From Natrinema halophilum (GTDB lineage Archaea > Halobacteriota > Halobacteria > Halobacteriales > Natrialbaceae): a DNA stretch of 64,000 nt. The stretch spans positions 3,348,001 to 3,412,000 of the forward strand of contig NZ_CP058601.1 of the NCBI RefSeq assembly GCF_013402815.2, written 5' to 3'. A program made the translations under genes and the position numbers. Positions 1 to 64,000 of the stretch are shown piece by piece. Positions within the stretch are counted from its first letter, which is position 1. Every line of letters begins with the position of its first letter. Below the pieces are notes generated by a model, which worked only from the letters and a program-made list of their open reading frames with translations, was not told where the DNA came from and did not search any database.

Positions 1-1404
1 CCGTCGACGGTCTTTCTCGCGCCCGACGGGACGGTGCTGACCGGTGCAGGCTATCTCGGCCCCGACGGAATGCGCCAGGTTCTCGACAGCGTCCGGACCA
101 TGTGGCAGACGAAAGGCAGCGGGGCCGCGCGAATCCCCCGTCCGCTGCGGGAGGATAACCCGCCGGCCGACGAGTTGACCGCCGACGTCGAATCGGCCAT
201 GCTCGGTCAGCTCACGGAGACATACGACGAAGTCGCCGGCGGCTGGGGTCAGAGCCCGAAGTTTCCACTCCCGGATGCCCTCGAGTTCGCACTCAAACGC
301 GACCGGGAGATGGCGCTGCGCTGCTACGATGCTGTCGGGGCAAATCTGTTAGACGAGTACGACGGCGGATTCTATCGCTTCGCGACGGAGCGCGACTGGT
401 CGGGGCTCCAGCGCGAGAAGTTACTGGATTCGAACGGCGCGCTCGTGCGGGCGTTTGCTAACGCCTACCTGCTCACCGGGAAAGACGAGTACCGCGAGCC
501 CGCCGAGCGGACGATCGAGTACCTGACGACGACGCTGTGGAACGGCAACAGAGACGCCTTCGCGAACAGCCAGGCTCCCGGTGAGGACGACGCCCATAGC
601 CTCGATGCGACCGAGCGGGCGAGTGCGGACGAGCCCCCTGTCGACGACGGCGTCTTCGCCGGTCCGAACGCACTGGCGATCGAAGGACTGTGTACCTACT
701 ACGCCTACACCGACGACGACCGCACACGCCGGTACGCCGAACGCGCGCTCACGACCCTCCGTGAGGACCTGCTTGCCGACGGCGTCGTCCGGCACACACT
801 CGGGGAAGACGACCGTAGAGGAGTCGGCGACCAACCCGTCTGTCTCCTCTCGAATCAGGCGCGCGCGCTGGGGGCACTGACGACGGCTGCGAGCACGCTC
901 GAAACGGCGGCCATCGAGGACGCAATCGAGATCGCCGACGCGACGATCGAGCGACTCTACGACGAAGATTCGTTTCTCGACGGCCCGGCCGAAGGGGTAG
1001 GCTTACTCGACCGTCCGCTTCGGCCACTCGATTCGAACGTCGCGTTCGCCGATGCGCTGCTCGAGGTAGCCGTTCTCGCCGACACGGATCGTTATCGAGA
1101 GTACGCACGACGGACGCTCGAAGCCTTCGCTGGTGCGAGCGACCGCTTCGGCGTCCAGATCGCACGATACGCGACGACTGTCTCCCGCCTGCTCGAGGGA
1201 CCGCTGGTGATACGGATCGCGGGCGAGCCTGGGTCGGACCTGCACCGTGCAGCGCTTCGCCTCGCAGACCACGAAAAAGTCGTCGTCCCCGAAGCGGACG
1301 AAATCGAAGCGGGAACGGCGCGAGTCGAACGCCGCGACCGCGTGTCCGCCCTCGCCGAAACTCCCCGCGAGTTGAGCGAACGTGTCCGGGCCGTTCACGA
1401 CTGA
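1..1404 (+). CDS. DUF255/thioredoxin-domain protein (YyaL/SSP411 family), C-terminal part
   Basis: The reading frame is open from base 1, so the start lies upstream of the window. The first codons (PSTVFLAPDG, then GAGYLGPDG) look like the end of a thioredoxin-like domain. The remaining roughly 430 residues are an alpha-helical barrel region with the family signature QSPKFPLPDALEF near residue 85 and GGFYRFATERDW near 125. Proteins of this family join a DUF255 thioredoxin-like domain to a barrel resembling sugar epimerases or glycosidases. Their biochemical role is not established. The TrmB-type regulator begins about 80 bases downstream on the same strand. Family assignment is from motif recognition, and the N-terminal CxxC region cannot be inspected here. 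Confidence 0.8.
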   Translation, partial: PSTVFLAPDGTVLTGAGYLGPDGMRQVLDSVRTMWQTKGSGAARIPRPLREDNPPADELTADVESAMLGQLTETYDEVAGGWGQSPKFPLPDALEFALKRDREMALRCYDAVGANLLDEYDGGFYRFATERDWSGLQREKLLDSNGALVRAFANAYLLTGKDEYREPAERTIEYLTTTLWNGNRDAFANSQAPGEDDAHSLDATERASADEPPVDDGVFAGPNALAIEGLCTYYAYTDDDRTRRYAERALTTLREDLLADGVVRHTLGEDDRRGVGDQPVCLLSNQARALGALTTAASTLETAAIEDAIEIADATIERLYDEDSFLDGPAEGVGLLDRPLRPLDSNVAFADALLEVAVLADTDRYREYARRTLEAFAGASDRFGVQIARYATTVSRLLEGPLVIRIAGEPGSDLHRAALRLADHEKVVVPEADEIEAGTARVERRDRVSALAETPRELSERVRAVHD

Positions 1405-1455
1405 CGTTCGGGCCCGAGACGCCCGTACCTGCTATTCCGTCAAACTACCACAGCG

Positions 1456-1462
1456 TTTATGT
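1456..1462 (+). promoter_or_regulatory. TATA box for the TrmB-family gene
   Basis: TTTATGT lies 25 to 31 bases upstream of the ATG at 1487. This spacing fits an archaeal promoter driving a leaderless or nearly leaderless transcript, and it supports 1487 over the in-frame ATG at 1382, which lies inside the preceding gene. Confidence 0.5.
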
Positions 1463-1486
1463 TTCTTCGGTATATTGGTTCCCGAT

Positions 1487-2290
1487 ATGGCCAGCCTCAG
1501 GGATCTCGGGCTCTCCGAGTACGAAGCTCGAGCCTACCGATCGTTGCTAACAACCGGGCCGACAACGGCAAAGGAGTTGTCACGGGCGAGTGACGTGCCG
1601 ATGGGCCGCATTTACGACGTCCTCAACAGCATCGAGCAGTACAATCTGGTTCGAAGCCAGACCGCGAGTCGGCCGAAAAAGTACGTCGCAGTCGAACCCT
1701 CAACGGCGCTCGATCGATTGCTCGACGACAAGAAACGCGAACTTGAAGAAAAAGCGGATCAGTACGAGTCGATCGTCGACGACCTGGCCGACGAACTCGA
1801 TGCCGCCGAACCGGTCGAAGAACAGTTCTGGACCGCCGCCGTTGGCCCCGACGAGACGATCGACCTCCTCCTCGAGCGGCTCGCAGCCGCCGACCGCGAT
1901 ATCGTTATGGTATCCGCGGACCCGGCCCCTCAGTGGGACATGCAAACCGTCAGCGAGGACGTGAACGCTCAACTCGAGGACGCACTCGATCGCGGTGTTT
2001 CGGTCGATCTCCTGATGACCCGTGACATGGTCGCATCGCTGTCGGAAGACGTGGGCCAACGGTATCGGGAGACTCTCCAGCAACGCGACGACTTCAACGT
2101 TCGGACGAACGACGATATCACGGGTTCGTTCAATATTATCGACGGCGTGGAAGTGTGCATTCAGGTACCGAACCCGCTTTCGTCGGGTGAGGCGTTCGGC
2201 ATGATCGATCTGAAGGACCCCGAATTCGCCGCGAACGTCCACGAGGAGTTCGTCCCGCGGTGGGAGGAAGCGGAGCCGCTCGAGTTTTAG
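1487..2290 (+). CDS. TrmB-family transcriptional regulator
   Basis: The product is 267 residues. It starts [20 protein letters not shown], the typical first helices of TrmB winged-helix domains, with the recognition region around residues 30-70 ([20 protein letters not shown]). A coiled linker ([20 protein letters not shown]) follows, then an alpha/beta effector domain. TrmB proteins bind sugars or other metabolites and regulate transport and central metabolism; the ligand here cannot be told. The ATG at 1487 was chosen because the longer frame would overlap the upstream gene and because of the TATA box. The stop codon overlaps the stop of the convergent mptA gene by three bases. Confidence 0.85.
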
Positions 2291-3213
2291 GTTCCGATCT
2301 CGTCGCGCAGCGTTCCCATTTCGACGACGCGCTCTGCATGGGCGTTGTGCTGGTGGATCGACTCGTCGTTGGACTGGCTCATCGTGATCACCGCGTCGTC
2401 GGGCAGGTGATCGAACTCGTCGACGACGCCTTCGGCCAGCGCGCGAACGCAGTCCTCGACGAACTTCGCGTCGGCGTGTGCTTCGTAGGTCATGTGGTCC
2501 TCGTCGGGCCGCTTCGCGAGGTTGTAGATCCGCGCGCTCATCGAGTCGCGCGCGATATCGATGACGTGGTTCAGGTCGACATCGGGATCGCCGTCGGCCT
2601 CGACGGTCAGCGTCGCGTGTCCGCGCTGGGAATGGCCTGGCTGGGGTACCTCGTCCAGAAACTTCGTGATCGTCTGTTCCTCGACGCCGAGATCCTCGAG
2701 GGTCTGTTTCGCGCGAGCCGCGGACATCCCTTGCGAGCACGGACAGACGGTCATGCCGGTGACCTGGGCGCCGATTTCCTCGCGAGTCCCCGATTCGGTG
2801 GCGGTGGCGGATGCGACGATGTCGACCATGTGCTGGGTCTCGCGGTCGCTCGCCGGCGTCTGCTCGCGGCGCATGTACTCTGCTTCCATCGAAACCTCAG
2901 CCTTCGAGGTGTAGTCGTGTTTCTCGAGCAGCCGTTCGGCAGCCTCGCCACAGACCTCCTCGACGCTGTAGGCCTCCTCGCGGGTGGCGTCCTCGAGGAT
3001 CTCGTCGATGACCTCCATGTTGCGACTCATATCCGCGCCCTTTCGCCAGGCGGGCAGATCGACGAACACCTCGAATTCGGCGGTGAGTACGATCGGTCGC
3101 TTTCCCTCGCGGGCGAGCTTGACGAGTTTGTCGACGCCGGTGACGCCGACCTGGCTCAAGCCGACTGTGACGTCGGGCGACGTGGCCTGCACGTCCGGCA
3201 GCTGATGACTCAT
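2287..3213 (-). CDS. mptA: GTP cyclohydrolase MptA (type IB/FolE2 family)
   Basis: The product is 308 residues from the ATG at 3213; another ATG three codons upstream (3222) is possible. It contains the GTP cyclohydrolase IB signature [10 protein letters not shown] near residue 150 and the conserved [16 protein letters not shown]. MptA converts GTP to 7,8-dihydroneopterin 2',3'-cyclic phosphate, the first step of archaeal pterin synthesis, and depends on Fe(II) or a similar metal. The start is [15 protein letters not shown], typical of haloarchaeal MptA. The gene is convergent with the TrmB gene with a tail overlap. Upstream, starting at 3306 on the other strand, is the first copy of the five-copy repeat. 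Confidence 0.93.
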
Positions 3214-3305
3214 TGGCCGCATTCAGGGCAGCAGGCGATTCAACCTTTCGGAAACGGTAGTGCCGGCGGCTCCGAACGGATGTCGTTGGCTCAAGCCGAC
3301 GTTTC

Positions 3306-3346
3306 TTTACGTGGTTCTGGTCACAAGGTAGAGCTATGACGGGAGA
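3306..3346 (+). repeat. Promoter-like repeat, copy R1
   Basis: First of five same-strand copies of a 41-bp sequence with the common pattern TTTAAGTG.TTCTGGTCAC followed by AAGGTGAAGCTACGA.GGGA. This copy reads TTTACGTG at its TATA-like start and TATGACGGGAGA at its end. Its similarity to R3 extends outward to about 60 bases, including GCCGACGTTTC upstream. It lies between mptA and a small membrane-protein gene, and no reading frame starts from it convincingly. Confidence 0.8.
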
Positions 3347-3439
3347 CGGTTCTACCACAAAATCTTCGTTCGATAGTTGCTACGCTGTGTTTCGACCGTT
3401 TTGTTCGCACGGATATCGATCTCGGTAACGGAACACGGA

Positions 3440-3643
3440 CTACGAGTCCCGCGAGCGTACGGAGAGGTACTCTGCAACCGTCAGCGGGATGCAAAACGCG
3501 AACAGGAGGAGAAACGTCGCACCGACGGCGGTGATCGTCCCGTCTGTACTGTGTACCGCCACGGCGACGGCCAGTATCCCGGTGATGTCTGTGTACGTGA
3601 CGGTCAGTTCCCGTTCGAATAGGGCTGAATGGCGGGCAGCCAT
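3440..3643 (-). CDS. Small two-helix membrane protein
   Basis: The product is 67 residues, starting MAARHSALFERELTVTYTDI. Two hydrophobic stretches follow (about residues 20-31, ITGILAVAVAVH, and 36-57, GTITAVGATFLLLFAFCIPL), then a charged tail SVRSRDS. The start at 3643 is supported by an AT-rich TATA-like TTTATTATCC about 27 bases upstream on the minus strand, which fits leaderless transcription. A longer frame reaching 3727 would run through that promoter. I do not recognise a named family. It lies between repeat copies R1 and R2, with no other gene on its strand nearby. Confidence 0.55.
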   Translation of the reverse strand: MAARHSALFERELTVTYTDITGILAVAVAVHSTDGTITAVGATFLLLFAFCIPLTVAEYLSVRSRDS

Positions 3644-3663
3644 TGTCACACAGTTTAGGGGTT

Positions 3664-3675
3664 GGATAATAAATA
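3664..3675 (-). promoter_or_regulatory. TATA box for the 67-residue membrane protein
   Basis: The plus strand reads GGATAATAAATA, so the minus strand reads TATTTATTATCC. Its centre is about 27 bases from the ATG at 3643, the usual archaeal distance to a leaderless start. Confidence 0.5.
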
Positions 3676-3812
3676 CAAAAGTCGAACTGATCGTCGGCGG
3701 ACCGTCGTGAGTGATCCAGTCGGTCAAGAACGAACTGGACCCGCTCCGGACGGCTCCGCGGGTATTTATTCGATACCGCTTGTCGCGCTGCCATCTCGGA
3801 CTCCGGTCGTGC

Positions 3813-3853
3813 TTTAAGTGCTTCTGGTCACAAGATGAAGCTACGACGGGAGA
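3813..3853 (+). repeat. Promoter-like repeat, copy R2
   Basis: This copy reads TTTAAGTGCTTCTGGTCACA, then AGATGAAGCTACGACGGGAGA. It has the perfect TATA-like TTTAAGT and differs from the common pattern mainly by AAGATG for AAGGTG. Sequence downstream of the repeat is not shared with the other copies. Confidence 0.8.
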
Positions 3854-4096
3854 TCGTTCGCTTCTCGAGGTCGCTTACGCTCGCCAGCGTCGCATCCGGC
3901 GCGAGTAACCCGATCTTCGTCGTGCGGTAGCCGCTTCTTCCCCTTCTCGAACGGCCTTACCGATCGTCTCCAGAACAATACCTCTCTGTTCGTCTGCCGG
4001 ATCTCTCCCGAATGGGCCCTTGTCCGTACTCCAGTTACGCCGTAGATCCGTTCGCGTGCTAGTCGTGGCGAGGTCCGATCCTCGAGCCGACGTTTC

Positions 4097-4137
4097 TTTA
4101 AGTGGTTCTCGTCACAAGGTAGAGTTATGACGGGAGA
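4097..4137 (+). repeat. Promoter-like repeat, copy R3
   Basis: This copy is nearly identical to R1 over about 60 bases (from GCCGACGTTTC through TATGACGGGAGACG). It differs at the TATA-like part (TTTAAGTG rather than TTTACGTG), at one base in TTCTCGTC, and in GAGTTATGA. Confidence 0.8.
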
Positions 4138-4276
4138 CGACTGTTCTCCATTGCTCACGTTTGATAGCCTCGGCCCCGTCTCTCCCGGACGAGTTCGACC
4201 CGGCTGAGACCAATTCTCGATCACGACGAGACGTTTCCGATAGCCCGTCCGATTCGGGACTGACTTGCGTTCGGCC

Positions 4277-4317
4277 TTTAAGTACTTCTGGTCACAAGGT
4301 GAAGCTACGAAGGGCAT
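4277..4317 (+). repeat. Promoter-like repeat, copy R4, upstream of the nucleotidyltransferase gene
   Basis: This copy reads TTTAAGTACTTCTGGTCACA, then AGGTGAAGCTACGAAGGGCA. It ends 51 bases before the ATG of the RlaP-type gene at 4369, so a transcript starting about 25 bases after the TTTAAGT would carry a leader of roughly 65 bases into that gene. Confidence 0.8.
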
Positions 4318-4368
4318 TCGTCACCCGGCCGTTTCGGGTTTCGATTCTGATTTCATCGAGCCCCAGCT

Positions 4369-5289
4369 ATGACTGTCGTTCCGAACCACGTCCGGGAAAC
4401 CGTCGACGACCACCTGACGGAACTCGAGCGCGAGCACGACGTGGTGGTCGCGCTAGCGGTCGCCCGCGGCAGCCGCGCCTGGGGCGCGGCGAGTCCTGGC
4501 AGCGACTACGACGTCGGGTTCGTCTACGCGCCGACGGACCTTCGCCGGTACGCTCACCTCGAGCGACCTCCCGGAACCATCGTCGAGGACCGCGGCGAGT
4601 TTGAGTATCAGGGCTGGGACGTGCGGACGTTCGCGGGCCTGCTCGCCGACTCGAACGATGGGGCGATCGACCTTTTGCGGAGTCCGATCCGCTATCGCAC
4701 CGCCTACGACCCCACGCCTCTGGCCGAATACGTCGAGCGGACGTACAACCCGATCGACCTCTATCACGCGTGGCGCGGGATCGCGACGAGCAACTACCGG
4801 AAGTACATCTCACATCATCTGGTCCGCAATGACGACGAGATCTTCCCGATCCTCGAGACTGACGTCGACTCGTACGTCATCGAGACCGACGACGGGACGG
4901 CGACGGTCGCGGGCGACGACGAGCGGTTCGCGGAGACACAGACGAAGCCGACCGTCAAACGAAACCTCACGATCCTCCGCGCAGCAATGTCCGCGCGCTA
5001 TCTGAAAGCGACCGGTGACCGCGGCGAGCACGACCTTCCTGTGCTCGCATTCGATCGGTTCCTGCGCGAGCAGGCGCCCACCGTGTTCGACGCGGAGCGG
5101 ATCGAGGCAGCCCGAGCATTGCTCGAGCGCAAACAGGCGGGTGAAGGGGCAGTCGAGATCGGCGACACCGTCGGCCGCGAGTTCGCGCAGCCGCCGCGAG
5201 AAATAGATCCCGCGATCCACGCCCGCGACGGCCCCCGTACGACGCAGATAAACGAGTTTATCGACGAGGTACTCGCCGCAGTCCAGTGA
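4369..5289 (+). CDS. Predicted nucleotidyltransferase, RlaP/DUF4111-like (PF10127 type)
   Basis: The product is 306 residues. Residues 29-52 carry the minimal nucleotidyltransferase signature: VARGSRAWGAASPGSDYDVG gives the G-S and D-x-D metal-binding pattern. The rest is mostly helical and contains YHAWRGIATSNYRKYI and TKPTVKRNLTILRAAM, typical of the RlaP family (RNA-ligase-associated predicted nucleotidyltransferases). The substrate is unknown and no RNA ligase gene is next to it. Repeat R4 lies directly upstream and R5 directly downstream, so the gene is framed by the repeat family. Confidence 0.75.
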   Translation: MTVVPNHVRETVDDHLTELEREHDVVVALAVARGSRAWGAASPGSDYDVGFVYAPTDLRRYAHLERPPGTIVEDRGEFEYQGWDVRTFAGLLADSNDGAIDLLRSPIRYRTAYDPTPLAEYVERTYNPIDLYHAWRGIATSNYRKYISHHLVRNDDEIFPILETDVDSYVIETDDGTATVAGDDERFAETQTKPTVKRNLTILRAAMSARYLKATGDRGEHDLPVLAFDRFLREQAPTVFDAERIEAARALLERKQAGEGAVEIGDTVGREFAQPPREIDPAIHARDGPRTTQINEFIDEVLAAVQ

Positions 5290-5592
5290 ATTCGCCCGAT
5301 CGGATTTCTGCCCGTATCTGACAGGTCACCGACCGGATGGTGATTTAAGTGCCTCTGGTCATAAGGTGAAGATACGAAGGGATTTTGACCGGGTGATGCA
5401 ACTCGAGAGCGATGGTACTCGAGATCGCCTCCGATCGTTCGATACGCGTCATCTCGCTGCCGCAGTTGCGCTCGGAACGTGCCGTCACCTCGTTTGGATC
5501 CGCCCGGTATCTATCTGAAAACCTGATAGTCACGCCGAGACGGTACTGAAAGGAGCGAGCCTTTTTCACTCTCCCCCTCTGAGCGACAGACG
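5290..5592. other. Intergenic stretch holding repeat R5
   Basis: About 300 bases between the nucleotidyltransferase and the epsilon-like gene. It holds R5 at its left side and a short T-rich stretch (CCTTTTTCACTC near 5560) just before the next start. I see no gene. Confidence 0.5.
5344..5384 (+). repeat. Promoter-like repeat, copy R5
   Basis: The most divergent copy: TTTAAGTGCCTCTGGTCATA, then AGGTGAAGATACGAAGGGA. It keeps the TATA-like box and the spacing but has CCTC for CTTC and CATAAGG for CACAAGG. Confidence 0.7.
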
Positions 5593-6363
5593 ATGCAAGA
5601 CGACGGTGCCGACCCTGGTCCAGCCGCCGAGGGTGACGTGGCCGTTGCGGACAGCGCCGAGTCCGCCTTCGAACGCGATAGTCGGCTCGAGACGCGGCCC
5701 GGGTCCGGATCGCTCTCACGGGCGGACGTTCAACGCGATTCGACGGTCCGGCGATGGGGCGTCGTCACGCCCAGTGCGACGGTCATCGGCCGTGCAGCGT
5801 CACCCGATGCAGACCTCTCAGAGAGCGTTCGTCGCCTCCACGACGAACAGCACGCGGCGACGCCGGGTTACAGCGAGCGCGCCCATCAGCTCGATCGACT
5901 TCGAACCACGCAGGCGCTGTGTAACGCCCTCGAGGTGACCCCGTGGCAGCGCGATCTGGCGCTCGGCGTCATGGACGAAATCGACCTCACCGAATTCGGC
6001 AGCCAGCGGGCGATTCCGAAGGTCGCACTGGTGGTGATCCGCCACGTCGTCGACATCGATAGACAGCAGTATTTCGGACTCGACGATATCGACGCGCAGT
6101 CGCTGTCGGCCGACCGAATGGAGGAGTTGTTCGCCCGTTATCGAGCCCATGATATCACCGACGAAGAGACGTTCAAGCGACTCGCGGCCGACTACGGGCT
6201 GGATACGACGAATCTGAATCGACTGCGCCGCGTCCTGAAGGCCCAGCTCGAAGACGAACTCCCGGCCTATGGCCGCAACCCGTACCGAGATCCGAATCTG
6301 CCAGACGCGGCGGAATCGGACGTCGAGGGAACCAACGCGGCATCGACCAGCAGCCAGAGCTAA
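5593..6363 (+). CDS. Haloarchaeal RNA polymerase epsilon-like protein
   Basis: The product is 256 residues. The first 50 are acidic and low in complexity. A conserved block then begins RRWGVVTPSATVIGR, followed by a helical domain (about 80-220) with GYSERAHQLDRLRTTQALCN and TEFGSQRAIPKVALVVIRH. This helical core resembles a cyclin/TFB-like fold. Proteins of this kind in haloarchaea are annotated as DNA-directed RNA polymerase subunit epsilon, an accessory protein without a bacterial equivalent. I rely on memory of that family for the name. The transcriptional role is inference. Confidence 0.55.
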   Translation: MQDDGADPGPAAEGDVAVADSAESAFERDSRLETRPGSGSLSRADVQRDSTVRRWGVVTPSATVIGRAASPDADLSESVRRLHDEQHAATPGYSERAHQLDRLRTTQALCNALEVTPWQRDLALGVMDEIDLTEFGSQRAIPKVALVVIRHVVDIDRQQYFGLDDIDAQSLSADRMEELFARYRAHDITDEETFKRLAADYGLDTTNLNRLRRVLKAQLEDELPAYGRNPYRDPNLPDAAESDVEGTNAASTSSQS

Positions 6364-6538
6364 CCGCCAGGCTTCCGCCGAACGTTCGGCCGCCGCTGAA
6401 CCAGGGCCCCAGACTTGATACCGTGTCCGTCTCGAATCGCGTTCTGAGAACCCGTTTCGTATCCTCGAAAGCGAGTCACATCCCGCGAACCGCCTCCTGT
6501 GACCGGATACTTTTCCCTCGTGGAGCCCAACCGGCGCT

Positions 6539-7198
6539 ATGGCCGACGCAGACACCAATGCCGACGAGACGCAGGTGACGGACGACCGAATCACGATCTA
6601 CGCTGACTACGTCTGTCCGTTCTGTTATCTGGGGACACGCTCCCTCGACCAGTATCAAGATGGGCGCGACGAGCCGCTGGCTGTTGACTGGCGTCCGTTC
6701 GACCTCCGACGCGGGAAACGGAATCCGGACGGATCGGTCGATCACGATGCGAACGACGGAAAGGACGACCAGTACTACGAGCAGGCCAGGCAGAACGTCC
6801 GCCGGCTCCAGGACGAGTACGGCGTCGAAATGAGCCAGGAAATCGCGACGGAAGTCGATTCGTTCAACGCCCAGGTCGCATCGTGGTACGTCAAACAGGA
6901 GTTTCCCGACCGATGGGACGCATTCGACGAGGCGATCTACACGGCGCTGTGGCAGGATGAGCGCGATATCGGCGACAGTCAGGTGCTGACCGACCTCGCG
7001 GACGACGTCGGTCTCCCGAGCGACGAGATTCGCAAGGCCGTCGAAGACGACGACTACCGGGCGGACCTCGAGAAGCGCTTCGCGGACGCACACGAGGACG
7101 GAGTCACCGGCGTTCCGATGTTCGTCTCTGACGGTCGCGTCGCCCGCGGCGCGGTGCCGCCGGAGCACCTGAAGCGGCTCGTCGAGGGCGGACAGTAG
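6539..7198 (+). CDS. DsbA-family oxidoreductase, FrnE-like
   Basis: The product is 219 residues with no signal peptide, so it is probably cytoplasmic. The thioredoxin-fold active site YADYVCPFCYLG (CPFC) is at about residues 20-30. The helical insert follows, and the cis-proline loop GVTGVPMFVSDGRV is near residue 195. FrnE proteins are DsbA-type thiol oxidoreductases linked to redox stress or polyketide chemistry; the substrate here is unknown. The 3' end matters for the locus: a diverged second copy of this end (shared AGCGGCTCGTCGAGGGC) is found at 9110-9166, beside the intact nadK gene, indicating that the island 7199-9168 was inserted between the two. Confidence 0.8.
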   Translation: MADADTNADETQVTDDRITIYADYVCPFCYLGTRSLDQYQDGRDEPLAVDWRPFDLRRGKRNPDGSVDHDANDGKDDQYYEQARQNVRRLQDEYGVEMSQEIATEVDSFNAQVASWYVKQEFPDRWDAFDEAIYTALWQDERDIGDSQVLTDLADDVGLPSDEIRKAVEDDDYRADLEKRFADAHEDGVTGVPMFVSDGRVARGAVPPEHLKRLVEGGQ

Positions 7199-7204
7199 TA
7201 CCGG

Positions 7205-7313
7205 TTACTCGAGTTTGTCGAGCCCATCGAAGAAGTTCGCCTGCGGGCCGACGAGCGTAACGGGGTCGGGCGAGCGAGACCGAGATCGTCGCGGGCGGCT
7301 CGGTCGCGCTCAT
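7205..7313 (-). pseudogene. Remnant of the 3' end of an NAD kinase gene
   Basis: On the minus strand this piece encodes TEPPATISVSLA, then, after a frame change, VTLVGPQANFFDGLDKLE and a TAA stop. The intact nadK gene at 9169 ends EPPATVSVTLADDSVTLAGP followed by QANFFDGLDKLE. The nucleotide match (for example 7207-7240 against 9171-9204) is strong but not perfect, so this is a diverged, frameshifted copy of about the last 35 codons. It sits directly after frnE, as the true nadK end would have before the island entered. Confidence 0.85.
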
Positions 7314-7765
7314 CTAAGTCATGGTGAACATCTCTACACCGCAGTTATCGACGATATCTCGCTTTCACCGTCTGTTCTGTCACATTGAAATGGTTCGTCG
7401 CTGTCGTGGTCGTAACCACGGTCTGCTAGACTGTGTAAAACATAGCACGCCTACTGCTTGAACCAGTATAGTCCTAGTGTCTTATGGCCTGTCTCCCATA
7501 CGTTGATTGCCCTACTTATACTCTAGCCGGCGACTGTTTGGCGAGTTGTCTATTATACATTACAAAGCCCCATCGAGAATTTTCACGAGCTTTACTACCT
7601 AGTTGAGATTTATGAGTACCTGCTCGCTAGATGGATTATCGTAATAGTGATAAATAGACAGTTATTATAGAAATTGAAGCGCGTTATGGTAGAATACTAA
7701 TTTATAATATTAACTATACAATTGTTATAATTACCGCTAAAGATAGAAAAAATTAATAGTGAGAA
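7314..7765. other. AT-rich left part of the small island, no gene seen
   Basis: The base composition changes sharply from the GC-rich chromosome to AT-rich sequence with many TTATAAT-like runs (7680-7760). I see no open frame of substance and no integrase or transposase. Confidence 0.5.
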
Positions 7766-8662
7766 ATGATAACCGGAAATGCAATGACCTCCAATCAAGC
7801 GAATCACAGAAGTACGATAGAGACGGACAGGCGTACATTCCTTAAAGCAGGCTCTTATAGCGGGTTGGCAGCGATTGGAGCCTCCGGAGTAATGACCAGT
7901 TCAGTTACTGCGGCCAGCGATTCTTTCAACAAATTCGCTGAATTATCAAGAAACGGGAACTTTGAGGAAGCAGAGAAAGTAGCTAAAGAAAACGATTTTG
8001 AATACCATCTCAATACAGTCAGGGCTGGTCACAATGAGAATGGATTAAAGAGCACTTCTGGGAGCGTCTCTGCCCAACATTACTATAAAAAACCCAGCTC
8101 AACCGGTTCGGGAGAGGTCTCCCTGATTACCGGTAAAGATGGAAGAGAAATGTGGGTCACTCTTTATTGGGATCTCTATTATAATACTTCCCCATACGAT
8201 TTTGATGGACAAATGCCAAAAGATGCTTGTGTTATCGCTTGGGAAGATAGCCAATGGGGCCTAGTTGGTTTAGATACAGTTATTAGTTGGTCCGAGGTTT
8301 ACGCGGCTGCTGACAAGATAGAGTCGAAAAAATTACCAGTTGAGATGCAGGGTGGAGGATTAATTGGTGAGCAAAACAATGCACTTGGGTTTACAGTCAT
8401 AGATTGGCTTAAAGACCGATCGGGGGACATTCTGCTCACTGATCGGTGCGAAGGAGCCGTCCAAGCTAAACTTCGAAAGCAAAACTATCCTGAGCGCCAA
8501 CCTGGGCGTATTGAAACGCTATACGAACATACTTGGAGTATTGGTAGTCTGGCTGGCTGGAACTTTCTTGAAAATGTGTCTATCTCACCTACCGGTACAG
8601 TCTCCGTGTCAGTACCCATTGGTGCTGATTCTTGGGAAGAACAAGACGACTATTCTGCCTGA
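7766..8662 (+). CDS. Tat-exported protein of unknown function
   Basis: The product is 298 residues. The N-terminus carries a twin-arginine signal: TDRRTFLKAGSYSGLAAIG at residues 21-39, with a likely cleavage site after SSVTAA near residue 50. The mature part begins with a charged helical segment (FNKFAELSRNGNFEEAEKVA) and continues as a beta-rich domain with many W, Y and G residues and only two cysteines. I recognise no family. An alternative ATG lies six codons downstream (7784). Codon use is AT-rich, unlike the flanking genes, suggesting transfer. The small membrane protein gene begins 97 bases downstream on the same strand; the two could work together, but that is only proximity. Confidence 0.75.
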   Translation: MITGNAMTSNQANHRSTIETDRRTFLKAGSYSGLAAIGASGVMTSSVTAASDSFNKFAELSRNGNFEEAEKVAKENDFEYHLNTVRAGHNENGLKSTSGSVSAQHYYKKPSSTGSGEVSLITGKDGREMWVTLYWDLYYNTSPYDFDGQMPKDACVIAWEDSQWGLVGLDTVISWSEVYAAADKIESKKLPVEMQGGGLIGEQNNALGFTVIDWLKDRSGDILLTDRCEGAVQAKLRKQNYPERQPGRIETLYEHTWSIGSLAGWNFLENVSISPTGTVSVSVPIGADSWEEQDDYSA

Positions 8663-8730
8663 TATTTAGATAAATTAATATATAACATTCATATTTACTT
8701 ATTTAATAGGTATTACTATAGCAAAAAGCA

Positions 8731-8738
8731 TTTTTATC
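8731..8738 (+). promoter_or_regulatory. TATA box for the 60-residue membrane protein
   Basis: TTTTTATC lies 21 to 28 bases before the ATG at 8759, so the small gene probably has its own leaderless promoter. Confidence 0.4.
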
Positions 8739-8758
8739 GCGAATGTATACCTCGCTAC

Positions 8759-8941
8759 ATGGATAGAACTGATTGGTTTCTCGCGCTCATTCTGCAATTA
8801 TTAGCTATAATAGCCCTTGAATCGGTATCCAGTGCCACAAATGAATTATTCTCTGAAATTGGTGGTGGTATAGCTATCATAGTAATCATTTTCCTCCCTG
8901 TTTATATAATAATTCACTATATATTGGGATACTCCGAGTAA
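8759..8941 (+). CDS. Small two-helix membrane protein in the island
   Basis: The product is 60 residues, starting MDRTDWFLALILQLLAIIAL. Two hydrophobic helices (about 7-21 and 36-56) are joined by a short polar linker (SSATNELFSEIGG). It lies just after the Tat-exported protein and is AT-rich like it. No family is recognised. A role as partner or immunity protein of the exported protein is possible but untested. Confidence 0.55.
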   Translation: MDRTDWFLALILQLLAIIALESVSSATNELFSEIGGGIAIIVIIFLPVYIIIHYILGYSE

Positions 8942-9109
8942 AAATTCCAACATGGGGGCGGAATTAACATCATTTATCCATACGGTGAAGTGTCTGACCC
9001 CAGGTCGGGAATAAAACAACTCCCACTTCACTGTGAACAGATTCTTATGAACACTGAAAGGACATCTTCTTCACTGTAAGATGCTAAGTTTCTACCAACA
9101 AACGAGTGG

Positions 9110-9166
9110 AACACGCCGAGCGGCTCGTCGAGGGCAGCAGCGGCGACGCCTGCGGCCGTCGATAGC
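9110..9166 (+). pseudogene. Remnant of the 3' end of a frnE-like gene
   Basis: The frame reads ERLVEGSSGDACGRR and a TAG stop, matching the last codons of the intact frnE gene (LKRLVEGGQ) through the shared 17 bases at 7173-7189 and 9119-9135. The copy differs in its final residues, so it derives from a related but not identical locus. It lies directly before the nadK stop, which mirrors the left junction. Confidence 0.7.
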
Positions 9167-9168
9167 GA

Positions 9169-10005
9169 CTACTCGAGTTTGTCGAGCCCATCGAAGAAGT
9201 TAGCTTGCGGGCCGGCGAGGGTGACGGAATCGTCAGCGAGGGTGACGGAAACCGTCGCGGGCGGTTCGAGGCGCCGTCGGTTCCGGCCATCGCTGATCGC
9301 ATAGGCCGTCTCGGTCCCGGAGATGGAAAGCGTAAGTTCGGTGTCCGGTTCGACGACCAGCGACGGCATCGACTCGGTGGCGGCCATCTGCGTGACGACG
9401 AGCGCGTCGGCCGTCGGATACACCAGCGGCCCGCCCTCGCTGAGATTGTAGGCGGTCGAACCGGTCGGCGTACAGACGAGCACCCCGTCGACGTGGCTTT
9501 CGGTGTACTCCTGGCCATCGACGCAAACCTCGACCGTCGCGCCGCCGCCGGGCCCTCGCCGCGGTCCGTGGACGAGGACCTCGTTGAGCGCGGGCTCGAG
9601 CGTCCAGTCCTCGTCGACGCCCGTTGCCTGAAGCCGAGTTAGCTCGCGCCCGTCGACGTCGCCCGTTTCGTCGAGTTGGGAAACGAGATCGGTGACGACC
9701 GCGAGCGCGTCGTCCGGAGCGACGGCGTTGAGAAAACCGACTTCGCCGAGATTGACGCCGAGAATCGGCGTGGCTCCGATCTCACGGGCGACGAACAGTA
9801 GCGTTCCGTCACCGCCGATACTCACGACGAGGTTGCGACTTTCCATCGCGGAAACTGGAGCGGCCGTCGCCTCGATCGCCCCGCCAGTCGCTTCGTCGAC
9901 GATGACGCCCGCGCCCTCTCGTTCGAGGGCATCGACGAGGGTTGCGGCGAGTTCCTGTGCACGCTCGTTGTCGCGCTGAGCGACGATTCCGACGGCAGCC
10001 TCCAT
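9169..10005 (-). CDS. nadK: NAD(+)/NADH kinase
   Basis: The product is 278 residues. The family motif is VVSIGGDGTLLFVAREIGA at about residues 60-78 (GGDGT nucleotide-binding loop), followed by GVNLGEVGFLNAV and, near residue 180, VCTPTGSTAYNLSEGGPLV. The enzyme phosphorylates NAD to NADP in the cytoplasm. The C-terminus GPQANFFDGLDKLE is the sequence duplicated as a remnant at 7205-7313. nadK and frnE were presumably direct convergent neighbours before the island arrived. The ATG at 10005 is the only reasonable start, with the divergent KaiC-like gene starting 232 bases away. Confidence 0.92.
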   Translation of the reverse strand: MEAAVGIVAQRDNERAQELAATLVDALEREGAGVIVDEATGGAIEATAAPVSAMESRNLVVSIGGDGTLLFVAREIGATPILGVNLGEVGFLNAVAPDDALAVVTDLVSQLDETGDVDGRELTRLQATGVDEDWTLEPALNEVLVHGPRRGPGGGATVEVCVDGQEYTESHVDGVLVCTPTGSTAYNLSEGGPLVYPTADALVVTQMAATESMPSLVVEPDTELTLSISGTETAYAISDGRNRRRLEPPATVSVTLADDSVTLAGPQANFFDGLDKLE

Positions 10006-10237
10006 CGTCGACCGCTACCCGCCCCGGCGTCAAAAAGCCACGCTTGTCCGTCGGCGGCAACAAGGTTAATCGGGCTGGAACGAATCCGAACACGTGAACC
10101 TCGCGACGACTCCGTCGCAATGTCCAGTATGGCGTTCGTCCACTCGTGTATGCTCCCGTTGCGTCGCCCCGGTGTCAGCAGCCAGATTCACTCGCGGCTG
10201 TCGGTCCCGGACCGACGATGGCCCGAAGGTGGTTGCC

Positions 10238-11290
10238 GTGAGTGACGAGGCCGAAGATTGGTTCCACCGAGCGCTCGAGAACGAGGAACGCGATGGGGAC
10301 GGAGACGAGGCTAGGGCGACGTCAACCGACAAGACAGTCGATTCGAGCGGCGACGAGACCGTCGATGACAATGGCGACGAAAGCGGTGCCGTCGAAAGTG
10401 GTGTCGATGAGGGTGATGTTGACGACTCGTTGTTCGAGGACGATTTCGGCGCTGCGCTGCAAGACGTCGAGACGCCGGCCGTCGGCGACACCACCGATAC
10501 GGAGGTGACCAGCGATCCCGAAGGGTTCGACGATCTCGATTTCGTCCTTTCTGGCAGCGATGAACCAGACTTCGACGAAGAGATCGACTCGGAACTTCCC
10601 AGGCTGGACCTCGGGATCGAGGGCCTTGATCGGATGATTCAGGGCGGCATTCCGGAACGATCGCTGATCGTTGCGATGGGTAGCGCCGGCACCGGCAAGA
10701 CCACTTTCGGCCTCCAGTTTCTCAACCACGGTCTGGAGCAGGGCGAGCGCGGCGTGTGTATCACTCTGGAGGAGAGCCGCGACCGGGTCATCAACAGCGC
10801 GACCGAGAAAGGGTACGCCTTCGACGAGTACGCTGCCGAGGGAGAACTCGCTGTCGTCGACGTTGATCCGATCGAGATGGCGAACAGTCTGGCGTCGATT
10901 CGGAACGAACTCCCGTCGCTCGTCGATGATTTCGGCGCATCACGGCTCGTGCTGGACTCTGTCTCGTTACTCGAGATGATGTACGAGAACCGGGCTGACC
11001 GGCGCAACGAAATATACGATTTCGCCCGGAGTTTGAAGGAGGCCGGTGTTACCGCCCTGCTGACGAGCGAGGTCTCTCCGGAGACGCCGTACGCGTCGCG
11101 GTACGGTATCGTCGAGTACCTCACTGACGCAGTGTTCGTTCTCCAATACGTTCGGCCGGACGATTTCCGCGAAACGCGACTCGCGATCGAGATTCAGAAG
11201 ATCCGTGATGCGAACCACTCCCGAGAGAAAAAACCGTACGAGATAACCAACGACGGCATCTCAGTCTACCAGCAGGCGAATTTATTTTAG
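10238..11290 (+). CDS. KaiC/RecA-superfamily ATPase with acidic N-terminal extension
   Basis: The product is 350 residues from the GTG at 10238. An upstream in-frame ATG at 10094 gives an arginine- and cysteine-rich leader atypical of haloarchaeal coding, so GTG was preferred. Residues 1-120 are strongly acidic and low in complexity. The KaiC-like domain begins LPRLDLGIEGLDRMIQGGIP, with Walker A GSAGTGKTT near residue 147 and the Walker B-like stretch SRLVLDSVSLLEMMY near 235. Haloarchaeal KaiC-like proteins are single-domain ATPases used in regulation or signalling rather than a full clock. The partner is unknown; amphi-Trp, small membrane and UspA genes follow on the same strand. Confidence 0.8.
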   Translation: MSDEAEDWFHRALENEERDGDGDEARATSTDKTVDSSGDETVDDNGDESGAVESGVDEGDVDDSLFEDDFGAALQDVETPAVGDTTDTEVTSDPEGFDDLDFVLSGSDEPDFDEEIDSELPRLDLGIEGLDRMIQGGIPERSLIVAMGSAGTGKTTFGLQFLNHGLEQGERGVCITLEESRDRVINSATEKGYAFDEYAAEGELAVVDVDPIEMANSLASIRNELPSLVDDFGASRLVLDSVSLLEMMYENRADRRNEIYDFARSLKEAGVTALLTSEVSPETPYASRYGIVEYLTDAVFVLQYVRPDDFRETRLAIEIQKIRDANHSREKKPYEITNDGISVYQQANLF

Positions 11291-11447
11291 CGGAGATCTC
11301 GGATCAGACCGGTGGCTTCGATCCGAACCAGGGACCTCGTCTCCCGTCCGATCGGTGAACTGTTACAACGGCTTTCGAGCCGGTAATATCGAGTTAGAAC
11401 GCCGTTCGTTGCCCATACTTTTCCGGCAGTGATCATCATGTTTCCGC

Positions 11448-11687
11448 ATGGCGCAACGGACGACGGCCGACGAAACACTGCCACGAGAAGAACTCGCCGC
11501 GTACCTCCAGGATCTCGCCACCGAGTTCGAACACGGTGACGAAACGGTCTCCGTTCCCGTCGGGAACAAGAACGTATCACTTAATCCGCCCCAGAACGTC
11601 GACATCTCGGTCGAAGTGGTCGAACGATCTTCGATGCTTCGGGGGAACCGTGAGACAGTAGACATCGAACTGAGCTGGAAACCCTAA
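11448..11687 (+). CDS. Amphi-Trp domain protein
   Basis: The product is 79 residues and ends VDIELSWKP, with the amphi-Trp layout: helix LPREELAAYLQDLATEFEHG, strands with alternating charged and hydrophobic residues, and a terminal ELSW. This short domain occurs widely in archaea and bacteria with no settled function. The stop is two bases before the start of the next gene, so the two are co-transcribed. Confidence 0.75.
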   Translation: MAQRTTADETLPREELAAYLQDLATEFEHGDETVSVPVGNKNVSLNPPQNVDISVEVVERSSMLRGNRETVDIELSWKP

Positions 11688-11688
11688 T

Positions 11689-12051
11689 ATGGCTACGGCG
11701 GACTCAATCTTGATTTTCGTTCTGAGTTTGTTGGTCGGGACGATCGGTATCCTCGCGGGCGCGCGCCTCGTGCTGGATCGAGATGCCGGCTTCGTGAACG
11801 CGGCGGTAACCGCGCTGATCGGCGCGGTCGCTTGGGCAGTCACGAGTTTCTTCGTGGGCTGGATTCCTGTTCTGGGAATCTTATTGATGCTCGTCATCTG
11901 GGTCGGCATCATCAACTGGCGGTATCCCGGCGGCTGGGGATCGGCTATCGCAATCGGCTTCGTTGCCTGGATCGTCGCGGTCGTGATCGTCTACGCGTTC
12001 GCAGTAGTCGGCATCATCACGCCCGACGTACTCGGAATTCCGGGAATATAG
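11689..12051 (+). CDS. Small four-helix membrane protein
   Basis: The product is 120 residues, hydrophobic throughout, with helices at about 6-26, 34-52, 58-76 and 84-108 and conserved-looking elements IINWRYPGGWGSAIAIGF and ARLVLDRDAGF. It starts two bases after the amphi-Trp stop. The family resembles the many short uncharacterised haloarchaeal membrane proteins, and no function is recognised. Confidence 0.7.
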   Translation: MATADSILIFVLSLLVGTIGILAGARLVLDRDAGFVNAAVTALIGAVAWAVTSFFVGWIPVLGILLMLVIWVGIINWRYPGGWGSAIAIGFVAWIVAVVIVYAFAVVGIITPDVLGIPGI

Positions 12052-12143
12052 CCCGCTCAGACGGAACCAACCCAAACTTCCCACGAGGGAAGAACGTCGC
12101 AAACTCCTTTGTCCGTCCGCTCGAGTGGTCACTCTAGACAGCG

Positions 12144-12581
12144 ATGTACGAGACGATCCTGTTTCCAACGGACGGCAGTGACCACGCGACGACCGTCGCG
12201 GCCCACGCGATCAACGTTGCGGCCACGAGAGACGCGACCCTCCACGTCCTCTCGGTCGTCGACGATCGCGCCTTTCTCGTTCTCGACGAGGACCGTATCG
12301 AGCGCGTTCGTGACGATCTCGAAGCGACGTCTCGATCGGCGGTCGACGAGGCGGCGACCCGTGCTGCCGATCGCGGCGTCGAAACGACGACGGCCGTAGA
12401 CACCGGTCATCCGGCCGAATGCATCGTCGACTACGCCGCTACAAACGACGTGGACCTGATCGTCATGGGAACGAGCGGCGACGAGTACGAGCGCAACGTC
12501 GTCGGTAGCGTTTCCCAGCGCGTCGTCCGCGAGGCACCCGTCCCCGTCACGACCGTCGGCCCGAGCGTCCGGTCGGACTGA
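12144..12581 (+). CDS. Universal stress protein (UspA family)
   Basis: The product is 145 residues. It starts MYETILFPTDGSDHATTVAA and has the ATP-binding C-terminal pattern IVMGTSGDEYERNVVGSVSQ followed by VVREAPVPVTTV (the GxxG(x9)G(S/T) motif), so it is probably of the ATP-binding class. UspA proteins are small alpha/beta dimers induced by stress. It follows the membrane-protein gene after 92 bases. Confidence 0.9.
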   Translation: MYETILFPTDGSDHATTVAAHAINVAATRDATLHVLSVVDDRAFLVLDEDRIERVRDDLEATSRSAVDEAATRAADRGVETTTAVDTGHPAECIVDYAATNDVDLIVMGTSGDEYERNVVGSVSQRVVREAPVPVTTVGPSVRSD

Positions 12582-12788
12582 CGAGACCGACCACGACGGT
12601 CCGCTCGCACGGCTGTTTCGCTCAGTCGGTAGTTTCACTCAGTCGACTGGGACCATTCATCCGTACGCCCCCGGCTCTCCAGTCGTCTCTAGCTTTCCTG
12701 CGGCCTGACTCTTTGTCCCGTCTTGGAGCGACTCTGTCGCCTCCGTCACACATGGTTTGATGTGTTTCCCGTTGCTACTGATGTGGAA

Positions 12789-14273
12789 ATGCGTCGCTCG
12801 CTCGTGATCGGAGCCGTACTCCTCGTTCTAGCGTTCGTGCTGGTCGGCGGTCCGTCGATGTTGCTATCGATGTCGACCGGACTGACCGCGTCCGAGGAAC
12901 CGACGCAACGGAAGTCGGTCGATCCGAAATCGGCCCCCGACGTCATCTCGTTCGAGAACTCCGAGAGCGGTTTCTGGCGGTATCTCAGCCCGCGTCAGGG
13001 GTTCCAGAAGCGAAGCCCTATCAACGTGATCGTCCGCGGCGACGTCGACGACGTCGAGCGGATTCTAACCGACGAGGGCGACGGCGACTGGTCGGAAATC
13101 AACGAGTCCGAGGAAGAAGCGCTCCCGGACACCTACTCCCTCTTCAGCGGCGGGAACACGACCGAAAACGACACCGATGCAACGAACAACTCGTCGCGTA
13201 ACGCGTCCGCTCCAAACGCGACGAACGGATCGTCTAACGGGACCGACAACGAATCCTCGTCGGACACCTCACCGATTCGCATCCCCGACCTCGACTGGGG
13301 CGAAGCCGACGGCGGCATCCGCTACGCCTACATCGATCCCGGACCGAACGAGAGCGGCTACTGGACGACCGAAACGCTCCAGCTCGAGGATGGCGACTAC
13401 TACGGTCAGCGGTATCACATCCGGCTCTACGAGAGCCCGAACGAGGACGACGACTGGGTCGCGATGCAGACGCACACGGAGCATTTCGACTGGTTTACCC
13501 TCCGACACCGCGTCGACGGGGCCAAAGCCGCCCAGAAGAAAGTCGAGTCCGAATTCATGTCGGACCCGCGAGTCGATACGCAGGAGGATGTCAAACGGAT
13601 CTACCTCGCTAACGGCGGCCCGTCGGACACAGACGGCTGGGCGACGGTCGTCGAACTCGCCGGGTTATTCGTCGTCCCCACGATGATCGGTATTCGCGCC
13701 GGCAGACGTGGTCTGGACGCCGACAGTGGATCCGGCCACTCCGCCGACCAGATCAGCCAGCGCACGCCGGCAGCCATCGACGACCACCTGACTGACGTCG
13801 ACCGACGCCGGATCGCCGCCGCGTACGCCCGCCTCGAAGCCGGCCACCTCGTGCTCGTGTTCACCATCCTCGCGCTGTACCTCGGCGTCCGACTGGGGGG
13901 CATTTTCCTCGAACGCCAGGCCGAGTTCCTCACGCCGCACCAGATCGCGGCGCTGCTCTACCCTGTCATCGGGATCGCCATCCCGGTGGCGGCGTACCTG
14001 ATCGCACGCGGACTCACGCGCCGTCTCGACGCCGCCGTCGTCGCCGCAGCGTCGCTCGCGGTGGCGGTCTGGCTCGACTACGGCATGCTCGGTGTCGACA
14101 CGCTCCCCGTCGACGTCGTCGTCCAGCGGATGCTCGTCGTCGTCGCGCTCGGTCTCATCGCCGGCGGTGCGGCCAAACAAGCGACGCGCAACTCGAAGTT
14201 CAACGATATGTTACTGGCTGGGACCACGATGTGGGTACTGGTGCTGGTCGGAACGCTCTTTGGCTACCTGTGA
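12789..14273 (+). CDS. Membrane protein with glycosylation-rich extracellular loop
   Basis: The product is 494 residues from the ATG at 12789 (MRRSLVIGAVLLVLAFVLVG). An N-terminal membrane segment is followed by a large outside region, and the C-terminal third holds about four or five helices. Near residues 120-160 an asparagine/serine/threonine-rich linker carries roughly nine N-x-S/T sequons (for example NTT, NDT, NAS, NGS, NGT), which archaeal oligosaccharyltransferase could modify. The function is unknown and no family is recognised. The ATG was chosen because it places the hydrophobic helix at the very N-terminus. Confidence 0.65.
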   Translation: MRRSLVIGAVLLVLAFVLVGGPSMLLSMSTGLTASEEPTQRKSVDPKSAPDVISFENSESGFWRYLSPRQGFQKRSPINVIVRGDVDDVERILTDEGDGDWSEINESEEEALPDTYSLFSGGNTTENDTDATNNSSRNASAPNATNGSSNGTDNESSSDTSPIRIPDLDWGEADGGIRYAYIDPGPNESGYWTTETLQLEDGDYYGQRYHIRLYESPNEDDDWVAMQTHTEHFDWFTLRHRVDGAKAAQKKVESEFMSDPRVDTQEDVKRIYLANGGPSDTDGWATVVELAGLFVVPTMIGIRAGRRGLDADSGSGHSADQISQRTPAAIDDHLTDVDRRRIAAAYARLEAGHLVLVFTILALYLGVRLGGIFLERQAEFLTPHQIAALLYPVIGIAIPVAAYLIARGLTRRLDAAVVAAASLAVAVWLDYGMLGVDTLPVDVVVQRMLVVVALGLIAGGAAKQATRNSKFNDMLLAGTTMWVLVLVGTLFGYL

Positions 14274-14347
14274 GGCATTTCCAGCCCCGTTCCGCCGATA
14301 AAATCGGATCTGTGTCCCTATTCAAGACTGGTTCCATTGTTGCGAGG

Positions 14348-14355
14348 CCTTAAGT
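14348..14355 (+). promoter_or_regulatory. TATA box for the TFB gene
   Basis: CCTTAAGT lies 27 to 34 bases before the ATG at 14382. A transcript starting at the usual distance would have a leader of only a few bases. This also argues against the in-frame ATG at 14337, which lies upstream of the box. Confidence 0.5.
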
Positions 14356-14381
14356 TCTTGCACCGTCGTTACCTACACGAC

Positions 14382-15347
14382 ATGGCTAGTCCACCCCGCC
14401 AACGTGAACGTACTCCTGAAACGACCGAAAAAACGCAGGAACCAGACGAGCGTGAGCGGGTGTGCGACGAGTGTGAGGGGGGAACGCTCGTCAAAAGCGA
14501 GGATCAGGGCGAGCTCGTTTGCGATCAGTGTGGCCTGATCGTCGAGGGGTCGAACATCGATCACGGGCCCGAATGGCGCGCGTTCAATCACTCCGAACGG
14601 CAGAACAAGTCGCGCGTCGGCGCACCGACGACCCAGACCATGCACGACAAGGGTCTGACGACCTCAATCGACTGGAAGAACCAGGATGCGTACGGTCGAT
14701 CCATCTCCTCGGACAAACGAAACCAGATGCGCAGACTGCGAAAGTGGCAAGAGCGCATCCGGACCAAAGACGCCGGCGAACGAAACCTGCAGTTCGCCCT
14801 CTCCGAAACCGATCGGATGGCGTCGTCCCTGGCTATCCCCCGATCCGTCCGCGAGGTCGCCTGCGTCATGTACCGGCGGGCACTCGATGAAGACCTCATC
14901 CGCGGCCGGTCAATCGAGGGCGTCGCGACGAGCACCCTGTATGCCGCCTGTCGCATGGAAGGTATCCCGCGCTCGCTCGAGGAAGTCGCGGCCGTCTCCC
15001 GCGTCGAGCGCAAAGAAATCGGCCGCACGTATCGATACGTCGCTCAGGAACTGGGCCTCGAGATGGAACCGGTCAATCCGAAGAAATACGTCCCGCGGTT
15101 TTGCTCCGAACTCGAACTGTCCGAGGAGGTCCAGGCCAAAGCCAACGAAATCATCGATACGACGACCGAAAAGGGACTTCTCTCCGGCAAATCGCCGACT
15201 GGCTACGCCGCCGCCGCGATCTATGCCGCGTCGCTGCTCTGTAACGAAAAGAAGACTCAGCGGGAGGTCTCCGACGTCGCGCAGGTGACCGAAGTCACCA
15301 TCCGAAATCGGTATCAAGAGCAGATCGAAGCGATGGGCATTCACTAG
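14382..15347 (+). CDS. tfb: Transcription initiation factor IIB (TFB)
   Basis: The product is 321 residues. The zinc ribbon is at about 30-55 ([14 protein letters not shown], then [20 protein letters not shown]). The B-finger region [18 protein letters not shown] follows, then two cyclin-like repeats of about 90 residues each (centred near [12 protein letters not shown]-type and [20 protein letters not shown] segments). The C-terminal [22 protein letters not shown] recognises the BRE. TFB recruits RNA polymerase to TBP-bound promoters. Haloarchaea carry several TFBs, so the number or letter of this paralogue cannot be given. A T-run terminator follows. Confidence 0.95.
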
Positions 15348-15379
15348 TCCGCCCTGGACGCCGATTTCGGCTTCGATCT

Positions 15380-15400
15380 GTTTTTTCCAGACCCACTTTT
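15380..15400 (+). terminator. T-run terminator after TFB
   Basis: TTTTTT at 15381-15386 and a second T-stretch (ACTTTTCC) just after it lie about 35 bases past the TFB stop. Archaeal transcription commonly ends at such runs without a hairpin. Confidence 0.4.
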
Positions 15401-15607
15401 CCGGCCGTCGGTTCTGAACTGACCAGCAGCCAGCACGGCCGACTATCGGTCGTCGGTTGTCGGTCAGCGGTTGTCCGCTTTCGGGACACCACTCGCTCGA
15501 GACGAGCATCGATACGATCGATAGGCCCGCGACGCTCGTCTATTGACTCTCGCCTCGCTGGGCTCGGCCCACCAGCGTCACGAGAAACGAGCTCGCTTTC
15601 TGCAGTA

Positions 15608-15678
15608 TGCGCCGACCGGGAATTGAACCCGGGCTATGAGCTTGGGAAGCTCATGTCCTCCCACTAGACCACCGGCGC
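15608..15678 (-). tRNA. tRNA-Gly(CCC)
   Basis: The minus strand folds as a complete cloverleaf. The acceptor arm GCGCCGG pairs with TCGGCGC (one G-T), the anticodon arm is TGAGC-TTCCCAA-GCTCA with anticodon CCC after T33, and the T arm is CCGGG-TTCAATT-CCCGG. The discriminator is A. No intron is seen. Confidence 0.93.
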
Positions 15679-15874
15679 ACTGCACTCACGTCGTTCGCTT
15701 GCGCGCCGAGGATCGCAACTCCGACGGAGGTGCGTACTACCGGCGCCCATTCACTCTGTTCGTCACCCAAGCATAGCGACCGGTCGCACTTGAACGTAGC
15801 GCTCTCGACCGAATCGCACTCCGGCGTCATCTAAGAACGCTGTCTCGAGTTGCAATCGTTGCAGACGATCAGCG

Positions 15875-15883
15875 TTTATTATG
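15875..15883 (+). promoter_or_regulatory. TATA box for tRNA-His
   Basis: TTTATTATG lies about 45-50 bases before the mature 5' end of the tRNA, a usual distance for a tRNA with a short leader removed by RNase P. Confidence 0.45.
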
Positions 15884-15925
15884 CGTGGAAGGTGCTACTG
15901 ATAGCTGCCACGAGCTTCGGTCAGT

Positions 15926-15997
15926 GTCCGGGTTAGGGTAGTGGCTATCCTTCAGCCTGTGTGGCTGAGACGCGTAGTTCGATTCTCGCACCCGGAC
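15926..15997 (+). tRNA. tRNA-His(GUG)
   Basis: The acceptor TCCGGGT (15927-15933) pairs perfectly with ACCCGGA (15990-15996). The extra G at 15926 faces C at 15997, the G-1:C73 pair that marks tRNA-His. The D arm is GGGT-AGTGGCT-ATCC. The anticodon arm is TCAGC-CTGTGTG-GCTGA, giving GTG after T33. Two oddities stand out: position 37 is T rather than a purine, and the T stem pairs only if one T is bulged (GCG-T-AG with CTCGC). It may still be functional, or a mutated copy or a sequence error. NAD synthetase follows on the same strand. Confidence 0.75.
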
Positions 15998-16076
15998 TTC
16001 GCTGTCCTTGGAATTTCCGACCGCGGGTGAATGGATTGCTCGGTCGACGAGTCTGGGAAATCGACCGCCCGGTCAC

Positions 16077-16082
16077 TTTTTT
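16077..16082 (+). terminator. T-run after tRNA-His
   Basis: Six T's lie about 80 bases after the tRNA and 46 bases before the nadE start, a plausible stop for the tRNA transcript. Confidence 0.3.
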
Positions 16083-16127
16083 CCGGAGAGGGATGACTAT
16101 TAGGTCACGCCCGCCGTAGACCCTCCT

Positions 16128-16922
16128 ATGATCGACCTTCGCTTTTCGGAGGCGGAACTGGAACGCCGGCGCGACCGTATCACGGAATTCATTCGTCATC
16201 AGGTCGACGCAGCGGGTGCTGACGGTGTCGTTCTCGGGCTCTCCGGCGGGATCGACAGCACTCTGACCGGCTTTCTCGCAGTCGAGGCCCTCGGAGCCGA
16301 CTGCGTTCACGGGCTCGTCCTGCCGGCGACCGTCAGCAGCGAAGGGCACATGAGCGACGCCGAACGGGTCGCTCAGATTCTCGAGATCAGCTACGACGTC
16401 ATCGAGATCGAACCGCTCGTCGACTCCCTGCTGTCGGCCTATCCCGAGGCGGAAGGCGACCGTGAAGCGGTCGGCAACGCTCGGGCGCGTATCCGCGCCG
16501 TCCTGAACTATCTCGTCGCCAATCACGAGAGTCGGCTCGTCGTCGGGACCGGAAACCGCAGCGAGGCCGCGGTGGGCTACTTTACCAAGTACGGCGACGG
16601 CGCCGTCGACTGCCATCCGATCGGCAACCTCTACAAAGGCCAGGTTCGCCAACTCGCCCACCACGTCGGCGTTCCTGAAGAACTCGCCGAAAAGACCGCC
16701 ACTGCGGAGCTGTGGGCCGATCAAACCGATGAGGACGAACTGGGAATCAGCTACGAGATGCTCGACGACATCCTCGCAACCCACATCGACGGGCCGCTCT
16801 CGGTCGCCGCGACCTGCCGACTGCTCGAAATCGACGAGGAGACCGTCGAGATGGTCCGTCGAATGTACGAGCAAACCGAACACAAGCGGAACGCGCCGCC
16901 CGCACCGGAACCGCTCGAATAG
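16128..16922 (+). CDS. nadE: NAD(+) synthetase, ammonia-dependent type
   Basis: The product is 264 residues. It has the PP-loop motif GLSGGIDSTLTGFLA at about 37-51 and the deamido-NAD pocket GTGNRSEAAVGYFTKYGDGA near 141-160. There is no N-terminal nitrilase domain, so it should use ammonia. It forms NAD from nicotinate adenine dinucleotide with ATP in the cytoplasm. The short length and the end ELWADQTDEDELGISYEMLD match archaeal NadE. It is convergent with the GNAT gene, 15 bases apart. Confidence 0.94.
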   Translation: MIDLRFSEAELERRRDRITEFIRHQVDAAGADGVVLGLSGGIDSTLTGFLAVEALGADCVHGLVLPATVSSEGHMSDAERVAQILEISYDVIEIEPLVDSLLSAYPEAEGDREAVGNARARIRAVLNYLVANHESRLVVGTGNRSEAAVGYFTKYGDGAVDCHPIGNLYKGQVRQLAHHVGVPEELAEKTATAELWADQTDEDELGISYEMLDDILATHIDGPLSVAATCRLLEIDEETVEMVRRMYEQTEHKRNAPPAPEPLE

Positions 16923-16937
16923 GCGGTCCTCGTCATC

Positions 16938-17477
16938 TCACTCGTCTCGTCCCCGCCACTCATCCTCGAGCAACCCGAACCAGTACGCGTCCTGATACTC
17001 GCCGTCGATGAACTCGACGTCGCGGTGGATGCCCTCCTGCGTGAAGCCAACGGACTCGAGCAACCGGCGCGACGGCTCGTTGAGTTCGAACACGCGGGCT
17101 TCGATCCTGTGGAGCCCGAGCTGGTCGAAGCCGTACTCAAGGACTCGTTCCACCGCGTCGGAGCCATAGCCCTGTCGCTGGTGGTCGGGTGCGATCCAGT
17201 ACCCGAGTTCGGCCGTTTGGGCCTCCAGGTCGTTCCAATTGAGCGCGACGGTCCCGATCGGTGTCGATTCGTCGACGATCAGCAGCGACACGTTCTCATC
17301 GCCACAAACAACGTCCTCGAAGAACTCTCGTTCCTGCTCACGGTTGAGCGGCCTCGAGCGACCGATCAGCCGCCAGATTCGCGGATCGTTGACCTGCGCC
17401 TGCAGGAACTCGAGATCCGCTTCTTCGATCGGTCGCAGCGTACTGCGGTTACCCTCCAGGAATACGGGGCCGGGCAT
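16938..17477 (-). CDS. GNAT-family N-acetyltransferase (RimJ/RimL-like)
   Basis: The product is 179 residues. It shows the layout of RimJ/RimL-type acetyltransferases: LRPIEEADLEFLQAQVNDPR at the N-terminus, then ELGYWIAPDHQRQGYGSDAV with the acetyl-CoA motif Q/R-x-x-G-x-G/A near residue 100, and HRIEARVFELNEPSRRLLES near 125. The substrate (a protein N-terminus or a small molecule) cannot be predicted. Confidence 0.85.
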   Translation of the reverse strand: MPGPVFLEGNRSTLRPIEEADLEFLQAQVNDPRIWRLIGRSRPLNREQEREFFEDVVCGDENVSLLIVDESTPIGTVALNWNDLEAQTAELGYWIAPDHQRQGYGSDAVERVLEYGFDQLGLHRIEARVFELNEPSRRLLESVGFTQEGIHRDVEFIDGEYQDAYWFGLLEDEWRGRDE

Positions 17478-17522
17478 ATCAGGACCAAACCTGTCAACAA
17501 ATAAACTTCTTCCGTTCGCCGC

Positions 17523-18227
17523 TCACTCGAGCAGCGCGTCGATGTCGTCCGCGTGAGCGGCAACGAGGTCTGCAAACGCCTGGGCCTCGCGTCGTTCCTG
17601 CGTCGCATGCTCGCTATCGTCTCGAATCCGCCGTTTCAACGCGGCCAGCGAGTCGGCTGCGTTGGCGGCGATTTCTTCGGCGACAGACCGGGGTTCGTCT
17701 TCGACTCGCGAAATCAGCCCCATTCGGCGGGCCTCGGCCGCGTCGACCGACCGCCCGGAGAGCGCAAACTCGAGCGCGTCGCCCTCACCTATGATTCGTG
17801 GCAGCCGAACGGTGCCGCCCCAGGCGCCGAACAGACCGAAGGTGACACCCGGTTCGCCGTACGTCGAATCAGGCGTTCCAACTCGAACGTCACAGGCCAG
17901 TGCGAGCTCGAGACCGCCGCCGCGTGCGGGGCCGTCGATTCCCGCGACGACAACCGCAGGCGACTCCTCGATCGTCTGGGCCACGCGTTGGCCCAGGTGG
18001 GCGAACTCTGTCGCGCGGTCGCGATCTCCGTCGAGCGCTGCAACCTCGTTCAGGTCCGCTCCCGCCGAGAACGCCCCTCCGCGTCCGCAGAGGTAGAGTA
18101 CTGGCTCCTCGGCGCCTTCGATCGCAGCTTCGAGCGCCTCGAGACCGTCGACGGTGAGGGCGTTGCGGGCTTCGGGGCGGTTGAAGGTAACGGTACGAAT
18201 CGACTCGGACGTATCAACGTCGATCAT
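17523..18227 (-). CDS. Enoyl-CoA hydratase/isomerase family protein
   Basis: The product is 234 residues of crotonase fold. The oxyanion-hole segments are RGGAFSAGADLNEVAAL (about 50-66) and DGPARGGGLELALACDVRVG (about 99-118). A glutamate at the usual catalytic site follows in STYGEPGVTFGLFGAWGG. It is slightly shorter than the usual 255-260. It probably acts on fatty or amino-acid acyl-CoA, but crotonase chemistry is diverse. The frameshifted DUF7114 gene starts divergently 60 bases away. Confidence 0.85.
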   Translation of the reverse strand: MIDVDTSESIRTVTFNRPEARNALTVDGLEALEAAIEGAEEPVLYLCGRGGAFSAGADLNEVAALDGDRDRATEFAHLGQRVAQTIEESPAVVVAGIDGPARGGGLELALACDVRVGTPDSTYGEPGVTFGLFGAWGGTVRLPRIIGEGDALEFALSGRSVDAAEARRMGLISRVEDEPRSVAEEIAANAADSLAALKRRIRDDSEHATQERREAQAFADLVAAHADDIDALLE

Positions 18228-18287
18228 GGCAGCAGTCGACCCGGCGTTTCCAAAGGTCTTTGGCTCCGCCGTCGTAACCCCCCGCTA

Positions 18288-19119
18288 ATGGAGAAGGCCG
18301 ACAGCTGTCGGCGTGCCGCCGTTGGGGCCGTCGCGGACGTCGAACCACCAAAACTGCACGACTATATCGAATCCGTCCTCGAGCGAGCATCGATGGTTCC
18401 CGGGACACTCACCCTCGAGAGCGCCACAGCGATGGCTGCAGACGGATACACGCTCGAAGGCGACCTTCCTCTTTCCGGCATTCCCGAGGTCGACCGAGAC
18501 CGCGCGCACGAACACGAGTACGATTCCAACCGTGACGCTGGGTGCGATCCGGACGGTATCGTCACCCACGCGGCTGGGGTCCAACTCATCTACGAGGGAC
18601 TGCGCCTGACTCGCACGCTCGCCCACGACGAGCCCTGGACGGCGATCAACGAGGCCGGCGACAGCAACAAAAAACAACGGCAGCAACGGTGATCTCGCGA
18701 TTCTCGCCGCCGACATTCTCGTCGCCCGGGGCTTCTACCTGCTGGCTCACACGGACGCCGCCGACAAGGCCGTCCGCACCGTCCAATCGTTCGGTCGCGA
18801 TCAGACCCGTCGCACGGACCTCCACGACGAGGACAATACGAACGCCGATTCCGAGAGCGGAACGGACCCCATCGACCCGACGACGATCGACGCCAACCTC
18901 GAGCGCGACGTCCTCGAACTCGCCGTCCTCACCGGGGCCGTCGCCGTCGGCGAAACGCCCTCTCCCTGGCTGCTCGCCGTCGCCACGGATCTCGCCGACG
19001 CGGTCGGCCCGTCGTTTCCCCCGGCGGCAGAGTGTCTCACCGATCTCGAGCCATCACTCCACGACCGATCGCTCGAGGATGGACCGTCCGACCGCGCGAC
19101 GTCAGCAACGGACCCCTGA
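18288..19119 (+). pseudogene. DUF7114-like haloarchaeal protein, frameshifted
   Basis: The frame starting MEKADSCRRAAVGAVADVEP continues through THAAGVQLIYEGLRLTRTLA and stops at a TGA at about 18690. If one A is removed from the run of six at 18669-18674, the frame continues as NGDLAILAADILVARGFYLL and then ERDVLELAVLTGAVAVGETP to the TGA at 19117. The joined product, about 276 residues, matches my memory of the haloarchaeal DUF7114 family (VQLIYEGLRLTRTLA and DILVARGFYLL are its hallmarks). Either the gene is broken, the run is miscounted, or the ribosome slips there. Its function is unknown. tRNA-Thr follows after 99 bases. Confidence 0.7.
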
Positions 19120-19218
19120 CGAGCGGTCACGACCGCACGACCTGATCGAGATAGACCGACACACGGCCCAATCGAATCGAAACCCATAAAGACGACTCCG
19201 GACAACGAACGAGTACGC

Positions 19219-19290
19219 GCCTGGGTAGCTTAGCGGTAAAGCGCGTCCTTGGTAAGGACGAGAGCCCGGGTTCAAATCCCGGCCTAGGCT
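19219..19290 (+). tRNA. tRNA-Thr(GGU), integration target
   Basis: A complete cloverleaf: acceptor GCCTGGG with CCTAGGC (one G-T), anticodon arm CGTCC-TTGGTAA-GGACG with anticodon GGT, and T arm CCGGG-TTCAAAT-CCCGG. The discriminator is T. The 3' part from base 19245 is repeated exactly at 30521-30567, which marks it as the attachment site of the element downstream. The tRNA on this side remains intact. Confidence 0.95.
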
Positions 19291-19291
19291 T
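19245..19291 (+). other. Left attachment site (attL) in tRNA-Thr
   Basis: A 47-base segment from GTCCTTGGTAAGGACGAGAG through the end of the tRNA plus one T is identical to 30521-30567. It covers part of the anticodon arm and the whole T arm, the usual target of archaeal tyrosine recombinases. Confidence 0.9.
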
Positions 19292-19443
19292 ACACGGCCT
19301 TAACGTCTCTCTCGACTGATTTCCCCTTCTCAGGAGAGACGAACCATGCCCAATAACATCCGAAAAGACTACAACCCGATAGCCGCGCAGTCTTGCGATT
19401 CCAGAACGTATCATGGCACACAAACAAAAGGGGGTGCGCGCCG

Positions 19444-20642
19444 GTGACCAACCAGCCCGATCCCCTGGACAACCTTCCCGCCGGAGGTGGAACTCCACGA
19501 GAAGGTCTTCCGCCAGCACCAGAGTCTGTAGAGTTCGACTTCCCGCTCGTCAGCGAACGCTCACGCGAAGATCTCGAGGCATATGGACTCAATATGATCG
19601 AGGACTACCACGACTTCAAGAAGGAAGTCCTCTCGTGGCTCGCGACCTACGGGAAGCATCCAGAGAAAGGAGAGGGCCTTGCAGAGAGCACCCTTCAGTC
19701 AACACACTACAAGCTGGAGATCGTCTTTCGGTGGCTTTGGGAAGACGAGGACGCCTACACGACAGCACTCACACCGGACCACGCTGACCGTTTCATCCGC
19801 CTCCTCAATCGCTCAGACGAGATGGCTGACTCCAGCGTACTTCACTACGGAAAAGCGGTACAGCGGTTATTCAAGTATCAGAACCAGATCCACGGAACCG
19901 ATTACGACTGGGAACCAAAACCCGAACTGAGTCAGGCGACCGGCGACGAACGGGATTACCTTCGTCGGACAGCCTTCAAGCCGCTATACCAGGCCGCGCT
20001 GGAATACAACTCTGTCAAGAGCTATCATAGTGAGATGTCCACCGAGGAGCGCGATCGGCTCAAGATACACGTCTCAAAACGCCTCGGTGTCCCCAAGTCT
20101 GAGGTCGGACCCGAGCACTTCGAACAGGCGAACTCGTGGAAGGAGCCCTCGATCATCGCAGTGACGCTGGACACTGGACTCCGTCCTATCGAAGTCGGTC
20201 GAGCCAGCACAGACTGGGTCAATCTTGATAATAACGAGCTCAACATCCCCAAAGACGAGTCCACGAAGAACGAAGCTCACTGGAACTGCTCGATCAAGAA
20301 GCGTACGTCAAGAGTCCTCAAGCGGTGGTTAGAGGAGCGAGCAACGTACGCCAAGTACAACGATCGGAACGAACTCTGGCTCACAAAGCAAGGGAGCAAG
20401 TAAAGTTCGAAGTCGTGTAACTATCTACTGAGCCGTCTCGTTGACGAGGGAGATCTCCCCATCCCGGATCACAAGGAGATCACATGGTACTCGATTCGTC
20501 AAGGGTAGCTACCTACTGGGCGAACCACCTCGGTCCACATCACGCGAAGGAACAGCTTCGTCACAAGAGTGTCACCACGACGATGAAGTATCTTCACTCC
20601 GACGCTGAGACTCGTAACGACGCCGCCGAGCAGATCTGGTAG
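19444..20642 (+). pseudogene. int: Tyrosine integrase of the tRNA-Thr element, disrupted
   Basis: From the GTG at 19444 the frame gives an N-terminal core-binding domain (LAESTLQSTHYKLEIVFRWL near residue 80) and the first catalytic arginine in TLDTGLRPIEVGR near 245. It stops at TAA 20401-20403. The same frame resumes with SKSCNYLLSRLVDEGDLPIP and EITWYSIRQG, then a one-base loss in the G run at 20503-20505 shifts it to ATYWANHLGP, AKEQLRHKSV and TTTMKYLHSD, ending TAG at 20640. TWYSIR, LRHK and MKYLH are the family's catalytic boxes, with tyrosine as the nucleophile. The intact protein would be about 400 residues and resembles integrases of haloarchaeal plasmids such as pHK2. As written, no active enzyme can be made. 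Confidence 0.85.
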
Positions 20643-20826
20643 ACACCCTGCTGTCGGAGCATTGTCCTACGTCGTGACAGCAGTGACGCGCTGTCCTTCG
20701 ATTTTTGGCTGCCACATCAAAGTTGTAATCAAATAACAAGTATACTATCAAGCACTAACTCAGGGATATAGCATCACCCCGAGAGAGGCATCGTTACCTG
20801 ACCACCGACAACAAACAAACGAAACT

Positions 20827-21555
20827 ATGAGCAACGATACGAACGACCTTGGAAAGCCACTTGATAGCAACATGACGAAGGGGGGTTATTCGCGTTATAC
20901 GGTGGCCAGCCTGCTCCAAAAGGCAGTCCGTCGAGGAGACCGCGAGAAGGCGGTCTGGGCGAGCTTTGAACTCGCACGCAGCGGATGTTCCTGGAACTTC
21001 TGGGACAGAGCCCAAACCGTTCTGCTGGAGGACTGCCGACTTGCGGTCACTGAGGCTGACCTACTCCCTGCCATCGAACGACTCCGACAGCTCGCCACGA
21101 AGAAGTGGGACCCCGACGAGGGAATGGGCCTCGCCTGCGCGATGCGAGCGGCCAGCCTGCTCGCTGAGGCCGAGTCCGCTCGTGAACTACTCCCGATGAA
21201 GAACTGGTGGCTGGAGATCGCTCCAGACCGGATGCAATCGCTTCGGCGCGGGGAACAGCCAGAGCACGACTTCCCTGTCCAGCCAGAGAGCGAAGGGCTC
21301 GGCGAGTTAGGCTACGTCGTCAACGACACGCACACCGCGGCAGGCTCAAGAGCAGGTCGCAACATGGCGCACTACCTGATCGAGTCGAGCCGGATAACCG
21401 ACCAGTCTGAGCTGGGCCAGCAGTATCAGAGCCTCATTATGGAGCACGAGATCAGCTACGGCCTGACCGACGAACAGATTGACCACGGAACGACGCCTGT
21501 TTCCGAGGACGAACCTTGGGAGTACGACCGCGAGATCGCGTTCCCGCGACACTAA
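20827..21555 (+). CDS. Helical protein resembling the C-terminal domain of MgsA/RarA
   Basis: The product is 242 residues. Residues 20-125 (YSRYTVASLLQKAVRRGDRE, then KAVWASFELARSGCSWNFWD and LEDCRLAVTEADLLPAIERL) resemble the collar helices at the C-terminus of clamp-loader-like AAA+ proteins MgsA/RarA/WHIP. There, a conserved K-(S/A)-x-R-x-G-D-x-x-A-A is followed by an A/E-D segment. The ATPase domain is missing, so this would be a stand-alone oligomerisation domain. The C-terminal half ends DEPWEYDREIAFPRH and is not recognised. A role in element replication is inference. Confidence 0.6.
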   Translation: MSNDTNDLGKPLDSNMTKGGYSRYTVASLLQKAVRRGDREKAVWASFELARSGCSWNFWDRAQTVLLEDCRLAVTEADLLPAIERLRQLATKKWDPDEGMGLACAMRAASLLAEAESARELLPMKNWWLEIAPDRMQSLRRGEQPEHDFPVQPESEGLGELGYVVNDTHTAAGSRAGRNMAHYLIESSRITDQSELGQQYQSLIMEHEISYGLTDEQIDHGTTPVSEDEPWEYDREIAFPRH

Positions 21556-21887
21556 GCTCACCCTTCCCCGTTCTGATCCCCCTTTCCCTCAGATTGCCCA
21601 GAGCATTTCCAACTCAGAGCCAATTCACCCGAAGTCACGGTAGCATCTTCCTATCGGAATTTGAAAGTATTCGTTCGTAATCAAGTATGATGAGTCTCAG
21701 TTGGGTGGTGGCACGGTGAGACATGGCCAAAACTCGATGACTGAAAGCTATTCTCAGCTGATTCCAAGTATCGAAATCTGCTTTAGATACATCCTCTTCA
21801 ACCTCGAAGGGTACCACTCTAATCAAAAAATTGAAAACTAATATATATGCTTCACGGATAATGTGTATCCGTGGAGTAAGTGTCAAG

Positions 21888-22028
21888 ATGACTGGTGAAC
21901 GAACCAGTATTAAGCTGGAAAAGCGGGTCAGAAACCGGCTCAGAGGTGCGAAACGAGGCGGTGAGACATATAATCAACTGCTCGACAAGATGCTTGAGCA
22001 GTATGACCCAGAGGAGGCGGGTCACTAA
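21888..22028 (+). CDS. Small DNA-binding/antitoxin-like protein (DUF7557-like)
   Basis: The product is 46 residues, starting MTGERTSIKLEKRVRNRLRG and continuing AKRGGETYNQLLDKMLEQYD. This is the pattern of the many haloarchaeal ribbon-helix-helix or VapB-like small proteins (strand, then helix with RGGETY). An upstream in-frame start at 21831 adds residues overlapping the TATA-like TAATATATATGC at 21840, so 21888 was preferred. No toxin gene is adjacent. Confidence 0.6.
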   Translation: MTGERTSIKLEKRVRNRLRGAKRGGETYNQLLDKMLEQYDPEEAGH

Positions 22029-22132
22029 GCACTCGAGAGAGCGGGTCAAGTACCGACGTCACCGGGCCGATTGATTAGAGGCCAGTCAGCCCGGTGGTCG
22101 GTGATGGTTCGCTCCGTATGGAGTTACGAAGC

Positions 22133-22246
22133 ATGTTAAATTTACACGCACAAGCCGATAGAGGTTACGGGTTCTCCGAACTACGGGAAGCCCGACAGTG
22201 TCGCTCAGAAACCGTGCCTGCGGCATCCGGGGGTGTCATCCCGTGA
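22133..22246 (+). CDS. Possible 37-residue protein coupled to the ATPase gene
   Basis: A frame starting MLNLHAQADRGYGFSELREA ends in TGA at 22244-22246, overlapping the GTG start of the ATPase gene (GTGA at 22243-22246). The tight coupling is the main reason to list it. No family is recognised, and the composition would also fit chance. Confidence 0.3.
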   Translation: MLNLHAQADRGYGFSELREARQCRSETVPAASGGVIP

Positions 22247-23808
22247 GTGAGACCACCGACAGGGAGAGGTCACAATCCTCGGAGGTTGAGACCGAACTAC
22301 CACCGCCTACAGAGCGGCTTGCGGCAGAACACGATTACGACAGCATCATCGAGGCAATAGAAAAGGACTCCGACAAGGCATATGAGAAGCCGATCATCGA
22401 TGCGCTGGCCTTAGCAAAGAAGAACGATGAGCCGCTTTGGGCCCGATTCGCAAGTGCTCTGTCTGATCTTGACGGAGTATCGTACAACGAGTACAGGTCG
22501 ATGATCGCAGGACGCGAAGAAGAGCTATTAGAGGAGAATCAGGACCAAGAACAAGCCGTCGAGGAGACGACTCCGGATGACCCCCCTGAACCCGATTCGA
22601 CGGCGATGGCTTGGTCAGCTGTGGCCGAGGTGATAGAGGACACGTTCGACACACGGTCGCGACACCTGGCCGACGCCTACATGACAGTATTCGTCCGGAT
22701 GCTGTTCATCGCCGTCAGTGACTGTCCGATGGTCATCGCGATCGGCCAACCTTCGACAGGGAAATCCACGGTGGCAGAGTTGTTTACTGACCTGCATCTC
22801 AGCCAATCGCATGCTATCGTCATCTCGAGCGCGTGGATCAGCCACAACGCCGATGGCGACAAGGGTGAGTACGACCTGCTTCCGCGGATCAAGCAACGTG
22901 TGATGATCGCCGCGGAGATGGGCCCGTGGTTCACCGGTGATGATGTAGCGGAGTATATGCGAGTCCTCTCCCGGGTCGCCGATGGAAGTGGGATGGCCAA
23001 GACGACGGGCGCACACGGTACAACTCGCTATGAGTCGGACTATCCCGGTGAGTACCGGTTCGGGCTCGTCGGCGCAACCACGTTCCCCAACAAACAGGCA
23101 TGGATCGAGATGGGGAACGCTGGCTCTCGCTTCCTGTTCCATCCGATACCGAAGGTGGACGACCTGCGCCAACTCATGGACACACTGAATGACGACCAGA
23201 AATACACCGAGAAGAAAGCAAAAGCAAGAGAGGCGATCACGGCGTGGTGGAGCTACTTCTACCACAAGCACAGTGGTGAGATCACCGACGAGCAAATGCC
23301 GTCTCTGACCGAGGATCAGCAATTTGCGCTGATGCTGTTAGCTCGACTCGTCGCTCGCGGGCGAGCAGTGGATTTCGGTGGGGACCACGACCAAAGCGGG
23401 GTCGATATGAGCGAACAGGAGACTCGGTCCTACAAGATGCTTGAGCGGATGGTGTATGCTCGGGCCCTTGGGTACGAACGCGCGGCTGTCAATGACGCGG
23501 ATATGGAGATGGCGGCCCGTGTGGCGTTCGCGTCGATCCTGCAGTGGCGACAACCCGTCGTGAAGATGCTCTGTAATCCTGCCCACGATGGGCCCTACAA
23601 GTCTGGTGATGTCGAGAAGCGACTCGGGGTTGCCCGATCAACAGCCATCGATCGGATGAAGGGGGCAGGCCGTATCGGCGTCGGGTCCTATGAGCACGAG
23701 TCGAGACAGAGCGGACACCAAACGGGAGTCGTGTCCCTTGCGGATGTGCGCCTTCGAGGAATCTTCGAGAAGGGTACTGTTCCATGGCCATTCACATCAG
23801 ATAATTAA
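22243..23808 (+). CDS. P-loop ATPase, probable replication protein of the element
   Basis: The product is 521 residues from the GTG at 22243, which overlaps the preceding short frame by GTGA. Residues 1-110 are acidic and helical. The ATPase core has Walker A MVIAIGQPSTGKSTVAEL near 168-185, a Walker B-like RVMIAAEMGPWF near 222 and a sensor-like RFGLVGATTFPNK near 273. The C-terminus carries a winged helix (YKSGDVEKRLGVARSTAIDR, near 452-471). This arrangement suits a helicase-loader or replication-initiation ATPase of haloarchaeal plasmids and viruses; the exact family is not recognised. The next 500 bases are gene-poor and G/C-run-rich, as an origin next to a replication gene would be. Confidence 0.7.
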   Translation: MSETTDRERSQSSEVETELPPPTERLAAEHDYDSIIEAIEKDSDKAYEKPIIDALALAKKNDEPLWARFASALSDLDGVSYNEYRSMIAGREEELLEENQDQEQAVEETTPDDPPEPDSTAMAWSAVAEVIEDTFDTRSRHLADAYMTVFVRMLFIAVSDCPMVIAIGQPSTGKSTVAELFTDLHLSQSHAIVISSAWISHNADGDKGEYDLLPRIKQRVMIAAEMGPWFTGDDVAEYMRVLSRVADGSGMAKTTGAHGTTRYESDYPGEYRFGLVGATTFPNKQAWIEMGNAGSRFLFHPIPKVDDLRQLMDTLNDDQKYTEKKAKAREAITAWWSYFYHKHSGEITDEQMPSLTEDQQFALMLLARLVARGRAVDFGGDHDQSGVDMSEQETRSYKMLERMVYARALGYERAAVNDADMEMAARVAFASILQWRQPVVKMLCNPAHDGPYKSGDVEKRLGVARSTAIDRMKGAGRIGVGSYEHESRQSGHQTGVVSLADVRLRGIFEKGTVPWPFTSDN

Positions 23809-24312
23809 GCTTTTAGCGATCGAGAGGGTGTGAGGGGATCCCCCACCCCCTCCTACTGCGGTACGTGTACGAATGAGTACGATTAGCCCTAATCGGGGTT
23901 TAGTTCTATCCACGCGTACGCGAAGATGGAAGGTGGGGGTAGGGGGGTGGTCCCCACAGGTCACAGAATCGCAAAAGCATCTGCAGTCGATCACGTCGTA
24001 TCGGCTTCGCGGGCCAGAGCAGGGAGCATTGACTCGCGAGAGGAGGCACCCCTGCTGCCAGAGCCGTCCGACCGGCATGCGGCTACCCCGACTGGCATGG
24101 GGCTGGCCCTCGCAGCTGACAGCAGGGTATCCTCGAATGACTAAAAGTCGCGATAGAGGGGTGAAAAACGCGTAAACTACCGTTTCAGATACCACTAACC
24201 ACCATCCACACCTATCTCTAAACACGGGAACCCAGAGCAACAGCTACCGGATTTAGTCCGGAACCGGTGGTGGAGACACCGGCGTGGGCTTCCCGATGGA
24301 GACCAGGAAGCA
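23809..24312. other. Gene-poor stretch after the ATPase, candidate origin region
   Basis: About 500 bases without a convincing gene. It holds a C-run block (CCCCCACCCCCTCC near 23838), a small palindrome GATTAG-CC-CTAATC at 23881-23894, and a G-run block (GGTGGGGGTAGGGGGGTGG near 23932-23950) roughly complementary to the C-run block. Such features are common at plasmid origins, but nothing here proves one. Confidence 0.35.
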
Positions 24313-24555
24313 ATGTCAGATACGAGTTCCAGAGTGGAAACACTGTCGAACAGACACCCGGATGCGGAGCAAGTCGGCCCGCATCTGGTCATCGACAAGT
24401 CGGAGTGGGTGCCCGGAAAGCACCCTGAACCTCACCATGGATACGAGGGTCAGACCGAGTACTTGGAGCGGTACCTCCGCTGTATCCAGTGTGGTGTTAA
24501 GGTGCTGAACACGGACGATCTTCCTGAGACGTGCGACTCGGAGGGCCGACGATGA
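24313..24555 (+). CDS. Small CxxC protein of the element
   Basis: The product is 80 residues, starting MSDTSSRVETLSNRHPDAEQ. A C-terminal zinc-ribbon half reads YLRCIQCGVKVLNTDDLPET, with a third cysteine in ETCDSEGRR. The stop overlaps an ATG at 24552 (ATGA), so it is translationally coupled to the next gene. Its function is unknown; similar coupled cysteine-rich small proteins are frequent in haloarchaeal plasmids. Confidence 0.6.
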   Translation: MSDTSSRVETLSNRHPDAEQVGPHLVIDKSEWVPGKHPEPHHGYEGQTEYLERYLRCIQCGVKVLNTDDLPETCDSEGRR

Positions 24556-25021
24556 GCGGGAATCTCTCTCCGGCGTCACACCTGCGGACATCGACCGGCA
24601 CTACGGCGATGCCATCACGGACCACGAGCACGAGTGGATGCCGGTCGAGGAGATGCACCCAGTCCTCGAAGACATGGCCGCGATCTTCCACGAGCGGTGT
24701 TGCTTCGAGGAAATCGTGGACAGCTACACCGATCATCGGCGAGACGAGACGTACTACGAGACAGGCGCAGAGTGCGAGGCGGAACGTCACTACCGGTTCG
24801 AACTCGAATACGTCGAGACCGAGGAGGGACGGCTGAAATGTCACGACATCGACCGACTGGAGCAAGCGGACGACGAGCGGTTCGAGGCAGTAATCGCGGC
24901 AGAACAAGCCTTTCCCGAGGCGATGGAGGTCGTCGATGTCGATCCCGACCGTCAACAGGGCCAGGTAGTCGTCAGGCACGACGGCGTCGAGATCGGCTAC
25001 TGTCCTGGAGGTAAGATCTGA
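24552..25021 (+). CDS. Acidic element protein, apparent frameshift at its start
   Basis: The conserved-looking frame is open from 24554 and reads RESLSGVTPADIDRHYGDAI, then EWMPVEEMHPVLEDMAAIFH, to the TGA at 25019. It has no start codon before the internal ATG at 24638. The ATG at 24552, coupled to the previous gene by ATGA, lies in another frame. Adding one base (for instance a second C in GAGCGGG) would join them as MSRESLSGVTPADIDRH, about 156 residues. So either the first codons are shifted by a one-base loss or translation begins at 24638. The protein is acidic with scattered cysteines (RCCFEE, AECEAE). No family is recognised. Confidence 0.55.
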
Positions 25022-25191
25022 TGGCGACGTGTCGGGAACTCGGGTGTAATCGCAAAGCCACCCGTACAGTCGTCGTCAACGCGCCGGGCCGTGGATATGC
25101 GGAAGACCCCGCCTGTACAGAGCACACTGAGAAGGCTCGCGGTCGGGTCTACGTTAGCGAGGTACTGACCACCCGAGGTGACGAGCCGTGA
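25021..25191 (+). CDS. 56-residue cysteine-containing protein
   Basis: The frame starts MATCRELGCNRKATRTVVVN, continues GYAEDPACTEHTEKARGRVY and ends in TGA at 25189. The start overlaps the previous stop (TGATG) and the end overlaps the next start (GTGA at 25188-25191), so it sits within a strictly coupled operon. Cysteines C4, C9 and C36 with H39 suggest a small zinc site. Function unknown. Confidence 0.55.
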   Translation: MATCRELGCNRKATRTVVVNAPGRGYAEDPACTEHTEKARGRVYVSEVLTTRGDEP

Positions 25192-25571
25192 GCTCCGAAT
25201 CGATCCAGCCCGACGTAGAACCACGGACGGTTCGGGCGGCGACAGAGCACATGACCGTGATCGAGGAAGCGCCTGCGCTGTTTAGTGTTACAACTCAGTC
25301 AGGCTCGGAGTACACGGTCGATCTTCGTGAAGGTGTCTGCTCCTGTCACGACTACCGTAATCGCGAGCCAGAGGGTGGCTGTAAGCACTTGCGTCGAACC
25401 CGGATGGAGGTCGGACAGGTGGATGTCGAGACGCTGACCGCCGAACTCGAACGAACTGCCAGCGAGCTCGAGATGAGTGCAGAGCAACTCGAACAGAAAG
25501 CCCAGAATTTCAACGAGGAAGCCTCATCGCTGGAGGCCGCGATCGATAGGCTTCAGGAGGTCGCTCGATGA
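25188..25571 (+). CDS. SWIM zinc-finger protein with coiled coil
   Basis: The product is 127 residues from the GTG at 25188. The SWIM motif is CSCHDYRNREPEGGCKHLRR near 45-65 (CxC ... CxH), preceded by the usual strands (FSVTTQSGSEYTVDLREGV). Residues 78-125 form a heptad-like coiled coil (LTAELERTASELEMSAEQLE). SWIM domains bind DNA or proteins. Homologues are typical of haloarchaeal plasmids and integrated elements. The stop overlaps the next ATG (ATGA at 25568). Confidence 0.75.
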   Translation: MSSESIQPDVEPRTVRAATEHMTVIEEAPALFSVTTQSGSEYTVDLREGVCSCHDYRNREPEGGCKHLRRTRMEVGQVDVETLTAELERTASELEMSAEQLEQKAQNFNEEASSLEAAIDRLQEVAR

Positions 25572-25979
25572 GCCGTGATGTTCCAACCGAAACAGGGATT
25601 GAGCGGAGAAAAACTCGATGAACGGCCCTCAATTACGGGTGGTCGCGGCAGGTCCCCAACGGCGAAGGACACCGTCTACAGGAGCCATCGTGATCCGGCC
25701 GCACCGGTCGGTGAAGAGGTTGAGGTAACGGCTGATGGTGAGCCGCTGGATTGTCGGTATGATCCGCTCAGCGCCAGTCCCTCTGGCTTTGAGTTCGGGT
25801 ACGGCGGCTCAGGACCCGCGCAGTTATCGGTGGTTATGCTGGCTCACGCCTTCGATGATGAGTTCGCGTGCGAGCACTACCAGTAGTTCAAGCGTGAGGT
25901 CATCGCAACGCTCCCCGAGGAGGGCTGGACGCTCACGACTGGTGATCTCGACGAGTGGCGGGAGGCGAACATCGAATGA
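25568..25979 (+). pseudogene. DUF6166-like protein, disrupted
   Basis: The coupled ATG at 25568 gives only MSRDVPTETGIERRKTR before a TGA. In another frame the DUF6166-like core is clear: VYRSHRDPAAPVGEEVEV, DGEPLDCRYDPL, then GFEFGYGGSGPAQLSVVMLA. That frame meets an amber codon at 25884-25886 after FACEHYQ and then continues sensibly as FKREVIATLPEEGWTLTTGD to the TGA at 25977. At least two lesions (a frame change near 25600 and the amber) therefore separate it from an intact gene of about 135 residues. DUF6166 proteins are of unknown function and occur on haloarchaeal plasmids. Confidence 0.65.
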
Positions 25980-26173
25980 GCCGTCCCGATCCAGCGGCGG
26001 CCACCAACGGTGTCGAAACCAGACACATCTGCGATTCGTGCAACCGACGCATTGACTACGGTGGCAGGGCAGGAATGTATGTAACGTGGTACGATAGGAG
26101 GGCTGGACACCCAGACGAGCCTAGTGTCAGGAGGTACGCCTATACAAGTCCAGCCAGGAACCGAAGGTGCTGA
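25976..26173 (+). CDS. Small CxxC protein, last of the coupled series
   Basis: The product is 65 residues, starting MSRPDPAAATNGVETRHICD and continuing SCNRRIDYGGRAGMYVTWYD. The CDSC zinc-knuckle start and AGMYVTWYD are typical of small haloarchaeal element proteins, but homologues usually have a second cysteine pair. Here the frame ends NRRC, so it may be truncated. The start overlaps the previous stop (ATGA). A terminator-like hairpin begins at the stop codon. Confidence 0.5.
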   Translation: MSRPDPAAATNGVETRHICDSCNRRIDYGGRAGMYVTWYDRRAGHPDEPSVRRYAYTSPARNRRC

Positions 26174-26200
26174 CGAGGCCAGCCTCGTTGGAGTGTTTTT
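26173..26200 (+). terminator. Hairpin with T-run ending the coupled operon
   Basis: ACGAGG-CCAG-CCTCGT forms a six-base stem starting at the last base of the stop codon, followed after eight bases by TTTTT. It is well placed to end the transcript of the coupled small genes. Confidence 0.45.
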
Positions 26201-26755
26201 GCCACCGACTCGCTGGTATCCGTGTCCGTGACCGATGTCATCCGGAAAATCCCAATGAATACGCTCAGGAACAACGGTACAGCCATGTGTATCCTGCCTG
26301 TGTCCGACACACGAAACTCGCCGGATGATCTCCCCTATCTCCACAGCAGATGATAAGAAGCTCCTGCTGAATATAAATACCCAGTCAGCATATGGAATGG
26401 GTTGGCCTTGTTTAGACGCGGCGTAGGTTGCTACTGCCTCTACCGGAACAACGAAATCGGGCTGAAAGGCTCTCATGGCTTGGTTCTGCTCTCTCGACAT
26501 AGCCACTAACTGACACCTTTAGAGCGTCTAAACAAGGCTGAATGGGTTTAATTCACGTTTTGGAGTCTAAGCTGGCTGGTAAAACGCATATACACATGTG
26601 AGTCTTCCATTCAGGGTGAGTAAAAAAGATGCTTTTCATGATTCAACACCGGTGAAGCGAAGTACTCCCACACCGCGGGCAAATATCCCGCTTCAATATA
26701 AACCTCTTCCGGCACGTCCCATTGGCACACTCATACCGCTTAGTAGAAATTCCGT
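26174..26755. other. Intergenic stretch with hairpin terminator and MITE
   Basis: No gene is supported. The stretch holds the terminator at 26173, the 136-bp inverted-repeat element at 26404-26539, and AT-rich sequence leading to the end of the methyltransferase gene. Confidence 0.5.
26404..26539. mobile_element. MITE-like element with 15-bp terminal inverted repeats
   Basis: GCCTTGTTTAGACGC at 26405-26419 is the exact reverse complement of GCGTCTAAACAAGGC at 26524-26538. The nine bases GAATGGGTT occur immediately outside on both sides (26395-26403 and 26540-26548), a good target-site duplication. The 136-bp interior is too short for a transposase. On its minus strand a frame MSREQNQAMRAFQPDFVVPV could be the first codons of one, so it may be an internal-deletion relic of an insertion sequence. 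No full-length parent is in the window. Confidence 0.8.
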
Positions 26756-27460
26756 TCATTGAACAGTCCCTCCGATATAGCACCGCGTCGCCCTTCGTGG
26801 AAATTTCTTGGCGAAGGCTTCATCAATTCTTGCAAATGCGGGTAACCCGAATGACGGAACTGCCTCAAGAACAGTCTGTGTAAAAAATAGAATTCCCGAG
26901 GTCCAGTTCACGGTGACATCCTTGTTTTCGAAGATTGAGGTAACATCCTCTTTAGTAAGGTAAGTGGTGTTCTCTCGATATCTGTTGAATAACGCCTCAC
27001 TATTCACGAACTCAACCAATATTTCTCCGCCAGGTTTACATACTCGAATCATTTCATGTATCATTGATCGGGCATGGTCTTGGGTCGGTAGTTGATTGAG
27101 GGTCCGTATACTATAGACGCCATCAAACATATTATCTTGTATTGGGAGTTCTGTGCCGTCTAAGACACAAAGAGAGGCCTCTCGGTCGAGTTTCTGTCTT
27201 GCTTCGTTTATCATGTGTGCCGACATATCCCCGCCAGTCATATCTAAACCAAATTCTCGACCGTCCGCCATGAATCGGCCAGTGCCACAACCAACTTCCA
27301 GAATCTTCTCCCCGGCCTCAAGTTCCGAGAATAGTTTGTACAACTGGTTCTTCTCAAACTTGTCGAAGGCTTTCCCAGCCGGGTACTTAAATCGCTTTTG
27401 ATCGTAGATTACGGCCTCTTCTTCAGGATATCCTGTGAAATCCGTACTCTCTTCACTCAT
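26756..27460 (-). CDS. Class I SAM-dependent methyltransferase
   Basis: The product is 234 residues. Motif I is ILEVGCGTGRFMADGREFGL near 54-73, an acidic residue of motif II follows (LDMTGGDMSAHMI), and motif IV is QDNMFDGVYSIRTLNQLP near 112. It belongs to the UbiE/Methyltransf_11 type and could act on a sugar, lipid or other small molecule. It is AT-rich, unlike the core genes. The start overlaps the end of the upstream glycosyltransferase gene by eight bases, so the two form an operon and probably act on the same surface glycan. Confidence 0.85.
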   Translation of the reverse strand: MSEESTDFTGYPEEEAVIYDQKRFKYPAGKAFDKFEKNQLYKLFSELEAGEKILEVGCGTGRFMADGREFGLDMTGGDMSAHMINEARQKLDREASLCVLDGTELPIQDNMFDGVYSIRTLNQLPTQDHARSMIHEMIRVCKPGGEILVEFVNSEALFNRYRENTTYLTKEDVTSIFENKDVTVNWTSGILFFTQTVLEAVPSFGLPAFARIDEAFAKKFPRRATRCYIGGTVQ

Positions 27461-28565
27461 AATGCGTCATCAATGATTCCTCGTAAGTGTCCCAGTTCCA
27501 TCGTTTATTTATAGATTGTTCGGCTTGTTCTCCAATATCCATCATTTGTTTTGTATGGTTTAGTGCCCATGTTATAGCTTCCGTTACATCGTTGGCAGAA
27601 GGCGGAACTAAATATCCGTTTTCTTTATGTTGAATAATATCTACGTTCGATTCGACGGGGGTGGTGATGACTGGGGTTCCTGCCGCCATACTCTCCAGCA
27701 CTGCAAACTGAGGATTGATAGATAATCTACGGAATGGTAATACCACGACAGTCGCGGAGACGACCAAATCCTCAATAGTCAACGCCTCTTCATATGGGTA
27801 TGTTAATACATGAATATTCGAGTGGTTCTCGGCATCCTTCTTAATCTCTTGTTCGAATTCTACATTCGGACGGGTAGCATAGACGAAATCAATTTCAGGA
27901 TACTCCTCTACGAGAGCAGAATACGCAGTTCGGCAAATGTCACCTCCATTTACCCAATCTGCATTTCGCCAGAATAGAACGAAGTTATCGAACGGGGCAC
28001 GCGATGCGGTTGCCGACCTCACATTCTTTATTATACCTGGTTGCATAATATCAATAGCATTCCTTGGAACTTGTTGAGCGGTATATTCAGTCAATGAAGA
28101 GACTATATCTATTCTTTTCAAAAGTTGTTTTTCGAGCATAGAAGGGAGTTTAGTTCGCCCCGGATAAATTGTGAACGTCATATGAGACTCTGCGTCGACT
28201 CCCAATAGATCCAGTACGGATAATAAATAGGCAACCCGATGGCTACCAAAGAAATGGATTTTATCAAAGTTGCCTGAATTAATAATATTTTTTAAATTAG
28301 AAATCATTTTTAAAGAATTTATCTTATCTATATTATCATCTTTCCAGTGGCCGTGAATACTTGAAACTGTACTGAGGTCGATATCGTCATCGGTGAATTC
28401 TGGAACTCCATATCCCTCAGGGGCTTCATTCGTTATTATAGTAACATTATGACCGTTCTGACATAGAATATTTGCTGTCTGAATAGGAACTTGGACATGT
28501 CCAGAAATTGTATTTTTTCGTCTTTGATCATAAAGCGCTTCGGTGACAAATATGCCTATTTTCAT
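27453..28565 (-). CDS. GT4-family glycosyltransferase (GT-B fold)
   Basis: The product is 370 residues. The N-terminus is MKIGIFVTEALYDQRRKNTI, the acceptor side of a GT-B fold (HVQVPIQTANILCQNGHNVT). The donor side ends with the GT4 hallmark PQFAVLESMAAGTPVITTPV near 285-304 (E-x7-E-like), then NGYLVPPSANDVTEAI. The sugar and acceptor are unknown. It is AT-rich and lies directly upstream of the methyltransferase, overlapping by eight bases. Such pairs often modify S-layer or lipid glycans. As cargo of an integrated element they could change a virus receptor, which is inference. Confidence 0.85.
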   Translation of the reverse strand: MKIGIFVTEALYDQRRKNTISGHVQVPIQTANILCQNGHNVTIITNEAPEGYGVPEFTDDDIDLSTVSSIHGHWKDDNIDKINSLKMISNLKNIINSGNFDKIHFFGSHRVAYLLSVLDLLGVDAESHMTFTIYPGRTKLPSMLEKQLLKRIDIVSSLTEYTAQQVPRNAIDIMQPGIIKNVRSATASRAPFDNFVLFWRNADWVNGGDICRTAYSALVEEYPEIDFVYATRPNVEFEQEIKKDAENHSNIHVLTYPYEEALTIEDLVVSATVVVLPFRRLSINPQFAVLESMAAGTPVITTPVESNVDIIQHKENGYLVPPSANDVTEAITWALNHTKQMMDIGEQAEQSINKRWNWDTYEESLMTHYE

Positions 28566-28725
28566 CTTATCTGATTTTCAGCTGTATATAGTTAGGCTTT
28601 ATGTTATCTATTCAGTTTTGTACGATGAAGTAGGAGCGTGACGTAGGCAGTAGCAAAGACGGAGAGTGTGTTATAGAACTCTTCTCATACTACAATCAAT
28701 TTAATTATCACTGTAGCGGATTACT

Positions 28726-28738
28726 TGCACTAGGTGCA
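28726..28738. promoter_or_regulatory. Palindromic site O3 beyond the RHH gene stop
   Basis: TGCAC-TAG-GTGCA is a half-conserved version of the perfect palindrome at 28977-28993. It lies just after the stop of the ribbon-helix-helix gene, so it may be a third binding site or an echo of the operator family. Confidence 0.45.
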
Positions 28739-28744
28739 CAACGT

Positions 28745-28954
28745 TCAAAACCGGTTAGAGAGTGCCCTGACGTTTCGAATAATGATTTCTCGCACCCGTT
28801 CAACGTGGTTCGTCTCGGATTTAACGAACGCTGTGAGGATGGCTTCAACGATCTCGGAGCGGCTGGCTCCGAGATCGTCACACTCAGCGACCAATTCATC
28901 TACTTCTCGCTCGATTTCCTCGTCAACAGCGACGCCGAACCTCTCTTCCGCCAT
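28745..28954 (-). CDS. Ribbon-helix-helix (CopG-like) regulator
   Basis: The product is 69 residues, starting MAEERFGVAVDEEIEREVDE and continuing LVAECDDLGASRSEIVEAIL. A strand (FGVAV) followed by helix-turn-helix with G-x-S-R-S-E-I-V is the CopG/NikR/ParD-type DNA-binding pattern, probably as a dimer. A TATA-like CTTAAAC lies about 20 bases before the ATG, with a perfect palindrome just upstream of it (28977-28993), which strongly suggests autoregulation. The C-terminus (ETNHVERVREIIIRNV) may bind a partner. It could be an antitoxin, but no clear toxin is next to it. Confidence 0.75.
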   Translation of the reverse strand: MAEERFGVAVDEEIEREVDELVAECDDLGASRSEIVEAILTAFVKSETNHVERVREIIIRNVRALSNRF

Positions 28955-28976
28955 AGTTCAGACAAGTTTAAGACAA

Positions 28977-28993
28977 CGTGCACTAAGTGCACG
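28977..28993. promoter_or_regulatory. Perfect palindromic operator O1
   Basis: CGTGCAC-TAA-GTGCACG has seven-base arms and a three-base centre. It lies next to the TATA box of the RHH gene, where a bound dimer would block TFB/TBP, and it starts one of two tandemly repeated 80-base units. Confidence 0.7.
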
Positions 28994-29071
28994 ACGGTTT
29001 CGATTCGTTTATGTTGATTCAGCGAACTATATGAACTCTTCTATGACACGCTCATGACAAGCTAGGAACAG

Positions 29072-29088
29072 CGTGCACTAAGTGTACA
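29072..29088. promoter_or_regulatory. Imperfect palindromic operator O2
   Basis: CGTGCAC-TAA-GTGTACA matches O1 except for two changes in the right arm. It lies 51 bases before the ATG at 29139, so it could control the rightward gene. Confidence 0.55.
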
Positions 29089-29138
29089 GGGTAGGTCAAT
29101 TCGTTAGAGCTGATTCAGTAAACCATGAGAACTCTTCT

Positions 29139-29378
29139 ATGACACCCTCGATGGCTGCCTACTGTCTCATTCGTCTTGATCCTGACTCGAGCGCCTTGGG
29201 GATAGTTCGCTCGAAGGCGTCATCGCTTCGAGCGAATCTTGAACACTCCCTGAAAGAAACTGTGTACAACCTTCTCTTGTGGGTTCAGGACAACAATGAC
29301 CGAGGCATCGATGACCTCATGGAAGAGACCGACCACCTCTTCGTTCACTCAACAGCTGACGCTAATGTGCAAAGCTGA
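29139..29378 (+). CDS. Possible 79-residue protein divergent from the RHH gene
   Basis: The frame starts MTPSMAAYCLIRLDPDSSAL and continues SLRANLEHSLKETVYNLLLW, QDNNDRGIDDLMEETDHLFV. It has an amphipathic helical middle and an acidic end. The ATG at 29139 is equivalent to the ATG in the first tandem unit. No family is recognised. Its control region is shared with the RHH gene, so it could be regulated by it or form a pair with it. Confidence 0.4.
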   Translation: MTPSMAAYCLIRLDPDSSALGIVRSKASSLRANLEHSLKETVYNLLLWVQDNNDRGIDDLMEETDHLFVHSTADANVQS

Positions 29379-29832
29379 TTTATTTAGTTGGTCTGAGTTA
29401 CGTAGCTGAGAATCAAAATAATATTAAATAGCTGAGTATATGAGAGATATGCCTCTATATTAGGAATTCAACAAGGCCGGAGAGCAGGAACGCCTCAGCT
29501 CCGTGTGCGAAGGCTTCTTAAGGAATATCTGGATCGCACCGGGGTGCTGTCAGCCTCGTCGGCCCGTGTTCCGAATCATCCACCAGGGTCGGCTCAGCTA
29601 ACCGGCAATCGCACTTTGAAACACCCGTCATTATGATTCTAATAACGCCTATTTTGACGTAGCCGTTGTCTGGTGGTTCTCTGTATACGGTCCTGACAGC
29701 ACGCGCCGATTTGAATTGACCCCACACGATTTTGGCTGTTCCCAGTGACAAATCAAATATGGCTTTCAGCGTCTCGTGGCACAGGCTTCTCGACGACCTC
29801 ACCAGCTCTCCGACGGAGGGTAAGATACGCGA
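29379..29832. other. Intergenic stretch before the nuclease-like gene
   Basis: About 450 bases, AT-rich at the left (29390-29465) and of mixed composition later. A minus-strand frame at 29518-29802 lacks support. I see no repeat or promoter of note. Confidence 0.4.
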
Positions 29833-30342
29833 ATGACTGTCTCTGTCGAAGTACCGCCCCGATACGCTCGGCTTGCCTCTAAGATAGCAAAGGAACGGAA
29901 CCAGTCGTTCGAAGAAAACGATGGCTGGAATAATGAATCAGATACGTGGAGAGTAGATCCTGAGGAACGCCAAACCGTTGGGGCTCTGGGTGAGATTGCG
30001 TTCGCTATCTATGCCAATCTACAGGTCGATACTGAAGTGGTAGCGTGGTCAGACGGAGGTGTTGATTTTGAGGCCTCTATTGAGGGTGTTGAGCGGACGA
30101 TTGATGTGAAGACCAGCCAGAAGGACCCCCACGCTCTACCGGTGAAGGAGTATCGCGTTAATGCTGATTACTACGTACTTGGGCATCTGGAGGGTCGGGC
30201 TGTGACGTTCTTGGGGACAGCTACGAAGGAGATGGTACTCAATGGGAAGCGAAGGCAGTCAAGGTTTGACCACTACAATTATTTGGTGCCTGTTTCCTCG
30301 CTGAATCCGGTGCCGGATAGCGAATCGATTGTGGGTCTGTAG
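29833..30342 (+). CDS. PD-(D/E)XK nuclease-like protein
   Basis: The product is 169 residues. After an N-terminal helix (PRYARLASKIAKERNQSFEE) it has the order expected of a PD-(D/E)XK core: a glutamate in VGALGEIAFAIYANL near 55, an aspartate in DGGVDFEASIEG near 78, and D-x-K in RTIDVKTSQKD near 92. Strands and a helix follow (YRVNADYYVLGHLEGRAVTF). This is the metal-binding fold of many restriction, repair and transposon nucleases. Sequence length suits a minimal domain. It stands alone between an intergenic stretch and attR, so it could be a restriction-like defence enzyme or a processing nuclease. The activity is inferred from motif order only. Confidence 0.6.
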   Translation: MTVSVEVPPRYARLASKIAKERNQSFEENDGWNNESDTWRVDPEERQTVGALGEIAFAIYANLQVDTEVVAWSDGGVDFEASIEGVERTIDVKTSQKDPHALPVKEYRVNADYYVLGHLEGRAVTFLGTATKEMVLNGKRRQSRFDHYNYLVPVSSLNPVPDSESIVGL

Positions 30343-30520
30343 TGGTGGGTGATTGCTGGTTCGGTGTGGTGTTATCTGGAACGTGCTCCTGTGACTCCCG
30401 AGAGTGTACCATCGTTTATTTATAGGATCGTGCAGTTATTTCGGGATGAGTAGGTTCGATCTCAGTCGAGAACTGGCAATAGTGGCCGTGAATCGGCCGA
30501 TATTCGTCGATCTCGAGAAA

Positions 30521-30567
30521 GTCCTTGGTAAGGACGAGAGCCCGGGTTCAAATCCCGGCCTAGGCTT
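30521..30567 (+). other. Right attachment site (attR), partial tRNA-Thr
   Basis: An exact 47-base copy of 19245-19291, covering the tRNA-Thr(GGU) anticodon stem-loop part, T arm and acceptor 3' strand. The 5' half of the tRNA is absent, so this copy is not a gene. Confidence 0.92.
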
Positions 30568-30685
30568 GCGCCTGCGGCGCAGACTGTGATTCGCAGTCAG
30601 CGCCGCTCTAAAGTGCCTACGAAGGACTGCGGTGGTAGAGTCGAATGCTAGAAAGAATTACATCTTCTAGTGGAGTCCATCCAAT

Positions 30686-31071
30686 ATGGCCCCTCTTGGT
30701 GGGATTTCCGAACCGGGCTCCGACGCCTTTCGAGACTGCCCTAAATGTGGACAGGACGAAATATATTCCCAATCTGAGGGGATTCTAAGCGGGCAGAAAT
30801 ATCTCTGTAATCATTGTGGGTATGAGGCTGAGAAGAGCGAAGTCAAAAAGTCGCTCAGAGACTTCTACAAAGAGGCGAAAGGAGATCGGGAAAGGGAATT
30901 GGACGAGAAAATAGATGGCGAACACGGAGGGGATTCCTTCACCGAATTAACCAAAGATTTCAATATGAGAAAATTGATGATATCGCTAACTCTGAACTCC
31001 GACAACAGGTTAAGGACAGACAGGATGAGGGATGGGAGATTGAGGAAATTACAGACTCTGGAACCGAGTAG
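30686..31071 (+). pseudogene. Zinc-ribbon protein with apparent frameshift
   Basis: The first frame starts MAPLGGISEPGSDAFRDCPK and has a clear zinc ribbon (CPKCGQDEIY and LCNHCGYEAE, about residues 18-48), then a charged helix. Near 30961 the sensible sequence moves to another frame (QYEKIDDIANSELRQQVKDR, QDEGWEIEEITDSGTE) ending TAG at 31069, two bases before the SHOCT gene start. One added base near GATTTCAAT would rejoin them into a protein of about 128 residues. It may be a decayed gene or a one-base sequence error. No function is known. Confidence 0.55.
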
Positions 31072-31073
31072 TA

Positions 31074-31361
31074 ATGTCTACTACAAAAGGTGGGGCTATT
31101 GGTGGACACGCTTTAACCGGTGTCCTCACCGGTCTGTGGTCCTTTGGGATGGGCAACGTAGCCTATAATAAACTGTCTAAAAAGAAGAACAAAGAGCGGA
31201 TCGTACTGCGAACAGATGATGAGCAAAACATCCGAGTGAAGGAGGCCGATTCAGCAGGTCCTACCGAATTAATACGAGAGCTCAAGCAACTCAACGAAGA
31301 GGGGTTAATAACTAATTCTGAATTTGAAGATAAGAAACAGGAACTGTTAGACGAGATGTAA
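31074..31361 (+). CDS. SHOCT-domain protein
   Basis: The product is 95 residues. A glycine-rich, weakly hydrophobic first part (GGAIGGHALTGVLTGLWSFG) may insert in or lie on the membrane. The C-terminal 30 residues (LIRELKQLNEEGLITNSEFE followed by DKKQELLDEM) match the SHOCT short C-terminal oligomerisation motif. It starts two bases after the end of the zinc-ribbon gene and is co-transcribed with it. Function unknown. Confidence 0.7.
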   Translation: MSTTKGGAIGGHALTGVLTGLWSFGMGNVAYNKLSKKKNKERIVLRTDDEQNIRVKEADSAGPTELIRELKQLNEEGLITNSEFEDKKQELLDEM

Positions 31362-31382
31362 TCCCATCCTCTTACCTATATA

Positions 31383-31766
31383 TCCCTGATATAGTCTCGC
31401 CGTCTCTTTGCCTTCTCCGCGCTTGAACCCTTGTCGTAGTGCTTGTCAAGAACCTTCCCGCTCATATTCACTCTCTCGCCGGTCACGTCCTTTGGTTGTC
31501 CTGCGTTCCGTGCCGCCGTCACGTACCCCGTCGCAAGGCGTGCGGGCTGACCGAGCCGGGACACTTACACGAAGCGTTGCAAGACATATAGGCTGTCTGG
31601 GTACAGCCTGCGTAAACGGCGCGTCCGATGGTGGCTCAGGGCGGAACACTGAGTAGTGCAACGGCACCTGCAAGATACGTAAGACTCTCACGACCATTCT
31701 TGGGAGGTGACTGCGGTCAGTCCATGCGGTGGGTCTAACGAGTAGGTCAGTCCCCGTCCCAAACAA
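31383..31766 (-). pseudogene. Decayed C-terminal part of a second tyrosine integrase
   Basis: On the minus strand one frame reads CPGSVSPHALRRGT, containing the H-x-L-R box. After a one-base shift near 31540 it continues VTAARNAGQPKDVTGERVN, then MSGKVLDKHYDKGSSAEKAK and RRRDYIRDI. The KVLDKHYDK segment matches the tyrosine-nucleophile region of haloarchaeal integrases (VLEKHYD-like). The upstream part to 31766 is less clear, with weak resemblance. It is a different family from the int gene at 19444 and indicates an older integration layer. Confidence 0.6.
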
Positions 31767-32015
31767 TGCGCCCTTCAGTCTCTGGGTCGACGACCAGGCT
31801 GCGGTTCACGTGGATTATTTCCATTTGATCGAGTCGGATGACTATAGTAGAAGAATAGGCACCTGAAGAAATGGTGGGTCCGTTTCCGCCCTAATCGCCG
31901 CTACCGTTTGGCCATGAAAGAGATTATGTGCGGGTGGTCTAAGAGATGCGGACGCCTTTGATTCGTCCAGAGAACCTTTGGAACAGAGGTGCCCGAGGGT
32001 GTTTTATTTCTTCCT

Positions 32016-32309
32016 TTATGCCATAGACAGTGACAATTTCACAGATTGGACACCGAGTATAAATATAATTGCTCCTAAAGTGAGTAGAATATAGGCGCGA
32101 GCAGATCCAGCACGTCTGAAATATCCGTTTTTATTTGCCTCCTTGGGATTTCTACTTCGCCATATGATAACTAGGCTAAATATCAGCGTGAGGAGTATTA
32201 AGACTGCACCCATCAACCGACTTCCCTGAACTGCCATACTCACTCCTTCGAGGAACATTCCAATAGCAAAACCTGAAGCGCCCACGATTGCCACGAGTTG
32301 ACTGTTCAT
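32016..32309 (-). CDS. Small three-helix membrane protein
   Basis: The product is 97 residues, starting MNSQLVAIVGASGFAIGMFL. Helices lie at about 5-25, 30-50 and 72-92, with a basic loop RSRNPKEANKNGYFRRAG between the second and third, probably cytoplasmic. It is AT-rich. No family is recognised and there is no partner gene in the same direction nearby. Confidence 0.55.
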   Translation of the reverse strand: MNSQLVAIVGASGFAIGMFLEGVSMAVQGSRLMGAVLILLTLIFSLVIIWRSRNPKEANKNGYFRRAGSARAYILLTLGAIIFILGVQSVKLSLSMA

Positions 32310-32588
32310 ATATGTCTGCTGCTATCCGAAACGAACTTTGGCTAAGTAAATGAAATTATTGGTAGCCACTAGTCGTGGAAACGATTTACTCACCACTTGC
32401 TGTACAGCGGCCAGCAAGAACCTGCGAGATGATCGCTACCGTCGGACATCACCGCAACGGTTATCAGAGCCTGATTTGGGAATTGTGGTCCCTGAAGGAG
32501 ATATCGCTGACGTTGATTGCCGAATTCAATTCGATGTCTTCGCTCCAACCAGACCGTGACAGAAAACGTGTGCGATATACTGCGAGTG

Positions 32589-32942
32589 TTAGTCGCTTCG
32601 TGGCCTCTTGCCGTGATTTCTGAGGTAAGTCTGGGCGTAGTGGGTCCAGTTCTGCTTCAATTTCTCTTCGGCTTCCCAACAGTCGTCAATGTCAATATCG
32701 AAATCCTTGAAGTCGGATCCAAGCTCCCTATAGTAGCGATCAATGTGGATATCACCTTCGTGGTGCTCGCTGTTGTCGACCTTCGCAACCTCTACTCTGG
32801 TACTGTCACAGAGTTCGAAAAAGAGGATGACCGCAAAAGACTCGACGTTCGTACTGCTGGGGGTATGCCGAGCGCCAATGTGGAAAACAACGTCCCTGAT
32901 CCTGCCTACCTCGTAGACGTATGTAAAATCCGATTTCGCCAT
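32589..32942 (-). CDS. DUF7718-like protein
   Basis: The product is 117 residues, starting MAKSDFTYVYEVGRIRDVVF. The C-terminal part (TRVEVAKVDNSEHHEGDIHI, then DDCWEAEEKLKQNWTHYAQT) resembles a short haloarchaeal family known as DUF7718, often found beside a winged-helix regulator. A winged-helix gene (33118) starts divergently 175 bases away, which fits that pairing. A toxin or effector role is inference only. Confidence 0.55.
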   Translation of the reverse strand: MAKSDFTYVYEVGRIRDVVFHIGARHTPSSTNVESFAVILFFELCDSTRVEVAKVDNSEHHEGDIHIDRYYRELGSDFKDFDIDIDDCWEAEEKLKQNWTHYAQTYLRNHGKRPRSD

Positions 32943-33117
32943 AGACTCACCAAGATCAGAGTTCGTCGACTCCTATCTTTCGTATCTATATCGATGCAGT
33001 TTATAATTATATTTTTCTATATGCTGATTACAAACAATCTCTCCACTGCTTTACTAAACACTTGTGGCAACAGTTATACAGTTGTGGTCCGTACACAACG
33101 GTAGGTGATTAGAACAG

Positions 33118-33468
33118 ATGTCACAGGTCGACTGGTCCCAGACGAGCCGTGACGATGCTGAGCGAGCAGCACGGCGTAGTGAGTTAGCTCAAGCGCTTGC
33201 CCGTGGCGGAATGGAGGGTGTGCAGGTTCTCAGCCTCGAGAGCGCTGAAACAGTACTCACACCAAAGCGTCGGGAGCTCATCGAAACGCTCCGATCGGAA
33301 GATGTGGAATCTGTTCGGGATCTCGCTCGGCGTGTTGGGCGTGACAAAGCACAGGTGAGCCGTGACCTCGGTTTACTGGCCGAACACAGCATCATTCGAT
33401 ATGAAGAAGCGGGTCGTATGAAGCGCCCCTGTCTTGTCCAGGAACACATCATTGTCGAACCAATCTAG
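33118..33468 (+). CDS. Winged-helix DNA-binding protein (HVO_A0114-like)
   Basis: The product is 116 residues, starting MSQVDWSQTSRDDAERAARR. The winged helix covers about 50-105: LTPKRRELIETLRSEDVESV, RDLARRVGRDKAQVSRDLGL, LAEHSIIRYEEAGRMKRPCL. Proteins like this in haloarchaea are often annotated as HVO_A0114-family putative DNA-binding proteins and sit beside small toxin-like genes. It probably represses its own locus. The divergent DUF7718-like gene is the natural partner. Confidence 0.7.
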   Translation: MSQVDWSQTSRDDAERAARRSELAQALARGGMEGVQVLSLESAETVLTPKRRELIETLRSEDVESVRDLARRVGRDKAQVSRDLGLLAEHSIIRYEEAGRMKRPCLVQEHIIVEPI

Positions 33469-33471
33469 GCA

Positions 33472-33708
33472 CTACTCATTGTCACAGACCTCCTCCTCGA
33501 TTATCTCGTATGCTTCGGGGAGGTGCCCTTTGAGGACAGCAATGTCGGTAGCAAATTTCTTTTTCACCCGGTTTCGAACTAGTGACTCGACTTTGTACCT
33601 ATAGTTGTCCGTAACTTCGGCCTCTCCGGTGATAATCTCGCGCTCACGCTCGGTCATGAGCGCCCGACCTTCTTCTGCCATCGATCGTTGTGTATTCGCC
33701 GCACCCAT
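33472..33708 (-). CDS. Small haloarchaeal protein of unknown function
   Basis: The product is 78 residues, starting MGAANTQRSMAEEGRALMTE and continuing REREIITGEAEVTDNYRYKV, ESLVRNRVKKKFATDIAVLK. A second ATG (MAEEGRAL) is nine codons inside. The first is favoured because a TATA-like GTATAAC lies about 25 bases upstream within a palindrome. The basic-acidic helical pattern recurs in haloarchaeal plasmid proteins. Function unknown. It converges on the winged-helix gene with a three-base gap. Confidence 0.6.
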   Translation of the reverse strand: MGAANTQRSMAEEGRALMTEREREIITGEAEVTDNYRYKVESLVRNRVKKKFATDIAVLKGHLPEAYEIIEEEVCDNE

Positions 33709-33720
33709 AAATTACCACAT

Positions 33721-33737
33721 GTCGTAAGTTATACGAC
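33721..33737. promoter_or_regulatory. Palindrome over the TATA region of the 78-residue gene
   Basis: GTCGTA-AGTTA-TACGAC has six-base arms and overlaps the likely TATA box of the minus-strand gene starting at 33708, as an operator would. Confidence 0.5.
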
Positions 33738-33908
33738 ACTCACCACCCGCTTACTATTTCCGGTATTTACTGTATTAGGTATATACTTTATTTAGTAATA
33801 ATTAAGTGGGTGGGCGACAGACCAGAAAGTAGAGACACAGGGTGGCTGGGAAAACCGATTCTCGGCCGGGTGCTGAAGACACCCGACCTGTGTCCCGTGG
33901 TAAGGACA

Positions 33909-34289
33909 ATGTCGATTACAACCTCTCCAACGGAAGAAGTTTCGGATAGAGCAGCACAGTCCAACAACCCAGTCCTCGAGTGTCGCTCGTGGAACGATGA
34001 CTACGTCGGCGAAGACACTGAAGGCCGACATCACCACGTCGAGTACAAACGAGGGCGTATCGTCGTCACAGAATCCAGATCCAACCATGGTGATTCCGGC
34101 GCAGTTCCCGTATTCTCACTCGAGGGTCCGATTCTACGCACAGAAGCCATCGAACTTGGCCCGATAGGCGACGGTGGCGAGGACCTCCGGCGTTGGATCC
34201 AGTTCATCGATCAGGAGTGTGGTGGCTGGGCCGACCGACCGGTCTCCGCAGCTAATCAGGCACAGGACGTCCTCGAGGAGATCCTCTAA
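33909..34289 (+). CDS. Acidic element protein
   Basis: The product is 126 residues from the ATG at 33909. A longer in-frame start at 33810 would lie in sequence with no coding look. It starts MSITTSPTEEVSDRAAQSNN and includes VLECRSWNDDYVGEDTEGRH and AIELGPIGDGGEDLRRWIQF. No family is recognised; the style matches haloarchaeal plasmid or provirus genes. The next gene begins two bases after the stop. Confidence 0.55.
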   Translation: MSITTSPTEEVSDRAAQSNNPVLECRSWNDDYVGEDTEGRHHHVEYKRGRIVVTESRSNHGDSGAVPVFSLEGPILRTEAIELGPIGDGGEDLRRWIQFIDQECGGWADRPVSAANQAQDVLEEIL

Positions 34290-34291
34290 CG

Positions 34292-34468
34292 ATGTCCGCC
34301 AGAGACCGACACCAGAGCCTCCGCAGTGAGCAACTCGAGCGCGAGGCCAAACGCCAAACCCGACTCCTCGCAGAAGCGAAGGCGTTCGCCGGACCAGATT
34401 TCGACGACTCCACTTTCACGACGACTGACACCCAAGCCACTGACTCAAACCCGGAGGTCGAAGCATGA
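34292..34468 (+). CDS. 58-residue charged helical protein
   Basis: The frame starts MSARDRHQSLRSEQLEREAK and continues RQTRLLAEAKAFAGPDFDDS. A basic/acidic amphipathic helix is followed by a threonine-rich acidic tail. The stop overlaps the next start (ATGA at 34465-34468). It is listed because it is tightly coupled on both sides. Function unknown. Confidence 0.5.
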   Translation: MSARDRHQSLRSEQLEREAKRQTRLLAEAKAFAGPDFDDSTFTTTDTQATDSNPEVEA

Positions 34469-34653
34469 CCAACGGACCCGATCATCCGATCCGAGTCCGT
34501 CTCGAGGAAGTCCTCGCGGACGTGTGGATTCTCGACGGCGAGATCATCCAGCCGCTGTCGCTCGAGCCGGCAATCCAAAACCTCGAGGAGACGATCGAGG
34601 TGTACAAGCGCATCGAGGCAGACGACTCTTACTCCACGGAGGAGGACCGATGA
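34465..34653 (+). CDS. 62-residue protein of the coupled set
   Basis: It starts MTNGPDHPIRVRLEEVLADV and continues WILDGEIIQPLSLEPAIQNL, with a helical acidic C-terminus. The start overlaps the previous stop and the end overlaps the next start (ATGA at 34650-34653). Function unknown. Confidence 0.55.
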   Translation: MTNGPDHPIRVRLEEVLADVWILDGEIIQPLSLEPAIQNLEETIEVYKRIEADDSYSTEEDR

Positions 34654-35048
34654 CGGACTCCTCCGTCTGGCTGGCGTCGGTCTGTGAGAGCGACCTCGAG
34701 TCGCCCGACGGCCAACCACAGCCGACGCGGACTGAGATCCACCATCCATGTCTCCTCGAGCAGCAATTCGAGGGCGCACGGATCACGGCAGGCGAGATCG
34801 TTCCCTGCAAAGACTGCAGCGACCACCTCCACGAAGGGCATCCAGTAAGCGGTCGAGCCTGTCGGTACTCCGACGAGCCGACCTACACGATTGCGGCCGT
34901 CTACTGTGCCGGCTGCGCTCCCACCAAGCTGACGGAGACCGCGAACGGTCGCGAGGACGTCCTCCTCGACGCTGATCTCGGACTCGCGATGGCGGGTCAG
35001 ACGCACTGGACGATACTCGTCGAGCCCACGATCGTGGCCACTGCCTGA
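34650..35048 (+). CDS. Cysteine-pair protein, end of the coupled set
   Basis: The product is 132 residues, starting MTDSSVWLASVCESDLESPD. A zinc-ribbon-like arrangement is visible: CKDCSDHL near 54 and AVYCAGCAPTKL near 88, with additional HPCLL and ACRYSD. It is the last of four genes linked by two-base gaps or ATGA overlaps, a layout typical of haloarchaeal plasmid operons. Function unknown. Confidence 0.6.
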   Translation: MTDSSVWLASVCESDLESPDGQPQPTRTEIHHPCLLEQQFEGARITAGEIVPCKDCSDHLHEGHPVSGRACRYSDEPTYTIAAVYCAGCAPTKLTETANGREDVLLDADLGLAMAGQTHWTILVEPTIVATA

Positions 35049-35243
35049 GCACCACTCCCCCGCATAGCCTCCCTGAACGGTGCTCTCCTCACGACCGGCC
35101 AGTCTCCAATGGCCACGACGCCAGCAGTCGCCTTATCCTCGAGACGGGCAACCCATCCGTCTCGATAGCGGCAGTGTTCTGACTTCTGGCCGACCTTCGA
35201 GCTCCGTTCTGGCGAACGACCTTCGATTTCCTCCATTCCCCCG

Positions 35244-36098
35244 ATGACACCCATCACTCCCGACAGTGACGTATCGATCCGAGACCACCTCCAGCAGCTC
35301 GAGGCACGGATCGACGATCTCGAGAGCGAGAACGACGCTCTTCGAGAGACAGTTTCCGAGCAGAGCGACCAGATCGAAGACCAACAGCAACAGATCGAAG
35401 CCCTCCAAGAAGAGAACGCACGGCTGGACGCAGTCGCACAGGCGGCCCTGAAGAAAGCCGGCGCGAACAAGGACCGAATCGCCGAACTCCAGACGCGAGA
35501 ACTCGAGAAAGGCGCGCATCTCCTCGCCGATCACGTTGATCCTGACGCACTTGCGGACGGCGTCGAACGCCTCGAGCGATTCACCAAAGAGGACGATACG
35601 TACATGCGGATTCCCGACTCCGACGATCCTCTCGATCGGGGTGGATCGGTCACGCTATCCCACGGCGATCTCCTGCCGATCCAGCAACTGGTCCAGATGG
35701 ACGACGATATGCTCCGGTCGTCGACGAACTCCTTGCCGTCTCGACTCGCGGTAAAACTCTGGCGAGCTCGGAGTGACCCCAGCGTCGGCGACGATCCGTG
35801 GCAAGAGGGCTGCAAGGGTGTTCGTGAGTACGTCAAAGCCAGTGATATGAAACACTGGATCCGCCGGCAGGAAACGGGTGTGAGTGACGCCTACGCGAAG
35901 AAGCTCGTCTCGAGGATGATCGATGCCTTGCTCGAACTCTCCGAGAACCGCTTGGCGATTCGGAAGCGGACCGAACGCAAGAATGGACTACCGTACACGG
36001 AACGGCGGGTGCTGCTGAAGGCGGATGCCTCGATTCCGGGGGCAACTGCTGCATCGACTGGATCACCGGAGACGGCTGGTGTCCACGGATACGACTGA
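35244..36098 (+). CDS. Coiled-coil protein with possible DNA-binding C-terminus
   Basis: The product is 284 residues. Residues 10-60 form a strong heptad coiled coil (LQQLEARIDDLESENDALRE, QIEDQQQQIEALQEENARLD). A middle domain follows (ADHVDPDALADGVERLERFT), then a helical C-terminal domain (VREYVKASDMKHWIRRQETG, VSDAYAKKLVSRMIDALLEL) with an HTH look and the basic RKRTERKNGLPYTERRVLL. I recall similar proteins on haloarchaeal plasmids and in provirus regions. Function unknown. Confidence 0.65.
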   Translation: MTPITPDSDVSIRDHLQQLEARIDDLESENDALRETVSEQSDQIEDQQQQIEALQEENARLDAVAQAALKKAGANKDRIAELQTRELEKGAHLLADHVDPDALADGVERLERFTKEDDTYMRIPDSDDPLDRGGSVTLSHGDLLPIQQLVQMDDDMLRSSTNSLPSRLAVKLWRARSDPSVGDDPWQEGCKGVREYVKASDMKHWIRRQETGVSDAYAKKLVSRMIDALLELSENRLAIRKRTERKNGLPYTERRVLLKADASIPGATAASTGSPETAGVHGYD

Positions 36099-36690
36099 CC
36101 ACAGGGAGTGACCACCGCCCAACCGGGCAAACTTGGGTCCACGAAACATCTGACCCACCGCGATCGCGGCTGTACGTATGATCTCGTTACTTGGTAGTCT
36201 CTCGTTCGATCGGTCGACGTCGGTCCCTGCTCGAGACGAGATCTGGCGTGTTCCCCGCGGACAGCAGGTGTGTCTCGGGTAACAACCTGATTACGTCCAC
36301 TTCAAGTATTCCAACGCTGGCAAGGACGCTACAACCCCCTCAAGACACTACGTATTCCCAGAAATGGACCACTGCAAGTGGATATCGGTGATGATAGCAG
36401 TAGCAGTAGTGGCCCGGTGGCGTTTCGTCTTGCAGTGGCACACGACGTCGGTGACGCTCGAGACGACGCGGGCTTCTATAGTATTCATCCGAATATAATC
36501 TTGAAGTTACTGTATATTTCAGACATAGATTATGGGATACTTTCAGATGTTTGCCGAGATACCATGTGTGAACGACTGAGTACTTGATATCGGGAGAACT
36601 CGGATGCTGTTATATCATAGACGATTAATTCCATCCAAACAGATATAATTCGGGACCTAACAATGTGATGTCGGTTGTACTTTTCCACTA
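36099..36690. other. Right edge of the accessory region, no gene seen
   Basis: About 590 bases. The left part is of mixed composition, and the right part (36480-36690) is AT-rich and leads to the asparagine synthase start. I see no attachment-site copy, integrase or repeat, so the right border of the second accessory layer is not defined. Confidence 0.45.
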
Positions 36691-38601
36691 ATGTGCGGTA
36701 TTGTCGGCGCATACGGGTGGACGGACGAGCCTACACTCTCGTCTATGCTAGACTGGATCGAGCATCGCGGACCGGACGAAGAGGGGAGATATCTCGACCG
36801 GGACGCGGAGATAATGATGGGGGCACGCCGCCTCTCGATTGTTGATCTAGCCGGGGGGTCACAGCCGAAGTGTAACGAAGATGGGACGATCAGCGTCGTC
36901 TTCAACGGGGAGATATACAATCACGAGACCCTCCGGGAGTCGCTCGAGCGGGACGGGCATCGGTTCGAGAGCGAGTCCGACACCGAGGTCCTGGTCCATC
37001 TCTGGGAGGAGTACGGCGAAGCGATGGTCGACCATCTCGACGGGATGTTCGCCGTTTCGATCTGGGACGAAGCGACGAATACGGTCTTTCTCGCCCGTGA
37101 CCGTCTCGGAATCAAACCACTGTACTACGGACGAGCGGGTGGCGGCTACGTGTGGGGAAGCGAGCTTCCCGCGGTGCTGATCGGAGGCGTCGATCGAACG
37201 ATCGACCCCGCGGCCGTCTTCAATCACTTCTCGCTCGAGTACACGCCCGGTTCGCAGACGCTGTTGCGGGACGTCCGAAAGGTAAAACCTGGTCACACGG
37301 TAACGATCGGGCCCGACGGCGCTCGGGAGCGGGAGTACTGGAACGTTCTGGACGTCGAAACGGGCGGCTCGACGCTGAGTTTCGAAGCGGCGGCCGATCG
37401 ATTGCGGAGCATGTTGGAACGGTCGGTCGAGAACCGCCTCATGGCGGACGTACCCGTCGGAGCGTTTCTCTCCGGGGGGCTCGACTCGTCGGCTATCGTC
37501 GGCATCGCTTCAAAATACAGGGACGATCCGCTCGATACCTACGCCGTCTCCTTCGATAATCCGCGGTTCGACGAGAGCGAAGAGGCCCGTCTCGTTGCCG
37601 ACCACTTCGGAACGAACCACCACGAGGTCAACGTCGACCTCTCCTCGATGGAACTGTTCGACGAGATGATCCGGTATCTCGGCGAGCCGACGGGCCACCT
37701 GCAGATGCTCCCCCTCTTTCTCCTCTCAGAACGCGCCAGCGAAGACGTAAAAGTCGCCCTCGCGGGCGAAGGCGCCGACGAGCTGTTCGCGGGCTATCCC
37801 CGGTATCGACAGGTGTCGGAGTACAAACGAAACGTCGATTTCCTCCCGCAGTTCACCCACGACATCGCAGGCTCCATCGCCCCGATTTCGCCGGTGGGCG
37901 GCAAGTACCTCAGGTACTACTCGTGGTTGAGAGACAATACCGAGGTAACGCTGCACCACACGTGTGGGTTCATGCCGTTTCGACCGGAACCCGACGAGTT
38001 TCTCGACACAGGGGAAACCGCCGAGACGGCGGGACTCCGAGCGCACGTGAGCGAATTGACCGAGCAAATCGATGATCCGGCCCCCGAGCAGCACATGTCG
38101 GCCTTCGAGGCGAACTACACCCTGCCCAACTTCCACCTCTTCAAAGCGGACCACACGAGCATGGCGCAGTCGCTGGAGCTCCGAGTCCCGTTCCTGTCGG
38201 CCGACATCGCGGAGTTCGCCCACTCCCTTCCGATCGAGTACAAGGTCACAGAGGGGAACGCCAAGCGGGTGCTCAAACGCGCAGTCGACGACCTGCTTCC
38301 TGACGAGATCATAGAGCGCAAGAAGATGGGGATGCGACCGCCCGTCACGGACTGGTTCCGGGAGGAACACGCGGCGATCGAGACGTGGTTCGCCAGGGAG
38401 AAACTCGAGAACGCGCCGTACGTCAACGCGGACAGGGCAACGGCGTTACGGGCCGCACACCGGCGCGGTGACGAGTCGGTGGGGCGAACGCTCTGGATGA
38501 TTCTCACGTACGTTGCGTGGTATCATACGTTTATCGACGAGCACACCTCGATCATCGGTGCCACTGCGAAAGACACCCACACGCCAATTTCTAGTTCCTG
38601 A
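36691..38601 (+). CDS. asnB: Asparagine synthase (glutamine-hydrolysing)
   Basis: The product is 636 residues. Cys2 (MCGIVGAYGW) is the N-terminal nucleophile of the class II glutaminase domain (about 1-210; RLSIVDLAGGSQP, FNGEIYNHE). The synthetase domain has the PP-loop LSGGLDSSAIVGIAS near 260 and LAGEGADELFAGYPRY near 355. It makes asparagine from aspartate, glutamine and ATP, or a related amidation in surface-glycan pathways, where AsnB-like proteins are common. It stands alone, with the convergent DUF389 gene close behind. Confidence 0.93.
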   Translation: MCGIVGAYGWTDEPTLSSMLDWIEHRGPDEEGRYLDRDAEIMMGARRLSIVDLAGGSQPKCNEDGTISVVFNGEIYNHETLRESLERDGHRFESESDTEVLVHLWEEYGEAMVDHLDGMFAVSIWDEATNTVFLARDRLGIKPLYYGRAGGGYVWGSELPAVLIGGVDRTIDPAAVFNHFSLEYTPGSQTLLRDVRKVKPGHTVTIGPDGAREREYWNVLDVETGGSTLSFEAAADRLRSMLERSVENRLMADVPVGAFLSGGLDSSAIVGIASKYRDDPLDTYAVSFDNPRFDESEEARLVADHFGTNHHEVNVDLSSMELFDEMIRYLGEPTGHLQMLPLFLLSERASEDVKVALAGEGADELFAGYPRYRQVSEYKRNVDFLPQFTHDIAGSIAPISPVGGKYLRYYSWLRDNTEVTLHHTCGFMPFRPEPDEFLDTGETAETAGLRAHVSELTEQIDDPAPEQHMSAFEANYTLPNFHLFKADHTSMAQSLELRVPFLSADIAEFAHSLPIEYKVTEGNAKRVLKRAVDDLLPDEIIERKKMGMRPPVTDWFREEHAAIETWFAREKLENAPYVNADRATALRAAHRRGDESVGRTLWMILTYVAWYHTFIDEHTSIIGATAKDTHTPISSS

Positions 38602-38668
38602 TCAACTGCACGCGGTGTCACGTCAACTGCTACTGGTCCCGTGTGGAGAAGTTAGTGCCGACTACCCG

Positions 38669-40000
38669 TCACGCGAGCGGTGAGTGCCATCGAGATTCGG
38701 TCGTCACGGGAATCGGTTCGGACTCCTGGGCGACGACGAACCCGACTCGCACGCCCACGTTCTCGCCGGTCGTCTCCTCGAGATGGCGATCGAGGCGATC
38801 CGCGAGGTTCGGCCGAACAGCCGTGGCGTTCGACCGGCCGACGATGACCGTGACGGTCGGATCGTTCTCGAGGACGATGTCCTGGGAGTCGTAGGCAACC
38901 GCCACGGATTCGAGTTCGTATTCCGAAAGCGAGGATTCGTCGAAAAACCGCTCCGTTTCGGCGGTCGCCCGGTGTTCGAACGTCGTCGTCTGATAGGACG
39001 CGAACGTGACCAGTCCGAGCACGACCGACAGCACGACGAGCGCGATGACGAGTACCGCGCCACGTCTGAGCACCGCCGTTCGGACGGATGCTCGTTGGTC
39101 AGTCAGTTCGGGTCGGTACCCGCTGAGCCAGAAGATCGCCAGCGCGGAGAGGTTAATCGACAGAAGGTTTACCAGCACCAGCACGGTGGCGCTCGCGGCC
39201 ACTTCTGGGAACCCCCAGGCGATTCCCAGCCCCGCAGTCGCCGCGGGTGGAATGAGTGCGACTGCGATCGCGACGCCGACGAGCGTCGATCCGGAACCGC
39301 GTGAGACGCTGATCGCGCCGGCGATCCCCGATCCGAAGGCGATAAACAGCGAGAGGAAGTCGGGGCTCGTCCGTTCGGCGACCTGCGGGATCGTTCGAAT
39401 GTCGGTCCCAGGCGGGACGATCACCGTTCCCCGGAGTAGCGCCCCGAGTGCGGCGGCCACGGCGATCGCCAGCATGAGGCCGACGACCTGCAGCGTGATG
39501 CCCCGGGTCGCCAGCTCGCGGTCGGCGAGCACGCTGCCGGCGCTGGCGGTGATCGCCGGTCCCATCAGCGGTGCAACGACCATCGCGCCGATGATCGTCG
39601 CCGCGGAGTCGAGTAACAGCCCCCCTGTGGCGATGATGGTGCTCAGCACGATGAACGCGAAATACGTCGACCGCGCCGGTGCGAGACTCTGTGCGTTCGC
39701 CTTTAACACCTCCCGCGAAACCCGATTTCCCGGGTACAGCGCCTGTAGCGACTCGATCCGCTCGGAGACGACGGTTTCGGTCGGTAACACGATGGTGTAC
39801 GCGCTCTCGCTGATACCGGCGCTTCGCAGGTTCTCGAGTACGGGTTCGACGCCGGTCGGAGGCACCGGAAACTGGACCATCGCCTCGAACTCGCCCCGGC
39901 CGGTCTCCTCGAACACGGCGTAATCGATCCCCTGCTCGTCCAGCGCAGCTATCACCGATTCGCGATTCCCGTCGGGAACCAACACCTGTACGAGGCGCAT
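38669..40000 (-). CDS. DUF389/TIGR00341-family membrane protein
   Basis: The product is 443 residues. A soluble N-terminal ferredoxin-like part (MRLVQVLVPDGNRESVIAAL to about 100) is followed by seven or so helices. The first includes the family signature TGGLLLDSAATIIGAMVVAP, then LMGPAITASAGSVLADRELA; AVALIPPAATAGLGIAWGFP comes later. Function unproven. The family occurs in archaea and cyanobacteria. Confidence 0.85.
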   Translation of the reverse strand: MRLVQVLVPDGNRESVIAALDEQGIDYAVFEETGRGEFEAMVQFPVPPTGVEPVLENLRSAGISESAYTIVLPTETVVSERIESLQALYPGNRVSREVLKANAQSLAPARSTYFAFIVLSTIIATGGLLLDSAATIIGAMVVAPLMGPAITASAGSVLADRELATRGITLQVVGLMLAIAVAAALGALLRGTVIVPPGTDIRTIPQVAERTSPDFLSLFIAFGSGIAGAISVSRGSGSTLVGVAIAVALIPPAATAGLGIAWGFPEVAASATVLVLVNLLSINLSALAIFWLSGYRPELTDQRASVRTAVLRRGAVLVIALVVLSVVLGLVTFASYQTTTFEHRATAETERFFDESSLSEYELESVAVAYDSQDIVLENDPTVTVIVGRSNATAVRPNLADRLDRHLEETTGENVGVRVGFVVAQESEPIPVTTESRWHSPLA

Positions 40001-40105
40001 GTGGACGGTACGTCGACGCCGTGACCGATAGTTGACGGGGCATCACTGCTTACCGTACGAACCGAGTAGCAACCGAATGCGACCGGATCGCCCGCATCCG
40101 GGTCG

Positions 40106-40441
40106 TCATCCCAGCTGTTGACTGAGACGATTGTACAACCAGGCGAAGATGTATCCGCCGGTAAACGCGTCGACGAACGCCCATGCAGCCCCGATAGCGA
40201 GTCCGGGTACGGTTTCGCTGTAGCCGCGATACACGTCGGCGAGTAGCCGTTCCCATCGTCTACCCCATCCTATTCGGGCGGTAAGCCCGAGGACTGCGAC
40301 TCCGCCGGCCCAGAGAATCCCGCAGGCCAACCCGAACGCCGTGGGCTCGAGTCGAGATGGCTCCGAGCCGGTGGCGGATCGCGTGGTGTGTATCGGCTCG
40401 GACATCGATTCCGTCGTTGTGTGTTCCCTCTCTTCGCTCAT
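40106..40441 (-). CDS. Holin-like small membrane protein
   Basis: The product is 111 residues from the ATG at 40441 (an ATG five codons upstream at 40456 is possible). A polar N-terminal 40 residues precede LACGILWAGGVAVLGLTARI (helix 1) and GLAIGAAWAFVDAFTGGYIF (helix 2), ending AWLYNRLSQQLG. This two-helix pattern with a conserved W-G/A-F-V/I-D-x-F-x-G-G is annotated as bacteriophage holin in archaeal genomes, though no lysis role is known. It lies 105 bases upstream of, and in the same direction as, the DUF389 gene. Confidence 0.65.
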   Translation of the reverse strand: MSEEREHTTTESMSEPIHTTRSATGSEPSRLEPTAFGLACGILWAGGVAVLGLTARIGWGRRWERLLADVYRGYSETVPGLAIGAAWAFVDAFTGGYIFAWLYNRLSQQLG

Positions 40442-41030
40442 AGGGTCTCCCTCCATTCGAGTATCGTCCGACAGAACCGCGCCGACGGACTCACGCGGAC
40501 GTACTATGGACCTCGTTATAAACTGGTACCGATATTCCCGCGGACAGTACCGACGACGAACCGGTCCGATCGCTGATCGAATCGCCCCCTCACCGCCGGG
40601 GTCAACCAGTCGTGGCCAGCTATCTCCGACACGGCGGTCGAATCCACGAGTTGGCGACTTACCGCCCGCTCGAAACCGGGACACTCGTACGCAACAACTC
40701 TACTGATATTGATCCGAAATGGGAAATATTAACACCGAAGGTATGCGTATCGAATTTTGGGGTGACGCCCTGCCCCCGGCGGAATAAAATGACAGACCGT
40801 AGTGGCCCTCACCGAAGGCTACTGGCCGAAGGCACACGACGAACTCGGTGCGGCCGAGGACACGGCCGCTGCCGGGCGACCGTCCGAGCCGAAACCGGTA
40901 GCCGACAGGTTTCGGTCGCTGGACTGTCACTCAGAAAGCCCCCCGGGGCCACGCGGGACGCCGAGGCCCGGCGATAGGCACCGTGTTGAAGCCGCGTCGA
41001 AGAACTCCCGCGGATCCGTTTTCCGCGTCA
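40442..41030. other. Intergenic stretch between holin-like and PhiH1-type genes
   Basis: About 590 bases. A TATA-like GTTTATAACG on the minus strand near 40515 could serve the holin-like gene. Open frames on the plus strand (for example 40612-40977) are arginine-rich and not convincing. No repeat was seen. Confidence 0.4.
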
Positions 41031-41321
41031 TCACTCCGTTTTCGGCTCGAGTTCTGCGGCGTCGAGTTCTTCGTTGAGAAATGCTCGCCCCTCGTCCGTG
41101 AGGCGGTAGAGTCCCTGGGCGATCCGACTGACCAGACCGTACTCCGCGAGTTTCGAAAGCCGCACGCTGGCGTGACTCCGGGAACAGACGTCGAAGTTCT
41201 CGACGGCCTGTGGTGTCAAATTACCCTCATCTCGCATCGTTTCCAAGATGTGCTCGTCGACCGGACGCATCCAGTCGGCCCGTTGTCGTGCCACGTCTAT
41301 GGTGGGCCGGTTCGTAACCAT
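41031..41321 (-). CDS. PhiH1-repressor-like winged-helix protein
   Basis: The product is 96 residues, or 79 if it starts at the internal MRPVDEHILETM. The winged helix runs VDEHILETMRDEGNLTPQAV, ENFDVCSRSHASVRLSKLAE, YGLVSRIAQGLYRLTDEGRA. This matches the family of the haloarchaeal phage PhiH1 repressor, of which each genome has many chromosomal copies. The target is unknown. Confidence 0.8.
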   Translation of the reverse strand: MVTNRPTIDVARQRADWMRPVDEHILETMRDEGNLTPQAVENFDVCSRSHASVRLSKLAEYGLVSRIAQGLYRLTDEGRAFLNEELDAAELEPKTE

Positions 41322-41518
41322 AGGTTTACCGACTTGTATGAAATTGGTAATGAAACGTCATAAATCGATACCGAACCGTTACATTCTGATTGTAAATCGT
41401 TAGAAAAATATAAACGAACGGAGGCCGACCACTCGAGTGAGTCGGCTCCATCGGATTCTGACAGTCCGACGTACCCCTGCACGCCGGAGTCGGGTCACCA
41501 TCACAGGAGAGACCGCCC

Positions 41519-41863
41519 ATGCAACCCGAACGATCCAACCCTGAAGACGCACGTTTCCCCACTAACAGTCGTATCGCCGCCCGATCTCGCGTCCGCGACG
41601 ATTCACCAGACCACCAGCCGTCGCCGACCTCCTCACGTCCCGACGAGGTACTCGCGGACGGCGGGCGCGAGCCCGGATCCATCGAGTCCCGTCTCGAGGA
41701 GATCGACAAACAGGCCGAAATCGTCCTCGAGACCGTCGATGAACGGGATCTCGAGGCGACCGCCAGACGCGCCGTCGAGAGCTATCTCGAGACGATTCGA
41801 TTCGAGATTGCGGCCGTGGATCACCTTCTGGAACGCGATGTGCCGTCCGACGACGATACCTGA
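41519..41863 (+). CDS. Haloarchaeal protein with disordered N-terminus and helical C-terminus
   Basis: The product is 114 residues. Residues 1-55 are polar and low in complexity (DSPDHQPSPTSSRPDEV). Residues 60-105 form an acidic helical segment (RLEEIDKQAEIVLETVDERD, LEATARRAVESYLETIRFEI). A GGAGAG ribosome-binding sequence lies ten bases before the ATG. No family is recognised. Confidence 0.5.
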   Translation: MQPERSNPEDARFPTNSRIAARSRVRDDSPDHQPSPTSSRPDEVLADGGREPGSIESRLEEIDKQAEIVLETVDERDLEATARRAVESYLETIRFEIAAVDHLLERDVPSDDDT

Positions 41864-42044
41864 CTCACGCGACGCGCACGATCAGTGCAGGCCGATGGCT
41901 GATTCGGAGGCCGCGACCGTCGTCGCTCGCTGCTATCTGCGCCGACGGACGACGCTACTGTGAAGCTGCTCGAGACGACGGTGTGACGTAATCGCGCGGC
42001 TGCTCGAGGTAATCGGGAAAACGGTGACCGAGTGACGAATGCGG

Positions 42045-43694
42045 CTACTGATTGGTCAGCAGGCGACGCAGGATGTCACCATAGGCGGGTCGGGTGATGA
42101 TAACCCCGATGAACACGCCGAGGATGGTGATGATGGCGAACCCGCGGAGGTCACCGAGGCTCAACACGGCCAGCGGCGAGAGAGCGACAACGGTCGTCGC
42201 GGCGGCCCCGCCGATGACCCAGAACGCTTTGCGGAATCGCGACTGGAAGACTCGAGCGGAGTTGACGTCGCCTTCGTCCATCACCTCGTCGGCGATGATC
42301 ACGAGGTCGTCGACCCCGGTCCCGACGACGGCGATGAACCCGGCGACGTGCGAGAGATCGAGCGGCATGCGTATCAGCGCGGCAAAGCCGAGCAGGATCA
42401 CCACCTCCGCCATCGCGGTGACGATCATCGGGAGCGCAACGCGGGTGTCCGTGTAGCGAGCGTAGACGACGCCGCTGACGGTGATCACGGAGAGCAGTCC
42501 GATCAGCAGCGAGTACTGCTTGAACTGCTCGGCGTGGGACGGCTCGATCGAGTAGATCTGACTGTTTTCGAAGTCGAGCGGGGCGCGCAGACTGCCAGCC
42601 CGGAGGTTAACCGACAGCGACTGGGCGTCCTGCTGGTTCTGTGCGCCCATGAAGAACGACGGATCGTTCGCCCAGTTGCCACGTCTCATGTTCGTTGCGA
42701 GGCCCGATCCGCCACCCGAACTGGTGTCACCCATACTGTGGGCAGCGACGGTCTCGTTGTCGACTTCTGTCAATAGACAGTAGCTCCCGCTACCTTCGCC
42801 GAACTGAAAGTTCCCATTTTCTTCAGGCAGGTCACATTTACCGACGCCCTCGCTGGTAAACCCAAGGTCGTTCATTTGCTGCTGGAATTCGCTGGCCGAA
42901 CTGTCGCGTACCTGTACCGGGACGACGTAATACGGTTCGCCAGGGGTATCCTCACCACGGAGTTCGGGTGCATCAACGCTTGCGATGTCCTCGTTAGTCA
43001 GCACCGGTTTTTTGGTCTGATTTCCGTCCTCGCCCGGGTAATAGGCGACGACCTGGACGACCCCGCGCTCGGAGAGCAGCGTTCGAAGTTCGTTCGAGTC
43101 CATGTTCGGCACTTCGACGACGATGTAGTGTTCATCGTTGAGCGTCGACGCCTCGTAGACCGTGCCGCCGGAGAGCCCCGCTTCGTTGATCTTCGTCTGT
43201 ATCGTCGAAATCATTTGATCGCGGGTCTGTTCGGTGACGCCGTCGCGAATGTCGTCTTCGGACGCATCGGCGTTCGCTTTCTGCAGTGCGGCGGCGAACT
43301 CCGCTTCGGTCACGTTCTCGACGAATACCTCGGCAGTAACGGTCCCGTCGTCTTGCACGTCGACGGTGGCATCCGCCTGGTCGACGCCGAGTTCCTGGTA
43401 CAGCGTCGATTCGATACTATCGAGTCGCTGCTGATCGACCTCTCCGTTGTCACTGACCGCATCGGGCGCGACGTTCTCGGCGGTCATCCCTGTGACCGGA
43501 ACTCTGATCCTCGTTCCGCCGTCTAAGCTGAGGCCGAACTCGAGATTGGTCGGACCGCTTTCGATGCTTTCCTCGGCGAGGCTGTCGTCGGCGACGATGC
43601 CGCCGGGAACGAACAGGGCGACGACGGCGAAGGTGAGAAACAGGACGAGCATGAGGACACGCCAGTTCCCTTTGATCGCGTCGAGCGCGCTCAT
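42045..43694 (-). CDS. secD: Protein-export membrane protein SecD
   Basis: The product is 549 residues. Helix 1 is VLMLVLFLTFAVVALFVPGG. The large extracellular P1 domain includes FGLSLDGGTRIRVPVTGM and ERGVVQVVAYYPGEDG. Five C-terminal helices hold VIVTAMAEVVILLGFAALIR and HVAGFIAVVGTGVDDLVIIA. Together with SecF it forms the proton-motive-force-driven assistant of the SecY translocon. Archaeal SecD differs in size from bacterial SecD but keeps the D-G-G-T-R-x motif. The start overlaps the secF stop by four bases, so they are co-translated. Confidence 0.95.
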   Translation of the reverse strand: MSALDAIKGNWRVLMLVLFLTFAVVALFVPGGIVADDSLAEESIESGPTNLEFGLSLDGGTRIRVPVTGMTAENVAPDAVSDNGEVDQQRLDSIESTLYQELGVDQADATVDVQDDGTVTAEVFVENVTEAEFAAALQKANADASEDDIRDGVTEQTRDQMISTIQTKINEAGLSGGTVYEASTLNDEHYIVVEVPNMDSNELRTLLSERGVVQVVAYYPGEDGNQTKKPVLTNEDIASVDAPELRGEDTPGEPYYVVPVQVRDSSASEFQQQMNDLGFTSEGVGKCDLPEENGNFQFGEGSGSYCLLTEVDNETVAAHSMGDTSSGGGSGLATNMRRGNWANDPSFFMGAQNQQDAQSLSVNLRAGSLRAPLDFENSQIYSIEPSHAEQFKQYSLLIGLLSVITVSGVVYARYTDTRVALPMIVTAMAEVVILLGFAALIRMPLDLSHVAGFIAVVGTGVDDLVIIADEVMDEGDVNSARVFQSRFRKAFWVIGGAAATTVVALSPLAVLSLGDLRGFAIITILGVFIGVIITRPAYGDILRRLLTNQ

Positions 43695-44563
43695 GATCGG
43701 ATCCCCTCGAATTTGTACCAGCGCAGGAGACTCAGGTTTAGCATGTAGGTGTTCATCAGATCGGCTGCGAGGCCGACGAAGAGGATGGTCCCGATCGATT
43801 GCAGGAGGTCGATGTTGAAGACGAAGGCGGTGACGGCCATGACGAGCATCGCCGCCATGGACGTGATCGTCATCGTGACCCCAGTCTGCATCGCGCGGAA
43901 CGTGCTTTCGTAGAACTCACCGCTGCGGCGCAGGATGTGATTGTTCAACAGGATGTCGGAGTCGACCGAGTAACCGATCAACATCAGGAGGCCGGCGACC
44001 GTCCCCAGCGAGAGGGGAATGCCGGTAAGGCGCATGAATGCGAGCGGGATCACCAGATCGGAAAACGCGGAGATGACGATCGCGATCGACGGGACAAACG
44101 TCCGAAAGAGCAGGAAGGCGACGGCGCTCATGCCGAGGAACGCGACGACGAGCCCAAGGAGGGCCGTTTGCTGGCTCTGCTGGCCGAAACTCGCCGACGT
44201 CGACGAAACCGACTGGACGAGTTCGCTGTTGCCGTCTTGCTCGAGGTTCTCCCTGGCCTGTTCGCTCAGGGTCTGTGAGTCCGTCTCGGAGAATCGGACG
44301 ATGTACTCGTTCCCCCCGGCCCCGGTCACCGATTCGGGCTGCTCCTCGAACGCCGCCGGGATCTGGCCCTCCGGCGTCGTCGTCTGGACCGTCAATTCCG
44401 TCCCACCGGCGAAGTCCATCCCGAGCGGGACCGGCGTGCCGTAGACGAGAAACGAGCCGCTGAGGACGAGCAGTGCCACCGCGAGAACCGCGAGCGGAAC
44501 CGCCGCGAGTTGGCGGTTACTGTACCGGGGATAATCGATCTCCGGTACGTCGAAATACGCCAT
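43691..44563 (-). CDS. secF: Protein-export membrane protein SecF
   Basis: The product is 290 residues from the ATG at 44563 (MAYFDVPEIDYPRYSNRQLA); an ATG four codons upstream is less likely. It has the conserved GMDFAGGTELTVQTTTP near 50-65. Six helices include LLMLIGYSVDSDILLNNHIL (the SecF signature) near 195 and the end TYMLNLSLLRWYKFEG. It is the first gene of the secF-secD operon. Confidence 0.95.
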   Translation of the reverse strand: MAYFDVPEIDYPRYSNRQLAAVPLAVLAVALLVLSGSFLVYGTPVPLGMDFAGGTELTVQTTTPEGQIPAAFEEQPESVTGAGGNEYIVRFSETDSQTLSEQARENLEQDGNSELVQSVSSTSASFGQQSQQTALLGLVVAFLGMSAVAFLLFRTFVPSIAIVISAFSDLVIPLAFMRLTGIPLSLGTVAGLLMLIGYSVDSDILLNNHILRRSGEFYESTFRAMQTGVTMTITSMAAMLVMAVTAFVFNIDLLQSIGTILFVGLAADLMNTYMLNLSLLRWYKFEGIRS

Positions 44564-44679
44564 ATACCCGATCACTCGAACCCCCCCGAAGTAAGTTTTC
44601 TCAATTCCGACAGCATCTGACGCCGGCCGCGCGGCGACTGGAACGGAGCGGAGTCGACGCCCGGCCGATTCTGCAGCGT

Positions 44680-45153
44680 TCAGTCCGGCAGATACCGAAC
44701 GCTCACCGCCTCGTCGTCGGCCGAATGCCGGACTTCAACGCGCACCGCTTCGAGTCGGGCCGCTCGAGCGACCGTCTCATCGTCTTCGAGGACGTCTTGC
44801 GCCGCGGATACGACCTCTTCCTCGGGAACGCAAAAAACGTGGATCTCGCCGGTCCCAGCCCGTTCTTCTCGAACGAGGTCGCCGATTTCGGCCTCGGCAG
44901 CCAGTTCCGTTGCGTGTTGGGTCGGCTCGAGGTCGCTGTCGACCAGCTCGATCGACCGTCGTTCCGCGACGTCGATCACCTCCCAGGCGACTTCCAGGGG
45001 CGGCTCCGGCGCGACGGTCGCCTCGAGGACGTCGTGGACCTCGAGGCCGGGGTTCGACGCGAGGGTGTGGACCTGTGCGGTGTCGACGTCGCGGACGATG
45101 GCCGATTCGGTTTCGGCGTGCGTGACGACGAAGGTTCCCGTTTTTTCGGACAT
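44680..45153 (-). CDS. DUF5812-family protein
   Basis: The product is 157 residues, starting MSEKTGTFVVTHAETESAIV and continuing DVDTAQVHTLASNPGLEVHD. It is acidic, alpha/beta and has no transmembrane part. A stretch TGEIHVFCVPEEEVVSAAQD is typical. I recall this as the haloarchaeal DUF5812 family. Function unknown. It lies upstream of secF on the same strand, separated by about 115 bases. Confidence 0.7.
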   Translation of the reverse strand: MSEKTGTFVVTHAETESAIVRDVDTAQVHTLASNPGLEVHDVLEATVAPEPPLEVAWEVIDVAERRSIELVDSDLEPTQHATELAAEAEIGDLVREERAGTGEIHVFCVPEEEVVSAAQDVLEDDETVARAARLEAVRVEVRHSADDEAVSVRYLPD

Positions 45154-45346
45154 GGTCGGCCATAGATCGGGAACCGGTTTCCGGGTTTCGGCTTTTCTCC
45201 GGGGCGCAATCCGTTGCTACTGGCGATGCTGCGGACGCGAGGAACGCCGCATTCGGTCCGTCTCGCGGTGGTTCGGTGCGACGGCTGATACACGGTAGCC
45301 GACCGCAACGTCGGAGACGGGAAATGAGCGGTTCGTCACGGAACGC

Positions 45347-45354
45347 CTTTATCA
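45347..45354 (+). promoter_or_regulatory. TATA box for pgi
   Basis: CTTTATCA lies 22 to 29 bases before the ATG at 45376, fitting a leaderless transcript. Confidence 0.45.
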
Positions 45355-45375
45355 CAGGCGGTCGCGTGCTGAGTT

Positions 45376-46671
45376 ATGAACGTCGACATCGGTAACGCGC
45401 TCGCCACTGTCGCGTCGCCGGGCGTCTCGCGGGACTCCCTCGAGCGTCTGGACGAGCAGGTTGCGGACGCCCACGCTCGAATCGAGCGCGGGATGGCGAA
45501 CGCGGAACACGGCTATGAAGCATTGAATCTCCCGGAGCGGGTCGATCCGGACGAAATCCTGACCGCGGTCGAGCCGATTGCCGACGCCGAGACGATGATC
45601 ACCGTCGGCATCGGTGGAAGTTCACTCGGCGCGGCGACGATTACGAACGCCCTGGATTCGGACACCGAGGCCGTCTTCCTCGACAACGTCGATCCCGAGT
45701 GGGTCTCGTATCACCTCGATCGCGTGTCCTTCGAAAACGCGGCGATCAACGTCGTGTCGCGATCGGGGACGACGGCCGAAACGCTTGCGAACTTTCTGGT
45801 CGTCCGCGACGCCTTCGAGTCGGCCGGCGTCGACTGGACCGAGCGGACGATCGTCACGACCGGCGAGTCCGGTCCGCTTTGCGACCTCGCGGACCGCCAC
45901 GATCTCCCCTCGCTGACGGTCCCCGACGGCGTTCCGGGGCGGTTCTCTGCGCTCTCGGCGGTCGGCATGGTCGCCGCAGCCGTCTGCGGTCACGACCTCG
46001 AGGCACTGCTCGAGGGGGCAGCCGCCGAAGCCGATACCCTCTCTGAATCGCTGTTCGACTGCCCGGCGTACGCGTACGGTGCGACGACCTACGCCCTGGA
46101 CGGACGCGGGGCCGGCGTGAACGCGATGATGCCGTACGCGGAGTCCCTCGAGACTGTTGCCGAGTGGTTCGCCCAGCTGTGGGCCGAGAGCCTTGGAAAG
46201 GACGATCTTGGCCAGACCCCGGTCCGGGCGCTTGGCGCGACGGATCAGCACTCGCAACTACAACTGTACCGAGCCGGCCCGCGGGACAAACTCGTCACGT
46301 TCGTCACGCCGCGAAACGGCGGCGACCGGCCGATCCCGGACACCGACGTCGAGGAGCTGGCGTATCTCGGCGATTCGACCCTCGGGACGCTACTCGAGGC
46401 GGAGTTCGAAGCGACGGAGGCGAGTCTTGCTGCCGCCGGTCGGCCGAACGTCCGCGTGGAAATCGACCGCGTAGACGAGTACGAACTCGGCGGACTGCTG
46501 TACGGACTGGAAGCTGCATGCGTTCTCGCAGGGGAACTCTACGGCGTCAACACGTTCGAGCAACCGGCCGTTGAGTGGGCGAAAAAGGCGACTCGCGGCT
46601 TGCTCGGCGGGGGCGAGTTCGCGGAAACTGCGGCCGTCGCCGAAAAGACGGAACTTCGAATCGAACGGTAG
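45376..46671 (+). CDS. pgi: Glucose-6-phosphate isomerase
   Basis: The product is 431 residues. The sugar-phosphate binding sites of the SIS fold are visible: MITVGIGGSSLGAATITNAL near 75-94 and INVVSRSGTTAETLANFLVV near 125-144. The family signature follows in QLWAESLGKDDLGQTPVRALG near 270, and the C-terminal lysine is in PAVEWAKKATRG. It interconverts glucose-6-phosphate and fructose-6-phosphate. The shorter length is usual for archaeal enzymes of the PGI superfamily. A CPBP-protease gene follows on the same strand. Confidence 0.92.
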   Translation: MNVDIGNALATVASPGVSRDSLERLDEQVADAHARIERGMANAEHGYEALNLPERVDPDEILTAVEPIADAETMITVGIGGSSLGAATITNALDSDTEAVFLDNVDPEWVSYHLDRVSFENAAINVVSRSGTTAETLANFLVVRDAFESAGVDWTERTIVTTGESGPLCDLADRHDLPSLTVPDGVPGRFSALSAVGMVAAAVCGHDLEALLEGAAAEADTLSESLFDCPAYAYGATTYALDGRGAGVNAMMPYAESLETVAEWFAQLWAESLGKDDLGQTPVRALGATDQHSQLQLYRAGPRDKLVTFVTPRNGGDRPIPDTDVEELAYLGDSTLGTLLEAEFEATEASLAAAGRPNVRVEIDRVDEYELGGLLYGLEAACVLAGELYGVNTFEQPAVEWAKKATRGLLGGGEFAETAAVAEKTELRIER

Positions 46672-46743
46672 TTCTCTGTCGGACCGGCTCCCGGCATCAA
46701 CCTGTAGCGGTGCGCCTATGAGTCCTCGCACGAACACTGAGGT

Positions 46744-47877
46744 ATGACCGAGACTGCACGGGCCGACGACGCCGGTCCGATCGCGTCCGAAGTGGTGCCC
46801 GGGATCGGGACCACCCTCGCGGGAATCACGATGGTCGCCATGCTCGTTCCCGTCCGCCGCGGCGTCGACGATCCCGTCGTCCTGGCGGGGATGGCTTTCT
46901 CCGTCACCGCCGTTCTCGCCTTCTTGGCCCGACGTCACGGATACATAAAGCCCCGGATCGCCGCACCGGTCGCGGCCGTCTCGAGCGTCGTAGTCGTCTT
47001 GCTCGCTGGATATTCCCTGAATCAGGGCGTAATGGCACCGCTTGCCGTGCCATCGATCCCGTTTTCGATACCGATCGTCTTCGTCGGATTCGTTACGGCT
47101 GGGCTGACTGCTGGCATCGGCGTCGCGGATTACTACGGGATCGGCCCCGGTGGCCTCAAACGGCGGAGTCGACGGACGCTCAACCTCACGGTCGTCGGGC
47201 TCGCGGGACTGATCGTCCCGCAACTCGTAATGGTCGTCCTTTTGATTCCGGTTTCTCCGATGGTCGGGACGCTTTCGGGGATCGAACGGCTCGTCGCAAC
47301 GCAGATCATTAGTCAACTCGGCGTCGTCATCGGAACGACAATCGTCGTCGGCAGCTTTCTCCGGATGACCGATCACGACCTGTCGTTTATCGACCTTCGA
47401 TGGCCGACGCTGCGCGAGATCGGCTGGACTGTCGTCGGGTTGATCGTCCTCCTCGTGACGCTGTATGCGATCACCGTTCTCATGCAATCGGCTGGCGTCG
47501 AAAGTTCGGAGCACGCGACGGCCCAGCAGGCCGAGAATAACCCCGAACTGTTACTGGTACTGGTCCCGATTGCCATCCTGATTATCGGCCCGTTCGAGGA
47601 ACTGCTCTACCGGAACGTGATCCAGAAATCGCTGTACGGTGTGTTTTCGCGGTTCGGTGCCGTAGCGGTTGGAAGCGTCATCTTCGCGGGCGTTCACGCG
47701 CTCGCGTACGCAACTGCCGGATTGGGAGCGGTGATCGCAAGTCTCGGCACCGTCTTCGGCCTCTCGATCGTTCTCGGGACGATATACGAGCGGACCAGGA
47801 ACCTGTTCGTGCCGGCGCTAATACACGGCCTGTATAACGCGCTCGTATTTGGAAACCTCTATTTCGTATACGCCTGA
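46744..47877 (+). CDS. CPBP-family intramembrane metalloprotease
   Basis: The product is 377 residues with about eight to nine helices. The CPBP/Rce1 motif 1 is GPFEELLYRNVIQKSLYG near 280-297 (E-E-x3-R), motif 2 is VIFAGVHALAYATAG near 313 (F-x3-H), and motif 3 is near NLFVPALIHGLYNALVF at 357. These residues bind zinc inside the membrane. Substrates of archaeal members are unknown. Confidence 0.88.
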   Translation: MTETARADDAGPIASEVVPGIGTTLAGITMVAMLVPVRRGVDDPVVLAGMAFSVTAVLAFLARRHGYIKPRIAAPVAAVSSVVVVLLAGYSLNQGVMAPLAVPSIPFSIPIVFVGFVTAGLTAGIGVADYYGIGPGGLKRRSRRTLNLTVVGLAGLIVPQLVMVVLLIPVSPMVGTLSGIERLVATQIISQLGVVIGTTIVVGSFLRMTDHDLSFIDLRWPTLREIGWTVVGLIVLLVTLYAITVLMQSAGVESSEHATAQQAENNPELLLVLVPIAILIIGPFEELLYRNVIQKSLYGVFSRFGAVAVGSVIFAGVHALAYATAGLGAVIASLGTVFGLSIVLGTIYERTRNLFVPALIHGLYNALVFGNLYFVYA

Positions 47878-47898
47878 AAACGTGCCTTCGACGGCCTA

Positions 47899-48357
47899 CT
47901 ACGACGGGTTCTTTCTGGCTAGTTCCGTTCCGCAGATCGGACACCGATCCTTCTGTTCGTCGAACTCGCGGCCACAGCCCTGACACTGGAACGACCAGTG
48001 GCGCTGTTCGTCGATGCCGTCACGTGCGATTACTTTGACGTCGACGTTTAACTTCTCAGCGACGTTTTGCATCGCGTAGTCGTCGGTGACGAGGACGCCG
48101 TCGAGTTCGAAACTCGCCGCGACGAGGCGAACGTCGGTGTTAGAGAGGACGTCGAGATCTCCGGATTCGCGGGCCGCGCGCTGGACCTTTTCCGTGGTGT
48201 CTCCGTTGGGAATGTGAATGTGCATCCCGGATCCCTCCATCGCGTCGTAGCGATAGGCGCTTTCGTCCTCGAGTTCTTCGCGGACGAGCGGGATAGTTGC
48301 AGTCTGTTCTGTCGTATGGAAGTCGTGGATAAAAGCCGAGGAGTCGAGAACGTACAT
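47899..48357 (-). CDS. nob1: rRNA endonuclease Nob1 (PIN domain plus zinc ribbon)
   Basis: The product is 152 residues. The PIN domain begins MYVLDSSAFIHDF (first catalytic aspartate). A further acidic site is in LSNTDVRLVAASFELDGVLV followed by TDDYAMQNVAEKL (near 75-100). The zinc ribbon is CQGCGREFDEQKDRCPICGT near 123-142. Nob1 cleaves the 3' end of 16S rRNA precursor. The PRC-barrel gene lies four bases upstream and they form one operon. Confidence 0.92.
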   Translation of the reverse strand: MYVLDSSAFIHDFHTTEQTATIPLVREELEDESAYRYDAMEGSGMHIHIPNGDTTEKVQRAARESGDLDVLSNTDVRLVAASFELDGVLVTDDYAMQNVAEKLNVDVKVIARDGIDEQRHWSFQCQGCGREFDEQKDRCPICGTELARKNPS

Positions 48358-48361
48358 ACCG

Positions 48362-48607
48362 TTAGCGCTGGACGACGATGTAATCTTTCACCGCTTGGAC
48401 GCGGTTGACGGGAACGAGGAAGCGGCCGGCGTCGTTGAGTTCGAGGTCGACGCCGCGGCGCGATATCGCTTCGTCTGGTTCGATGACGAGGTCGTGAAGC
48501 GTCCCCGATTTGAGATCCATCGTAATGTTGTAGAGCAGTCCGAGCTCGGTGCCGTCTGACCCCATGACGGACTTCCCCGAGAGGTTTTCAGCGAGTATAT
48601 CGCTCAT
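48362..48607 (-). CDS. PRC-barrel domain protein
   Basis: The product is 81 residues, starting MSDILAENLSGKSVMGSDGT. It has the beta-barrel pattern ELGLLYNITMDLKSGTLHDL and ends FLVPVNRVQAVKDYIVVQR. PRC-barrel proteins of this size are frequent in archaea and are thought to bind RNA or ribosome-assembly factors. The neighbour nob1, four bases downstream, fits this. Confidence 0.88.
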   Translation of the reverse strand: MSDILAENLSGKSVMGSDGTELGLLYNITMDLKSGTLHDLVIEPDEAISRRGVDLELNDAGRFLVPVNRVQAVKDYIVVQR

Positions 48608-48901
48608 GCATCCCCGTACTTACTAATCGGTATTAAAGACCACGGGGACCGCGTGAAACGCCGTCGGAGTCCGGCCGTCGCCAACGAGCCAGCGGTTAGA
48701 ACGAGTGACACGATCCGACCCCGATCGGGTGACGCGAACGACCCGCCGGCGCCAAAGCGACCACCCCTTCGACCTGCGACTGGGCCGTCTGACGACGGTC
48801 GCGACTCGCCGTTTCGAGCGCGGCGCCGGGAACTCCGATGACGATGGGTTTAACTACGGCGCTACGGACGATTTAGGTAAGACCTTCTCGGGTGGTTCAT
48901 C

Positions 48902-50701
48902 ATGTCGGACACGGACACACGCGACCCCACATCTCTCAGAACGCCGATCGTCGCCGTCCTCGGACACGTCGATCACGGCAAGACAAGTCTCCTCGACAAA
49001 ATCCGCGGCTCCGCGGTCATCGAGGGCGAAGCAGGTGCGATCACCCAGCATATCGGTGCTACCGCCGTCCCGCTGGACATCATCTCCTCGATCGCCGGCG
49101 ACCTCGTCGATCCTGACGATTTCGACCTCCCCGGTCTCCTCTTTATCGACACGCCCGGTCACCACTCCTTTACGACGCTTCGTTCCCGCGGCGGCGCGCT
49201 GGCCGACATCGCCATCCTCGTCGTCGACGTCAACGATGGTTTTCAGCCCCAGACGCTCGAGGCCCTCGACATCCTTCGTCGCTCTCAGACGCCGTTCATC
49301 GTCGCGGCGAACAAAATCGACACCGTTCCGGGCTGGAACGCATCGGAGGACTCGCCGATCAACGACACGTACGAGTCTCAGTCCGATCGGGTACGCCAGC
49401 GCTTAGACGAGCGTCTCTACGAGATCATCGGCAACCTCTCCGACGAGGGCTTCTCCGCGGATCTGTACTGGCGAGTGCAGAACTTCCAGCGCAACGTCGG
49501 CGTCGTCCCCGTCTCTGCGATGACCGGTGAAGGGGTTCCAGATCTCCTGACCGTCATGATGGGACTCTCCCAGCGTTACATGAAAGAGGAGATGGAAATC
49601 GACGTCACCGGCCCCGGCGTCGGCACCGTCCTCGAAGTCAAAGAGGAGAAGGGCTTCGGGACGACGATCGACACGGTCCTCTACGACGGGACGATCAGGG
49701 CCGACGATCAACTCGTCGTTGGCGGGATGAACGAGCCGATCGTCACCGACGTTCGCGCGCTGCTCCAGCCCCGTCCGCTCGCCGAAATTCGCACCGAAAG
49801 TCGCTTCGAAAAAGTCGACGAGGTGTCGGCCGCAGCCGGGATCAAGGTCGCCGCGCCCGAACTCGCAAACGCGATGGCTGGTGCACCAGTCCGGGTCGTC
49901 CGCGACCGTGACCTGGACGACGTCATCGAGGAAGTCCAGGCCGAACTCGCGGACATCGCCGTCGACACCGCCGAGGAGGGCGTCGTCGTCAAAGCCGACA
50001 CGTTGGGCAGTCTCGAGGCAATGGCCGACGCGCTGGGCGACGCGGAGGTCCCGATCGTCCGCGCGGAGGTCGGCGACGTCGCGCCGCGGGACGTCTCGGT
50101 CGCCTCGACGGCCGACGACTCGAAACAGAAGGTAATTCTGGGATTCAACGTGGACGTTCTCGACGATGCGGAAGACCGAGCGGAAATCGAGGACGTGACG
50201 ATCTTTACGGACGAGGTCATCTATCAATTGATCGAGGAATACGAGGAGTACGTCGAGGGGATCGAACGAGCCCAGCAGGATACCATCCTCGAGAACATCA
50301 CCCGCCCCGCTCGATTTCGCATTTTGCCCGATCACACGTTCCGCCAGAACGATCCCGCGGTCGTCGGCGTCGAAGTAAATTCGGGGACGATCCGAAACAA
50401 CACGAACGTCGTCAAATTCGAGGGCAACGAACCCGAGCGAGTCGGCCAGATAAAGGGAATTCAAGAACAGGGCGAGGACGTCGACGAGGCCCGCGCAGGC
50501 AATCGGGTCTCCGTCGCGATCGACGGTCCGACCGTCGGCCGCCAGATCGAGGAGGACGACGAACTCTGGGCCGAAATCCCCGAGAAACACGCGAAGATCT
50601 TAGAGCAGGAACTTGCGAGCGAAATTCCGGGTGACGAACTCGAGTCGCTGAACATGTACCTCGACAAACAGCGCAGTCGGGATCCTTTCTGGGGCAAGTA
50701 G
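48902..50701 (+). CDS. infB: Translation initiation factor aIF5B (IF-2 type)
   Basis: The product is 599 residues. The GTPase domain has G1 AVLGHVDHGKTSLLDKI near 18, switch GAITQHIGATAVPLD, G3 FIDTPGHHSFTTLRSRGGAL near 81 and G4 FIVAANKIDTVPGW near 137. Beta-barrel domains and the C-terminal domain (EQELASEIPGDELESLNMYL) follow. It promotes subunit joining. The archaeal-size protein lacks the long eukaryotic N-terminus. Confidence 0.96.
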   Translation: MSDTDTRDPTSLRTPIVAVLGHVDHGKTSLLDKIRGSAVIEGEAGAITQHIGATAVPLDIISSIAGDLVDPDDFDLPGLLFIDTPGHHSFTTLRSRGGALADIAILVVDVNDGFQPQTLEALDILRRSQTPFIVAANKIDTVPGWNASEDSPINDTYESQSDRVRQRLDERLYEIIGNLSDEGFSADLYWRVQNFQRNVGVVPVSAMTGEGVPDLLTVMMGLSQRYMKEEMEIDVTGPGVGTVLEVKEEKGFGTTIDTVLYDGTIRADDQLVVGGMNEPIVTDVRALLQPRPLAEIRTESRFEKVDEVSAAAGIKVAAPELANAMAGAPVRVVRDRDLDDVIEEVQAELADIAVDTAEEGVVVKADTLGSLEAMADALGDAEVPIVRAEVGDVAPRDVSVASTADDSKQKVILGFNVDVLDDAEDRAEIEDVTIFTDEVIYQLIEEYEEYVEGIERAQQDTILENITRPARFRILPDHTFRQNDPAVVGVEVNSGTIRNNTNVVKFEGNEPERVGQIKGIQEQGEDVDEARAGNRVSVAIDGPTVGRQIEEDDELWAEIPEKHAKILEQELASEIPGDELESLNMYLDKQRSRDPFWGK

Positions 50702-50998
50702 CTACCGTCGGCGGATTCGCCGGGCCAATCTGTTCTCCCGCTGTGGCTCCGGTCAATCGCTTGGGGGTTTGCTCTCGCCTCCGGGCGCTCGTCGGGACGC
50801 GATCGGACGGCGGCTGCCCATCGTCGGGGGATCGGGCTTGCCCCACGGATCGAACGCGGCCGTACGCAGTAGATACGATACACTTCGCGCACCCGCGGCT
50901 CCCGGAAGCGCCGACCACATTTCAACTACGGTGACAATACTGCGGCCCGAACTTACTCCTTTCTTGAAATGGAAGGCCCGACTATTCATCGGGGTAAC

Positions 50999-52735
50999 AT
51001 GTCGATCCACCTCCCTTTCTATGCCACTTTGATCGCGCTGTCGGCTCTCGTATCGGCCGCGGTCGGGTTCATTTCCTGGCGAAACAGGGATATTCCGGGC
51101 ACTCGCCCTCTCGCCGTGCTCATGGCTGGCGTGACGGTCTGGGGGTTCGCAAAATTGCTCGAATTGTTCAGCACCGGTCGCTCGGCGACGATTTTCTGGG
51201 CGAACGTTCAGTACACCGGAATCGTCGTCGTTCCCGTCGCGTGGCTGGTGTTCGCGTTTCGATATACGGGTCGCGACGGCTGGCTGAACAGGTGGACACT
51301 GGGGTCGTTGATGGTGGTGCCGGTGCTCGTCTATTCGCTGCTCTGGACGAACGATTTCCACGGCCTCTTCAGGACGGTCAACGGCATCTATCGATACGGT
51401 TCGCTATCGGTTCCCAACACGACACCCGGACCGGTGTTCTGGCTTCACACCGGCTATTCCTATCTGCTGTTGTTCGTCGGGTCGTGGGTGATCGTCCAGT
51501 TGATACTGATGTCCGACTACCAGTACTACGGACAGGCGATCGGATTGCTAATCGCCGTGTTCGTGCCCTGGATCGGCAACGGGCTCTTTCTCGCCGAGGT
51601 CATACCCGATGGTTTCGATCCGACGATCGTCTCGTTTTCCGCCACCGGACTGATTTTTCTGGGACTCGTCTCGCGTCACCGACTCCTGGAACTCGTCCCC
51701 GCTGCGAAAGAGGTCGCGCGCGACGAACTCATCGATACCATGAGCGATGCGGTTCTCGTCGTCGACGGCCGAGAACGAGTCGTGGATGTGAACCCGGCCG
51801 CACGGTCGATTCTCGGATCTGACAGTTCGGCCGTAATCGGCCGACAGCTCGACGCCGTTTGCCCGCCGCTGGCAGACGCCGTCGAAACGCCGATTCCTGA
51901 CGACCCCGAGGCGGCACAGACGGAACTCTCGCTGATTGACGACGACAAACGCCGCTACTACGACGTCCGCGTGTCGAATCTGACGCGGGGGTACGGACTC
52001 GTGACCGGAATGCTGATCAGTCTGCGAGACGTCTCCGAACAGCGCCAGCACGAACAGCGCCTGAACGTTCTCAACCGACTCCTTCGCCACGATCTCCGGA
52101 CCGAACTGAACGTCATCGAGGGCCACACCTCGTTGCTGGCCGACGAACTCACGGATTCGACCCTCCGGGAACATACTGACCGTATCGATACCGCCGTTTC
52201 CACTATCATCGAACGAAGCGAGAAGTTCGCTCGCGTCGCCAGGCGGTTGGACGCCGACCGCTCCAAACCGGTCGATCTCGCTGCGGACGTTGCGACGCTC
52301 GTCGAAACCACGCGCCAGGCGTACCCCGACGTCCGGATCACGCTAACGAATCCCGATGAGGCCTGGACGACCGCCGGACCGGTCATCACGACCGCACTCG
52401 AGGAACTCGTCACGAACGCGATCGAGCATGCGGATCGTCCTGATCTCGAGATCTCGGTCACCGTCACGGTCGGTCAGGAGGACGGCCGCGATGTCGTGCG
52501 CGTTCGGGTCGCCGATAACGGGCCCGGAATCCCCGACGACGAACTCGAACCGATCGTACAGGGCGCGGAAACGCAGTTGATGCACAGCACCGGGGTCGGG
52601 CTCTGGCTCGTCACGTGGATCGTTCGGGAAACCGGTGGCGACATCGATATCTCCGGCGGAGAATACGGGTCGACAGTGGAGATGACGCTCCCCCGGGCCA
52701 GCGCCGATGGCCGCGAAGCAGAGACGAGTTCGTGA
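50999..52735 (+). CDS. Sensor histidine kinase with 7TM N-terminus and PAS domain
   Basis: The product is 578 residues from the ATG at 50999 (MSIHLPFYATLIALSALVSA); an ATG ten codons upstream at 50969 is less likely. Seven helices (about 4-225) match the histidine-kinase N-terminal 7TM sensor domain. A PAS domain follows (ELIDTMSDAVLVVDGRERVV, near 242-262). The dimerisation segment contains LNRLLRHDLRTELNVIEGHT with the phosphorylated H, and the HATPase domain has TTALEELVTNAIEHA (N box) and VRVADNGPGIPDDEL (G1). No response regulator is next to it, as usual in haloarchaea. Confidence 0.92.
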   Translation: MSIHLPFYATLIALSALVSAAVGFISWRNRDIPGTRPLAVLMAGVTVWGFAKLLELFSTGRSATIFWANVQYTGIVVVPVAWLVFAFRYTGRDGWLNRWTLGSLMVVPVLVYSLLWTNDFHGLFRTVNGIYRYGSLSVPNTTPGPVFWLHTGYSYLLLFVGSWVIVQLILMSDYQYYGQAIGLLIAVFVPWIGNGLFLAEVIPDGFDPTIVSFSATGLIFLGLVSRHRLLELVPAAKEVARDELIDTMSDAVLVVDGRERVVDVNPAARSILGSDSSAVIGRQLDAVCPPLADAVETPIPDDPEAAQTELSLIDDDKRRYYDVRVSNLTRGYGLVTGMLISLRDVSEQRQHEQRLNVLNRLLRHDLRTELNVIEGHTSLLADELTDSTLREHTDRIDTAVSTIIERSEKFARVARRLDADRSKPVDLAADVATLVETTRQAYPDVRITLTNPDEAWTTAGPVITTALEELVTNAIEHADRPDLEISVTVTVGQEDGRDVVRVRVADNGPGIPDDELEPIVQGAETQLMHSTGVGLWLVTWIVRETGGDIDISGGEYGSTVEMTLPRASADGREAETSS

Positions 52736-52941
52736 CGGTGTCATCGCTTCGGCGGTGACTCGACCGGGACACCAGCGGATTGGGGCACACGGCGGATTCG
52801 GAGAGGGGCGATATCGCGGCGAGCGTCGTCGCGGGCGGGAATCGACGAGCTATCGTGCCATCGTCGCCCGGCCCGAGACGGTCTGGGACTTCCGAGAACT
52901 ACCCTGTAAGCATTAACACGACGCTCGTGGTGAGCGCAGCC

Positions 52942-53367
52942 ATGCTCGTACACGTACGCCAGTACAAGCACGAGGAGGTGCAGTTCGACGACAATCGGAC
53001 GACCGGTGAATCCCAGACCGAAGACGCGGTGAACCCGGACTCGGAGCAGTACTTCGGCACGGACGTCGACGAACTCGACGTCGAGACGTGGGATACCATC
53101 GAGCACGAAGGCGATCCGATCCAGCGCCGCTCGCTCACGATCGACGGGGTCACCGCCGTCTCCGTCCCGAAGGAGCCGACCGACGCGGACGATCCGGACC
53201 TCCCCGGGCAGACGATTCAGTTGCGCATGGGCGGGGGGATCGAAAACATCGCACAGGCCGAGATCGTCGAGGTGCAGGACCTCGAGGTCGAAGAAGGGGC
53301 TGCCGAGGGGACGGCGTCTCAGGACGACGAATCCTCCGGCAAGGAATCGATGGACGACGAGCCCTAG
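52942..53367 (+). CDS. Acidic haloarchaeal protein
   Basis: The product is 141 residues from the ATG at 52942 (MLVHVRQYKHEEVQFDDNRT); the longer frame from 52780 lacks a coding look. It continues VDELDVETWDTIEHEGDPIQ, RRSLTIDGVTAVSVPKEPTD and ends with a low-complexity acidic tail. It looks like a soluble beta-rich domain of an uncharacterised haloarchaeal family. Confidence 0.6.
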   Translation: MLVHVRQYKHEEVQFDDNRTTGESQTEDAVNPDSEQYFGTDVDELDVETWDTIEHEGDPIQRRSLTIDGVTAVSVPKEPTDADDPDLPGQTIQLRMGGGIENIAQAEIVEVQDLEVEEGAAEGTASQDDESSGKESMDDEP

Positions 53368-53796
53368 GCACCGCAGCTGTCGGTTCCTGAAATCCGATCG
53401 TGCTCACGAAGTCGTCGATCGGTGAGTGATCCGTCTCCGTCGCTTCTGGACGGATTCCTCCCCTGTATTAAGCCACGACGAACCGGCGGTTCGTCACGCT
53501 ACTCGTTCGCGTTCAGTTGCGCCGCGTGCGCGTTCGATTCCCTCGAGAATGCTTTCGGGGTCGTCGTCGAGGGGTTGCAGGGAGGGCTCCGCGACCGATT
53601 TGTGCTCGTGGACCATCGGGAAATTGCTGTCATGCCACATGAAACAATGCAGGGCTCGAGTGCGAGATACCTTCACCCGTCTTTCGATCCAGCGTGCGGT
53701 GGCTGGGGACAGAACGACCGCCAACCGAGAGTGACAACGCCTGTCGGGGCAGTGCGTTCCCGAAATCGTTTTCAATCGGTCGCGCGCACACTCGGT
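53368..53796. other. Intergenic stretch before pyrG with a possible short gene
   Basis: About 430 bases. The open plus frame that continues into pyrG is arginine- and cysteine-rich and not coding. A short minus-strand frame (53494-53640) is the only candidate. The likely pyrG promoter lies in the last 60 bases. Confidence 0.4.
53494..53640 (-). CDS. Possible 48-residue acidic protein
   Basis: The frame starts [20 protein letters not shown] and continues [28 protein letters not shown]. The acidic, helix-prone sequence with normal haloarchaeal codons resembles several short conserved haloarchaeal proteins. No family is assigned. Confidence 0.4.
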
Positions 53797-55476
53797 ATGC
53801 CGACGGAATCGGACACTCATTATGACCCCTCGCTGGGGAACAAGTTCATCTTCGTCACCGGCGGCGTCATGTCGGGGCTCGGCAAGGGGATCACGGCCGC
53901 GAGCACCGGCCGACTCCTCAAAAACGCCGGGTTCGACGTCACCGCGGTGAAGATCGATCCGTATCTGAACGTCGACGCCGGGACGATGAATCCGTACCAA
54001 CACGGGGAAGTCTACGTCCTGGAAGACGGTGGCGAGGTCGACCTCGATCTGGGAAACTACGAACGGTTTCTGGACATCGACATGACCTCCGATCACAACA
54101 TCACGACGGGCAAGACCTACCAGCACGTCATCGAGAAGGAACGAGCCGGCGACTATCTCGGGAAGACCGTCCAGATCATCCCGCACATCACCGACGACAT
54201 CAAACGCCGCATTCGCGAGGCCGCCGACGGCACCGACGTCTGCATCATCGAGGTCGGCGGTACCGTCGGCGACATCGAGGGGATGCCCTACCTCGAGGCG
54301 CTTCGGCAGTTCGCCCACGAAGAACCAGAAGAGAACGTCCTCTTCACCCACGTCACCCTCGTCCCGTATTCGAAGAACGGCGAGCAGAAAACGAAGCCGA
54401 CACAGCACTCGGTCAAGGAGGTTCGCTCGATCGGCCTCCAGCCGGACGTCATCGTCGGCCGGTGTGACGACCGGCTCGAGCCCGAGACCAAGGAGAAGAT
54501 CGCGCTGTTCTGTGACATTCCCACCGAGGCCGTGTTCTCGAATCCGGACGTCGACGACGTCTACCACGTTCCGCTGATGGTCGAAGAAGAAGGACTCGAC
54601 CAGTACGTCCTGGAACACTTCGGGCTGGCCGACGAGGCCCTGCCGCCCGCAGAGCGAACGAACGACTGGCGCGAGATCGTCACGACCGACAAAACCGGAA
54701 CGGTCGACGTCGCGCTGGTCGGCAAGTACGACCTCGAGGACGCGTACATGTCGATCCACGAATCGCTGAAACACGCCGGCTTCGAGGTCGGCGTCGACGT
54801 CGACGTCCACTGGGTGGCCGCCGACGAACTGAGCGACGGTCACGACGACCAACTCGAGGGGGTCGACGGGATCATCGTTCCCGGCGGGTTCGGCATGCGG
54901 GGCTCCGAAGGCAAGATCGAAGCGGTCCGATACGCCCGCGAGAACGACGTCCCCTTCCTCGGGCTCTGTCTGGGCTTCCAGATGGCAGTCGTCGAGTACG
55001 CACGAAACGTACTGGGCCTCGAGGGCGCACATTCGGCCGAAATGAAAGACGAAACGCCGCATCCGGTTATCGACATCTTGCCCGAGCAGTACGAAGTCGA
55101 GGATCTCGGCGGGACGATGCGTCTGGGCGAGCACACGACAGTTATCGAACCCGAGACGCTGGCTTACGAACTCTATAGCGATACGTCCTGTTCCGAGCGC
55201 CACCGCCACCGTTACGAGGTCAACCCCGAGTACTTCGACCATTTCGAGGACGAACCCCTGATATTCTCGGGCACCGCCGGCAACCGGATGGAGATCCTCG
55301 AACTCGAGACGCACCCGTTTTTCCTCGGGACGCAGTTCCATCCCGAGTACACGTCCCGTCCCGGTCAGCCGAGCCCGCCGTTTCTCGGCCTGATCGAAGC
55401 CATCCTCGAGCAGACCGACGTAGACGGCGTAACCGACGAATCCGACGCGGATACCGAAACCGAGGTAACTCACTGA
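53797..55476 (+). CDS. pyrG: CTP synthase
   Basis: The product is 559 residues from the ATG at 53797 ([20 protein letters not shown]); the open frame continues upstream to 53422 but non-coding in style. The synthetase domain has [20 protein letters not shown] near 19-38. The class I glutaminase domain follows, with its nucleophile in [16 protein letters not shown] near 390 and the H/E pair in [12 protein letters not shown] near 513. It makes CTP from UTP, glutamine and ATP. The last base of its stop is the first base of the guaAb start. Confidence 0.96.
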
Positions 55477-56393
55477 TGGTAAACACCGAAACGTTCGTTC
55501 CCGACGCAGTTGCAGAGATCGACGAGGAAATCGGCGACGCCAACGCCGTCATCGCTCTTTCGGGTGGCGTCGACTCCTCGGTCGCCGCCGCCTTGGCCTA
55601 CGAGGCCATCGGCGACCGCCTGAATCCGGTGTACGTCGATACCGGGTTGATGCGGAAAGGCGAGACCGACCAGATCCGCGAGACGTTCGACTACATGGAA
55701 TCGCTCCGAATCGTCGACGCGAAGGATCGATTCCTCGAGGCGCTGTCCGGCGTCACAGACCCCGAGGAGAAACGCGAGGTTATCGGCGAGCAGTTCATCC
55801 GCGAGTTCGAGCGCGAAGCGAAAGACGCGGACGCGGACTACCTCGTCCAGGGGACGATCTACCCCGACCGCATCGAAAGCGAAGGCGGGATCAAATCCCA
55901 TCACAACGTCGGCGGCCTCCCTGACGTGGTGGACTTCGAGGGAATCGTCGAACCGGTCCGGGACCTCTACAAGGACGAGGTTCGCGAGGTCGCCCGCCAC
56001 CTCGGACTCGATGAAATCGTCGCCGAACGAATGCCGTTCCCGGGTCCGGGGCTGGCAGTTCGGGTCATCGGAGAGGTTACCGAGGAGAAACTCGAGGTCG
56101 CTCGCCACGCCTGTTACGTCGTCGAAGACGAACTCGAGGAGTACGAGCCATGGCAAGCGCTGGCGGCCGTCATCGGCAAAGCGACGGGTGTCAAAGGTGA
56201 CAATCGAGTCCACGGCTGGGTCGTCTCCGTGCGCTCGGTCGACTCGCGAGATGGAATGACCGCCCGCGCCCAGGAAATCGACTGGGAGACGCTCCAGCGT
56301 ATCCAGTCGCGGATCACCGGCGCAAATGAAAACGTCGCTCGCGTCGTCTACGACGTGACCCACAAACCGCCCGCGACTATCGAGTACGAATGA
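55476..56393 (+). CDS. guaAb: GMP synthase subunit B (ATP-pyrophosphatase)
   Basis: The product is 305 residues. PP-loop [20 protein letters not shown] lies near 27-46, the dimer and XMP-binding segment [16 protein letters not shown] near 58, and the signature [15 protein letters not shown] near 188. The C-terminal dimer domain contains [19 protein letters not shown]. In archaea the glutaminase subunit is a separate gene, not present in this window. It starts on the last base of pyrG (TGATG) and overlaps the next gene (ATGA), so the operon is pyrG-guaAb-DUF7126. Confidence 0.95.
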
Positions 56394-56722
56394 GCCAGAC
56401 CTCGACCGCAGTCGTCGCCGGTCCCGACGAGAACGGCATCGCAGCGGCACTCGAGAACGAAGGCGTCGACGTAACTCGCCTCGACGGGATCATCTCTCGG
56501 CCCCAGCTCGAGGAGGCAGGAATCGTCGGCGCGGACCTGTACGTCTTGACCGACATCGGACAGGCAACGACGATTCCGATCGTCTGTGACCTGAACGACG
56601 ACGTCCGTACCATCGTCTACACCCCCAAAACGGCACCCGAGTTCGTCAAGGGGCAACTCGACCTCGCGATCGATCCCCGACTCATAACTGCGTCCGTCGT
56701 CGCCGACGAACTCGTCGACTGA
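56390..56722 (+). CDS. DUF7126-family protein
   Basis: The product is 110 residues, starting [20 protein letters not shown] and continuing [40 protein letters not shown]. It has an alpha/beta nucleotide-binding look (VAGPDENG). This family always sits after the CTP and GMP synthase genes in haloarchaea and has been misannotated as CTP synthetase. Its own role is unknown, perhaps regulation. The start overlaps the guaAb stop by four bases. Confidence 0.75.
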
Positions 56723-57801
56723 CGCCGACGGCCGGTCGCTCTCCAGTCGCGAGTCTCCCCAGTATCGAGGGAGACGGTTCCAGACAACGGTCTGGAACCG
56801 ATCGGCGCCCGAGTCGCTATAGTAAGCGTATAAACTGTCTCGAGTTCGGTTTCGGTGGGATTAATTCGCGTTAAACTCGGCGGAATTCGGTATAAGATCG
56901 GTATACCATCACCGCCGTTCAAGTAGCAGTCGCCAATAGCAGAGGATGGAGGTCGACGGGCAGACCCCACCGATGGCACCCACCACCTGTTCCCGCGACT
57001 TCCAGCAACCCCACCACAGCACCCTTCCCCCACTACTGCCAACCGATTCTCGTTGACGCGGGCCTTCCCCACCGGCTCGCGTCATACCCTGCAATTCTGG
57101 CAATCGGGACGCGGCGGTTTCGCTGCGTCCCGGGGATGGACCGTTCTGATTGTTCCGTGGTTCGACCGATACGAACCGCCAGTTATCGGACCATATGGCG
57201 AACGCCGTGATCAGCATCACCTTCGGAGTAGACCGAACGAGCGCCCTTCGCTCGTCATCGAACGACTCACTCGGCTGTCCGCGCTCTCCGCTGGTAGCCG
57301 TTTTGTCGAGATCCGACAGCGATTTCGTTCCGACCCCGATATCGATCGCTCCTCGAGAGTTGGCTCGCTATCGCCGTCCAACCGACTGGTGACGAGCACT
57401 CCGATCATCCCCACTCATATCGTTCCACATCGTTCGTCTGCTGACGGAAAGCAAAATCGTCCAGGAAGCCGGCGGCGACATCGTCACTACCGCTTCGAGC
57501 CCGGCACCTGACGAGCCGCGGATGACCGGTCGTGCCCTCGTTTGCGATAGTTTCGCCGGGAAACCGAATCTTTCGACGGCGGCCGGGGTGGGATCACCGC
57601 CAGTTTCGGAATTCGACCGGCGGATCTTCACTACCGGCATCTCCGCTGCGGATGGCGTAATCGGTGACACGATTTACGTCCCGCTCGTATTGCTGCGGCC
57701 GACGAGGGTTCGCTGGCCGTGAATTCGCGAGCGAGGCGTGCGTCGACGTTCACCGACTGCGAGGGTCTGCACCCCTTCTCGATACGCAGACGACCCACAT
57801 T
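56723..57801. other. Long gene-poor stretch after the pyrG operon
   Basis: Over 1 kb with a perfect hairpin near the left end (56775-56800) and repeated open frames of low-quality, arginine- or serine-rich sequence in all six frames. A short piece near 57450 (TESKIVQEAGGDIVTTASS) recalls histidine-kinase or chemotaxis proteins but is too short to call. No gene is supported. Confidence 0.45.
56775..56800. other. Perfect 11-bp hairpin after the pyrG operon
   Basis: CGGTTCCAGAC-AACG-GTCTGGAACCG. It lies 52 bases beyond the DUF7126 stop. There is no T-run directly after it, so it may be an RNA structure, an mRNA stabiliser or a protein-binding palindrome. Confidence 0.6.
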
Positions 57802-58239
57802 TCACATTTCGAGTGCGGCCAGGATCCGATCGACCGCGTCGTCAGGGCCGCATTCCTCGGTATCGATGGCGAGGTCGACGTTTGGCTCGTCGAATTCCCG
57901 ATAAACGACGTGTACACCCTGTTCGTCGATCGAGTCCGCACGATGACTGTTTCGAGCCAGACAGGTCTCGAGGCTCGCGGTCGCGAGGACGAATCGAACG
58001 TCGCCAAGTGTCCGAAACCGTCGTTGCCACTCTCGTCGGTAGAACGTGCCGTCGACCAGCGTGATCCCGGCCGACGGCGCGTCAGTGACGCGCTCGGCCA
58101 ATCGGTCGTAGGTACGACTCGAGAACTCGTCCGAATGGAACAGTCGAACGGGGCTTCCCTGCGCCTCGAGTCGCCCGCGGAGTCGCGTTGCGATGGTGGT
58201 CTTCCCCGCTCCCGGAGGTCCGCAAATGACGACGATCAC
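57802..58239 (-). CDS. P-loop kinase-like protein
   Basis: The product is 145 residues from the GTG at 58239 (MIVVICGPPGAGKTTIATRL). Walker A is GPPGAGKTT at about 7-15. It then has FHSDEFSSRTYDRLAER, a Walker B-like ITLVDGTFYRREWQRRF and a lid with RNSHRADSIDEQGVHVVYRE. This resembles short adenylyl-sulfate or small-metabolite kinases of the AAA_33 type. The longer frame to 58374 is basic and not coding. Its 3' end abuts the long gene-poor stretch 56723-57801. Confidence 0.75.
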   Translation of the reverse strand: MIVVICGPPGAGKTTIATRLRGRLEAQGSPVRLFHSDEFSSRTYDRLAERVTDAPSAGITLVDGTFYRREWQRRFRTLGDVRFVLATASLETCLARNSHRADSIDEQGVHVVYREFDEPNVDLAIDTEECGPDDAVDRILAALEM

Positions 58240-58328
58240 GGTAGTGGGTGCCGGGTAATGGCTCCGGGAACACCAATTGATCGATTCAGCGGTCGAAGCC
58301 GCGATCAGTCGACGTCTCACACGATTGA

Positions 58329-58451
58329 CTAATTCGATACACCGGTGGGAAGCTCTGCGAGACATTGCCGACAATACGTGTAAAAGGAGTCGTTTTCGGT
58401 CTCACAGACCGAGCACCTCTGCTGATCCGCAGTATCGGCGGATGTCGACAT
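58329..58451 (-). CDS. 40-residue zinc-ribbon protein
   Basis: The frame starts MSTSADTADQQRCSVCETEN and continues DSFYTYCRQCLAELPTGVSN, then TAG. Two CxxC pairs (CSVC and CRQC) spaced by 11 residues form a treble-clef-like zinc ribbon. The start lies 212 bases upstream of the kinase-like gene start on the same strand. Similar mini-ribbons are common in haloarchaea. Function unknown. Confidence 0.6.
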   Translation of the reverse strand: MSTSADTADQQRCSVCETENDSFYTYCRQCLAELPTGVSN

Positions 58452-58550
58452 GGACGCCGATTCGAACTATAGCGGAAAAGATGCGGGGCTGACGCCTGCA
58501 AGGTGTCGGCGTTCGTGCGACTCAATACCGTATTTACATCCCACGGGTCG

Positions 58551-58804
58551 TCAGTCCCGGTCTATCTCCTCGCCGCGGCTCGACTCCCGGAGAATAAACG
58601 GGCCGATCGCCAGCGTTCGCTTTGCGATCGTCGCGATCCGTAATATAAACGCGATCAACAGGAGGAAGGGCCGACGAAACCGAACACCATCAGCGATCCG
58701 GTGATCACCCACCGGCTCGCGTCCAGCAACAGCCTGTGTTTTACCGTCGGAGCGTCGCTCCGCCGGGCCATCGTATCGCTCGGCTGAGAACCGTCACCGC
58801 TCAT
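58551..58804 (-). pseudogene. Small membrane protein, frameshifted
   Basis: The first frame starts MSGDGSQPSDTMARRSDAPT and runs TVKHRLLLDASRWVITGSLM, then VFGF, and stops soon after. Another frame continues RRPFLLLIAFILRIATIAKR, TLAIGPFILRESSRGEEIDR, D. Together they form one plausible two-helix protein of about 85 residues, joined by a one-base loss near 58690. Either the gene is decayed or the sequence has an error. Family not recognised. Confidence 0.5.
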
Positions 58805-58919
58805 CGTCCGATCTCGACGGTACAACGGCCGCTGGGATATATCTCCGGCAGAACTGCACGGTCCGGCCCGAACACGACTAACCGCAGGGGATATAGTCCT
58901 GGGCCGGCACCCTAGTGAC

Positions 58920-59963
58920 GTGATTCCACGGGCAGAGACCGAGTTTTCGTTCGAACTACGGACGTGCCGGTGGGTCGAACGGGAGTGGCGGCCGGCCGCG
59001 TCCGACTGTCCGATCATCGTCGCCCGTCAACTCGGAACGAAACGCCGCCGCTGGGATACCATCGTCCTCGAGTGCGACCCGGACGGGCTCCGACAGCGGG
59101 CGAAATTCGGCCCCGAGCGGCTCGATGGCGATTTGCTTCACGTCGTCCGGAACGCCCCTGCCGAATGGGCGTACTACCGCGATGCGCTTCCACATCCCGG
59201 CTACCCGTGGCGGTACGTCCGCGAGACGATCCACCGCGCCGACGACCGCGGAGTCGTCGAGACCAGACGGAACGGCAACCGGATCGAGATTCGACGCACG
59301 TGGGAATACCCCGACTGGCTCGAGCGAATCGTCGCGATCGAGAACAAACCCGACCTCGACAAAAGCGCCGCTCGCGCGCTGGCCTCACAGCTCGAGTACG
59401 ACGTGGCGATGGGGCTGGCTGACGAGGTCTGGGTTGCAACCCGAGCGACCGGGGAGCGCGTCGAACCGGTCCTCTTCGAGGACCTCCCGGTCGAGGTCGG
59501 AATCCTCGCGCTCGATCCCGAGGCGCTGACTGGAGAGATCGCCTGGCATCCCCGCACGCTCGCGGTCGACGATCGGGGGACGCGAATTCTCGAACGGCCC
59601 GACGGCGGAACGCGGGACGGATCGGCTGCCAGATTCGAATACGTCGATCCAGAGACGAAAGTCGACAAGCGGCTCGCGATCGCCGAGCGCGCGTACGAAC
59701 GCGGCTGGCGCTCGTTCGTCGATACAATGCGTCATGACTGCCGACACTTCCAGTTACGGGCGCCGGACTCGCGCCAGGCGTTACCATACTGCGCAGCCAA
59801 CGATCGCTCTCAGTCGGCAGCCGAATGTTCCGGCAGCTGTGCCGACTTCGAGCCCGAACCGCCCGTCTGGCGCACCAGCGGCTGGCCGATCGAAGGCGGG
59901 CCGGGAAAGCGGGTGCGGAAAATACTCGAGAAGCGCCGACGTCGACGACGTCCCGACCTGTAA
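58920..59963 (+). CDS. DUF5787-family protein, possible nuclease
   Basis: The product is 347 residues from the GTG at 58920. It has a mixed N-terminal domain (ETEFSFELRTCRWVEREWRP). A core strand reads WLERIVAIENKPDLDKSAAR near 136-155 with an E-x-K centre, followed by LASQLEYDVAMGLADEVWVA, which recalls a PD-(D/E)XK fold. Near the C-terminus are four cysteines (DCRHFQL, LPYCAANDR, AECSGSC) that could bind zinc or an iron-sulfur cluster. I recall DUF5787 as a haloarchaeal family without a known role. The nuclease reading is inference. Confidence 0.7.
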   Translation: MIPRAETEFSFELRTCRWVEREWRPAASDCPIIVARQLGTKRRRWDTIVLECDPDGLRQRAKFGPERLDGDLLHVVRNAPAEWAYYRDALPHPGYPWRYVRETIHRADDRGVVETRRNGNRIEIRRTWEYPDWLERIVAIENKPDLDKSAARALASQLEYDVAMGLADEVWVATRATGERVEPVLFEDLPVEVGILALDPEALTGEIAWHPRTLAVDDRGTRILERPDGGTRDGSAARFEYVDPETKVDKRLAIAERAYERGWRSFVDTMRHDCRHFQLRAPDSRQALPYCAANDRSQSAAECSGSCADFEPEPPVWRTSGWPIEGGPGKRVRKILEKRRRRRRPDL

Positions 59964-60002
59964 ACGACTGGGACTGCCCCGTCGAGCGTCACCAGGCCGC
60001 GC

Positions 60003-60503
60003 TCAGTCGGAGACGTTGACGTCGAGGTCGTCGCGCTCGACGGCCAGTCGGAACGTCGGGACGGTGCGGTATTCGACTTCGACGACTCCCTTTCGACGCA
60101 GACTCTGGAGCCCGGAGCGGACTTCTTCGGCCTCAGGATCGACGTCGTAGGCGTCGCGGAGTTTGTGTAGCACGGAAACGACGCTCTCGGATTCCTCGTC
60201 CGGGCTTGCGAGCACCTCGACGATCTGGGCCTGTAATTCGGGGACGCGAATCCGGGAGGGGATGCCGTCGTCCTCGTCGCTTTCGACACCCGGCTCCACG
60301 TCGACCAGCTCCGCCGCATCTGCGGTCGCTCGAATCAGGCTGTTGTCGTCGCGGAAGTAGTAGTCCCCGAGTTGGGTTTCGAGGTACTGGTGTACCTCGC
60401 TCCCGCTTTCCATCCCCCATCGGTCCTGGAGCTCGGAATTTTTCGTCGGCTGGAGCTCCACCACGTCTGCCAATCGATCGGTCGCTTCCTCGGAGAGCGT
60501 CAT
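60003..60503 (-). CDS. DUF5797-family protein, winged-helix-like
   Basis: The product is 166 residues from the ATG at 60503 (MTLSEEATDRLADVVELQPT). The first 70 residues look like a winged helix (NSELQDRWGMESGSEVHQYL, ETQLGDYYFRDDNSLIRATA), as does the last part (LQSLRRKGVVEVEYRTVPTF). The centre is acidic. I recall this as haloarchaeal DUF5797. It probably binds DNA, but the targets are unknown. It is convergent with the DUF5787 gene, 39 bases apart. Confidence 0.75.
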   Translation of the reverse strand: MTLSEEATDRLADVVELQPTKNSELQDRWGMESGSEVHQYLETQLGDYYFRDDNSLIRATADAAELVDVEPGVESDEDDGIPSRIRVPELQAQIVEVLASPDEESESVVSVLHKLRDAYDVDPEAEEVRSGLQSLRRKGVVEVEYRTVPTFRLAVERDDLDVNVSD

Positions 60504-60599
60504 CGTCGAACTGTATGCGTATCCATTACTTTTGCGTTGCGTCCCACCGGTGTTCGCCTGGAAGTACGAACCGAGCGTCGTAACTCCGAACACGGGCTA

Positions 60600-61763
60600 C
60601 TACTCGACCCTTCCGACGAATCTCCGCAGATCGTCGACGAACAGGTCTGGCACTTCCATCGCAGCGAAGTGGCCGCCCTCCGACAGTTCGTTCCAGTGGA
60701 CGATATCGTACACCTCCTCGGCCCAGCCACGCGGGGTCTTGTAGATCTCGGCGGGATAGCGGGCGTGGCCCGCGGGCACGTCGACGGAGTTCGGCGTCGC
60801 CGCTTCCACGTCAGTCTCGAAGTAAATCCGCATCGAGGAGTTGATCGTGCCTGTGAGCCAGTAGACGCTTACGGTATCGAGCAGGCGGTCGCGCTGGAAG
60901 TGCGACTCGAGATCGCCGTCGCAATCGCTCCAGGCCCGGAACTTCTCGACGATCCAGCCCGCGAGCCCGGCCGGCGAATCGGTCAGTCCGTAGGCCAGGC
61001 TCTGTGGTTTGGTCTCCTGAATGTCGTGGTACGCGGCCCTTTCGTCGCGGAACGCTGCCGTCTCCCGATAATCGGCTCGTCCCCGTTCGTCGAGCAGTTC
61101 CATCGGGTCTTCGGCCTCGATCGATCCGGGATTCAGAAAGAGCATGTTCGTGTGGATCGCGTCCACGCGATCGGGATAGTTCGCACCCAGCAGGGCTGTG
61201 ACCAGCGCGCCCCAGTCGCCGCCCTGGGCGACGTAGCGGTCGTAGCCGAGTCGGTCCATCAGTTCGGCGACGGCGTCCGTCATCGCTGGAACGTCGTACC
61301 CGCGTCTGTGCGTCGGGCCCGAGAACCCGAATCCCGGGAGTGACGGGGCTACGACGTGGAACGCGTCCGACGGATCGCCGCCGTGGGCGGCCGGATCTGC
61401 GAGCGGTCCGAGGACATCGAGAAATTCCGCGATAGAGCCCGGCCAGCCGTGGCTCAGGAGCAGCGGTGTCGCGTCCGGCTCCGGCGACCGGACGTGGTAG
61501 AAGTGGAGCCGCTGCTCGTCGATCGTCGTAACGTACTGATCGAACCGGTTGAGTCGGGTTTCGAACCCCGACCAGTCGAAGTCCTCGCGCCAGTACTCAC
61601 AGAGCGTTCGAAGGGTGTTCAGATCGGTGCCGTACTCCCAGCCCGAATCGGGAAGCTGATCGGGCCAGCGCGTCCGCTCGAGCCGTGTCCTGAGGTCTTC
61701 GATCTCCGCTCGATCGACCGACACTTCGAACGGTTGAATCGTCTCTTCGCGGTCCGGCGTCAT
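60600..61763 (-). CDS. Epoxide hydrolase-family alpha/beta hydrolase
   Basis: The product is 387 residues from the ATG at 61763 (MTPDREETIQPFEVSVDRAE); upstream residues in the frame are basic and unlikely. The N-terminal EHN domain has LERTRWPDQLPDSGWEYGTD. The alpha/beta hydrolase core has LLLSHGWPGSIAEFLDVLGP (oxyanion HGWPG) near 103 and YVAQGGDWGALVTALLGANY near 178, with aspartate in GGDWG as nucleophile. The histidine is near the C-terminus (GGHFAAMEVPDLFVDDL). It hydrolyses epoxides or related compounds. Substrate unknown. Confidence 0.9.
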   Translation of the reverse strand: MTPDREETIQPFEVSVDRAEIEDLRTRLERTRWPDQLPDSGWEYGTDLNTLRTLCEYWREDFDWSGFETRLNRFDQYVTTIDEQRLHFYHVRSPEPDATPLLLSHGWPGSIAEFLDVLGPLADPAAHGGDPSDAFHVVAPSLPGFGFSGPTHRRGYDVPAMTDAVAELMDRLGYDRYVAQGGDWGALVTALLGANYPDRVDAIHTNMLFLNPGSIEAEDPMELLDERGRADYRETAAFRDERAAYHDIQETKPQSLAYGLTDSPAGLAGWIVEKFRAWSDCDGDLESHFQRDRLLDTVSVYWLTGTINSSMRIYFETDVEAATPNSVDVPAGHARYPAEIYKTPRGWAEEVYDIVHWNELSEGGHFAAMEVPDLFVDDLRRFVGRVE

Positions 61764-61927
61764 GACGGCACCTCGGCTACTATCCCGACGACCCGGGTAA
61801 TACTGAAAACGACTCGCATATCGGCCTCGACTCGGCCGCGTCCCAAAATACTGTCGCGGCCAGCGCCCCCTCGTTGGCCGCAGCAATACGAGCGGGGCGT
61901 AAATCGTTTACTACGACTACTATCGCC

Positions 61928-63217
61928 TCAATCGCTCCCGAAGACCGGCACTGCAGCCGTCGGCTCGAGCGTCTCTTCGACCTGCGTATAGACCAGGATC
62001 GACCCCAGGGCGGCGAGGACGGTGCCGAAAACGAACGGTACCGCGAAGCCGAATCTGACCAGCACGCCCGAGGAAAGCGGACCGGCGGCGATTCCGTACC
62101 CGAAGGCCATCGTAAGGACCGCCAGCTTCGAGCCGGATTCGCCCTCGCCGGCGAGATCACCGGCCAGTGCCAGCGACGGAGCGAATACCATCGCGGCGGC
62201 GATACCCTGGAACAACCGGGCGAGAAACATCACCACCGAGGACGTGATGAACCCCTGAATGAGGGTCGTCGGGATCAGAAACACCATTCCTGCGACGATG
62301 AACGGCCGACGTCCGTACAGGTCGCAGGCTCGACCGATCGGCGTCTGGAGCGTGACCTGGGCGATGATGAACGCGGCGAACTGGAGCCCGAACCAGGTTG
62401 CGCCCTGTTCGAGTCGAGCGTTGACCTCCGGTTGAATGGTTGCAAAGAGCGCGATCGACGTCGCCATGAACAGCGACGCGACGCCGAGCGTGAAAACCGG
62501 ATCGAGCAGGTTCGTCCCCGATCGATCGCGGATCGGAATCGAGAGATCAGCACCGGCGTTTGCGACCGTCGACTCGGAGTCGGAGACGAGCACCGTCACC
62601 AGAACGTAGCTCGTCGTCGCCGTGATCGTGGCGATGTAGAAGGCGGCGTCGAAGCCCGAGATTGTCACTTTACCGGGGAGGGCGTATGGCCCGAGGTTGA
62701 CGACCGCGCCAGCGACCGCCGGCCCGGCACCGAACCCGATCAGGCGAAACGTGTTGTAAACCCCCATGTTTCCGCCGCGGTCTCCCGCCGTCGCGAGTTC
62801 GTTTACGAGCGCGACCGACGTCGGGATGATGAACGCGACGCTGACGCCTTGCAACCCGCGGACGACGAGCAGCGAGACGTACGTTTCCGCGAAGACGTAG
62901 GCGGCGTTCGTTAGTGCGAGTCCGGCGAGCCCGACCAGAATAAACGGCTTCCGTCGGCCGAGTCGGTCGGACAGTCGGCCGGTAAACGGCTGAAAACTGC
63001 TGTTGAGAAAGCCAAATAGCGAGAGAATGAGGCCGATAATCGTCGAATCTCCGAGGCCGAACGCAGTCCCACCGACGGTGCCGCTTGTCACGTACAGCGG
63101 GATCACGATGATCAGAAACGAGTTGCCGATCCCGTCAGCCATTCGTGCCCCTGCCAGCGCGAGTACTCGTCGATCGACGGCGAACGGGGCGACAAGCCGA
63201 TCCACGACTCTCCGCAT
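61928..63217 (-). CDS. MFS transporter
   Basis: The product is 429 residues with 12 predicted helices. The family motif A is in FQPFTGRLSDRLGRRKPFIL (between helices 2 and 3; D-R-x-G-R-R). A parallel site in the second half is TPIGRACDLYGRRPFIVAGM. It resembles drug or sugar efflux carriers. It lies upstream of and in the same direction as the epoxide-hydrolase gene, separated by 164 bases; a common role is possible but not shown. Confidence 0.88.
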   Translation of the reverse strand: MRRVVDRLVAPFAVDRRVLALAGARMADGIGNSFLIIVIPLYVTSGTVGGTAFGLGDSTIIGLILSLFGFLNSSFQPFTGRLSDRLGRRKPFILVGLAGLALTNAAYVFAETYVSLLVVRGLQGVSVAFIIPTSVALVNELATAGDRGGNMGVYNTFRLIGFGAGPAVAGAVVNLGPYALPGKVTISGFDAAFYIATITATTSYVLVTVLVSDSESTVANAGADLSIPIRDRSGTNLLDPVFTLGVASLFMATSIALFATIQPEVNARLEQGATWFGLQFAAFIIAQVTLQTPIGRACDLYGRRPFIVAGMVFLIPTTLIQGFITSSVVMFLARLFQGIAAAMVFAPSLALAGDLAGEGESGSKLAVLTMAFGYGIAAGPLSSGVLVRFGFAVPFVFGTVLAALGSILVYTQVEETLEPTAAVPVFGSD

Positions 63218-63274
63218 CTACCAAAGGTCCGTGGGCCCGTCCGATTATAGTTTTGAATCGAAATACTGTCGGGG

Positions 63275-63586
63275 ATGATAGTCCGTAGCGGGGTCGAAGA
63301 ACTTGAAGCAGTTCGGCACCGTTTCTCGCTCGTGAGAGAAATCACACTCAGCCACATCAACAACGTCCTCGCCGACCTCGAGTATCCCGTCACGAACGAA
63401 CAGGCCGCCGCAGATCTCGAGGACGTCACTCTCTTGCTCGCTGACGGCCAGCGAAATCTGAGCACGCTGATCGAACAGAGCGAGAGCGATCGGTTCGAGT
63501 CGACTGACGATCTCGTGACGGAACTGCACAACGTACTCCCGCGAGAAGCCGTCGGTGAACCGTATCAGTCGGAGGGAGAGGGCTGA
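63275..63586 (+). CDS. DUF5789-family protein
   Basis: The product is 103 residues. The segment SLVREITLSHINNVLADLEY, PVTNEQAAADLEDVTLLLAD is typical of this haloarchaeal family, a short helical protein often found in several copies per genome. Function unknown. A TFS gene follows 75 bases downstream. Confidence 0.75.
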   Translation: MIVRSGVEELEAVRHRFSLVREITLSHINNVLADLEYPVTNEQAAADLEDVTLLLADGQRNLSTLIEQSESDRFESTDDLVTELHNVLPREAVGEPYQSEGEG

Positions 63587-63661
63587 CTGTTTCGTCCGGT
63601 GACCGATCAACGATCCTAAACGGGTCCCTTAAGTCGTTCGACCTCCGTAACCCCGATACTA

Positions 63662-63970
63662 ATGGAATTTTGCGACGAGTGCGGTTCGATGATGAAAGCC
63701 GACGACGGCATCTGGGAGTGTGGAAGTTGCGGCTTTACGAAGCCCAAAGGCGATGTTTCGAAGTACACTCTCACCGAAGATCAGGAAGCCGGTGAGATCA
63801 TCGAGTCCTCCGAGGAGACGTCGCTGCCCGAGACCGACGCCATCTGCCCGGAGTGTGGCAACGACCGCGCCTACTGGTACATGCAACAGATCCGCTCGGC
63901 CGACGAGTCCGAGACGCGCTTCTTTATTTGCAGCGAGTGCGAGTACAAGTGGCGCGAGGACGACAACTAA
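63662..63970 (+). CDS. tfs: Transcription factor S (TFS, RpoM/TFIIS-like)
   Basis: The product is 102 residues. The N-terminal zinc ribbon is FCDECGSMMKADDGIWECGS-type (CDEC and CGSC). The C-terminal ribbon holds CPECGNDRAYWYMQQIRSAD and then ESETRFFICSECEYKWREDD, including the catalytic acidic pair (SADE). TFS stimulates RNA cleavage by stalled RNA polymerase. The length is normal for archaeal TFS. Confidence 0.95.
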   Translation: MEFCDECGSMMKADDGIWECGSCGFTKPKGDVSKYTLTEDQEAGEIIESSEETSLPETDAICPECGNDRAYWYMQQIRSADESETRFFICSECEYKWREDDN

Positions 63971-64000
63971 CGAAATTTTCCTGATTTCAGTGAGAAGTGC

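Follow-up and report, generated by a model that had tools for sequence, protein, structure and literature searches.

A promoter-like box repeated in haloarchaeal genomes accompanies the gene for RNA polymerase subunit epsilon

Why does a short stretch of the Natrinema halophilum genome carry five copies of a promoter-like sequence, all facing the same way, and what might read them? The DNA analysed (64,000 nucleotides of contig NZ_CP058601.1, hereafter the window) had received a first-pass annotation that described five same-strand repeats around a nucleotidyltransferase gene, and regarded them either as promoters for short RNAs controlled by a dedicated factor or as a small repeat family carrying its own promoter. 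A repeat search of the window recovered the repeats as a single direct-repeat family of exactly five copies, all on the + strand, at the positions originally given. The copies, here called boxes R1 to R5, start 507, 284, 180 and 1067 nt apart. The relevant features are the following:

3306..3343, + strand: box R1, located between mptA and R2; TATA-like sequence at 3306-3312, predicted start at ~3336, second TTCT element at 3350; mptA-side copies are seen again in relatives
3813..3850, + strand: box R2; predicted start at ~3843, second TTCT element at 3862, AGCG at 3886
4097..4134, + strand: box R3; predicted start at ~4127, second TTCT element at 4144
4277..4314, + strand: box R4, the closest of the copies to the consensus; predicted start at ~4307
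4369..5289, + strand: RlaP-family nucleotidyltransferase gene (Pfam PF10127, E=5e-30), embedded in the array
5344..5381, + strand: box R5, the last unit; predicted start at ~5374; 249 nt upstream of the epsilon start codon
5560..5569, + strand: standard promoter-like sequence CCTTTTTCAC, ~29 nt before the epsilon ATG and apart from box R5
5593..6363, + strand: gene for RNA polymerase subunit epsilon, 256 aa; homologues are so annotated on plasmids, and boxes lie upstream in most loci

When the box consensus was searched with up to 3 mismatches, three of the five copies were matched and no other site in the window, in keeping with the earlier statement that the repeat occurs nowhere else in it; shuffled sequences gave 0.00 matches, and a relaxed box core with up to 6 mismatches gave 0 matches in 818 kb of shuffled sequence. 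The similarity noticed between R1 and R3 over about 60 bases amounts to 93% identity across 59 nt. The five equally oriented copies are genuine, and the motif lies far above chance expectation.

In the box, a TATA-type TTTAAGT precedes both TTCTSGYSACAAGG and a predicted start site at constant spacing. Starts were placed using features of transcription start sites in H. salinarum, namely a TATA centre at about -26, a purine at +1 and a pyrimidine at -1 (PMC6523106). Judged by sequence, the box has the makings of a haloarchaeal core promoter: TTTAAGT, an invariant A at the expected distance and a T before that A. The starts predicted in this way lie ~6 nt downstream of those proposed in the first-pass annotation. 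In an alignment of 249 family copies, information begins ~10 bases before the TATA-like sequence, stays nearly complete between TTTAAGT and the predicted start, and is lost gradually until about base 45, counted from the TATA start.

A search of the genome and of other haloarchaea, as suggested at the outset, detected a sixth, more divergent copy in the same genome (G000:C1:3086823), ~265 kb from the window copies. With up to 3 mismatches the box was found in 104 of the 125 genomes of the window's family, and a relaxed pattern found it in other haloarchaeal families too; reversed-pattern controls gave 0 in both searches. The patterns were derived from the window's family, and divergent forms can escape them. 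A search of a named collection returned 39 stretches, all of which we take to belong to Natrialbaceae genera or to a Natrialbaceae MAG, an assignment made from record titles and general knowledge. Genomes carry about 2 to 14 copies, which return at the same few loci and in the same orientation across species. Of the 385 distinct units in the retrieved loci, 251 were no more than 4.5 kb from epsilon and 355 fell outside long coding-like frames; as the loci were picked by box or epsilon matches, the shares do not stand for whole genomes. Away from epsilon, conserved box loci are found beside mptA, a group with AEC-type transporter, GNAT and ThiM-like genes, CrcB-like genes and a phosphoglucomutase-like gene, all named by eye. 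Tandem units are frequent; their spacing is mostly 93-220 bp, with a mode near 120-145, and they are too short for genes. By its sequence and distribution, the box is a haloarchaea-wide promoter-like element, repeated as short tandem units, about 95-150 bp apart, beside the epsilon gene and present at a few other conserved intergenic loci. No earlier description of the element was found in the literature, and searching papers for the box sequence produced chance matches only.

Conservation had been thought to stop at the zone of transcription start. This view needs correction. Throughout the haloarchaea, most units carry a second TTCT element further on, usually 39-41 or 47-51 bases from the TATA start: it was found in 101 of 111 units outside the window's family (16 in shuffled sequence) and in 238 of 393 units inside it (47 in shuffled sequence). 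A weaker AGYNRC is found near base 70. The folding energy of the units was at the level of shuffled sequence (z ~0), RNAalifold gave no common structure and Rfam no match above threshold, and we discarded a structured RNA on these grounds. No open reading frame is shared by the units, and no frame is kept open. A short conserved peptide was also considered and rejected: ATGACGGG stands at the predicted start in some copies, but ACG takes that place in 72%, and no reading frame is favoured by the stop codons in the way expected of a shared one.

The focus of the first-pass annotation on the nucleotidyltransferase gene is not supported. An RlaP homologue is present in 94 of the 125 family genomes, and genera g9 and g24 have boxes without an RlaP orthologue; an RlaP locus for RNA repair with Y-RNA-like RNAs was rejected for this reason. 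The constant neighbour is instead the epsilon gene (5593-6363). No TATA box was noticed by eye between R4 and the rlaP ATG, and R4 could provide an rlaP mRNA leader of ~60 nt. With no obvious second promoter there, the unit before rlaP may drive rlaP. The gap between R1 and R2 contains a 95-aa membrane-protein-like frame (3440-3727, - strand), while different genes, such as an M50-like peptidase or a glyoxalase-like protein (named by eye), occupy the same gap in other relatives, as if the stretch between units accepted changing cargo.

Epsilon has been recognised as a haloarchaeal polymerase subunit since the 1980s. The window gene was identified by tblastn, with 53-58% identity over 80-99% to four haloarchaeal plasmid genes annotated as "DNA-directed RNA polymerase subunit epsilon"; through this annotation of its relatives, it is a homologue of Halobacterium epsilon (rpoeps, OE_1279R; PMC8305020). 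Sequence searches of Pfam, NCBIfam and PDB gave no match to its product, and no phage homologues of epsilon were found. More distant relatives (26-50% identity, partial), mostly annotated as hypothetical, occur on plasmids of Halobacterium, Halarchaeum, Natrinema, Haladaptatus, Halorussus and Halococcus. Epsilon is present in Hbt. salinarum and a subset of other haloarchaea; it co-purifies with the Halobacterium polymerase, the epsilon-containing enzyme transcribes native templates efficiently, and a 2021 review called its relevance enigmatic (PMC8305020). The biochemistry presents epsilon as a general aid on native templates and not as promoter-specific (PMC8305020). The literature on epsilon knows the protein only as a subunit of the polymerase, and we found no report there of a linked promoter element.

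In most loci of the families examined, including that of one plasmid-borne gene, a box lies ~90-250 nt upstream of epsilon on the same strand. Five epsilon loci of the clade-II genus g69 (family f4) have no recognisable box beside the gene, and the genus has boxes elsewhere. Could the box simply be the core promoter of epsilon? We rejected this option because most epsilon loci seem to have a separate promoter-like element, apparently 25-35 nt before the start codon. A narrow automatic test for that element detected it in 29 of 115 loci (3.6 in shuffled sequence), a low yield due mainly to its missing the Natrialbaceae form CCTTTTTC. A gene for transcription factor B, one of several in the genome, is found at 14337-15347 (+ strand), ~8 kb downstream of the epsilon gene.

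The association between box and epsilon extends well beyond the window. Counting either box pattern and strong epsilon hits, in lists compiled by hand from tables, 392 genomes at the level of the order were divided into 174 with both, 211 with neither, 6 with epsilon only and 1 with the box only. The epsilon-only count is an upper bound because box patterns derived from one family can miss divergent forms. The box-only genome is 87% complete, and no epsilon turned up in it with lenient search settings. Of the genomes of the window's family, 93 have both and 3 neither. The association outside this family has a Fisher p of 3e-64, a value inflated by shared ancestry as phylogeny was not corrected for. 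The three family genomes with neither (G029, G031 and G033) belong to genus g11 and have no convincing epsilon and no box, while two other g11 members keep both; the three are natural near-deletions, useful for comparison. The box is almost never found without epsilon, and these counts show a genetic tie between the two.

Box and epsilon also diverge together, the bases around the predicted start site being the part of the box that changes. A tree of 71 epsilon rows has two main groups, separated by branches with moderate support (88/77 and 88/86). The boxes that accompany one group (type I) end in ...GAAGCTACGAAGG or ...ATAGATACGA, and those of the other (type II) end in ...GTTCGTAGTGAGG or similar, the types being assigned by regular expressions written after seeing the sequences. 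Families f1 and f4 hold both kinds, and in them box type tracks the epsilon clade, not the family. An exception is lineage f14, whose epsilon groups with clade I and whose box is nearer to type II. As linked inheritance could explain the match for neighbours, copies far from epsilon were examined. In g69, a clade II genus, such copies are type II. In f14, the seven distant copies examined carry the lineage's own AAGTAAG-like variant, although another f14 copy is type I; in f17, most distant copies are type I and a few are irregular. Because most distant copies in the few genomes checked carry their own genome's variant, the box is probably read by a trans-acting factor.

Could epsilon itself be that factor? 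An AlphaFold2 model built with 50 homologues has a helical core with pLDDT >90 and an N-terminal part of low confidence. It contains one cyclin-like domain, and no cysteine cluster was seen in the alignment. When residues ~90-223 were compared with known structures by VIA-align, TFIIB/Brf2 came first (best Z 10.3, rmsd 2.4 over 93 residues), and the top rows were all TFIIB/Brf2, with Z ~10 and rmsd 2.4-3.1 over compact alignments of 93-100 residues; cyclins ranked after them. The region matched is the first cyclin repeat of TFIIB. A Z near 10 for a helical protein can reflect a common arrangement, and Foldseek E-values were weak and not significant (best 0.26 and 0.45). No kinship is detected at the sequence level: hhalign of 50 epsilons against 6 TFBs of the own genome gave 0.1% probability, so homology to TFB by sequence was rejected; epsilon has no TFIIB Pfam hit, and no sequence similarity to any DNA-binding family was detected. 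We take the predicted fold as a hint that the core of epsilon may be built like this repeat. When TFIIB is in complex with DNA, the repeat covers the bases immediately downstream of TATA, and it is there that conservation of the box is highest.

A tentative scheme can be proposed in which TBP and TFB would bind the TATA-like box, and epsilon, via its TFIIB-like core, would read the invariant TTCTSGYSACAAGG and the start-site bases, so that the units would be epsilon-dependent promoters. Each unit of an array would then start a short, largely unstructured non-coding RNA, presumably of ~60-110 nt, given the lack of a common open reading frame and the ~120 bp to the next unit; the one ahead of rlaP may serve as the promoter of that gene instead. 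The array may serve as a readout or feedback for epsilon, as the units are unlike the core promoter of the gene, which apparently lies 25-35 nt before the start codon. We regard the chances as evenly balanced that the tandem units are an epsilon-dependent class of promoters starting short unstructured RNAs. The fuller proposal, in which epsilon is a promoter-specificity factor, TFIIB-cyclin-like without detectable sequence kinship, with a private promoter class, short-RNA arrays and feedback on its own gene, is a possible reading that we hold with considerable reserve. Among the early suggestions, that of short-RNA promoters under a dedicated factor is the favoured one, given the strict promoter geometry, tandem units too short for genes, the lack of a shared reading frame, the trans-acting factor implied by unlinked copies with one genome-specific variant, and the adjoining epsilon gene as a candidate for that factor.

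The most serious rival is that the boxes are read by a different regulator, such as a helix-turn-helix protein or a TFB paralogue, and that the epsilon gene is only the best-conserved member of the regulon. Regulators often sit near their targets, the genome has several TFBs with one inside the window, and epsilon does not resemble any DNA-binding family in sequence; co-occurrence would also fit another co-inherited regulator. Such a regulator has to be reconciled, however, with the genus that includes epsilon-less members, in which boxes are gone too, even away from the epsilon locus, and with a box type that follows the epsilon tree: any third gene would have to match epsilon both in its distribution and in its split into two clades. 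We consider this reading unlikely, yet worth keeping in mind. A rather improbable option is that the arrays act as DNA only, as binding sites for epsilon or polymerase involved in titration, silencing or activation of a neighbouring promoter, with no functional transcript. The predicted transcribed parts are indeed unstructured and mostly not conserved, the boxes lie upstream of a separate epsilon promoter, and the second TTCT is similar to the TTCTSG within the box and clusters at 39-41 or 47-51 from the TATA start. Its distance varies by several bases, however, whereas the TATA and start-site geometry is kept exactly, and the unit before rlaP seems positioned to start rlaP mRNA.

Two further explanations fare much worse. 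One is that the box is the 5' part of a structured non-coding RNA gene family, or of Y-RNA-like RNAs of the RlaP locus, an idea raised by the presence of RlaP, a member of an RNA-repair polymerase-beta family, inside the array; the absence of Rfam matches above threshold and of excess folding energy, together with boxes in genera without an RlaP orthologue, makes it highly improbable. The other, and the least credible of all, is a small MITE-like mobile repeat that carries a promoter and spreads by transposition. Multiple copies and the near-identity of R1 and R3 would fit a mobile repeat, but the same loci and orientation recur across species, copy numbers are low, and in an unsystematic look at aligned copies neither terminal inverted repeats nor target duplications stood out. 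The mobile-repeat alternative of the first-pass annotation is not supported.

An epsilon-dependent promoter class would have parallels in the regulons of alternative initiation factors (bacterial sigma factors and archaeal TFB paralogues), where near-identical promoter elements are likewise tied to one candidate factor gene. Unlike in those regulons, what is conserved here extends downstream of TATA as far as the start site, most units are not followed by a gene, and the factor proposed is a polymerase subunit specific to one lineage, without detectable sequence similarity to TFB. Haloarchaeal rRNA promoters can also be tandem, with conserved TATA-to-start regions; a relation with them was rejected, as the region upstream of one rRNA operon of the own genome contained no box match (scores of -19 or lower, compared with at least 25 for true boxes). 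Tandem sibling small RNA genes likewise form head-to-tail units of ~120 bp with near-identical promoters; in contrast, the units described here have no structure or family-wide conserved transcript body, and their RNAs are predicted.

A box that appears, vanishes and changes along with epsilon provides a concrete candidate target for this subunit. If the proposal is true, an archaeal polymerase would possess, in addition to TBP and TFB, a specificity subunit comparable to sigma, and tandem short transcripts would have escaped annotation in many haloarchaea.

Follow-up and report, generated by a model that had tools for sequence, protein, structure and literature searches.

A two-gene AT-rich islet between duplicated gene ends in Natrinema halophilum and the recurrence of its scar around related islets

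How single genes settle in archaeal chromosomes without an integrase is poorly understood. The question is raised by an islet of about 1.8 kb that sits between the convergent genes frnE and nadK of Natrinema halophilum, bounded by two copies of the junction of these genes. At this locus the scar can be read along with its empty site, the two copies carry alleles of different species, and the scar is found at related islets; the entry step is thus testable with respect to the exchange point, the dependence on a host recombinase and reversibility. Moreover, convergent gene ends, if they act as safe landing places, would help to predict the sites of such genes. We analyzed a window of 64,000 nucleotides (the whole stretch of DNA under study, part of a 4.36-Mb contig), with 28 congeners as the comparison set. 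The names frnE, cold-shock-like, dph6-like and CPBP-like are presumptive labels of ours, except where a family match is cited.

The islet, its borders and its cargo

The islet (7303..9107) has a GC content of 0.41, with a drop from about 0.62 around it to 0.38-0.45 inside. A direct-repeat alignment and the GC profile confirm the proposal of a first-pass annotation that this is an AT-rich island between duplicated convergent ends of frnE and nadK, and its list of open reading frames bears out the further claim of two cargo genes without an integrase. No recombinase gene was found in the islet with this list and with family models, nor was any tRNA or Rfam RNA detected within it. The region 7000-9600 matches itself alone in its own genome. 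To its left lies the intact frnE-like gene (6539..7198, plus strand), which encodes a 219-aa protein with a DSBA-like thioredoxin fold (Pfam PF01323, E 2.6e-32), and to its right the intact native nadK (9169..10005, minus strand), recognized by NAD kinase models.

The two junction copies are about 140-160 bp long, differ by about 20% (identity 78-86%), and each spans the end of frnE, a few intergenic bases and roughly 100 bp from the 3' part of nadK. The left copy (7162..7302) consists of the frnE 3' end, a 6-bp spacer and a foreign nadK 3' end (7205..7302, minus strand) with a 2-bp deletion near 7269; the right copy (9108..9268) has a 57-bp frnE 3' end (9109-9165) followed by the native nadK 3' end. 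Direct-repeat alignment pairs 7199-7268 with 9163-9232 (86% identity), 7270-7302 with 9236-9268 (82%) and 7162-7189 with 9108-9135 (82%). A single gapped alignment of both copies covers 133 bp and scores 98 bits; among 1200 random placements in the same genome and its congeners, 12 reached at least 80 bits and 9 at least 100 bits. The frameshifted nadK piece first drawn at 7205-7313 is thus real, but its homology ends at 7302; likewise, the frnE piece drawn at 9110-9166 stands with its coordinates shifted as given above. The latter aligns to the frnE 3' ends found immediately before nadK in several relatives and hence derives from frnE.

Two blocks identical in both copies are candidate exchange points: one of 17 bp in the frnE 3' end (7173..7189, plus strand; partner 9119-9135) and one of 32 bp in the nadK 3' end (7206..7237; partner 9170-9201). 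A 31-mer inside the latter is carried by none of the 28 congeners; however, an identical core is also common to 13 of 176 equally diverged pairs, so that this core is weak evidence and may be due to chance.

The first cargo gene (7766..8662, plus strand; a start at 7784 is also possible) encodes a 298-aa protein with a Tat signal, for which no match was obtained among the Pfam, NCBIfam and PADLOC families. The twin-arginine motif is present in all 14 aligned members of its family, two of which weakly match an unnamed phage family (best E 0.007). With a single sequence as the query, 21 of the 392 genomes from the order, counting that of the window, have relatives. A profile search (E up to 0.001) matched 86 of the 391 genomes from the class, a large share of these matches being short and confined to the signal region; it also revealed a second copy elsewhere in the same genome. 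A structure predicted from a two-row alignment has a mean pLDDT of 28. The second gene (8759..8941, plus strand) encodes a 60-aa predicted membrane protein, with two hydrophobic segments in its hydropathy profile, which forms a small family of its own, with members in 13 of the 392 genomes from the order, counting that of the window. A small hydrophobic reading frame stands beside the Tat gene at 11 of 16 loci judged by eye and at 16 of 38 further loci judged by rule. The small gene frequently stands alone, which led us to reject an obligate pair. A plasmid or phage origin was likewise rejected: a relative of the Tat protein occurs on one plasmid record and on no phage record, the small protein occurs on no plasmid record, and a scan of viral contigs with the Tat protein gave no relative. 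That the two might be an exported protein and its membrane partner, e.g., a halocin-like toxin/immunity pair, is only a guess from their sequences.

Empty sites and the ancestry of the two copies

In line with an insertion, frnE adjoins nadK in 24 of the 28 congeners, with a gap of 0-25 bp in 22 of them, and the islet is present in none; nor does any of the 28 carry both remnants without an islet, the configuration that the first-pass annotation had named as speaking against its reading. In two further congeners, G021 and G024, the gap measures 400 and 436 bp, respectively, and holds a short gene that we take to be cold-shock-like. No frnE match was found beside nadK in the remaining 4 of 28. 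In G401 a gene of about 1.7 kb lies between frnE and nadK. By reading, none of the gap genes of G021, G024 and G401 has duplicated ends around it; the gap therefore accepts genes, the scar is not general, and a general insertion hotspot at frnE/nadK was rejected as the explanation. In the wider family the islet DNA is absent from 124 other genomes, save pieces of the small gene in nine, no other species among the 125 family genomes has the same islet at frnE/nadK, and no integrase-sized insert stood out at this site, as judged by match coordinates.

The whole frnE of the window groups with that of the sister species G003/G005 (support 100/99), and so does nadK (100/100), which makes both genes native. 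The two copies of the nadK end behave differently. Over the last 100 bp the left remnant is nearer than the right copy to 26 of the 28 congeners, with G012 as its best match (91/100), whereas the right copy is nearer to G003 and G005 only. Of six diagnostic sites that separate G003/G005 from most others, the left copy has the majority type at five and the right copy the sister type at five. Which strain matches the remnants, a point raised at the outset, thus has an answer for the left nadK remnant, namely G012. The full nadK alignment rejects a topology that makes the left and right copies sisters (p-AU 0.009), in agreement with the earlier opinion that this is no simple recent duplication; the 97 shared columns alone do not reject it (p 0.25), and a left copy that branches first in the group formed with the window, G003 and G005 is not rejected either (p 0.32). 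As the left remnant is nearest to another species and is not the sister of the right copy, the left copy, judged by these alignments, is derived from a related lineage. This ancestry supports the proposed entry by recombination with donor DNA that bore a related frnE/nadK junction; a circle would be one putative vehicle. No circle, integrase or donor genome was found, and the frnE/nadK junction did not occur on the haloarchaeal plasmids searched.

Compared with G012, the informative sites of frnE comprise eight sister-like positions followed by a final five that are G012-like. The latter would place foreign DNA from about 7150 on, but they may equally be ancestral states that changed in G003/G005, so that either frnE end may be the native one, and the tail of the native frnE could have been exchanged.

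The scar at related islets

The scar recurs around islets with the same gene family, a finding that goes beyond the first-pass annotation and hints at a repeatable route of entry for such genes. A scan of the DNA on either side of 19 small-gene loci and 15 Tat loci, the window among them, revealed long direct repeats at five other loci, namely G245, G126, G113, G012 and G386. For the final test, whose flank geometry was fixed after the first repeat matches were known, islet edges were set by GC, the repeat threshold was 60 bits and the window was left out. Repeats of at least 60 bits flank 4 of 14 islets of close Tat relatives, as against 19 of 1200 random placements (Fisher p 9e-5). For distant Tat relatives the count is 2 of 38 against the same control (Fisher p 0.13), and this pair is not clean: the repeats of L191 are flanking IS copies, and those of L195, at 71% identity, are perhaps paralogs. 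Taken together, 7 of 67 islets have repeats, a total without the window in which L191 and L195 are counted and from which two loci lacking clear edges were dropped. A first control had yielded 36 of 1350 placements at 60 bits, three of its top four being the window's own repeat. Within 864 kb of the same genome there are nine AT-rich islets that stand isolated; repeats occur only at that of the window, and AT-rich DNA does not therefore carry the scar in general.

Single-copy empty sites in relatives are available for three of the four repeat-bearing islets with close Tat relatives and for one islet with the small protein alone. G113 has two identical copies of 48 bp from the end of a short-chain dehydrogenase-like gene, a segment that is single in three relatives. 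At G386 a segment of 53 bp is doubled and is single in four relatives (G269 being left out of this count); apart from the border base, the displaced copy is the same as in two relatives, while the gene-borne copy differs from theirs at three. A 51-bp segment doubled at G012 is single in three aligned relatives, and a 122-bp segment doubled at G245 is single in two aligned relatives, with more cases by coordinates. Extra or tandem copies of the G245-type gene end also occur in G308 and G337 without the small gene, and the duplication at G245 therefore need not stem from insertion of this gene. At G126 the repeat has a well-conserved core of about 215 bp, and its relative G083 has the small gene and lacks both the Tat gene and the second copy, both points by reading. 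At loci other than the window, the copies of a pair look like sisters.

Five of the six sites are at convergent gene ends (the window, G113, G386, G245 and, by reading, G126), the orientation at G113, G386 and G245 being taken from gene order in relatives; the site at G012 has a tandem arrangement. Scans of the window site and of five other filled loci gave no tRNA or other RNA target, reading of the gene lists brought up no integrase for the six repeat-bearing islets, and these show neither clear terminal inverted repeats nor shared ends. The variable repeat length, the lack of clear terminal repeats and of an integrase, and the different gene ends concerned all argue against transposition; thus, a transposon, MITE or IS was rejected, the window islet being single-copy and the duplications ranging from 48 to about 215 bp.

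Routes of entry

One homologous segment at the empty site and two around the insert, as seen at the window and at other islets, is the arrangement of a Campbell-type insertion. Further, a gene 3' end that is directly repeated on either border, imperfectly at 78-86% in the window, is a feature of an integrative element. We favor, with roughly even confidence, a single-exchange, Campbell-like insertion of a foreign two-gene segment at gene 3' ends without an integrase of its own. The segment would have carried the Tat-protein gene, the small-membrane-protein gene and the frnE/nadK junction of a related species, and one reciprocal exchange inside the junction of about 160 bp, at the 17-bp block in the frnE end or the 32-bp block in the nadK end, would have joined it to the chromosome. 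The junction would then be present twice, with the left copy foreign past the exchange point and the intact nadK on the right native. One exchange in a common 3'-end segment would account for the doubling, the whole neighbors and the different ancestry of the copies; the neighbors would stay whole because only 3' ends are duplicated. The layout resembles that of prophage e14 in icd, described below. We infer the single exchange itself, as well as its agent, which could be a recombinase of the host or an integrase supplied in trans.

It is a tentative extension that there is a haloarchaeal class of minimal mobile islets, which code for an exported protein and a small membrane protein, lack a recombinase and terminal repeats, and enter and leave convergent gene ends via duplicated 3'-end segments by host recombination. 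In such a class the target would be set by the repeat itself, and the donor species could be read from where each copy came from. A search of the literature, covering titles and abstract openings with many journals outside its coverage, met no description of islets of this kind at gene ends.

An unlikely alternative to the single exchange has two steps: insertion with target duplication in another species, followed by a double crossover in the shared flanks, which would leave the donor's copy on the left and a native or hybrid one on the right. Target duplications with near-identical copies are present at other islets, and the switch from eight sister-like to five G012-like frnE sites would fit a left crossover near 7141-7150. 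However, those five sites are open to the ancestral-state reading given above, and this islet is seen at frnE/nadK in no other species among the 125 family genomes.

We consider it rather improbable that linear DNA entered by homology-facilitated illegitimate recombination or deletion-coupled insertion, with a homology anchor on the left and an illegitimate joint on the right. Deletion-coupled insertions are reported to be common in haloarchaea (PMC3119063), and one-sided homology with a displaced remnant has been proposed for effector modules (PMC5361080). Yet the published deletion-coupled insertions replace DNA, whereas here frnE and nadK are both complete and no host DNA appears to be lost at the insertion point, while 140-160 bp are gained; repeats at several islets would moreover need the same coincidence. 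Besides such insertions, a few haloarchaeal indels with long repeats have been described (PMC3119063, PMC10264941), those of Haloquadratum walsbyi being of 139 and 734 bp. The likeness to our islet is in the host group, the passage of foreign DNA between strains and the long repeats at some indels; the repeats there were held responsible for deletion and the insertions replace host DNA (PMC3119063), whereas relatives of the islet show the empty single-copy state. Displacement of effector-immunity modules similarly places a foreign module beside homologous DNA and leaves a displaced remnant, but it involves other genes, in bacteria, and as described has no gene end duplicated on both sides (PMC5361080).

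The islet could also be the remnant of an integrative element like e14, with a gene 3' end as attachment site and the integrase lost, a reading to which we give little credence. Prophage e14 is reported to have duplicated 165 bp of Escherichia coli icd with 12 changes, so that the duplicated end here resembles it in size and divergence; as at our locus, insertion is in the gene 3' end, an imperfect duplicate of that end lies on the far side and the gene remains whole (PMC11148124). Archaeal attachment sites inside protein genes are also known (PMC8371274), and the repeats of 48-53 bp found at other islets have a counterpart in the 47-bp attachment repeat of a tRNA-Thr element in the same window (19245-30567). 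This element, too, is bordered on each side by the directly repeated 3' end of a gene, but its repeat is exact, it spans about 11 kb and it has a tyrosine-recombinase-like gene. As a difference, e14 is a prophage with an integrase (PMC11148124), whereas the islet has 1.8 kb, two genes and no integrase. Against the remnant reading, the six repeat-bearing islets lie at six different target genes, and with no integrase noticed at any of them six separate losses would be needed; the family search, by match coordinates, also brought out no integrase-sized insert at frnE/nadK.

Finally, duplication of the junction within the lineage itself, with later divergence and addition of the islet, is highly improbable: copies at other loci do look like sisters, and G308 and G337 carry tandem copies of a gene end unaccompanied by the small gene, but the left nadK remnant resembles G012 rather than the sister species, and the sister-copy topology fails at the p-AU of 0.009.

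Sites related to the congener G012

The gene at window positions 4369-5289 matches G012, the congener with the best match to the foreign left nadK remnant of the islet, at 85.3% vs 79% for the sister species. Because it is nearer to G012, its sequence may be read as a second sign of a G012-like lineage exchanging genes near the islet. Elsewhere in the window's own genome, the site occupied by a Tat islet in G012 holds an insert of ~0.6 kb (G000:C1:2669995-2670592; L274), which we read as a TnpB-like fragment.

Other occupants of the frnE-nadK gap and the tRNA-Thr element

The frnE-nadK gap is occupied in other genomes too. The gaps of G021 (L047) and G024 (L038) each contain one short gene, which we take to be cold-shock-like, and that of G401 (L139) contains ~1.7 kb of DNA of normal GC, read as a CBS-domain transporter-like gene; as we read them, the gene ends are not duplicated in any of these three gaps. 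The window also includes an integrated element of the ordinary kind at a tRNA-Thr (19219-30567): 47 bp are repeated exactly (19245-19291 = 30521-30567), and the gene at 19393-20403 is tyrosine-recombinase-like.

Tat-family genes and gene-end copies at other loci

A further AT-rich locus of the window's own genome (G000:C1:1685092-1685871; L180) encodes a second member of the Tat-protein family; by the rule used for distant Tat loci, it has neither flanking repeats nor a small partner. On contig C1 of G192, the Tat gene, as if broken by an inversion, lies in two widely separated halves, near 146963 (L149) and 1866552 (L090), both retaining sequence in common with the intact locus of G126.

Additional tandem copies of one gene end, presumably that of a dph6-like gene, are present in G308 (L291) and G337 (L292); the GC-rich tail adjoining this end is dispersed in the genus of these two genomes.
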